Virus record (IMG/VR): IMGVR_UViG_3300023215_000956 | Span: 1-29,151 of that record | Direction: 5' to 3' (one strand) | DNA: 29,151 nucleotides | DNA from: a virus | Part shown: positions 1 through 29,151 of the stretch, piece after piece | Numbering within the stretch: position 1 is the stretch's first letter | Layout: each line of letters opens with the position of its first letter | Notes under the pieces: model-generated | What the model saw: the letters and a program-made list of their open reading frames with translations, nothing else | What the model was told of the DNA's origin: nothing | Database searches by the model: none | Translations under genes and position numbers: made by a program

Positions 1-1
1 T

Positions 2-400
2 CGCAATGCTCGATTAGATTTAGAGGCACCAAGAATAGGGACCACGGCAAACGTTCTTAGGAATAAGCTTAACCCTGATCAAGAATTTCATAAGTTAAGT
101 CTGCTAGAGACGGTTAACTTATCGGCGAACACCGGTGATATGTCGTTATTCCACGCCGCCCTTAGCATGCTTGGCTACGACTGCCACAAAGTTAATGACG
201 GCCCATCTGCAGAGCAGCTCATTTCACAGGTCCTTCACTCAGCAAGCGCTTCAGGCAAAGTTACTGCTTTATTCGATCAGGCAAATGAAGATCAGCACAT
301 TGACGAAGATGAGCGCAACTCACTTATAAAAGCTACCGAAGAAGCCATCCAAAAACTTCAGTCACTTCGCTCATCCCTATTTAAGAAGGAATTAGCATGA
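2..400 (+). CDS. Phage regulatory protein CII, CP76 family (5' end missing)
   Basis: The reading frame is open from the left edge, so the first internal ATG (140) is not the true start. The visible part, about 132 residues, begins with a segment rich in the pattern of CP76/CII proteins: 'TTANVLRNKLNP' followed by 'LSLLETVNLSANTGD' and 'LGYDC', which in this family is a helix-turn-helix with a downstream helix. These proteins are DNA-binding transcription activators or regulators of P2-type temperate phages, acting in the lysogeny decision. The C-terminal 50 residues are acidic and then helical. The next gene overlaps its stop as ATGA. Family assignment is by recognised motif pattern only; a repressor and promoters are expected to the left of the window. 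Confidence 0.75.
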   Translation, partial: RNARLDLEAPRIGTTANVLRNKLNPDQEFHKLSLLETVNLSANTGDMSLFHAALSMLGYDCHKVNDGPSAEQLISQVLHSASASGKVTALFDQANEDQHIDEDERNSLIKATEEAIQKLQSLRSSLFKKELA

Positions 401-834
401 CTAACTCACGCCTCAACTTATCCATCAACGCTGACAAAGTAAGCCAGCTACTGGCCGTGGTTTCTGCAGCTGCCGCTAAATCACCGTTTACCGAACAGTT
501 TTTTCAGCGCTACCAATTTCTTATTGCAACTGGTGACTTATTGGTTAATGCAACTGGTGACTTATTGGTTAATGCCACTGGTGGAAATTCTAGCCACCGT
601 GCGGCCGTCACCGGTGAAATCGGGGTTTGTCTTCAACCAACTGATGCGCTCCTTAGTCTTTGCACCGCATTTCTGGCAGGGGATGGGGATTTCCGTATTT
701 TCGATCATGAATATTCCTTTTCTCAATCAGTTGAAACCTCTGTGGAGAAGTTTGATAGGTATGACTCAGTTATTAACGAGAGTAATGCCCGGCGAGTCCA
801 TACGATTATCTTCAAAGATCCTGAACCTTCGTAA
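397..834 (+). CDS. Hypothetical early phage protein with 8-residue tandem repeat
   Basis: This 145-residue protein is translationally coupled to the CII gene (ATGA overlap) and so belongs to the same operon. I do not recognise the family. Its start ('MTNSRLNLSINADKV') looks like a genuine N-terminus. Residues 44-59 are two exact copies of ATGDLLVN, followed by a third partial ATGG; the underlying DNA is duplicated exactly. Outside the repeat the protein is mixed alpha/beta, with no membrane segment or cysteine cluster. The repeat keeps the frame, so the gene is intact. A phage early regulator or inhibitor is possible, but nothing in the sequence shows it. Confidence 0.6.
   Translation: MTNSRLNLSINADKVSQLLAVVSAAAAKSPFTEQFFQRYQFLIATGDLLVNATGDLLVNATGGNSSHRAAVTGEIGVCLQPTDALLSLCTAFLAGDGDFRIFDHEYSFSQSVETSVEKFDRYDSVINESNARRVHTIIFKDPEPS
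526..573 (+). repeat. Two exact 24-bp tandem repeats inside a coding region
   Basis: Units 526-549 and 550-573 are identical, and a degenerate third unit starts at 574. Each unit encodes ATGDLLVN. The exactness at DNA level points to recent slippage duplication and a locus that could vary in copy number. Confidence 0.9.
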
Positions 835-875
835 GTGAAGATTTAGAATTTAACAACGTAGCACAGGTACAAAAA

Positions 876-953
876 ATGAGCAAAGTAATCACGTTCCCAA
901 ACCGCAAAACTGCACCTAAGCCCAGTAATGAACCATTGCCGAGGGCAGCATAA
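876..953 (+). CDS. Very short ORF, 25 residues
   Basis: ATG at 876 opens a 25-codon frame starting MSKVITFPNRK and ending at a TAA whose last A is the first base of the next gene's ATG at 953 (TAATG). The peptide is basic and proline-rich with no membrane segment. A short AGG lies upstream. The coupling to the following gene is the main support; it could equally be a translated leader for that gene. No function is assigned. Confidence 0.4.
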   Translation: MSKVITFPNRKTAPKPSNEPLPRAA

Positions 954-1117
954 TGCGCTCGTCATTTTATTGGTGGTGCAAGCGCACCGTTCGCGGTTTC
1001 AAGCACGAGTTTAAAACCGACTGGCAATTTCGTATCGCAGTTATTGCGTTACCGCTGGTGGTTGGCGGCATGACGTACTTGGCTAACAACAGCTATTTAA
1101 TTGAGAAGTTTCTTTAA
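953..1117 (+). CDS. Small single-pass membrane protein, 54 residues
   Basis: The gene starts at an ATG overlapping the preceding stop, with GAGGG about 6 bases upstream. Residues 1-25 are aromatic and strongly basic (MRSSFYWWCKR). Residues about 27-43 form one hydrophobic segment (IAVIALPLVVGGMTYLA), followed by a short tail. This topology (positive N-terminal side in the cytoplasm, one helix) is typical of small phage membrane peptides. A terminator follows at 1130. The role is unknown; superinfection exclusion would be a guess from size and position only. Confidence 0.55.
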   Translation: MRSSFYWWCKRTVRGFKHEFKTDWQFRIAVIALPLVVGGMTYLANNSYLIEKFL

Positions 1118-1129
1118 CCCGTAGGCTTT

Positions 1130-1155
1130 GGCTACGCAGTTTGTAGCCGTTTTTT
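1130..1155 (+). terminator. Intrinsic terminator after the CII operon
   Basis: GGCTAC (1130-1135) pairs with GTAGCC (1143-1148) across a 7-base loop, followed by G and six T residues. It closes the first early operon directly after the small membrane protein gene. Confidence 0.75.
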
Positions 1156-1175
1156 AATTGAAGCAGGAACAACAC

Positions 1176-1430
1176 ATGACTAACACCAAAGATGCAACAA
1201 CTAGAACCTTATCGGATACCGCACCATCCAACGCCGAGGATGTTGAAATTGAATTTTTGCAACATCTGGCGCGAACTATCGCCCGCGCCGAAAAATTGAA
1301 CAACGATGTTGAGGAGTTGTGGAGAAAAACGTCATCTGAGTTCAAAGAGTTTAAAGCGACGCTTTTGGAAATTCATGAAAAAACTTCACGATTGGCCTTG
1401 CTCGCTAAGCCATCCGAGTTCGGTAAGTAA
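1176..1430 (+). CDS. Hypothetical helical protein, 84 residues
   Basis: I chose ATG 1176 over the in-frame TTG 1158 because a GCAGGA ribosome-binding site lies about 8 bases upstream and the TTG sits inside the terminator tail. Residues 1-25 are polar and probably disordered. Residues about 28-78 are almost continuous helix with heptad-like spacing (EFLQHLARTIARAEKLNNDVEELW), suggesting a small coiled-coil protein. The 3' end overlaps a reverse-strand gene by 45 bases. No family is recognised; the gene lies just downstream of a terminator, so it needs its own promoter or read-through. Confidence 0.55.
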   Translation: MTNTKDATTRTLSDTAPSNAEDVEIEFLQHLARTIARAEKLNNDVEELWRKTSSEFKEFKATLLEIHEKTSRLALLAKPSEFGK

Positions 1431-1697
1431 AATGTTGCGTTTGGATGTAAGTGCATCGGCATGCTGATGGTTGGCACGACTTGATGCCACACACTCAACA
1501 TGAATATTTTGATCACTGTTTTTACCTATGGAATAGCTAACGTCCCTAACAAGAAAAATTGATAAATCATCTGGCGTGTATGACATCAATTCACCTAGAT
1601 ACATTGTTTCACCAATGCGAGGAATGACACTTGATTCAACAGTTATTTTTTCCAATAAGGTGGAGCCGTTTTTAGCATAAATTTCTAAGTGGTACAT
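1386..1697 (-). CDS. Hypothetical protein, the only reverse-strand gene
   Basis: The frame encodes 103 residues from an ATG whose complement lies at 1695-1697. Read on the reverse strand it is preceded by AAAGGA six bases before the start, a good ribosome-binding site. The first 75 residues look like a folded beta-rich domain (MYHLEIYAKNGSTLLEKI); the C-terminal part beyond 'CVASSRA' is polar and may be less conserved. The gene converges on the 84-residue plus-strand gene and overlaps it tail to tail by 45 bases. Its opposite direction, away from the flanking folded region, suggests an independently expressed accessory gene. Function unknown. Confidence 0.6.
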   Translation of the reverse strand: MYHLEIYAKNGSTLLEKITVESSVIPRIGETMYLGELMSYTPDDLSIFLVRDVSYSIGKNSDQNIHVECVASSRANHQHADALTSKRNILLTELGWLSEQGQS

Positions 1698-1809
1698 GGT
1701 TAATCCTTTAATAGTTTAGTTAGTTTTGCAATGCGCCTGAACGCGCTGTTTAAAAATAGAACAAATTAGCCTTTTTGGAAAGTAGTAGCGTTTGATGCAG
1801 CGCTTTAAA

Positions 1810-2015
1810 CGTCCTGATTGTACCGTTCGAGCCCATATCTCACACGGCAAGGACAATCAGATAAACGATGTATTAAGCCATATGAGGAATGATGCACCTC
1901 GGACATGGGCCAGTGACCTGATACTGGTGGCGGTAAAAGGGTGACACTTGGAGAGACAAGCTGACAAGCCCCTTCATTGGGGCTAAGTCGGTGAAAGAGC
2001 ATGAACTTTTTCATT
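1810..2015 (+). promoter_or_regulatory. Folded leader RNA upstream of a secreted-protein gene
   Basis: The stretch 1698-2037 contains no convincing gene. It contains perfect complementary arms: CTGATTGT (1814-1821) with ACAATCAG (1853-1860); GCCCAT (1831-1836), lying inside that loop, with ATGGGC (1905-1910), a pseudoknot order; AGCCCC (1967-1972) with GGGGCT (1979-1984), extended by GAC/GTC; and TGAAAGAG (1992-1999) with CTTTTTCA (2006-2013) including one G-U pair. The last hairpin ends about 10 bases before the AAAGGG ribosome-binding site of the gene at 2038, so it could control its translation. Strand is inferred from that position. No known riboswitch consensus was recognised. Confidence 0.4.
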
Positions 2016-2037
2016 AACACAACAAAAGGGAACTGAA

Positions 2038-2358
2038 ATGCGAAAAACAATTTTAGTTATTGGTGCGGTCATTGGCTTGGCTACTGCGATTACTTCATCT
2101 GTTCAGGCTGAAATGCCAGAACACGAAGTAATGGTGGTTACTGAGGCTAAATCAGTGATGACGCCTGACATTCCTATTAACGCGCCCGACATTGAGCGCG
2201 TGGCTTACGCGGTGGGTTATCAGCCCTCTATGTATGCTTCTCACGTTGAATTGACGCTATTAACTAGCGAGTCTACGAAGCTTGCTTACGTGAGTTATAA
2301 AAATTTACAGGCGCCAGGTGATTACCGCCTAACACATGAAGTGGGTTGGCGCTTCTAA
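2038..2358 (+). CDS. Small secreted (periplasmic) protein, probable moron
   Basis: This 106-residue protein has a classic Sec signal peptide: basic start (MRKT), hydrophobic core (ILVIGAVIGLATAI), and an AXA-like cleavage site at about residue 24 (VQA followed by E). The mature part is about 82 residues with no cysteine, ending in 'HEVGWRF', and is likely a small beta-rich periplasmic protein. AAAGGGAA precedes the ATG. It has its own terminator at 2391 and a folded leader upstream, so it looks like a self-contained transcription unit inserted into the phage early region. Such morons often change the lysogen's surface or exclude other phages; that is inference, and the family is not recognised. 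Confidence 0.65.
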   Translation: MRKTILVIGAVIGLATAITSSVQAEMPEHEVMVVTEAKSVMTPDIPINAPDIERVAYAVGYQPSMYASHVELTLLTSESTKLAYVSYKNLQAPGDYRLTHEVGWRF

Positions 2359-2390
2359 CCTACAGACAATGTTTAGAGTCATTAAAGCTG

Positions 2391-2417
2391 AAAACCCTGC
2401 CTAGTCGCAGGGTTTTT
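2391..2417 (+). terminator. Intrinsic terminator after the secreted-protein gene
   Basis: AACCCTGC (2393-2400) pairs with GCAGGGTT (2407-2414) across the loop CTAGTC, giving 8 pairs. The second arm runs into five T residues, and A residues precede the first arm. Confidence 0.8.
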
Positions 2418-2429
2418 GGGTGAGAAGTT

Positions 2430-3145
2430 TCGTTGTTTAGTAGCGGCTGTTTAAGTTTAAAAACATCTGCAAACGATGACATTTATCTGGCGGCAGTAGC
2501 TTAACTGCTAAACACCGTCCAAGGGGTGTGTCTCCCTTGTCACCGAAAAGACCGTGGTTGCCCTCACCACGATTAAGGAACGAGGGCGTTTTGAGTGTGG
2601 TTTTGTGGGAAGTGTGCAGAGCCACATATCAAAGTGTTTGTAACTCATACCATCGAGAAGAGTAGGGCTTTGTAATTCCGCTAGTTACGCTTGTCACTAC
2701 TAGCGGTAGCCCCTACAAGCTAGGTTCGCTGACCGAATTTCAAGCGCTCCGTTGCAAAAAGGTCAGGTTGGTACTGGCATGACGCAACGCCGGAAGAGGG
2801 TAACCGGCACGTTTTGAGAAGGCTTGTTGATTTTTCGTAGTCGCTATTTTGCATTCATAGAGTGCATCAGGGAAACAACAAGCTTTCATAAAAGCGTTAT
2901 GCGGATTGGGCATTTACCTGGTCGGCGCTTTCCCGAGTCTCTGAAAAATGAGAGCCAGTTTTACCGACTGTGGTTAGGGTCAATAAATAAATAGGTATCG
3001 GTAAGGCAGTTAACTGGCAAGCGGAGGTTAACACCGATTATTGGCGGCTATATGCGACGCGTGAGACTGAGCTTGCAGCCAAGGCTGACCCACTTGGACC
3101 AAACGGGTTACTCAAAACACTCACAAATCAAAATGTGAATAACAG
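2430..3145 (+). ncRNA. Candidate large structured noncoding RNA, about 700 nt
   Basis: Between the terminator at 2417 and the start at 3162 I see no gene with a good start signal or protein-like composition; the 62-codon reverse frame at 2437-2625 is a by-product of the pairing arms. Perfect or near-perfect arms found by eye: 2520-2525/2534-2539; 2553-2558/2566-2571 with 2560-2565/2582-2587 (pseudoknot); 2595-2600/2622-2627; 2662-2669/2708-2716 enclosing 2678-2685/2699-2706; 2729-2734/2761-2766 interlocked with 2750-2755/2784-2789; 2789-2793/2804-2808; 2818-2829/2876-2887; 2891-2896/2926-2931; and 2997-3002/3033-3038 enclosing 3009-3014/3027-3032. A weak -35/-10-like pair, TTGTTT (2433) and TTTAAA (2456), is spaced 17 bases. 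Size and complexity recall phage-borne ornate RNAs such as GOLLD and ROOL, but I did not recognise either. Exact ends and strand are uncertain. Confidence 0.45.
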
Positions 3146-3161
3146 TAGGAGGTAGGAAGGA

Positions 3162-3302
3162 ATGAAAAAACCACTCAAAGCAACACATTTTCACAATGGT
3201 TCATTCTACAAGGTAGGTGTTCATGGTCTTGTGTTTCGCTGGAATGGTGATCAGTGGATTAAATCTAGTATGCATCCAAGTGAGCTACAAGGTTCAATCT
3301 GA
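3162..3302 (+). CDS. Small hypothetical protein, 46 residues
   Basis: ATG 3162 is preceded by an unusually strong ribosome-binding site: AGGAGGT at 3147-3153 followed by AGGAAGG. The peptide contains two aromatic-rich strands (GSFYKVGVHGLVFRWNGDQW), resembling a tiny beta-sheet domain, with no membrane helix or cysteine. A hairpin terminator follows at 3317. The gene sits at the 3' edge of the candidate structured RNA, so that stretch might instead be its long leader. Function unknown. Confidence 0.6.
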   Translation: MKKPLKATHFHNGSFYKVGVHGLVFRWNGDQWIKSSMHPSELQGSI

Positions 3303-3316
3303 TTTCTATTAATAAA

Positions 3317-3353
3317 AAACCCCGCATGCCGTGGAAAGCAAAACGCGGGGTTT
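3317..3353 (+). terminator. Hairpin terminator with 19-base loop
   Basis: AAACCCCGC (3317-3325) pairs with GCGGGGTTT (3345-3353), nine pairs. Only three T residues follow on the plus strand, and A residues flank the left arm, so it may be a modest or bidirectional terminator. Confidence 0.6.
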
Positions 3354-3376
3354 GAACCATAAAGTTCGAGGTAATT

Positions 3377-3562
3377 ATGAGTGAATTAACCAAATTTAAC
3401 AACCCCAATTACACCATTGCCGCACAGGGTGGCCAAGTGTTCTTGCGAACCAATCAACTGGGTAAGGTATTGCGCCTTACAGCTGCTGATTGTGAGCGCC
3501 TTATAGCTGAGCTGGATGCAACCATAAACATCTTGGCAGCGGAGGCGAAAGCTAATGGGTAA
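3377..3562 (+). CDS. Small hypothetical protein before the replication initiator
   Basis: Sixty-one residues from ATG 3377, preceded by GAGGT. The sequence shows a short beta-rich N-terminal half (NYTIAAQGGQVFLRTNQ) and a helical C-terminal half (TAADCERLIAELDATINIL). Its end overlaps the start of the O-like initiator gene by 8 bases, so the two are co-translated. This is the first gene of the replication operon. No family recognised. Confidence 0.6.
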   Translation: MSELTKFNNPNYTIAAQGGQVFLRTNQLGKVLRLTAADCERLIAELDATINILAAEAKANG

Positions 3563-4439
3563 CCAAGCCAATGTCTATCAATTACATGAGGGGCAGCGAG
3601 TAATGCCCAGCAAGAACGGTTATGTAAATCTTTGGAGGGATATTAACGATCAACCATGGTCATCTGATGAGTTGGCTTACAGTGTTTTTATAAAGCTACT
3701 GTCAACTGTTCAGCATAAACCAAGAGATATCGTTTACAAAGGTCAGCCAGTACACCTTGAATCAGGTGAGTGGGCAATTGATTATCCTCAAATAGTAGGA
3801 ATGTTTAAAGGTATTAAAGATAAAGAACATGCCCGTCGAATTATCAAAAAGTTTAAATCTTTGTCTCAGGTTTACACAAAACCACTAAAAAATGGTTCTG
3901 TCCATATTGGTTTTGTTATAGGTTTTAATGGGTGGGAAAAGTGGCAAAATTGCACCACACCCCAAACCACACCCCAAACCACACCAAACAGTACGGATTT
4001 AAAGGTTTTGAGGGGTGGTAAAACCACACCCCAAACCACACCCCAAACCACACATAAAAACAATAATGATCTTAACAATAATAAAGAATATGCAGGGTCT
4101 GCGACCCCGCCTGTGCACTCTGAACTTCGTAAAAACGCATTCAACTACTTCTGGAAGAAATGGGCAGAATGCAAAGACCTTGTAGGCCTTAAAAACAAGG
4201 CGCCCAAGGAGAAGACTTACACCAACAACTTTGCAAAGCTTTTCACTGACAGCTACATCAACCGCGTAGGCGTTGAAGCATTCAAAGCCGAAGTGAACCA
4301 GATGTGCGCCTTTGCACTAGAAGCGCACCAAGACATTGCCAGCAAGCAAGGCACTAACCAAACATCTGATTATTTCAATCACGAAAAAATGTGGCCTGCT
4401 AAATTCCTTTCTAACAAGCAGTGGAGGGAACAAGTGTGA
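3555..4439 (+). CDS. Lambda O-like replication initiator containing the origin
   Basis: This 294-residue protein would bind the phage origin and recruit the DnaB helicase encoded next to it. Residues about 22-135 resemble the winged-helix domain of phage replication proteins (YVNLWRDI..., then an 'EHARRIIKKF' helix and a 'GFNGWEKWQ' end). Residues about 134-175 are a low-complexity linker made of TTPQ units, Asn-rich at its end, and encoded by DNA iterons. Residues about 188-294 form a helical C-terminal domain rich in Trp and Lys (NYFWKKWAE), plausibly the helicase-contact part. The arrangement of DNA-binding domain, iteron-encoded linker and C-terminal domain matches lambda O. It overlaps the genes on both sides. 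The family is assigned from architecture and context. Confidence 0.75.
   Translation: MGNQANVYQLHEGQRVMPSKNGYVNLWRDINDQPWSSDELAYSVFIKLLSTVQHKPRDIVYKGQPVHLESGEWAIDYPQIVGMFKGIKDKEHARRIIKKFKSLSQVYTKPLKNGSVHIGFVIGFNGWEKWQNCTTPQTTPQTTPNSTDLKVLRGGKTTPQTTPQTTHKNNNDLNNNKEYAGSATPPVHSELRKNAFNYFWKKWAECKDLVGLKNKAPKEKTYTNNFAKLFTDSYINRVGVEAFKAEVNQMCAFALEAHQDIASKQGTNQTSDYFNHEKMWPAKFLSNKQWREQV
3954..4090 (+). other. Putative replication origin: 12-bp iterons plus AT-rich segment
   Basis: Iterons of the form ACCACACCCCAA occur exactly at 3954-3965, 3966-3977, 4023-4034 and 4035-4046, with degenerate copies starting at 3978 and 4047. A degenerate inverted copy (GAGGGGTGGT) lies at about 4011-4020. Immediately to the right, 4053-4090 is strongly AT-rich (ATAAAAACAATAATGATC and on), as expected for an unwinding element. 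Lambda ori has the same plan inside gene O: repeats, then an AT-rich stretch. Function is inferred from this architecture. Confidence 0.65.
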
Positions 4440-5842
4440 GTAATTCTGAAACACTTCGAATCCCGCCGCATAGCCCTACGGCAGAACAAGGGGTATTAGG
4501 CGCAATCCTTGGAAACAACGAGTTGTTCGACGCGGTAGCGCCAATTCTTAACGATGGCGATTTCTACAGCCGCGCGCATGGCTTAATTTATCGCGCCATT
4601 ACTGAAATGATTGGATCAGGAAGGGCGGTTGATGTAATCACGTTGCCAGATTTCTTGTTACACAAGCAGTGGATTGATGATGTGGGAGGTGATACCTACA
4701 TTTACGAACTGGTGCGTAATGTCCCCTCAACAGCGAACTTGATGACTTACGCCAATACAGTTCGAAACCGTTCACTACAGCGCCAGGCAATTGCAGCTAC
4801 ACTCGATATTCAAGAGCAGTGCTATAACTCAGACGGTTCTGATGTAATTGAGATTCTTGGTAATGCAGAAAAGCGTTTGGGTGATGTATCCGAAAAGCTT
4901 TGTACCAATGATACTGATTATTCAATTGAGGCCGCGATCGGTTCAGCCATTAACGAGTTAGAGGCTCGTATAAACTCAGGCAGTGAAATAGCTGGAATAT
5001 CTACAGGCCTTAAAGACCTAGACAAAAAGATAAACGGTTTAGAACCCGCCGACATGATTGTTTTAGCGGCAAGGCCATCGATGGGTAAAACTACACTGGC
5101 AATGAACATGGTAGCCAGTGAAGCAGTAAGCGGTGGTAAACCAATTGTTTTTAGTATGGAAATGCCCCGTCAGCAACTTATCTACAAGCTTTTGGCGTCA
5201 CTAGGCCAAGTTCCTATTTCCTCAATACAGCGCCCGAGCGATCAAGATGCCGGCATGACAGATGAACACTGGTCGCGAGTTTCTAACGTAATGGCCCAGC
5301 TGAAGGAAACGCACCTATCAGTAATTGACGATGCTTACATGACTATACCGCGCATGCGCTTAGAGTTGCGCCGGTACCAAAAAAAGCACGGCAAACCCAC
5401 GTTGATAATGGCTGATTACCTTCAATTAATTCGCGGCCATAGCAAAACAGACAACCGAGTGAACGAAATCAGTGAAATTAGCCGCGGCATTAAAGCGTTG
5501 GCTAAAGAGTTCGATTGCCCGTTCCTTGTGTTGAGCCAGCTTTCTCGCTCACTTGAAACCCGCAATAACAAGCGCCCAATTAACTCAGACCTACGCGAGT
5601 CTGGGCAAATTGAGCAAGACGCAGACAAGATAATTTTTATCTATCGCGATGAGGTTTACAACGAAAACAGCGAAGACAAAGGCCTTGCCGAAATCATCAT
5701 AGGCAAATGCCGCATGGGTGAAATTGGGATGGTAGGTTCTGTTTTCCGTGGTGAGTACAGTGAGTTCAAGCCACTCGCTAACCGCCAGATTGTGGGTGAT
5801 GTGCCCAAAGCTAAAAAGTTTTCAGATAAGTTCGAGGGGTAA
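4436..5842 (+). CDS. dnaB: Replicative DNA helicase, DnaB family
   Basis: A hexameric 5'-3' helicase that unwinds DNA at the phage fork. I chose GTG 4436 (GTGA overlap with the previous stop, GGAGGG about 8 bases upstream) over GTG 4421, giving 468 residues, typical for DnaB. The N-terminal domain starts with the characteristic 'PPHSPTAEQGVLGAIL' and is followed by the linker and RecA-like domain. Walker A is ARPSMGKTT at about residues 212-220; Walker B is LIMADYLQL; 'VLSQLSRSLETR' and the DLRESGQIEQDAD motif are present. A phage encoding its own DnaB usually does not need to hijack the host helicase, only its loader. The gene is intact with all motifs seen. Confidence 0.95.
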   Translation: MSNSETLRIPPHSPTAEQGVLGAILGNNELFDAVAPILNDGDFYSRAHGLIYRAITEMIGSGRAVDVITLPDFLLHKQWIDDVGGDTYIYELVRNVPSTANLMTYANTVRNRSLQRQAIAATLDIQEQCYNSDGSDVIEILGNAEKRLGDVSEKLCTNDTDYSIEAAIGSAINELEARINSGSEIAGISTGLKDLDKKINGLEPADMIVLAARPSMGKTTLAMNMVASEAVSGGKPIVFSMEMPRQQLIYKLLASLGQVPISSIQRPSDQDAGMTDEHWSRVSNVMAQLKETHLSVIDDAYMTIPRMRLELRRYQKKHGKPTLIMADYLQLIRGHSKTDNRVNEISEISRGIKALAKEFDCPFLVLSQLSRSLETRNNKRPINSDLRESGQIEQDADKIIFIYRDEVYNENSEDKGLAEIIIGKCRMGEIGMVGSVFRGEYSEFKPLANRQIVGDVPKAKKFSDKFEG

Positions 5843-5848
5843 GGGATT

Positions 5849-6385
5849 ATGTCAAACGATTTATGGGCTACACCACCAGAGGTGTTTGAAGCGTTAGATA
5901 AAGAGTTTTGCTTTGGGTTCGATGTATGCGCCGAGTATGAAACAGCGAAGTGTTCAGACTATTGGACCATCGAAGATGATGCGCTTTCCAAAGACTGGGC
6001 AGAAGATGCAAAGAGCCGCATACCTGGTGCCGGCTTAATTGAAATGGGCGCTTTATGGTGTAACCCGCCATACAGCAACATTACGCCATGGGTTAGAAAG
6101 GCTATTGAAGCACAGCAAAATGGGCGAATGACAGTAATGCTTGTTATGTGCGACCCATCAGTTAAATGGTTCAGCATTGCTCAACAATATGCCAGTGAAA
6201 CCCGCTTCATCACCGATGGCCGCTTAGCGTTCCTAAAGAACGGCGTACCGCAAAAGGGCAATAACAAAGGCTCAGTGATATTCGTATTTGACCCACACCG
6301 CATAAGCGCGGGGCATGTGTCATTTGTTACGCGTGAAGCGCTAATGGAAAAAGGGAAAGTTAACAAGTTAGAGGTGGCAGCATGA
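5849..6385 (+). CDS. Phage DNA N6-adenine methyltransferase, Dam family
   Basis: This 178-residue protein has the signature of the phage Dam-type family: N-terminal 'DLWATPPEVFEAL', the 'FDVCAE' motif I region, catalytic NPPY at residues 72-75 within 'WCNPPYSNITPW', and a C-terminal 'GSVIFVF' strand. It would methylate adenine N6 in a short target using S-adenosylmethionine, either protecting phage DNA from restriction or marking the origin or promoters. It lies 6 bases after dnaB and overlaps the next gene (ATGA). Target sequence cannot be read from the protein. Confidence 0.9.
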   Translation: MSNDLWATPPEVFEALDKEFCFGFDVCAEYETAKCSDYWTIEDDALSKDWAEDAKSRIPGAGLIEMGALWCNPPYSNITPWVRKAIEAQQNGRMTVMLVMCDPSVKWFSIAQQYASETRFITDGRLAFLKNGVPQKGNNKGSVIFVFDPHRISAGHVSFVTREALMEKGKVNKLEVAA

Positions 6386-6852
6386 ATTGGCAAAGTTGCA
6401 CAGTTGCGAACCATCAACAGTTTTATTCTGTATATCAAGCTGTTGATGGCTGGTTTAGCGATGGCAAGATGGTTGACGTGAAGGTGCGTGAAAGCGCCCC
6501 TTCACGCCTCGATGCTATGAAAGCATTGCAACACCACTGGTACAACGAACTAAGCGCCCAGACAGGTAAAAGCGCAAAGTATATGAACGCTTATTGCAAG
6601 TTGGTGTTTGGCGTTCCTATTGCTCGTGAATCAGACATTGAGTTTCGTGAAATTTATGATTTTGCAATAAAGCCACTTAGTCAACCTGTAAAGCTTCGGC
6701 TACTGGCCCCGCCAACATCATTAACGATAACCAGCAACTTCAACACGCAGCAAATGCACCGTTATTTGAACGCTATCAAAGGTTGGGCAGACCGCAAGCG
6801 TTACAAGCTAACCACTAATCACGATCTTTATTTAAAGGCTATGGGGGCTTGA
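6382..6852 (+). CDS. Phage replication/recombination-region protein, NinB-like at best
   Basis: A 156-residue protein coupled to the methyltransferase gene by an ATGA overlap. It contains 'RLDAMKALQHHWYNEL' followed by 'GKSAKYMNAYCKLVFGVPI' and 'YLNAIKGWA'. Proteins with this pattern occur in the nin-like regions of lambdoid phages, and some are annotated NinB or recombination-associated. The pattern of a helical N-terminal half and a conserved middle is suggestive only. No catalytic motif is visible. Position between the methyltransferase and the integrase fits an accessory DNA-metabolism role. Confidence 0.4.
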   Translation: MNWQSCTVANHQQFYSVYQAVDGWFSDGKMVDVKVRESAPSRLDAMKALQHHWYNELSAQTGKSAKYMNAYCKLVFGVPIARESDIEFREIYDFAIKPLSQPVKLRLLAPPTSLTITSNFNTQQMHRYLNAIKGWADRKRYKLTTNHDLYLKAMGA

Positions 6853-7040
6853 TGAATAACCCTTACTGCAAGCATGGAACTCACCACGCAATTCGCTGCT
6901 TTTCCTGCGAGATAGAGAGAAGGCAAGAGAAAAAAGCTTTGATGTCGTCCATCGAAGAGGCTGAGACAATAGAAGAGGCTGATGCGCGCAAAGCGGCATT
7001 GAGGAAAATAAAAGAAGCAGCTAAGAGGTTGGATTGGTGA
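6852..7040 (+). CDS. Small putative zinc-binding protein
   Basis: Start ATG 6852 overlaps the previous stop (TGATG). The first 20 residues carry C6, H8 and a CFSC pair (C16/C19) in 'PYCKHGTHHAIRCFSCE', a compact treble-clef or zinc-ribbon-like arrangement; the rest is a charged helix. Such 60-residue zinc-finger ORFs are common in phage nin regions. It overlaps the integrase start as GTGA. Function unknown. Confidence 0.6.
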   Translation: MNNPYCKHGTHHAIRCFSCEIERRQEKKALMSSIEEAETIEEADARKAALRKIKEAAKRLDW

Positions 7041-8260
7041 AGTCTATTGCTACCCAGATTAACGACACATCAATTAAGGCTCACGCTAAAGATAGTGAGA
7101 TAGGGGAGCTGCGCGATATCAGAAGTCCTGTCTCACTTAAATTCCACAAGAGCAGAGAAAAGGCCACGTGGTGTTATCTTCACTATGTTGGCGGTGTTAC
7201 TAAGCGAACCCGTATTGGTTATTGGCCCACGCTAAAAACAAAAGAAGCAGTAGCGCTTATCCCTACAGTTATTGAAAGCATTCATAAAGGTAAGGAAATA
7301 CAGAGTACCAGCTTCAAAACCGTTGGTGATTTGCTTAACTGGTATGCTGCCAGAACAGAGAAAGAGGCGTTAAAGAGTAAAAGCCGCCGCAAGAGTGTGT
7401 TAAGCGCAATAAACAGGCATCTATTCCCAATGTTAGAGAACGTAAGCATTACTGCAGTTCGCAAAGTGGTTATCGATGAACAGTTAATTCTGCCACTTCA
7501 AAATCAGAGCCTGAAACCATCAACCATTCGTCAGCACTTCGCCGTTCTCAAGCGAGCGTTCGCCAGCGCAAAAGAATTAGAACTTATATCGGTTAACCCA
7601 ATGGCGGGTATGAAGTTTCGTGATCACGTTCAGCGAAGAATAGAGCCAAAGCAAGGTAAGCTGCTAGTTGAGGACGCAAAGGGCGTAGTAGAGCAGTTAT
7701 CGGTGCTACCAGAGAGCACCAAGGCAATGCTGTTATTCATGTTGATGTTTGCTACTCGCATTGGTGAGACGCGCCAACTTAAATGGCGGTATATCGATTT
7801 GCACAGCGGTGTAATAACCCTGCCTGAGTTGGTAACTAAAACGGGAGCAGTTCACACGCTACCAATCACCAAACATGCTCACCAACTACTGTCAGATTAT
7901 AAGCAGCGCTGCAAGGGTGAATACCTGTTCGGTGGCAAATCACCAATAAGCCCCAGTACAGCAGACCAATTAGTAAGAACCGCATCAAAGCGTAAGTGGT
8001 CAGCCCATGACTTAAGAAAGTTGGCTCGCAGTGTATGGGCAACCATTGGTATCGATTACTGGGTAGCAGAACGCTTGCTTAACCATAAGCAAAAAGGCTT
8101 GGATTTGGTTTACATCAAAGCCGACTCGATAACGGTGAAACGTGAAGCATTAACCCAGTATCACGAATGGCTTTTTAATGGTGAATTTACATGTTGCCAA
8201 GGTGTTTTGGAAAATTCGCAGAATCACGAATTAACCAATAATTACAATAATGTAGCGTGA
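7037..8260 (+). CDS. int: Tyrosine recombinase / phage integrase
   Basis: A site-specific recombinase that would integrate and excise phage DNA at att sites. Start chosen as GTG 7037 (GTGA overlap), giving 407 residues. The N-terminal 75 residues resemble the arm-type DNA-binding domain of P4-like integrases ('KATWCYLHYVGGVTKRTRIGYWPT'); about residues 95-190 form the core-binding SAM-like domain. Catalytic residues visible: R241 (ATRIGETRQLKW), H324 and R327 (HDLRK), H350 (LLNHKQKG) and Y359 (VYIKAD). About 30 unusual residues follow the core ('FTCCQGVLENS...'). It sits inside the early operon, transcribed with replication genes, which is atypical. No clear attP was found. Confidence 0.92.
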   Translation: MKSIATQINDTSIKAHAKDSEIGELRDIRSPVSLKFHKSREKATWCYLHYVGGVTKRTRIGYWPTLKTKEAVALIPTVIESIHKGKEIQSTSFKTVGDLLNWYAARTEKEALKSKSRRKSVLSAINRHLFPMLENVSITAVRKVVIDEQLILPLQNQSLKPSTIRQHFAVLKRAFASAKELELISVNPMAGMKFRDHVQRRIEPKQGKLLVEDAKGVVEQLSVLPESTKAMLLFMLMFATRIGETRQLKWRYIDLHSGVITLPELVTKTGAVHTLPITKHAHQLLSDYKQRCKGEYLFGGKSPISPSTADQLVRTASKRKWSAHDLRKLARSVWATIGIDYWVAERLLNHKQKGLDLVYIKADSITVKREALTQYHEWLFNGEFTCCQGVLENSQNHELTNNYNNVA

Positions 8261-8311
8261 ATTTAGGGTGTTCCAATATGGAATACATAAAACAGCAAAT
8301 AGAGGTGTTTA

Positions 8312-8713
8312 ATGGATAAGTATGGCTTTGGTGGTTACGTAAGAAATCTGGTTAAAAGGGCACGTGATGATATGCGCCAAACGGGGCGTACAACATCGAT
8401 GCTGGATAGGGTTAAACCCACTGACTTAGTGGTTTTTGTGCGTCATGAGGATGCTGCTTTTTTTAAGCGAAAGGCGGCCTCAGCAGGTAAGGAGTTCAAT
8501 TTTATTGTTTGCCCCCCTAAAGAACTTCATCTGCTTTCTGATTACGCGCGTGGCCGCACGGTAGTTTTGGATCACCGATGGGTTGAAGAATACTTTGAGT
8601 TAGTGGTTGAACAGGCTATGCAATCAATAAGCGATATCGAAAAGATAAGGCAGCCAGAACCCCAGAATTTTACACCAGAAATAGCAAGGGGGGCTTACCG
8701 TGAACGTGATTAG
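8312..8713 (+). CDS. Hypothetical phage protein with GRTT motif
   Basis: A 133-residue protein starting at ATG 8312, preceded by GAGGTG. Residues 22-30 (RQTGRTTSM) followed by 'DLVVFVRH' resemble the P-loop and following strand seen in a family of small phage proteins with an incomplete NTPase core. 'GRTVVLDHRWVEEYF' could be the second strand, with an Asp in Walker B position. It lacks helicase motifs, and whether it binds nucleotide is unproven. Its 3' end overlaps the rusA start. Intergenic spacing after the integrase is 51 bases. Confidence 0.55.
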   Translation: MDKYGFGGYVRNLVKRARDDMRQTGRTTSMLDRVKPTDLVVFVRHEDAAFFKRKAASAGKEFNFIVCPPKELHLLSDYARGRTVVLDHRWVEEYFELVVEQAMQSISDIEKIRQPEPQNFTPEIARGAYRERD

Positions 8714-9035
8714 TATAAAGCCGCTTTCAGTTAATAAGGCATGGAAAGGGAGGCGTTTTAAAACTGATGCTTATAAAGGTTACGAACTGTCGGTAAAACA
8801 GTTGCTACCTAGCGCGCTCAATATTCCAGGTGGCCCACTGCAAATTTACTTGAAGTTTGGCTTTAGCAGTGCCGCCTCGGATTTCGATAACCCGGTAAAG
8901 CCATTTATTGATGTTCTGCAAAAAAAGTACGGCTTTAACGATAAGCGAATACGCCGTGCCATTATTGACGTTGATGATACGTGCAAAAAAGGCAAAGAGT
9001 ACATCGAATTTGAATTAACGGCGTTGGGGGCTTAA
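8700..9035 (+). CDS. rusA: Holliday junction resolvase, RusA family
   Basis: A dimeric Mg-dependent endonuclease that cleaves four-way junctions arising in phage recombination and replication. The GTG start at 8700 has AAGGGGGG upstream. The 111-residue length fits RusA. Seen motifs: 'SVNKAWKGRRF' at the N-terminus and the acidic signature 'SDFDNPVKPFIDVLQ' with D61, D63 and D71, then 'FNDKRI' and a VDD pair near residue 91. All expected catalytic aspartates appear present. In lambdoid phages RusA sits in the same place, just upstream of Q. Confidence 0.9.
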   Translation: MNVISIKPLSVNKAWKGRRFKTDAYKGYELSVKQLLPSALNIPGGPLQIYLKFGFSSAASDFDNPVKPFIDVLQKKYGFNDKRIRRAIIDVDDTCKKGKEYIEFELTALGA

Positions 9036-9323
9036 ATGACTACCGCGATGATCATCTTCATATCTCAGTTTGCCGTTGTCTATCTTCTGGGTATCCAAAG
9101 TTTAATGGTTCGCGATGCGAATTGTGTGGGCGCTGCAGCTGGTGCAATCTTCATTGCTATTAGCCAGTTTTGCGTATTTTCTATTATCGGAAGTTTTGCA
9201 GCCAGTGACCTATTAACACTGAATGGGTTGGCATTTCTGTGCGCGGGGCCAGTCGCCATAGTTGCATCAATTAAAACTCACCCGTACATGGTAAAACACG
9301 TTTTCAAGGGGCGTAAACAATGA
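9036..9323 (+). CDS. Small integral membrane protein, three predicted helices
   Basis: The 95-residue protein begins directly after the rusA stop. Hydrophobic segments lie at about residues 5-24, 30-52 and 60-80, with a basic C-terminus (HVFKGRKQ) probably in the cytoplasm. It is part of the early operon and overlaps the next gene by ATGA. Membrane location is clear from composition; the role is not. It is not placed with lysis genes, so holin activity is unlikely. Confidence 0.6.
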   Translation: MTTAMIIFISQFAVVYLLGIQSLMVRDANCVGAAAGAIFIAISQFCVFSIIGSFAASDLLTLNGLAFLCAGPVAIVASIKTHPYMVKHVFKGRKQ

Positions 9324-9844
9324 TCATAGGTTTAACAGGTAAAGCGAGAAGCGGTAAAGATACGGTTGCTGAGCATTTGGCAATAGCTCATGGGTTTCAT
9401 CACTACTGGTTTAGTAAACCGATGAAAGAAGCGTGTCGCAGTATGTTCGGCTGGAATGATGCACATTTATATGGTGACTTGAAAGAAGTGGTAGACCCAC
9501 GGTTTGGTGTTTCACCCCGCGTAGCACTGCAAACGCTAGGAACGGAGTGGGGGCGTAACACTATCAATTCAGATTTATGGATATTGCGAGCCCAAAAAGA
9601 AATGGAGCAGCATGATTGTATTGTGATAAGCGATTGCCGTTTTGACAATGAGGTCGAGGCAGTTTTGGACGCTGGAGGCATTGTTATTGAAGTGTCGCGC
9701 AATGGTATTAATGAGGTGGCCGCGCATTCATCAGAAAGCGGTATTAGTGCCAACCTTATAACTTTCCGAATTGATAACAACGGCACATTACAAGGACTGT
9801 ATAAATCGGTAGATGAATTACTTATTCAAGCGTTAGCAGCGTAA
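9320..9844 (+). CDS. Deoxynucleoside monophosphate kinase-like protein
   Basis: A P-loop kinase of 174 residues, similar in plan to T4 gp1-type dNMP kinases and dephospho-CoA-kinase-like proteins. The N-terminus 'MIIGLTGKARSGKDTVAEHL' contains the Walker A loop at residues 7-15. 'TLGTEWGRN' and 'DCRFDNEVEAVLDAGG' are typical of the phage dNMP kinase family, where the latter region contacts nucleotide. It would convert dNMPs to dNDPs to feed phage DNA synthesis. It overlaps the upstream membrane protein gene and precedes the last early gene by 13 bases. Confidence 0.85.
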   Translation: MIIGLTGKARSGKDTVAEHLAIAHGFHHYWFSKPMKEACRSMFGWNDAHLYGDLKEVVDPRFGVSPRVALQTLGTEWGRNTINSDLWILRAQKEMEQHDCIVISDCRFDNEVEAVLDAGGIVIEVSRNGINEVAAHSSESGISANLITFRIDNNGTLQGLYKSVDELLIQALAA

Positions 9845-9857
9845 GGGGGTAACTTAT

Positions 9858-10376
9858 ATGTCAAATCCAATAAGAGAATTAGCAAGAATGACAACAAAAT
9901 CAAAGCAAATTGACGGTATGCCGTTTGGTGGTATTGCTCCCGATGCAAATGTGGTTGCTGGGGCGCTAGCAATGAGAAACCCAGTAACGGGATTAAAGTT
10001 GGAACGCCCGGCTTATTACCTCGCCAGATTGCTTTACGCTGATGATAAAAGTTCTCGTGTACATGTTAAAGCTGGCGTAAGTGCGATAATGATTAAATCC
10101 AGCATTGATATTGCCGATATTTCTTTAGCCAAGTTGATCAATTGCGCCATCAGTGAAATCCAATCTCCAATACTGCGCTTAAATAGGAAAACAGGCCAGC
10201 AAGAAATAAAACCTGTAAGCAAGCGCGAGATATGCCGCCGATTGGATATTAACGGCGCTAAATTGCCTACTAAAATAGAAGAGGCCTATAACGCCATTCT
10301 GAAACAATTGTTCACTTGGAACGAAATGGCATTAAGGCATGTTTATTATTCAATGAGAGAGGATGAAGCGGCATAA
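9858..10376 (+). CDS. Last early gene, candidate late-gene antiterminator (Q position)
   Basis: A 172-residue protein with a strong AAGGGGGT ribosome-binding site. I do not recognise a Q family by sequence. Residues about 120-160 ('SKREICRRLDINGAKLPTKI') could form a helix-turn-helix. Position is the argument: it is the last gene of the early operon, and 34 bases after its stop lies a strong promoter followed at once by a terminator, the lambda Q/pR'/tR' layout. A Q-type protein would load on polymerase at that promoter and let it pass the terminator into lysis and head genes. A transcription activator is the alternative. Confidence 0.5.
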   Translation: MSNPIRELARMTTKSKQIDGMPFGGIAPDANVVAGALAMRNPVTGLKLERPAYYLARLLYADDKSSRVHVKAGVSAIMIKSSIDIADISLAKLINCAISEIQSPILRLNRKTGQQEIKPVSKREICRRLDINGAKLPTKIEEAYNAILKQLFTWNEMALRHVYYSMREDEAA

Positions 10377-10409
10377 CAAAAAAAACTGTATTTATATACA
10401 ATATTATTG

Positions 10410-10438
10410 TTGACATGTTTCCGCGTTTTGCATAGGAT
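10410..10438 (+). promoter_or_regulatory. Late promoter, pR'-like
   Basis: A consensus -35 TTGACA at 10410-10415 and TAGGAT at 10433-10438 are separated by exactly 17 bases, a strong sigma70-type pair, with transcription expected to start near 10446. AT-rich sequence lies upstream (10381-10409). It points toward the lysis and morphogenesis genes. Confidence 0.75.
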
Positions 10439-10467
10439 ATTTCCCATCCTAGCGATATTTCACTTGA

Positions 10468-10498
10468 AGCCCTGACCTAACCAGTCGGGGCTTTTTTT
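10468..10498 (+). terminator. Terminator just after the late promoter, tR'-like
   Basis: AGCCCTGAC (10468-10476) pairs with GTCGGGGCT (10484-10492), nine pairs with one G-U, followed by T residues to 10498. Without antitermination the promoter at 10410 would make only a roughly 50-nt RNA. Confidence 0.85.
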
Positions 10499-10511
10499 AT
10501 GGCTGATATTT

Positions 10512-10940
10512 ATGTTCCCCTACGGCAAAACTTCACAAGCGCGTCTTGATACGTGCCATGTTGACATTCAAACGATATTCAACGAAGTGAAGAAGGTTAT
10601 TAATGCGTCTATCTTTTGCGGTCACCGTGGTAAAGAAGACCAGAACCAAGCCTTTGCTAATGGACTCAGTCAATTAAAGTGGCCTCACTCCAAGCACAAC
10701 ACACTCCCATCTATGGCAATTGATGCTGGGCTTTACTTTGTAGAATTAGGCAACACAGACTGGAAGGACGAACTGGCATTTGCTGTATTCGCTGGCCATG
10801 TCATGTGTATTGCTCGCCAGTTGTACGCCGAAAAGAAAATAACTCACTTATTACGCTGGGGTGGTGACTGGGATATGGACGGTAGAAGCCGTGATGAACG
10901 TTTCCGCGACTTGCCACACTTTGAATTGTATAAGCCATAG
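10512..10940 (+). CDS. Endolysin, M15 (VanY-type) peptidase
   Basis: A 142-residue single-domain peptidoglycan peptidase resembling the T5-type L-alanyl-D-glutamate peptidase group. Zinc-ligand pattern visible: H62 and D71 in 'HSKHNTLPSMAIDAG', and H136 in 'DLPHFEL' near the C-terminus. No signal peptide, so it needs a holin for export. The ribosome-binding site is weak (no clear GGAG before ATG 10512), which may limit its level. First gene of the late operon, directly after the pR'-tR' pair. Confidence 0.85.
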   Translation: MFPYGKTSQARLDTCHVDIQTIFNEVKKVINASIFCGHRGKEDQNQAFANGLSQLKWPHSKHNTLPSMAIDAGLYFVELGNTDWKDELAFAVFAGHVMCIARQLYAEKKITHLLRWGGDWDMDGRSRDERFRDLPHFELYKP

Positions 10941-10948
10941 GTATTTAT

Positions 10949-11182
10949 ATGAAATTAGAATTTAAACCTATGGAAGAGCAGCCAAAGTTGCAGGGTAATG
11001 ATTACTCTCCAGAGTGCTTGTTATACAGTTCTTGTGATGGTTATCACTTGGTTTACGCTTTCTTTTGCCCTGTAACTGGGGAGTTTCAGCATTTTGCAAA
11101 CTTCACTGAAAGTAAAATCGAGAATTCTGACAACTACAAGGCATGGGCATTGTTAATTGGCGAACCAGAGGTAGCAAAGTGA
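10949..11182 (+). CDS. Small hypothetical protein in the lysis cassette
   Basis: Seventy-seven residues from ATG 10949, nine bases after the endolysin stop. The C-terminal 'NYKAWALLIGEPE' recalls the 'W..LP.PP' ending of DUF551-type phage proteins, and the middle (YHLVYAFFCPVTGEFQHF) is beta-like; this similarity is weak. It overlaps the next gene as GTGA. Not a membrane protein, hence not a holin itself. Confidence 0.55.
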   Translation: MKLEFKPMEEQPKLQGNDYSPECLLYSSCDGYHLVYAFFCPVTGEFQHFANFTESKIENSDNYKAWALLIGEPEVAK

Positions 11183-11694
11183 ATTGGTCAGACGTAGGCG
11201 GGTTTCTAAAAGAAAACAAAACAGGCGTAGCCAGTCTCGTTGGTTCGCTATTAACGGGCAATGTTGTGGGCGCGGTCAGTGCTGGGGCTTCAATGGTTGC
11301 CCAGGCAACGGGAACGACAGACCCCGACCAAGCGTTAGCGGAGTTAAAGAAAAACCATGACGCAATGCTTAGGCTTGAAGAAATCGCCGCCGCACGCGAA
11401 GCGGAAGTGAATCGGCACCTTGAATCAGTCATGGCGCTAGAGCTTCAGGATAAACAGCGTAGCCATTCAGAGACACAGCAGACTATTCGCAATGGCGATA
11501 ATGCAGAAGGCGCGGTTAAGTACGTAAGACCTCTTCACGCTACAGCCTCTTTATTTGCTGGTATAGCTTACGTATTTGTCACTGACTCACCAGAGCTAGC
11601 GATAATAGGCGCATTCCTTACGCTACCCACGACTTACGCAGGCTTGCGAGAAATCGGAAAGCGCAACGTATTGGCATTCAATAAGAAAAGTTGA
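11179..11694 (+). CDS. Holin-like membrane protein, 3TM GTA-holin type
   Basis: I prefer GTG 11179 (GTGA overlap, AGAGGT upstream) over ATG 11143, giving 171 residues. Hydrophobic segments occur at about residues 12-35, and as a pair at about 118-155 around 'VKYVRPLHATASLFAGIAY' and 'LAIIGAFLTLPTTYAGLREI', separated by a long charged helix (KNHDAMLRLEEIAAAREAE). This plan matches the '3TM holin for gene-transfer release' family. It would collect in the inner membrane and open it at lysis time, letting the M15 endolysin out. A second holin-like gene follows. Confidence 0.65.
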   Translation: MNWSDVGGFLKENKTGVASLVGSLLTGNVVGAVSAGASMVAQATGTTDPDQALAELKKNHDAMLRLEEIAAAREAEVNRHLESVMALELQDKQRSHSETQQTIRNGDNAEGAVKYVRPLHATASLFAGIAYVFVTDSPELAIIGAFLTLPTTYAGLREIGKRNVLAFNKKS

Positions 11695-11765
11695 ACTTTT
11701 GTCTAATACCCAATGGAACAATATTTGAATAACTATGTTGTTGAAACCACAAACAGGGCAGCAGC

Positions 11766-12035
11766 ATGAACACTCACTACCAACACGAATACAATCAATC
11801 AATGTCCGATAAATCATCTATAGCTACATACATTGGGGGCGGTATCTCAGCATTTTGGGGATTTCTCGCCTCACAGGAGTTCGGCATAGTATTTGGCGTA
11901 CTGGTGAGTGCCGTAGGATTATCCATGAATTATTATTTCAAACGGCGTGAAGACAAACGCCAGCAGGCAGAGGAACGCAGGAAGCGAGAGCTTCACGATG
12001 TAACTTTGAGGGCAATGGTTAACAACGAGGATTAA
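11766..12035 (+). CDS. HP1-type phage holin, 89 residues
   Basis: The pattern 'SSIATYIGGGISAFWGFLAS', then a second hydrophobic helix (GIVFGVLVSAVGLSMNYYF) and a highly charged tail (KRREDKRQQAEERRKRE) is that of HP1-family holins. Two helices span the inner membrane. A second in-frame ATG at 11802 (residue 13) would give the usual short N-terminus, so a two-start system as in lambda S is conceivable; neither start has a strong ribosome-binding site (GGGCAG before 11766). I found no Rz/Rz1 spanin pair. Confidence 0.7.
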   Translation: MNTHYQHEYNQSMSDKSSIATYIGGGISAFWGFLASQEFGIVFGVLVSAVGLSMNYYFKRREDKRQQAEERRKRELHDVTLRAMVNNED

Positions 12036-12037
12036 TC

Positions 12038-12086
12038 CTAATGGCCTGCTCAGCCATCAGCCCCAAAGATGGGCTAAGGCCATTAG
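12038..12086 (+). promoter_or_regulatory. Long perfect hairpin between holin and next gene
   Basis: CTAATGGCCT (12038-12047) pairs with AGGCCATTAG (12077-12086), ten perfect pairs. An inner stem AGC-CATC/GATG-G-GCT has a single bulge. A 12-base palindrome AGGATTAATCCT lies at 12028-12039. There is only a weak T-run after it, so it is more likely an mRNA processing or translation-control element than a terminator. Confidence 0.55.
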
Positions 12087-12102
12087 TAGTTTTGGTGAAG
12101 CA

Positions 12103-12663
12103 ATGGCCGATGATATAGAGAAGTTTTTCAATAAAGCGTTTAAGAAGATTGAGAAACAAGTGGAGTTCGCTTCCGTTCTTGCTGCCAATGCAATAGCCGC
12201 TGATGTAAAGGTGGGTGTAGAGCGCCAGCTTAAAGCTGATATCGATAAGCCCACGCCATTTACTCAAAAGGCTTTCAAAATAACGAGAGCCAATAAGCGC
12301 ACCAAAACAGCCGCAGTTTCTATTAAGCCAGTACAGGCGTCATATCTGAAATATCAGATAGAGGGCGGCACTAGACGCGCTAAGTCATTGGTAATACCGC
12401 GTAAGAAAGCGGCCAACAAGTACGGCAATTTACCCCGTGGCAAATTAAAAAGACTACAAGATCAGGGTAAGACATTTGTTGCTGATGGCTTAGTGCTTCA
12501 GCAAATGAAGACAAAGAACAAGCCCTTGGCATACCTAAGTAAGAAGCCAGCGAAATACAAGAAGCGCTTTGAATTCTTTGAGCGCGGTCAGTCAACCGCT
12601 AAGAAAGTAGCCTCAATGCACGTGAAAGCCTCGATTAAAAAGGCTTTGGCAACCGCAAGGTGA
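12103..12663 (+). CDS. Basic phage protein resembling tail-completion (gpZ-like) proteins
   Basis: A 186-residue, very Lys/Arg-rich protein. The core 'ANAIAADVKVGVERQLK', then 'PTPFTQKAFKITRANKRTKTA' and 'YLKYQIEGGTRRAKSLVIP', resembles minor tail/tail-completion proteins of the Z type (192 residues in lambda), which act at the tail top. If so, its place is displaced: in lambda Z follows FII, whereas here the gene lies before cos and the terminase. An alternative is a DNA- or RNA-binding accessory protein. Similarity is by eye. Confidence 0.5.
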   Translation: MADDIEKFFNKAFKKIEKQVEFASVLAANAIAADVKVGVERQLKADIDKPTPFTQKAFKITRANKRTKTAAVSIKPVQASYLKYQIEGGTRRAKSLVIPRKKAANKYGNLPRGKLKRLQDQGKTFVADGLVLQQMKTKNKPLAYLSKKPAKYKKRFEFFERGQSTAKKVASMHVKASIKKALATAR

Positions 12664-12679
12664 TGATTCGCATGAAAAT

Positions 12680-12833
12680 ATCATTATTTGCACACCTTTG
12701 GTGCAAAAAAGGTACTTCCCAGGGGGGTGCCCTACCGAGGGTAATTTGCATCTCGCTTTCGCGCTATTTATGACTCATTTTCGCTCAAGGTTGTTTAGTT
12801 ATCGCCTAAATCGTCACTGAAAAAGCACAAACC
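12680..12833 (+). other. Probable cos region (packaging site)
   Basis: The 170-base gap before the Nu1-like gene is where lambda carries cos. The sequence CGCTATTTATGA at 12762-12773 is identical to the stretch that follows cosN in lambda, about 20 bases right of the cut. To its left, 12721-12740 is a GC-rich stretch (GGGGGGTGCCC then TACCGAGG) suitable for cosN. A hairpin TTTGCAC/GTGCAAA lies at 12687-12707. The exact nicking positions cannot be set by eye. Confidence 0.6.
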
Positions 12834-13349
12834 ATGGACTCGCATTTACTCAACAAGAAAAACATGGCTGAGTCATTAGGCATTTCTACGCAAGCCTTTG
12901 ACAAATGGGGCGTTAAGCCACACAAGAAAGTTGGACGCCAAACGTTTTTTAGGGTTCAGGATGTGGTTGAAAACCGCATTGAAAACGAACTTAAGAAAAA
13001 TAACAACCGAGTTAACCCTGCAGGCGAGAAGATCGATCTCGAACTTGAGCGCGCAATGCTCACCCAGCAGCAGCGGATCACTCAGCAAATCAAGAATGAA
13101 ATTTTGGAAGGTCGCGCAATTCCCGTAGAAGCTGCGCGAGATGTTTTGGCAAGAATTTTATCCCAAGTCGGTGCAACCCTGGATTCATTAGCCCCTAACA
13201 TCAAAAGACGCCACCCTGAAATAGAGCAGAGGATTATCGACTTTATCAAGTCTGAAACAATCAAGCATCAGAACGAGGCGTCGAATCTTGATGATTACTT
13301 GGACGACATAATAGATGACGTTATCACTCAGGCAGAGGCGAAAGTTTAA
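12834..13349 (+). CDS. Terminase small subunit, Nu1 family
   Basis: A 171-residue protein (lambda Nu1: 181) that binds cosB and brings the large subunit to the cut site. The N-terminal winged helix-turn-helix is seen in 'NKKNMAESLGISTQAFDKW', matching the Nu1 start 'NKKQLADIFGAS'. The C-terminal 'RRHPEIEQRIIDFIKSE' and 'NEASNLDDYLDD' parallel 'RRFPELENRHVDFLKRD' and 'AALDELIP' of Nu1, where the large subunit binds. Ribosome-binding signal is weak. Overlaps the large-subunit gene by 35 bases. Confidence 0.85.
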   Translation: MDSHLLNKKNMAESLGISTQAFDKWGVKPHKKVGRQTFFRVQDVVENRIENELKKNNNRVNPAGEKIDLELERAMLTQQQRITQQIKNEILEGRAIPVEAARDVLARILSQVGATLDSLAPNIKRRHPEIEQRIIDFIKSETIKHQNEASNLDDYLDDIIDDVITQAEAKV

Positions 13350-15285
13350 GAAAGCGCTGCAAGAGGGTGCGAGAGTTCTTTACCGTTCGCCACCACTTAC
13401 TGGTGTTGAATGGGCGGATAAATATTTTTATATGTCTCCTGAGTCCTCTTATATTGAGGGGCCATGGAAGACAGTGCCGAGTCAGATAGCCATTCTGAAC
13501 TCAATGTGCAACGACGATATTAAAGAGGTTAACTGGTTAAAGTCGGCGCGGGTTGGTTATACCAAACTGATTTGTGCGGCCATTGGTTACTTCATTGAGC
13601 ACAAAAAAAGAAACATAGGTGTTTGGCAGCCAGACGATGGTGCCCGTGATGGCTTTAGTAAAAAGCACATCGATCCTATGCTTCGCGATGTTGGGCCGCT
13701 GCGCGCAATATTTCCTTACCTAAATAAAAAGAGTAAACAAAACACCATAGAGAATAAGGCGTTTACTAACCGCCGTGAATTGTTCTTGATGGGTGGTAAG
13801 GCTGCAAAAAACTATCGTGAAAAATCCCTAGATTTATCGATATATGATGAACTTTCAAAATTTGATAGAGATATTGAAGGCGAAGGTTCTGCCACTTTCC
13901 TTGGCGATAAGCGTTTGGAAGGTTCAGCGTTCGGCAAATCAATACGGGGCTCTACGCCCACGATAAAAGGCGAGTGCCAAATTACAGAGGCCGCCGAGGA
14001 ATCAGAGCAGTATTTCAAGCGTTACATACCTTGCCCACATTGCGATACACACCAAACGTTAATCTTTGGTGGCAAAGACAGCAAATACGGTTTGGAATGG
14101 GATAGTGAACTTGAAGGTTCGGAAAGGGCCAGAAGCGCGAAGTATCGTTGCATTGCCTGCAGTGAAACATTTTCATATTCGGATTTTATAGAAGCTGATC
14201 ACAAAGGTTATTGGCTGAGCAACGAAGGTTTAGCAACCTACGATAGCATTACGTTCTATCATGCTGAAGGTTTCCCAGAAACAAAGAGCATTGCACCCAC
14301 ACCAGAATCAGTTACCTGGTATATAAATTCGCTTTACTCAAACTTTTCTCCTTGGTCGAGAATTGTTACCGAATGGTACAAGGCCCAAGGTAGCCAGATG
14401 AAGCTTAAGTCCTTCATCAATACAACACTTGGCGAGGCATTTGAAGAAGTAGAGCGCTCTAAAACTGAGCCTGAACACCTTTTTGCTAGGCGTGAAGATT
14501 ATCGCGCTGAAGTTCCTGATGATGTTGTTTTCATTACCGTTGGTGGTGATATGCAAGACCATTGGGCTGAATTCGTTGTTAAGGGTTGGACTGCCGGCGA
14601 AGAAAGTTATGTTATTGATGCTTTCGAGGTTCACGGGGATCCATCGGTGCCGCTTTTCTGGGACCAACTAGAAAAGCCACTCCGTAAACAATACAAAAAA
14701 GCTAACGGCCAAGTGATGAACTGGGCAATCGGTTGCTTTGACTCAGGCGGGCACTATACCGATGAGGTTTACAAATTCACCAAGCGCTTTGGTGTTATGC
14801 GGTTATTCCCATGTAAGGGTGCAAGCCAATATGGGAAACCAATAGCGACCAAGCCCAAGAAGAAAAACACTCACGGTGTTTACTTGGTTATGGTGGGAAC
14901 CGATAACGCAAAAGATATTATCTCTGAGCGTTTAAGTATCGTTCCCGACGAACCGGGCAAGCGTAAGCCAGGTTGTATACATTTTCCAATGAAAGAATGG
15001 TGCTCCCTTTCTTTTTTCCAGCAGCTGCTAGCTGAATATAAAAAACCAATATTTATTAAAGGTCAGAAGAGCTATCAGTGGTATTGCCCCGATGGTGTAA
15101 GGAACGAAAAGCTAGATTGTGAGGTTTATAACTTGTCCGCATTACGTGTTGCGCAACAATATTTTGCACTAGATCTCGATTCGCTTTGTGAGTCGCATAT
15201 ACCTCAAATTGACAACGCTCAGCCCAGTGAACAAGACTCCACAGAAATGGCGGATATAGGAAGGTTATTTAATGGCGACAATTGA
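13315..15285 (+). CDS. Terminase large subunit, GpA family
   Basis: The packaging motor and cos nuclease, 656 residues (lambda gpA 641). The ATPase domain shows the variant Walker A 'KSARVGYTK' (residues 76-84) characteristic of GpA and Walker B 'LDLSIYDEL' (about 172-180). A zinc-ribbon-like pair CPHC (240-243) and CIAC (279-282) lies between ATPase and nuclease parts. The nuclease domain has 'VGGDMQDHWAEF' and 'CFDSGGHYTDEVY', with Asp residues of the RNase H-like fold. The start at ATG 13315 has no strong ribosome-binding site but is coupled to the small subunit. Confidence 0.95.
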   Translation: MTLSLRQRRKFKKALQEGARVLYRSPPLTGVEWADKYFYMSPESSYIEGPWKTVPSQIAILNSMCNDDIKEVNWLKSARVGYTKLICAAIGYFIEHKKRNIGVWQPDDGARDGFSKKHIDPMLRDVGPLRAIFPYLNKKSKQNTIENKAFTNRRELFLMGGKAAKNYREKSLDLSIYDELSKFDRDIEGEGSATFLGDKRLEGSAFGKSIRGSTPTIKGECQITEAAEESEQYFKRYIPCPHCDTHQTLIFGGKDSKYGLEWDSELEGSERARSAKYRCIACSETFSYSDFIEADHKGYWLSNEGLATYDSITFYHAEGFPETKSIAPTPESVTWYINSLYSNFSPWSRIVTEWYKAQGSQMKLKSFINTTLGEAFEEVERSKTEPEHLFARREDYRAEVPDDVVFITVGGDMQDHWAEFVVKGWTAGEESYVIDAFEVHGDPSVPLFWDQLEKPLRKQYKKANGQVMNWAIGCFDSGGHYTDEVYKFTKRFGVMRLFPCKGASQYGKPIATKPKKKNTHGVYLVMVGTDNAKDIISERLSIVPDEPGKRKPGCIHFPMKEWCSLSFFQQLLAEYKKPIFIKGQKSYQWYCPDGVRNEKLDCEVYNLSALRVAQQYFALDLDSLCESHIPQIDNAQPSEQDSTEMADIGRLFNGDN

Positions 15286-15496
15286 TTTTGCTACGCAGCT
15301 TGAAGAAGCAAGAAGTGCCCGCCATAAGCTGTTAACCGGAACAGCAGTTGTGAAAGTTAACAAAGGTGGTATATCAGGAGTCTCGGTTGAATACACTAAA
15401 GCAAATTTATATGAGCTAAATGCTTACATTAACGAGTTGGAAACGAAGGTTAATGGGAAAGGCATGCGCCGTTCACCCGCAGGGTTTTCATTCTAA
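15272..15496 (+). CDS. Head-tail joining protein, gpW-like
   Basis: Seventy-four residues (lambda gpW 68), with AGGAAGG before the ATG. It overlaps the end of the terminase gene and abuts the portal gene, exactly the lambda A-W-B order. The C-terminal 'RRSPAGFSF' and the helical 'ANLYELNAYINELE' fit the gpW family. It binds the portal ring after DNA filling to allow tail attachment. Confidence 0.8.
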   Translation: MATIDFATQLEEARSARHKLLTGTAVVKVNKGGISGVSVEYTKANLYELNAYINELETKVNGKGMRRSPAGFSF

Positions 15497-17088
15497 TGAA
15501 AGATATTCAAATTTTAGATCATCGTGGTCAGCCTATGAGCGCATCTTATAAAGGTGCTACTCACGGCTTTGGTGGTCAGCTAAACGACTGGAACCCAACC
15601 CTTCAATCCGCTGATGCCGCTTTATTGCCAAACCTTCAAATGGGGAATGCGCGAGCGGATGATCTTGTTAAAAACCACGGTTTTGCAAATGGCGCTGTGC
15701 AAATGCACGTTGATAACGTGGTGGGCTCGCTATTTCGATTAAGCTATAAACCGCAATGGCGAACACTTGGCATTAAAGAAGCAGATGCCCGTGCCTTGGC
15801 TGTAGACGTTGAGGCAGCATTTAAAGAGCATGCCGAAGATCCGGTTGGTTGCTATCTTGACGCTGAGAGAAAACGAACTTTCACCATGATGGTTCGTGAA
15901 GTTGTTGCAACTCACGTTAATCTAGGTGAAGCGATGGCTGCAGCTGAATGGATCCGCCGCCCGGGGTCGTTATTTAGAACCGCTATTAAAATGGTATCGC
16001 CTAAGCGAGTATCTAACCCAAATGGCATTACTGATAGCAGGTTTCTGCGGGGTGGTGTAGAGCAAGACAGGCATAGCAGTGCAGTTGCATATCACGTTTT
16101 AAACCCACGTTACGGAATGGGGGCCACTTTAAATTCATACGGCTATGGCGAATGGACTAGAGTGCCCAGAGAAACCCGATGGGGTAGACAGCAGTTTATT
16201 CATGTGTTTGAACCGCGTGAAGATGGGCAAACGCGAGGGGCTAATCAGTTCCTTTCAGTTATGGAGCAGCTTTTCATGATTGATAAGTTGCAACTTACTA
16301 AGCTTCAAAACGCCATTATTAATGCCATGTATGCCGCAGTAATTGAATCTGAACTAGATTCAGAAACTGCTCACCAAATGATACTTGGTGCCGGTGCAGG
16401 CGGAAACAACCAAGCAATGCAAGGCCTTACAAAAATGATGGCCTTTTCTGGCCAGTATCATCAAGGCGCAAACGTAAAAATGAACGGTGCTAAAATTCCG
16501 CATCTGTTCCCTGGCGAATCACTTAACTTAAAAACACCGGGTCACGCAGACAACGGTTTTGCAGATTTAGAGGCATCAATTCTTCGATATACCGCTGCAG
16601 GTATGGGCGTAAGTTATGAGCAACTAGCGCGTGACTACTCAAAAGTAAATTACTCAAGCGCTCGCGCATCGATGATGGAAAGTTGGCGCAATTTCATGGG
16701 TAGACGGAAGGTGATTGCGGCAGGGTTTGGATCCCGCGTATTTGCTCTGTGGTTCGAAGAAGCAGTAAGCCGAAATATTATTACCTTACCTCGAAAAGCT
16801 AAGTATAACTTCTATGAGCGCAAAGCAGCATGGTGTAACGCTGAGTGGATTGGTTCAGGTCGACTAGCAATAGATGGCTTGAAAGAAGTTAAAGAAGCGG
16901 TTCTACGAATTGAGTCTGGTCTTTCTACTTACGAAAAAGAGTTGGCAACAATGGGTGAGGATTACCAAGAGATATTTAGCCAGCAAATTCGAGAAACCGA
17001 AGAACGAAAAGCCGCGGGTTTACCCCCGCCAAGTTGGATTCAAGTAAACCAGTTCGCCAGCAATGAATCAGAAGGAGAGGCCGCGTAA
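15496..17088 (+). CDS. Portal protein, lambda gpB family
   Basis: Forms the twelve-subunit ring through which DNA enters and leaves the head; 530 residues against 533 in lambda. The start overlaps the gpW stop. Recognisable features include 'GNARADDLVKNHGFANGAVQ' near the N-terminus, 'INAMYAAVIESEL', and 'SYEQLARDYSKVNYSSARA' (about residues 370-395), a strongly conserved segment of lambda-type portals. The C-terminus is helical and acidic. Its stop codon lies in the loop of a small hairpin that precedes the next gene. Confidence 0.95.
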   Translation: MKDIQILDHRGQPMSASYKGATHGFGGQLNDWNPTLQSADAALLPNLQMGNARADDLVKNHGFANGAVQMHVDNVVGSLFRLSYKPQWRTLGIKEADARALAVDVEAAFKEHAEDPVGCYLDAERKRTFTMMVREVVATHVNLGEAMAAAEWIRRPGSLFRTAIKMVSPKRVSNPNGITDSRFLRGGVEQDRHSSAVAYHVLNPRYGMGATLNSYGYGEWTRVPRETRWGRQQFIHVFEPREDGQTRGANQFLSVMEQLFMIDKLQLTKLQNAIINAMYAAVIESELDSETAHQMILGAGAGGNNQAMQGLTKMMAFSGQYHQGANVKMNGAKIPHLFPGESLNLKTPGHADNGFADLEASILRYTAAGMGVSYEQLARDYSKVNYSSARASMMESWRNFMGRRKVIAAGFGSRVFALWFEEAVSRNIITLPRKAKYNFYERKAAWCNAEWIGSGRLAIDGLKEVKEAVLRIESGLSTYEKELATMGEDYQEIFSQQIRETEERKAAGLPPPSWIQVNQFASNESEGEAA

Positions 17089-17099
17089 GCGGTTTTTTT
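17072..17099 (+). promoter_or_regulatory. Shine-Dalgarno, hairpin and T-run before the protease gene
   Basis: AAGGAGAGG (17072-17080) is followed by the hairpin CCGC-GTAA-GCGG (17081-17092) with a GNRA-type loop, then seven T residues and the GTG start at 17100. Linear spacing of about 19 bases is too long for initiation; folding the hairpin out leaves about 7. Alternatively it is a weak terminator. Confidence 0.5.
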
Positions 17100-18386
17100 G
17101 TGCCTATGTTAGAACAACTCGCCAATCAGTTTTTGGCTATGAACGCTAAGTCAGCTAGAAACCTTGTTGGCTCTCTGTCTCGACTTCAAAAAGGTGGTTT
17201 CTCAATCACTGATGATCAAGGGGCTGTTGATGCTACTGAGAAGCCTCGCATAAGTACCGCGTCTTTAGGTTATGGCATGAGTGGTCGAAACTACGACTCA
17301 AAGCCGTTTCACTTCATTGATGGTATAGCCATCATTCCAGTGATGGGAACGCTAGTTCACAAGCTTAGTTATTCAAGCTCATGGGCTACAGGCTACAACG
17401 TTATTGTTGGCATGTTCGATGCCGCGAATTCTGATCCTGATGTTGAGGGCATATTGCTTGCCATTAATTCGCCAGGCGGCACTGTGGCCGGTTGCTTTGA
17501 TGCCACAGACCACATTGCACAAAACAAAGGTGATAAACCTGTTTGGGCAATTTATGACGATATGGCTTGTAGTGGCGCCATGTGTATTGCCAGCGTTGCC
17601 GATAAGCGCTTAACAACACAAACCGCAATCAGCGGTTCGGTTGGCGTAGTTCAGATACATGCCAGCTACGAAGAAATGCTTTCTGAAGCTGGCTTGGCGG
17701 TAACGCTAATTTACTCCGGCTCCCACAAGGTAGACGGTAACCCTTATAAGAACCTGCCCGAATCTGTTTATGAAGATTTCAAAACTCAGTGCGATGACTT
17801 GCGCCAACAGTTCGCTGAAAAGGTGGCAACGAACATCGGGTTACCTATTGAAACCGTTCTTGAAACAGAGGCGCAAACATATACCGGGCAAGCAGCTGTT
17901 GATGCAGGCCTAGCTGACGAGTTGGTTAACTCGCACAACATCATTTCACATTTTAAACAACATCTGTCCTCACCGGACAGTTCAACACTACGGAGCGTCA
18001 CAATGAGTGAAAAATCTACTTCGGTGGCAACTAAGTCGGTAACTGCCGGTGAAGAAGCCCAAGCTGCTACGCCAGCAACCGCTACTAATGAAAATACGGT
18101 AGACCATCAAGCACGTTGTAAAGCCATTATCACGGCTGAAGCTGCAGAGGGTCGAAAAGACTTAGCGCACCACTTGGCATTTGATACTGATATGTCAGTA
18201 GAGCAAGCGTTGGGTGTTTTAGCTAAAGCCCCTCAACAATCAGCAACCGCTGAACAGGGTAACGCGCTTGATGTTGCAATGGCTAACACTGAGCAACCAA
18301 ACATCACGGCTGTTGCAGAAGACTCTGAACCTTCAGAGGCAGAACAGTTCGTTCAATCTTACAAAACTGCTACCGGAGCAAAGTAA
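17100..18386 (+). CDS. Head maturation protease with scaffold, S49/gpC family
   Basis: A 428-residue protein (lambda gpC 439) made of an S49 serine protease domain and a C-terminal scaffold part. The protease domain carries 'LLAINSPGGTVAGCFDA' (oxyanion region), the likely nucleophile S158 in 'ACSGAMCIAS', and the likely general base K210 in 'GSHKVDGNPYKNL'. The spacing matches the gpC type. From about residue 302 the sequence becomes Ala/Glu/Thr-rich and probably helical. GTG 17100 was kept; ATG 17106 would remove two residues. It processes procapsid proteins and is itself removed during maturation. Confidence 0.9.
   Translation: MPMLEQLANQFLAMNAKSARNLVGSLSRLQKGGFSITDDQGAVDATEKPRISTASLGYGMSGRNYDSKPFHFIDGIAIIPVMGTLVHKLSYSSSWATGYNVIVGMFDAANSDPDVEGILLAINSPGGTVAGCFDATDHIAQNKGDKPVWAIYDDMACSGAMCIASVADKRLTTQTAISGSVGVVQIHASYEEMLSEAGLAVTLIYSGSHKVDGNPYKNLPESVYEDFKTQCDDLRQQFAEKVATNIGLPIETVLETEAQTYTGQAAVDAGLADELVNSHNIISHFKQHLSSPDSSTLRSVTMSEKSTSVATKSVTAGEEAQAATPATATNENTVDHQARCKAIITAEAAEGRKDLAHHLAFDTDMSVEQALGVLAKAPQQSATAEQGNALDVAMANTEQPNITAVAEDSEPSEAEQFVQSYKTATGAK
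18003..18386 (+). CDS. Nested scaffold protein, Nu3-like internal start
   Basis: An in-frame ATG at 18003 inside the protease gene has ACGGAGCG about 8 bases upstream and begins exactly where the protease domain ends ('MSEKSTSVATK'). It would make a 127-residue Ala/Glu-rich scaffold identical to the C-terminus of the protease, as lambda Nu3 is made from within gene C. Residues shared with the longer product provide co-assembly into the procapsid. Internal initiation is inferred. Confidence 0.7.
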   Translation: MSEKSTSVATKSVTAGEEAQAATPATATNENTVDHQARCKAIITAEAAEGRKDLAHHLAFDTDMSVEQALGVLAKAPQQSATAEQGNALDVAMANTEQPNITAVAEDSEPSEAEQFVQSYKTATGAK

Positions 18387-18746
18387 ATGACTACTGAATC
18401 TTACAACTATGATCATCCTGTCTCTGGCAGTGATGAAATTGCTACAACTCGCGTCACTATCGCGTCTGGTCAAGATCTGCCAGCAAATACCCCGCTTGGT
18501 CAAGTTACCTCGACAGGTAAGTTTGTCGAGTGTGACGCCGATGCTACTAACGGTAGCCAAACACCTGTTTACCTTACTGCCCAAGCCGTAGATGCGTCCG
18601 CCGGTGATACGCAAGCGCAGGTAATCAAGTCGGGAACGTTCGACCCTGAGCAATTGAACTGGCATGCAAGCTTTGATGCCACTAAAAAATTAACTGCTTT
18701 TGTAGGTACACCAATCAGCCTACAAAAACAATCAGCCGTTTTATAA
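18387..18746 (+). CDS. Head decoration protein, gpD-like
   Basis: A 119-residue protein (lambda gpD 110) placed between the scaffold and the capsid gene. A Gly/Ala/Thr-rich beta protein with 'LPANTPLGQVTSTGKF' near the N-terminus and 'AVDASAGDTQAQVIKSGTFD' in the middle, both typical of the family. Trimers cap and stabilise the expanded head shell. GGAG lies before the start. Confidence 0.9.
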   Translation: MTTESYNYDHPVSGSDEIATTRVTIASGQDLPANTPLGQVTSTGKFVECDADATNGSQTPVYLTAQAVDASAGDTQAQVIKSGTFDPEQLNWHASFDATKKLTAFVGTPISLQKQSAVL

Positions 18747-18758
18747 GGAGCGCGCACA

Positions 18759-19790
18759 ATGTTTACCCCTCTAGCAACTAGCACAATGCTTTCAATTGTT
18801 TCTACAATGGGCAAATTTGATCCGTTTTTTCTGCGCTTGTTCTTTGGCAGTGTTGTTACATCGCCAGATGAAAGCATTCACTTTGACAAAATCCATGACG
18901 ATGTAGTTATGGCCCCGTTCGTATCACCAGTTATTGCTGGTAAGGTACACAAAGAGAAAGGCGGCGAACTTAAAAAGTTCACTCCCGCTTATGTTAAACC
19001 TAAGCACGTAGTTAAGCCCTCGAACAACTTGAAGCGCCGCCCTGGTGAATCTTATTTGGGTGAACTAACACCAGCTCAACGCAAGCAAGCAACGGTAGTT
19101 GATTTACTTGACCGCCAAGACAAAGCAATTACCGCTCGTGAGGAATGGATGGCAGCACAAGCCGTGCTTACTGGCTCTGTTACCGTTGAAGGTGAAGACT
19201 ATGAAAAGCAAGTAGTTGACTTTGGCCGTAACCCCGAGAACAGCATCACTCTAATAGGTGCCGCAAATTGGGATGCTGTAGATCCTGATACCTATGACCC
19301 AACGGACGACATTACTACGTGGGCTGAAAATGCTACTGGTAACATTAACACTATCGTTATGGGTAAAACGGCTTGGGCTAAGTTCTACTCGTTCAAGTCT
19401 GTAAAAGACAACTTAGACACTCGCCGAGGCAGCTCTTCAGAAATGGAAACGGCAACTAAAGACCTTGGCATGGTAGTTAGCTTTAAAGGTTACTTTGGTG
19501 ATGTGGCTATTTGGGTTTACACAGGCCAGTACATCGATGCTGAAACAGGTAACAAGGAATACTATATGCCTGCAGGTAAAATTCTGCTTGGCAACTCGTC
19601 TTATGATGGTGTTCGTTGCTACGGTGCTATCCAAGATGTTCGCGCTAACGATGAAGGTATTGTTTCTGCTTCTCGCTATCCGAAAAACTGGATGCAAGAA
19701 GATCCATCGGTTGAGTACATTATGACGCAATCAGCGCCACTTATGGTTACGCCTGATCCAAACGCGTTCGTTGATGTAACAGTCCTTTAA
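18759..19790 (+). CDS. Major capsid protein, lambda gpE family
   Basis: A 343-residue protein (lambda gpE 341) with AAGGAG before the ATG. The family pattern is seen in 'FLRLFFGSVVTSPDESIHFD' near the N-terminus, 'RRPGESYLGELTPAQRK', 'AREEWMAAQAVLTGSVTVEG' and the C-terminal 'SAPLMVTPDPNAF'. It forms the HK97-fold icosahedral shell. Placed after gpD exactly as in lambda. Confidence 0.95.
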   Translation: MFTPLATSTMLSIVSTMGKFDPFFLRLFFGSVVTSPDESIHFDKIHDDVVMAPFVSPVIAGKVHKEKGGELKKFTPAYVKPKHVVKPSNNLKRRPGESYLGELTPAQRKQATVVDLLDRQDKAITAREEWMAAQAVLTGSVTVEGEDYEKQVVDFGRNPENSITLIGAANWDAVDPDTYDPTDDITTWAENATGNINTIVMGKTAWAKFYSFKSVKDNLDTRRGSSSEMETATKDLGMVVSFKGYFGDVAIWVYTGQYIDAETGNKEYYMPAGKILLGNSSYDGVRCYGAIQDVRANDEGIVSASRYPKNWMQEDPSVEYIMTQSAPLMVTPDPNAFVDVTVL

Positions 19791-19801
19791 TTCTTCAATT
19801 G

Positions 19802-19818
19802 GGCGGGTTTACCCCGCC
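19802..19818 (+). promoter_or_regulatory. GC-rich hairpin after the capsid gene
   Basis: GGCGGG (19802-19807) pairs with CCCGCC (19813-19818). No T-run follows, so it is more likely an mRNA 3' protection or expression-tuning element for the abundant capsid message than a terminator. Confidence 0.5.
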
Positions 19819-19830
19819 TAAAGGATATTT

Positions 19831-20070
19831 ATGGCTACTCAAACAGCAAAGCAAAAAGCGGCTACAGCTAAAGATGCTAATAGCACAGCCGCAAAAGTTA
19901 CAACTGAAAGCAAGATGGAAGTTTCCCTTTCTAAAACTGTTCAGCTTGTACCAGGTGCAGAACCTCTTAAGCCCGGTTCACACTCACTTATTGAATCGGT
20001 AGCGAAAGGACTCATTGAAGAAGGTTTGGCCGTTAGCAAAGAAACAGCAAAAAGCGAAGACGAAGAGTAA
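19831..20070 (+). CDS. Small Ala/Lys-rich protein in the FI position
   Basis: Seventy-nine residues with AAAGGA before the ATG. The first 35 residues are low complexity (Ala, Thr, Lys), the middle has a strand-like 'KMEVSLSKTVQLVPGAEPL', and the end is a charged helix. Lambda has the DNA-packaging helper FI directly after E; position and composition suggest a comparable role, but similarity is not established. Confidence 0.55.
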   Translation: MATQTAKQKAATAKDANSTAAKVTTESKMEVSLSKTVQLVPGAEPLKPGSHSLIESVAKGLIEEGLAVSKETAKSEDEE

Positions 20071-20072
20071 AC

Positions 20073-20363
20073 ATGGACGAGATAGATCGCTTACTTAACG
20101 ATGCCTGCAGCGATGTAATTGAGCATCTAGGAAATACTGTTTTCGTTGATGGTGTAAAACTAAAATGCACCATCGAGGATGAGCAGTTTGAAGATGAAAG
20201 CGGCTATCGACGTGAAGTTTTGCTCAGCTTCAATAAAAATGACGCACCCTTGCTTAAAAAGGGTGCGTCCGTTGTTTGCAGAGGCCAAAATTTTGTTATT
20301 GGTCGAATCCCGAGAGAAGACTTTGACGATCCTTTTTACACAGTGGAACTAAAGCGTGCATAA
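20073..20363 (+). CDS. Head-tail connector, gpFII-like
   Basis: A 96-residue beta-rich protein (lambda FII 117). The pattern 'NTVFVDGVKLKCTIEDEQF', then 'LLKKGASVVCRGQNFVIGR' and the ending 'DDPFYTVELKRA' resembles the head-tail attachment family, which adds a ring below gpW to receive the tail. Located between the FI-like and tail-terminator genes as in lambda. Confidence 0.65.
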   Translation: MDEIDRLLNDACSDVIEHLGNTVFVDGVKLKCTIEDEQFEDESGYRREVLLSFNKNDAPLLKKGASVVCRGQNFVIGRIPREDFDDPFYTVELKRA

Positions 20364-20787
20364 AGCCAGAGAGATAATTAACAGATTTCACGAGCAGTTA
20401 CTTTTTTTAAAAGAATGGCATGTTGCTGATGTTGTGAAAACCGATATTGATACAGAACAAGACTTTCCACTTGTTACTGTATTAATGGGCCCAGACACAC
20501 GCGAGGAACTAACAAAGGAAATGTACCAGCACGAACTAACGCTTTATACAGATATAAGCGTTCGCGTTGGTAAAGATAGCTTGTATGAGGCCATGCTGGA
20601 TATACGAGAGCAAATCGAACTGAAGGTTTTGCAGATGCAGAAGCTTGATTTGGATTTCGTTTTTAGAATTACATTTCAAAACATGGGTGAACCGGAATAC
20701 AACGGCGAAGGTGTTGATTACACCTGTAAAACCCGGTTGGAATTCGTGGTTGAATATTTCAGCCAGCACGATAACCCAAGCGCTTAA
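20356..20787 (+). CDS. Tail terminator protein, gpU-like
   Basis: Starts at GTG 20356, overlapping the previous gene by 8 bases; 143 residues (lambda gpU 131). 'FPLVTVLMGPDTREELT' followed by 'QHELTLYTDISVRV' and the C-terminal strand 'TCKTRLEFVVEYF' parallels gpU ('FPAVAVYLTGAEYTGEEL', 'WQAELHIEVFLPAQV', 'LTYVITYEM'). It stops tail-tube growth and makes the interface for head joining. It is the last gene before a terminator. Confidence 0.75.
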   Translation: MHKAREIINRFHEQLLFLKEWHVADVVKTDIDTEQDFPLVTVLMGPDTREELTKEMYQHELTLYTDISVRVGKDSLYEAMLDIREQIELKVLQMQKLDLDFVFRITFQNMGEPEYNGEGVDYTCKTRLEFVVEYFSQHDNPSA

Positions 20788-20807
20788 CTAACACTCAACT
20801 TATTCTA

Positions 20808-20835
20808 AGCCCCGCTAATTAGCGGGGTTTTTTTA
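20808..20835 (+). terminator. Intrinsic terminator between head and tail-tube genes
   Basis: The palindrome CCCCGCTAATTAGCGGGG (20810-20827) is followed by seven T residues. In an antiterminated late transcript it may still reduce or time tail-gene expression. Confidence 0.85.
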
Positions 20836-20855
20836 TACCTAAAAGGGGAACGCTA

Positions 20856-21263
20856 ATGGCTGGTGAATTAAACGGCACTCAGGTATTAATCAAACGCGGT
20901 ACATCTACCATTGTGGGCCAGATGGAATGCACCTTAACTTTCAACGGCACACCCGTTGATATTAGCAATAAGTCACACCAAGACTGGGTGGTATTGCTGT
21001 CTGGTGAACTAGCAGGTAAGCAGTTACAAGTTGCAGGTACTTTAGTTTACAACAGCGATGCTTCTTATAAGCAAGTCCGCGCTGATGCGATAACCGGCAC
21101 GCAGGCCGATTACTCTATTGTTTACGGTGATACGGGTGAAGCGTTCTCGTGCAAAATGGTGCCTAATGGTCTTTCTGATGCATTGCCTATGGGTGATAAA
21201 GTCACTACTTCGATTACGTTCCTTTCCAGTGGTGAAGTACAACATACGGCGGCATCAGCATAA
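20856..21263 (+). CDS. Tail tube protein, copy 1
   Basis: A 135-residue protein with AAAGGGGAA before the ATG. The pattern 'GELAGKQLQVAGTLVYNSDA', then 'YKQVRADAITGTQADYSIVY' and 'LSDALPMGDKVTTSITFLSSG' is that of small siphophage major tail proteins, which stack as hexamer rings. It is shorter than lambda gpV because it lacks an extra Ig-like domain. Two further paralogues lie at 21263 and 27416. It follows a terminator, so its expression level may be set separately. Confidence 0.8.
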   Translation: MAGELNGTQVLIKRGTSTIVGQMECTLTFNGTPVDISNKSHQDWVVLLSGELAGKQLQVAGTLVYNSDASYKQVRADAITGTQADYSIVYGDTGEAFSCKMVPNGLSDALPMGDKVTTSITFLSSGEVQHTAASA

Positions 21264-21670
21264 TGAGCAATGAAGCAAACGGTACCCGCTGCTTGCTTTA
21301 CCGCTTCACTGGCACCGAAGACGCGGTAATAGTTGGTCAGTTGGAACTGACATCAACATTTAATGGTACACCCATCGAAATTACTAGTAAGTCACACAAT
21401 GACTTTGTAACGCTGATGGATGCCAACTTGTCAACAAAAGGCCGCACAATTACCGCCAATATTGTTTACAGCAATGACGCCGAATACAAGTTGCTTCGTG
21501 CTAATAGCCTGGCGGGCAACATTGACGAGTACATGCTGGATTATGGTACTGGCTTAGTTGCAGATCAGATTCGCTTTAATGGTATTCCTAATGCGCCATC
21601 TGATACAGCCCCCGTTGGTGACAAGGTAACAAGCTCTATCTCTATTCTATCAGTGGGCGAGGATATCTGA
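21263..21670 (+). CDS. Tail tube protein, copy 2
   Basis: Another 135-residue protein of the same family as its neighbour: shared positions include 'IVGQLE', 'FNGTPIEI..KSH', 'VYSNDAEYKLLRA' and the C-terminal 'APVGDKVTSSISILSVGE'. Identity by eye is clearly above chance but far from complete, so this is an old duplication. The start overlaps the stop of copy 1 (TAATG). Either the two alternate or mix in the tube, or one is a decorated or specialised ring. Confidence 0.8.
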   Translation: MSNEANGTRCLLYRFTGTEDAVIVGQLELTSTFNGTPIEITSKSHNDFVTLMDANLSTKGRTITANIVYSNDAEYKLLRANSLAGNIDEYMLDYGTGLVADQIRFNGIPNAPSDTAPVGDKVTSSISILSVGEDI

Positions 21671-22083
21671 TGGAACTTAGGCTTTGCTATAAAACATACC
21701 CGTTTAAGATGAACTTGGCCGCCATGCGCCAGTTTAAAACCAAAACGAATAAAGATCTTTGGTTTACGCTGGTTTCATTCCTTGAAACCTACATCGCAAA
21801 TCAATCAAAGCCCACTATTACACTGATGCGCGCCCTTTATCAGTGCGTTGACTTTGAAACCGCTTCAGAAGCGTTTCATGCGTTAGTGAAACAAGGTGAT
21901 AGTTCTATTGAATTAGAACAAATCCAAGACGCCATGTTCAGAGTGGGCTGGCGCCCAGTTGAAGATGAAGACAGCGACTTCATTCAGCCATGGCCGCTTA
22001 TTTTGTTCGATGTAGCAAATAAGATAGATCAAGAGTTTCGCGCCACTGTCAGCGACATAAAAAAAAAGGAACAAACTGGATAG
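21670..22083 (+). CDS. Tail assembly chaperone, gpG-like
   Basis: A 137-residue mostly helical protein (lambda gpG 140) starting at ATG 21670, overlapping copy 2 of the tube gene (TGATG). 'NLAAMRQFKTKTNKDLWFTL' and 'VDFETASEAFHALV' are typical of the gpG family. It coats the tape measure during tail assembly and is not in the finished virion. The slippery heptamer at 22062-22068 near its end gives a fused longer product. Confidence 0.85.
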   Translation: MELRLCYKTYPFKMNLAAMRQFKTKTNKDLWFTLVSFLETYIANQSKPTITLMRALYQCVDFETASEAFHALVKQGDSSIELEQIQDAMFRVGWRPVEDEDSDFIQPWPLILFDVANKIDQEFRATVSDIKKKEQTG

Positions 22084-22316
22084 CGCTTCCAAAGTCTAGT
22101 TCGGTTCAACCTTTTACTGTCGATTATTGGGCTTTCTATAAAGAGCTCGTTACCAAGCTTAAGATTTCCCCAACAGAGGCTTGGTTGCTCGACTATCCAG
22201 AATTACACCATCTTCTCAACCTTGGCGAAACCGCTAACTCAGGTGATGTTTCAATGATGATTAACGCAGAACGGCGGGCTAATGGCGCCCGTGATGATAG
22301 GTATTTAATTAAATGA
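21670..22316 (+). CDS. Tail assembly chaperone fusion product, gpGT-like
   Basis: Made by a -1 shift at 22062-22068: about 133 residues of the gpG part, then 82 residues from the T frame (about 215 total). The added part reads 'WIALPKSSSVQPFTVDYW' and then 'TEAWLLDYPELHHLLNLGE', a recognisable T-domain pattern that contacts tube subunits while the G part holds the tape measure. The T frame has no start of its own and ends at TGA 22314-22316 overlapping the next ATG. The coordinate span covers both frames. Confidence 0.8.
22062..22068 (+). promoter_or_regulatory. Programmed -1 frameshift site (A AAA AAG)
   Basis: In the gpG frame the heptamer reads A_AAA_AAG, a classic -1 slippery sequence of the type used by E. 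coli dnaX. The -1 frame is open from there to 22316, and its stop overlaps the tape-measure start. I did not resolve a downstream stimulatory structure. Confidence 0.85.
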
Positions 22317-24400
22317 GTACAGAAAAGTTCTTATTTGAAATTGCTGCAGATACCAAAGCGTTACGTGAAGAACTATCAACCGGCAAAGCCAGCGTTAAGA
22401 AGTTCAAAAACGAATCTGATGGCATGCTGGGCAACTTGGAAAGCCTAAAAGCCCCATTATCTGCCGTTGCTACTGGCGTGGCCGCGGTAACAACAGCCGT
22501 TGTTGCTGGTACGTCTGCGTTAGTTTCCTATGCTGCAGCGCAAGGGCGAACTATTCAAGAAACTGAAACCATGGCAAACATTGCCGGGTTAACGGTTGAA
22601 GAATTTAAACGCCTTTCTTTTGTGTTCGGTACCGTTGGTATCGATGGCGAAAAGTTCGGCGATATTATGAAAGACACCCAAGAGAAAGTGGGTGATTTTC
22701 TCGCTACGGGCGGCGGCGCTTTTCAAGACTTTGCTGATGTAATGGGCTACACCTCGAAAGAGGCGCAAGAATTAGCCGGTGAATTCGAAACCATGAGCGG
22801 TCAAGATGTACTGCAAGAAATGGTTAACCGCATGGATGCTGCAGGCAAAAGCACTCAGCAAATGAGTTTCGCCCTCGAGGGAATGGCATCAGATACTACT
22901 GCGCTAATTCCGCTGTTGCGTGATGGCGGTGAAGCTGCACAAGATTTGGCAGATACGTTCGATTCAATCAATGTAGAGTTATCAGAAGAAGAACGCGCTC
23001 AGTTTGCCGCCCTGGCAAATAACGTAGATTTAGCCCAAGGCGCTTTCGTTAACTTCCTAAACAACGCAATCGCCCCCTTCCTACCCGCCATCAATGAAGC
23101 CACCAAAGCTCTCGCTGAATTCTTTGCCGCACGTCAAACGGGTATGGACTTAGACCGCATTGTTGATGAGCACTCATTAGCCGATCAGGTTACATCTTTA
23201 GAAGAACTCGAAAAGCTTCAAAAGTTGTTGAATGAGGAAGTTGAAACCTACGAGAACCTAACGCATCACGGTCGATCGGGCAAGGCCAACAAAGAACGGC
23301 TTAAAGAACTGAAAGATACGCTCCCTGTATTGGAAGCCAGAAAACAGGCAATAGAGGAAGAAAACGAAGCAACGCAGCGCGCACTAGATTTAGAGTCTAA
23401 AAAAGGTAATTTGAAATCTGAGCGCACATCTGGTGCCGACTCTATCAAGTTAGAGGAACAGCTTTTAAATGAACTAAAAGCGGTTGAAGATGCAAATAAA
23501 AGCGAACTTCAATTACTGCAAGATCAAAAAAACGCCCGTTTAGCCATTCTCGAAAGCATGTACGAGGATGAAAAGAACCTAACTAAAGAAAAGTTAGATG
23601 AAAAAAACGCCATGAAAATGGCGATAGAAGCCGACTATTTAGCGCAGTCGCGTGAATTAGCCCAAACGGAAGAGCAGGCGAAGATTGATGCGGCGGTAAC
23701 CGAATCAGAAACGTTAAAAGAGCTACTCGATGAAAAGCTAATTTCTCAAGAAGAATATCAGGCTAAGTTAAAAGAAATTATTGCGGCTTATTCGCCTGAG
23801 TCAGTTGACCCAGAAGCGCTTGAAGAAAAAAACCAAGCTGAATTGGAATCATTAAACGAGAAGCTTGAAAACCAGCTTATCTCATATGAAGACTATTTCA
23901 CTAAACTTGGTGCGCTCAGCAAAAAGGACTTAGACGATAAGAAGAAAAAAACAGATTTAGAAAATTTCTGGTCAGAATCTTCTGTTAAAAACCAAATGGA
24001 TTTAGGTACTCAGCTTTTAACTAGCTTGGGTAATAACAGTAAAACAGCACATAAAATTCAACAGGGGTTGTCTGCCTCGAACGCAGGCATGAATACCGCT
24101 GAGGGTGTTACTAAAGCGCTCGCTAAGCAAGATTACTATGGGGCAACATTTACAGCGTTAACTGGCGCGGCACAAATAGCCGCAATTTGGGCATCAACAC
24201 CCGATGGTAATACAACAGTAACCCCCGTTTCTGAACCCGCCGAGCAAGTTACAGAAAGCTATAACGAGCAGAGCGCTTCTGTTACTGATATTTCCGGTGA
24301 TGACATTTCCACCCAGCGTATGATTATTGAATTCAGTGATGAAGCCGTTGAAGTGGTTGGCCGCCACATCAAGAAAGCGGAAAGTGAGAGGCGCATTTAA
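22313..24400 (+). CDS. Tail tape measure protein
   Basis: A 695-residue protein whose length sets the tail length (lambda gpH 853, so a somewhat shorter tail). It starts at the ATGA overlap with the chaperone fusion. Residues 1-45 are coiled-coil-like, residues about 48-75 form a hydrophobic Ala/Val segment ('LSAVATGVAAVTTAVVAG'), and residues about 290-540 are a long charged coiled coil. Near the C-terminus 'ASNAGMNTAEGVTKALAKQ' and 'FTALTGAAQIAAIWAS' give a second hydrophobic region typical of the tail tape measures that help DNA cross the membrane. Confidence 0.9.
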   Translation: MSTEKFLFEIAADTKALREELSTGKASVKKFKNESDGMLGNLESLKAPLSAVATGVAAVTTAVVAGTSALVSYAAAQGRTIQETETMANIAGLTVEEFKRLSFVFGTVGIDGEKFGDIMKDTQEKVGDFLATGGGAFQDFADVMGYTSKEAQELAGEFETMSGQDVLQEMVNRMDAAGKSTQQMSFALEGMASDTTALIPLLRDGGEAAQDLADTFDSINVELSEEERAQFAALANNVDLAQGAFVNFLNNAIAPFLPAINEATKALAEFFAARQTGMDLDRIVDEHSLADQVTSLEELEKLQKLLNEEVETYENLTHHGRSGKANKERLKELKDTLPVLEARKQAIEEENEATQRALDLESKKGNLKSERTSGADSIKLEEQLLNELKAVEDANKSELQLLQDQKNARLAILESMYEDEKNLTKEKLDEKNAMKMAIEADYLAQSRELAQTEEQAKIDAAVTESETLKELLDEKLISQEEYQAKLKEIIAAYSPESVDPEALEEKNQAELESLNEKLENQLISYEDYFTKLGALSKKDLDDKKKKTDLENFWSESSVKNQMDLGTQLLTSLGNNSKTAHKIQQGLSASNAGMNTAEGVTKALAKQDYYGATFTALTGAAQIAAIWASTPDGNTTVTPVSEPAEQVTESYNEQSASVTDISGDDISTQRMIIEFSDEAVEVVGRHIKKAESERRI

Positions 24401-25128
24401 TGATCTTAAGTAAAACAAACATCATTGGTGCGAACAGCATTTCTCTTGAATCTGGCTCATTGAATAGCGGCAATCTATCAAATTTACAAGATCCTGATTT
24501 TTCCCGCGTGGTGAGTAGTTCATCCAGTAATTTTTCATTTACGTTTGATACTGTGGGCGAGTGTGAATATGTCGCGCTGCATGGCATAAATGTGCAAATT
24601 GGCAATGTTGTTACGCTTACCGGAACCGGATTCACTCGCTCGTTTACTATCACTCGACCAATTAAAAACTTGGTTTTCTATATAGGTGTGGCCACAACGC
24701 TAAATGATTTAACTGTAGAGATTACGGGCACCGGCACTAAAACAATTAGCTATATGCAAGCGGGGTTAGTAAGCCACATTGCCTGGGGAACTAATGCCGG
24801 GCAAGGCCTTTTTTATTTGGGTAACAATGTCACTAATCGTGTTACGGCCAACGAAGCGGGTTTCCCTGTCAAAAGAGTGCAAGAAACCATTGCACCAAAA
24901 CTAAGCCTTACATTTAGAAACATGTATAAGGACTGGGCCCGAACCGAACTACAAGAAATCTTTACCCTATACAATGAAACGGGCGTTCTTTCCCAGCTGG
25001 ATTACGAAGAAGAAAACAAACCAGATGAATCATGTGCGCTATTTGAACTTTCGAGTTCAAAGGTGGCAACCCATTCGCAAACCACAACATTGGTTGATAT
25101 TTCGCTCTCGTTCAGGGTTGTTGCATGA
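24400..25128 (+). CDS. Distal tail / tip protein
   Basis: A 242-residue beta-rich protein directly after the tape measure, where lambda has M and L. The start overlaps the tape-measure stop (TAATG). The N-terminal half is Ser/Gly/Thr-rich strand sequence ('NISLE..'-like, 'YVALHGINVQIG'), the C-terminal half has 'APKLSLTFRNMYKDWARTE' and a final strand 'TLVDISLSFRVVA'. Assignment as a tail-tip subunit is from position and composition; I do not recognise a specific family. Confidence 0.6.
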   Translation: MILSKTNIIGANSISLESGSLNSGNLSNLQDPDFSRVVSSSSSNFSFTFDTVGECEYVALHGINVQIGNVVTLTGTGFTRSFTITRPIKNLVFYIGVATTLNDLTVEITGTGTKTISYMQAGLVSHIAWGTNAGQGLFYLGNNVTNRVTANEAGFPVKRVQETIAPKLSLTFRNMYKDWARTELQEIFTLYNETGVLSQLDYEEENKPDESCALFELSSSKVATHSQTTTLVDISLSFRVVA

Positions 25129-27419
25129 GCCTATTTCACTATTACGTTATCGAGCTTGATTTACCCGAAGTTACGAGCGCATGCACAAAGAATGGTAATG
25201 CTGGCTTTGGTACTCCGCTGACATGTACCGATCAAAGTAATCACACAATCATCACCAAAACCCACAAGTACACAGACACATCATTAATTTTGTCTGAATC
25301 CGATGTATATAAGTGCGTGAATAAGGTGAGCGAAACCACCCCTGCGCTTAAGTCGGGTAATGGTGTGGCTAGTACAGCAACGTGCACCATTAGTATGCGT
25401 GATTTTATAGGCGATCCGAACCTATCAAGCCCTGCTTTAATTTCAAACCCTAACATCAAAGAACAGGGTTCATACTTCGGTAAATTAAAAGCCCGAAATG
25501 TACTAACAAATAAACCTATCCGCGTGCTGTATTACGAAAGTGACGGGTACACATCCACACTTAAGCGAACCCATCACTATCTGCTTGTTGATGTAAAGCA
25601 AAGCAGCGCTGACATGTGGACATTCACATGCAAGGATGTGCTGTATAAGGCAGATGATGAAAACAGCGATTTTCCTAAAATAGTCACAGGCACGCTGCAA
25701 AGTGATATTACCGTTGGCGAAACCAGCATTTCAATGGATGCTGACATTGCAGACTGGACCCCATACTCAGATTTTACGGCCGTTGTAGGTGGCGATTTGA
25801 TGATGATCACAAACGCCAGCGGAAACTCTTCATCAGTTACACTCACTGTGGTTCGAGCAAATACAATCACCCTTGGTTCGAGAACTATTCTAAACGAACC
25901 TACTGAACATTCAGCGGGTGACGAGGTATTCCGAGGAAGGAAGTTTGTCAACGCGGATCCGTATGATTTGTTGGTTAAAGTGTTTGAAGACGCAGACTTA
26001 ACCAGCGATAACTACAACGCCACGGTTGTACAAGCTGAATTGGATGAATGGTTGCCCAATCTAAAAGGCTCGATTGATACCATTATTTACGAACACAATG
26101 ACACAACCACGTTCCTAGATGACTTCTGCGCAACGTTAATGCTGGACATGTGGACAGATTTGACCACGGGTAAAATAGTAATAAAAGCAACCAGCCCATG
26201 GAATACAACGTCTGCCATTTTACGCGAAGGTATTGAAATTAATTACGGGTCCATCAGCATTGATGAAGACGCCGAACTCTATTACTCACGCGCATTTTTG
26301 CAATACGACAAAAGAAAAATCACTGAAAGTGACGATGATGCCAACTTCGCCCGCTCTAGTTTAGCGTATGACACAACCCTTGAGGGTGAGTTGTATTACA
26401 ACGCAGAGAAAGTTAAAGATCTGGGTAAATCAATCATACTTTCCAACAAACTCAGCAATATTGAAACCGCTGATTTAACCACCGTTCGCTATGCCCAGCG
26501 TTTCAGTAATCGCCCACAAAAAATTATTGGCACTGTTGAAGAAGCAAACCTTAATTTTTCGCTGGGGGATGTTGTAGAAATTAATACAGCCTCGAATCAG
26601 GATTTTTACGGCAACCCAGTCACAGGATTGCGATCTCAAATCATAAAGATAGCGCCAACGTCTAGCACTGGCCGCAGCTATAAAATTACAGCCGTAACGT
26701 ACAACCCTTACATCGGCGCGTTCGCTGGCTCAGATTTAATAGTAAACGCTGAATATGACAATAATTTATACACGATAGCCGGCGGCCCCGTTACTGCAGA
26801 CACCTTCACATTTATTTTTTCAAAGCCAGTTTACGGCCAAAACACCTTCAATCAAGCCATTTCAGTGGGCTCATTCCCGTCTGGCTCAATTGTTAACCTG
26901 GTATTTATTGATGGCTCAATATCAATAGGGCGAGGCGGCAATGGTGGCTCTACAGGTGCAGGTGAAAACGGCGGCACAACACTATTGGGTACTAGCGGTG
27001 TAACTGTAAATATCTATCTGGGTGGCACTACTCCAGATTTTGGTAATGGCTCATACACCGCCGATGGCTATTTAAAAGCCCCAGGTGGCGGTGGTGGTGC
27101 AGCACCCGAAGAGTACGAGCCTAAATACAGTGTCATTCATCATGGTGGCGGTGGCGGCTCCGGTAGCAAGCCAGGCACAGGCGGGCAGGGATATGCTGGG
27201 GTCGAAGGGCAGGACGGTTCAGCAAGTTCAGGAGGCGAAGCTTTCGATTTAGCTGGCGCTGGCGGAGGCCCCGGCCAACCGGGAGAGGCGGGCGCTTATG
27301 CCGGTGGTTTAGCTGGCAAGGCGCTGGAGGCCAATGGCAGCACGATCAACGTTTATACCGATGGTGATTTATCGCGATACATCCAGGGTGAGGGTGATAC
27401 CCCTAATTCTATATCATGA
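25125..27419 (+). CDS. Tail tip/hub protein with C-terminal glycine-rich domain
   Basis: A 764-residue protein in the position of lambda J. Residues about 1-560 are beta-rich and resemble tip or hub proteins ('NADPYDLLVKVFEDADLT', 'TFLDDFCATLMLDMWTDL', 'LNFSLGDVVEINTAS'). From about residue 600 the sequence becomes glycine-rich, with 'GRGGNGG', 'APGGGGGAAPE', 'HHGGGGGSGSKPGTGG' and 'AGAGGGPGQPGEAG' blocks, as in phage adhesins with stacked polyglycine helices. This part is a good candidate for receptor contact. The start overlaps the previous stop. Confidence 0.75.
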   Translation: MSLFHYYVIELDLPEVTSACTKNGNAGFGTPLTCTDQSNHTIITKTHKYTDTSLILSESDVYKCVNKVSETTPALKSGNGVASTATCTISMRDFIGDPNLSSPALISNPNIKEQGSYFGKLKARNVLTNKPIRVLYYESDGYTSTLKRTHHYLLVDVKQSSADMWTFTCKDVLYKADDENSDFPKIVTGTLQSDITVGETSISMDADIADWTPYSDFTAVVGGDLMMITNASGNSSSVTLTVVRANTITLGSRTILNEPTEHSAGDEVFRGRKFVNADPYDLLVKVFEDADLTSDNYNATVVQAELDEWLPNLKGSIDTIIYEHNDTTTFLDDFCATLMLDMWTDLTTGKIVIKATSPWNTTSAILREGIEINYGSISIDEDAELYYSRAFLQYDKRKITESDDDANFARSSLAYDTTLEGELYYNAEKVKDLGKSIILSNKLSNIETADLTTVRYAQRFSNRPQKIIGTVEEANLNFSLGDVVEINTASNQDFYGNPVTGLRSQIIKIAPTSSTGRSYKITAVTYNPYIGAFAGSDLIVNAEYDNNLYTIAGGPVTADTFTFIFSKPVYGQNTFNQAISVGSFPSGSIVNLVFIDGSISIGRGGNGGSTGAGENGGTTLLGTSGVTVNIYLGGTTPDFGNGSYTADGYLKAPGGGGGAAPEEYEPKYSVIHHGGGGGSGSKPGTGGQGYAGVEGQDGSASSGGEAFDLAGAGGGPGQPGEAGAYAGGLAGKALEANGSTINVYTDGDLSRYIQGEGDTPNSIS

Positions 27420-27895
27420 TTGAAACGTTAATTGGTGAACTGTATTTCGATGTTGAGTTATATGACAGCATTGAGCTGGCAACCCGAATTCGTATTGGTG
27501 AGCATTACAACGGTTCAAAATGCATCATCTGGAAAGATGGCAATGTTCTGATTGGTCAGCTAGAAGCTTCGATAGCATTTCAGGGTTCTTTGGTACAACT
27601 CAATAACGCTTCAACCACGCCTTATATATCTTACTTAAATAACGAATTGGTAGGCAGGCAATTAGTTGTTTCTGGTTCAATTATTTACACCAACCAGGCC
27701 GCTTATCATGCAATGCGCGCTGATGCCATGAGCGGGCGTAAATCGAACTACAGAGTCGAGTACGCTGATGGAGAGGAATTCACCGCCTCATTTACACCGT
27801 CAAATTTATCCGATTCATTCCCTCGCGGCAATGCCGCCAAGAGTTCGTTTTCGCTGCGGTCCAGTGGCGCCGTAACCAGAATTACAGTTGAGTAG
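27416..27895 (+). CDS. Third tail-tube-like paralogue, after the tip protein
   Basis: A 159-residue protein overlapping the tip gene (ATGA). After about 32 unique residues ('MIETLIGELYFDVELYDSIE...'), the rest aligns with the tube copies: 'LIGQLEASIAFQGSLVQL', 'NELVGRQLVVSGSIIYTNQA', 'HAMRADAMSGRKSNYRVEY' and 'LSDSFPRGNAAKSSF'. It keeps the RADA and LSD...P.G motifs. A tube-fold copy this far down in the tip cluster is unusual; it may form the ring that joins tube to tip, or a fibre adaptor. Function is inferred. Confidence 0.75.
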   Translation: MIETLIGELYFDVELYDSIELATRIRIGEHYNGSKCIIWKDGNVLIGQLEASIAFQGSLVQLNNASTTPYISYLNNELVGRQLVVSGSIIYTNQAAYHAMRADAMSGRKSNYRVEYADGEEFTASFTPSNLSDSFPRGNAAKSSFSLRSSGAVTRITVE

Positions 27896-27903
27896 CTAAA
27901 ACA

Positions 27904-29151
27904 ATGGCCGAAATAGAAAAATTACAGGCGTTAGCAAAGGGCACTCCCGGCAATAGTACGGGCGAGGATGTGGCTAATGCGGTAAATGCGCTAATTGATA
28001 AAAGCGAAGATCAATTTAATACTTCATCATCAAAAGCTTTTATTGATTATCCTAATGCTACAGGTTTCACCGCAACTACATATATTGAAAGACAAATTGT
28101 AACCAGTGCTAACGGCAAACCCTATGTTTGCATCCTGAGCTATACAGCCACTGAAAACAGTCCTCAACCAGAAGACGACACGGTGCATTGGTTCACCTGG
28201 CAAGGGGTTACGTTTGACCGTTTAAACTACGTAGACTTTGGGTTGTTTGGACACAAGGATGTAGGGGGAAGAGTAAGTTATTTTTTTGGCACTCTACCAT
28301 CGGAAAAAATCGACAACCAAGCGGCATTTGAACGGTGTCGAGATTTCGCAATTGCTATCGGTTGCAGGACTATCTACATTCCAGAAGGTTGCTGGTATTT
28401 CAATATTGATAATAATCCTATCGAGATATTTACCACACTCAACATTGTTGGAGCTGGGCGCGAGTTAACGCAGCTATTTGCTAATTTTTCTAATAACCCC
28501 ATACCGTATGATCAAAAAACGGCGCTGTTTCATTTCTCAGGATGCAGGGGAAGTATTCGCGAGTTTCACATTCGTTCAAACTCATATCTTGGCGTGGGTC
28601 TTTTGTTCACGGGCGATGTTGGCGATAACCAAAAAATGTGGCTACATCGTGTCGCTGTGTATTCGTGTCGATGGGGGGTTAACGTGCCAGAGGGTGAGTG
28701 CATTAACCAGATGTCGATAGAGGAATGTCGATTCGATGGGAATTATTTTTCTGGATGGCGGTTGATTTCGTTTCAAGGTGAAGCATATGAACACCATGCG
28801 CCCATTCATTTCCGCAATGTTATTTTAAATGGTAATGGTCCCACAGCATTCGCACGATCTGCTATTTATACTAATGACGCAGGAGAACAAATACCCGTTG
28901 CCACCGCTGAAAACCAAACCGGTACGCAAATGGTATTCAAAGGTTTCGCTAATGTGCAGTTCATCGGTGGTCAGTTATCTGGTCATGGCAATCCTTATAA
29001 CACGAGTCTATGTAATTTGGTGCAGGGGAGTACATTCGAGTTTATCGGTACAGACATTGAGGATATGGCCGAAGGTTATGCGTGTACCACCGATGGTACA
29101 GTAATAGACTCAACAAACTACGAAACAATAGAGAAAGACTACCGTGAGGAC
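27904..29151 (+). CDS. Tailspike/tail fibre with beta-helix domain (3' end missing)
   Basis: The frame is open from ATG 27904 to the right edge, 416 codons. The N-terminal 45 residues are helical and polar ('IEKLQALAKGTPGNSTGED'), a likely virion-attachment part. From about residue 130, 'IDNQAAFERCRDFAIAIGCR' followed by 'TIYIPEGCWYF' is the standard opening of pectate-lyase-like right-handed beta-helix spikes, and 'SIREFHIRSNSYLGVGLLF' and later strands fit the repeated coils. Such spikes bind and often cleave host surface polysaccharide. No catalytic residue can be assigned. The C-terminal trimerisation part lies outside the window. Confidence 0.85.
   Translation, partial: MAEIEKLQALAKGTPGNSTGEDVANAVNALIDKSEDQFNTSSSKAFIDYPNATGFTATTYIERQIVTSANGKPYVCILSYTATENSPQPEDDTVHWFTWQGVTFDRLNYVDFGLFGHKDVGGRVSYFFGTLPSEKIDNQAAFERCRDFAIAIGCRTIYIPEGCWYFNIDNNPIEIFTTLNIVGAGRELTQLFANFSNNPIPYDQKTALFHFSGCRGSIREFHIRSNSYLGVGLLFTGDVGDNQKMWLHRVAVYSCRWGVNVPEGECINQMSIEECRFDGNYFSGWRLISFQGEAYEHHAPIHFRNVILNGNGPTAFARSAIYTNDAGEQIPVATAENQTGTQMVFKGFANVQFIGGQLSGHGNPYNTSLCNLVQGSTFEFIGTDIEDMAEGYACTTDGTVIDSTNYETIEKDYRED

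Follow-up and report, generated by a model that had tools for sequence, protein, structure and literature searches.

A conserved Q-position gene and its promoter-terminator element in a phage group probably hosted by Alteromonas: a likely Q-like antiterminator with a predicted lambda Q-like fold

Q proteins fall into three sequence families, those of phages 21, lambda and 82, which show no detectable similarity to one another (PMC7171158, PMC9371919), and AlpA stands besides them. The known Q and AlpA systems comprise a binding site located between the -35 and -10 hexamers, a -10-like sequence and a terminator. A stretch of ~60 residues at the N-terminus of lambda Q lacks structure (PMC7171158). 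In the AlpA-controlled promoter, the functional -10-like sequence is CACGAT, at -1 to +5, and the fold of AlpA has been reported to be Q21-like (PMC9371919).

The locus described here lies in a window of 29,151 nucleotides, i.e., the whole stretch that was analysed, from the IMG/VR virus record IMGVR_UViG_3300023215_000956. The window is laid out with early genes at the left, followed by a nin-like block and by late genes at the right (Table 1), and the endolysin-like, holin and structural genes that follow the first terminator are all on the same strand. The gene of interest, hereafter Q172, is located between a dNMP kinase gene, whose slot is taken in relatives by RusA-like, nuclease-like or NinG-like genes, and the lysis genes; this conserved placement is the position expected of a Q gene. 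A tyrosine recombinase (integrase-like, 7034-8260) sits inside the early/nin-like block and not at the end of a prophage, and is found at the same place in Alteromonas phage P24 and relatives; an in-frame tandem duplication occurs within a protein encoded at 397-834 (GDLLVNATGDLLVNATG).

Table 1. Coordinates of the features discussed; positions refer to the window unless contigs are named
Feature	Position	Strand	Remarks
Deoxynucleoside monophosphate kinase (dNMP kinase) gene	9320..9844	+	directly upstream of Q172
Q172 gene	9858..10376	+	ATG ORF, 172 aa; predicted Q-like antiterminator
-35 hexamer TTGACA, pR'-like late promoter	10410..10415	+	5/6 positions invariant in relatives
CGCGTTTTGC in spacer, candidate Q172 binding element	10422..10431	+	consensus CGaGcTTTGC; proposed from conservation alone
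-10 hexamer TAGGAT	10433..10438	+	TAATAT in most relatives
Putative -10-like pause hexamer CATCCT	10445..10450	+	CATACT in relatives; about -1 to +5
Intrinsic terminator, tR'-like	10466..10498	+	11-bp stem and T-run; 28/30 positions invariant
First late gene, endolysin-like	10512..10940	+	PHROG endolysin, 3.8e-23
Holin	11766..12035	+	
Second strong intrinsic terminator	20807..20830	+	10 pairs, T-run; between two late genes, inside late operon
Alternative late cassette	L081 5760-6486; also L083, L084, L087-L090		74-aa HTH_3 and 112-aa phrog_27007, promoter, terminator

Q172 is encoded by 25 further IMG/VR contigs, with 64-100% identity, as well as by the genome of Alteromonas sp. IB21, and every complete copy has exactly 172 residues. 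The gene is under purifying selection (dN/dS 0.06-0.13), and comparison of the window with its relatives shows synonymous sites near saturation (pS 0.66-0.82). Because IB21 gave the only true match among 397 family-level and 395 order-level genomes, the host group of these phages is probably Alteromonas; a tblastn search of 50,697 phage records returned no match. The preliminary description of the locus had pointed out that the 172-residue protein was not recognisable as any known Q, and profile searches against Pfam, PHROG, NCBIfam and PDB bear this out, with chance-level matches only and no family assignment. Homology to an unrelated protein, which that description had named as grounds for abandoning its proposal, was likewise absent from Pfam, PHROG and NCBIfam, the best Pfam trace being a sub-threshold match to a replication-initiator (E 0.15). 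Several Q172 members weakly match PHROG families 11372 and 9161, neither of which was found in the genomes searched, a search that gave no control signal.

Downstream of Q172, at a distance of 34 bp in the window, lies a promoter that matches the consensus at 10 of 12 hexamer positions with a 17-bp spacer (TTGACA-17-TAGGAT, 10410-10438). Its predicted start is A10446, and a terminator hairpin begins ~20 nt further on, so that the terminator occupies about +20 to +55 from the expected start. The stem (10466-10494) contains 11 pairs, six of them G-C, rather than the nine counted at first, closes a 7-nt loop and is followed by a T-run; the hairpin folds with -17.4 kcal/mol (z -4.4 versus shuffles). 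An element of this kind, ~95 bp in length, was found downstream of Q172 in 24 of the 24 records with enough DNA, namely 21 contigs found by pattern, contig 3300017756_003602, the window and IB21; these records are mutually related and mosaic and do not represent 24 independent events. The three contigs lacking the element stop early, one of them 630 bp past Q172 and two within Q172. In each of the 24 records, a late promoter and then an intrinsic terminator precede the first late gene. The pairing noticed in the preliminary description is therefore real, and its recurrence downstream of Q172 in all 24 records confirms, at the level of sequence, that the promoter-terminator pair goes beyond chance.

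The element takes the form GTTGACT-CACTGACGAGCTTTGCT-TAATAT-ATCCCCATACTAGCACTATTTCACTTGAAGCCCTGACCTAACCAGTCGGGGCTTTTTTT or a near variant, where hyphens mark the borders of the -35, spacer and -10. Among seven distinct copies, invariant positions amount to 0/5 in the upstream flank, 5/6 in the -35 hexamer, 2/7 in the left part of the spacer, 7/9 in its right part (CGxGxTTTGC core) and 28/30 in the terminator. Conservation thus marks the right half of the spacer and an A...T hexamer, CATACT or CATCCT, of which the second (A) and sixth (T) bases are conserved and which falls at about -1 to +5 on the presumption that transcription starts 7-8 nt after the -10. The window's own TAGGAT and CATCCT are the weakest -10 and -10-like hexamers in the family. 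Since sigma-70 should leave the sequence of the spacer free, its conserved right half is the best candidate for a Q172 binding site. Two pattern scans of viral contigs gave no terminator-bearing match on contigs without Q172, although the scans are not fully sensitive, as contig 3300017756_003602 carries the element yet went unlisted; the matches devoid of a terminator were either truncated copies of the element or chance-looking sites on contigs without Q172.

The gap between Q172 and the element ranges from 34 bp to ~1.6 kb and holds variable, unrelated small accessory genes, and the linkage between gene and element persists though the types of endolysin change. In L015 (4528-4560), and also in L016, L017 and L040, a truncated element that retains the -35 and the conserved spacer without the -10 stands right after Q172, followed by an accessory-gene cassette and then by the full element. 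This order suggests that the promoter boundary is where accessory genes insert. On another contig (L005 3528-4233, the same contig as L024), two opposite-strand genes that separate Q172 from the late promoter resemble, by eye, the HicA/HicB toxin-antitoxin system.

The AlphaFold2 model of Q172, built from 14 sequences, has a pLDDT of 76 and a pTM of 0.72. Residues 1-26 are of low confidence and predicted to be disordered; helices follow, with a short beta-hairpin at 106-117, and two further helices (122-128 and 138-171) make up a predicted HTH-like end (122-171). Residues 1-40 are among the most conserved, with a mean pairwise identity of 0.91 compared with 0.78 for the rest. The comparison with Q protein structures proposed at the outset placed lambda Q first: among solved structures, VIA-align ranked lambda Q 7ubn best (Z 9.5 over 135 residues, rmsd 4.4) and lambda Q 7ubm second (Z 9.2 over 118 residues, rmsd 3.7), and all others reached Z 3.3 at most. 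Foldseek searches of BFVD gave an 'Antitermination protein Q' and a 179-aa protein without a name, each with probability 1.00, the third match having a probability of 0.09; the same model gave nothing significant against the PDB with Foldseek. The likeness to the lambda Q fold is of moderate strength and relies on one predicted model.

Sequence comparisons gave a different picture. The PF03589 profile matched none of 14 Q172 members and was not found in 369 class-level genomes, and hhalign of Q172 against an eight-member lambda Q alignment scored 15.5, within the range of column-shuffled controls (95% below 17.9). The conserved cysteines of Q172 are C96 and C126 only, and the zinc-ribbon CxxC...CxxC motif, which is C118/C121/C144/C147 in lambda Q and its relatives, is absent. 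Membership in PF03589 was rejected on the profile and zinc-motif tests, and PF06530 and PF06323 were unmatched as well: the Q21 profile gave no Q172 match, the Q21 fold compared with the model at Z 3.3 or less and rmsd above 8, and Q82 gave no match in the Pfam scan, its genome-wide search yielding no control signal. AlpA was unlisted among the structural matches to the model, a result that would be compatible with some likeness to AlpA as well. Q172 is best described as a further sequence family with a predicted lambda Q-like fold. The suggestion that a new antiterminator family may be present is thus strengthened by the linkage, the cassette replacement described below, the predicted fold and an element that has a promoter, a conserved spacer site, a -10-like hexamer and an adjacent terminator, as a Q system would require; it stands as regards the sequence family, while the fold is probably not new and resembles that of lambda Q.

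An alternative arrangement at the same site is provided by Alteromonas phage P24, whose dNMP kinase gene shares 85% DNA identity with that of the window. Between dNMP kinase and lysozyme, P24 has, in place of Q172, genes for two proteins, an HTH protein of 74 aa and another protein of 112 aa, and a P24-like arrangement occurs in six IMG/VR contigs, with neither Q172 nor its element in the stretch read. In the promoter region of this type, CATAAT is preceded by a TG (extended -10), a good -35 is lacking, and repeats of CCAGATnTTG stand ~21 bp apart. In some P24-type contigs, the terminator is almost the same as the one next to Q172 (GAAGCCCTGACTTAATTAGTCGGGGC), or the endolysin is of the window's type, so the promoter goes with the regulator and not with the lysis genes. 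As these sequences read, promoter type moves with the regulator, and terminators and lysis genes are mixed freely. Such behaviour is what an antiterminator predicts, because it must recognise the promoter region and not the terminator. The 112-aa protein was modelled poorly (pLDDT 52); it has a WG-W motif near its start, somewhat like QuuD, and a relation to E. coli QuuD, considered from this N-terminal likeness by eye, was dropped as hhalign and a PF06530 search gave it no support. We tentatively suggest, at somewhat less than even confidence, that Alteromonas phages possess at least two unrecognised late-switch cassettes that swap at one site, one with a zinc-free lambda Q-like antiterminator and its own promoter code, the other with an HTH protein and its phrog_27007 partner, which would use an extended -10 promoter that has repeats upstream, while terminators and lysis genes would be exchangeable between the two.

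Q172 is Q-like in every feature of its action that sequence can reveal, and it is very probably the Q-position late regulator of the Alteromonas phage group, acting as a Q-like processive antiterminator. In the model that we favour, the strong sigma-70-type promoter would fire at about 10446 with or without Q172, and most transcripts would end ~50 nt on, at the terminator 10466-10498. Q172 would accumulate from the early operon, bind CGxGxTTTGC between the -35 and -10 hexamers, these bases being the putative contacts, and join RNA polymerase while the -10-like CATACT or CATCCT holds it in a sigma-dependent pause. It would then travel with the polymerase, allowing terminators 10466-10498 and 20807-20830 to be passed and, by read-through, the lysis, head and tail genes to be transcribed. 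Processive modification would be useful because the second strong terminator lies inside the late operon. This terminator is located upstream of repeated tail-type genes at 20856 and 21263, and its counterpart in L197 follows a homologous gene. Nearby, a perfect 11-bp inverted repeat (GACGCACCC...GGGTGCGTC) is found at 20241-20269, within the coding gene 20073-20363. By eye, the proteins 20856-21263, 21263-21670 and 27416-27895 resemble paralogues (LNGTQVLIKRG.../FNGTPV...), two of them being adjacent and one located at the far end of the tail genes.

Other readings have to be weighed against antitermination by Q172. Scans of the window alone find 8 promoters for 6.1 expected in shuffles and 3 terminators for 3.0 expected, no excess in either case, as would be the case if the promoter and the terminator were meaningless chance matches. 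The 31-nt pattern of the promoter part, built from several copies including the window's own, matches once in the window and never in 100 shuffles, and chance becomes hardly credible given that the element recurs downstream of Q172 in 24 records and keeps most positions invariant while synonymous sites of the gene are near saturation. Q172 could also be an activator that binds the spacer and raises initiation at the late promoter, the hairpin merely ending early transcription. This proposal would suit the HTH-like end predicted for the protein as well as the conserved site in the spacer. However, a near-consensus promoter with a 17-bp spacer should need no activator, so control is likely exerted at the terminator; a terminator that lies downstream of the start within the conserved element would stop activated transcripts too, and the predicted fold resembles lambda Q. 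We regard an activator role as improbable.

No more probable, in our view, is that Q172 plays no part in late control, serving for instance in replication or as an accessory protein, and that the element is a leader under RNA-based or host-factor-dependent attenuator control or some other control. The lack of sequence homology to Q and the sub-threshold replication-initiator trace would agree with this, but the linkage of gene and element is complete across exchangeable genes, the two are replaced jointly in sister phages, and the predicted fold is again that of lambda Q. For an attenuator, one would further have to accept a leader of only ~20 nt before the terminator and the absence of any Rfam match in the window. 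Altogether, the evidence is most consistent with Q172 as a Q-like antiterminator.

A family without the zinc ribbon, whether lost or never possessed, that keeps a lambda Q-like fold would reveal what lambda Q cannot do without, and would provide a structural link among Q proteins that look unrelated. Q172 and its element, together one protein of 172 aa and ~100 bp of DNA from a group of marine phages, would also form a compact natural system for testing, in which the P24-type cassette swap makes promoter specificity directly testable. It would, moreover, put a name to the late switch in phages of a common ocean bacterium.

Among known systems, lambda Q (PF03589; 7ubm, 7ubn) with pR'-tR' comes closest: as with Q172, its gene is the final one ahead of the lysis genes and adjoins a recombination/nin-like block, and the system has a promoter followed by a terminator, a disordered, conserved N-terminus and a fold that matches the one predicted for Q172. 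The two differ in that they share no detectable sequence homology, in length (172 aa versus 207 aa for lambda Q) and in the CxxC zinc pairs, which Q172 lacks; the Q172 terminator is ~20 nt past the start, whereas the lambda late terminator lies much further downstream, and the -10-like element, at about -1 to +5, is also unlike that of lambda. The Q of phage 21 (PF06530; 6jny, 6p18, 6p1b) resembles Q172 in proposed role and layout, with a promoter-internal binding site, a -10-like pause and a nearby terminator, yet there is no Pfam match, fold similarity is weak and the Q172 element has no obvious direct-repeat site. For the Q of phage 82 (PF06323), the likeness is one of proposed role only, with no Pfam match and no solved structure found for comparison. 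The P24-type cassette belongs to related Alteromonas phages and occupies the same slot, with a promoter-terminator directly downstream and the same types of lysis genes, but its proteins are unrelated to Q172 and its promoter is extended -10-like with upstream repeats. AlpA of Pseudomonas aeruginosa, compared by promoter layout alone, is host-encoded and induced by DNA damage, unlike Q172; as proposed for Q172, it has a single site between the -35 and -10, controls lysis genes and has its terminator close by, and the -10-like hexamers, CACGAT at -1 to +5 for AlpA and the putative CATACT at about -1 to +5 for Q172, agree in place.
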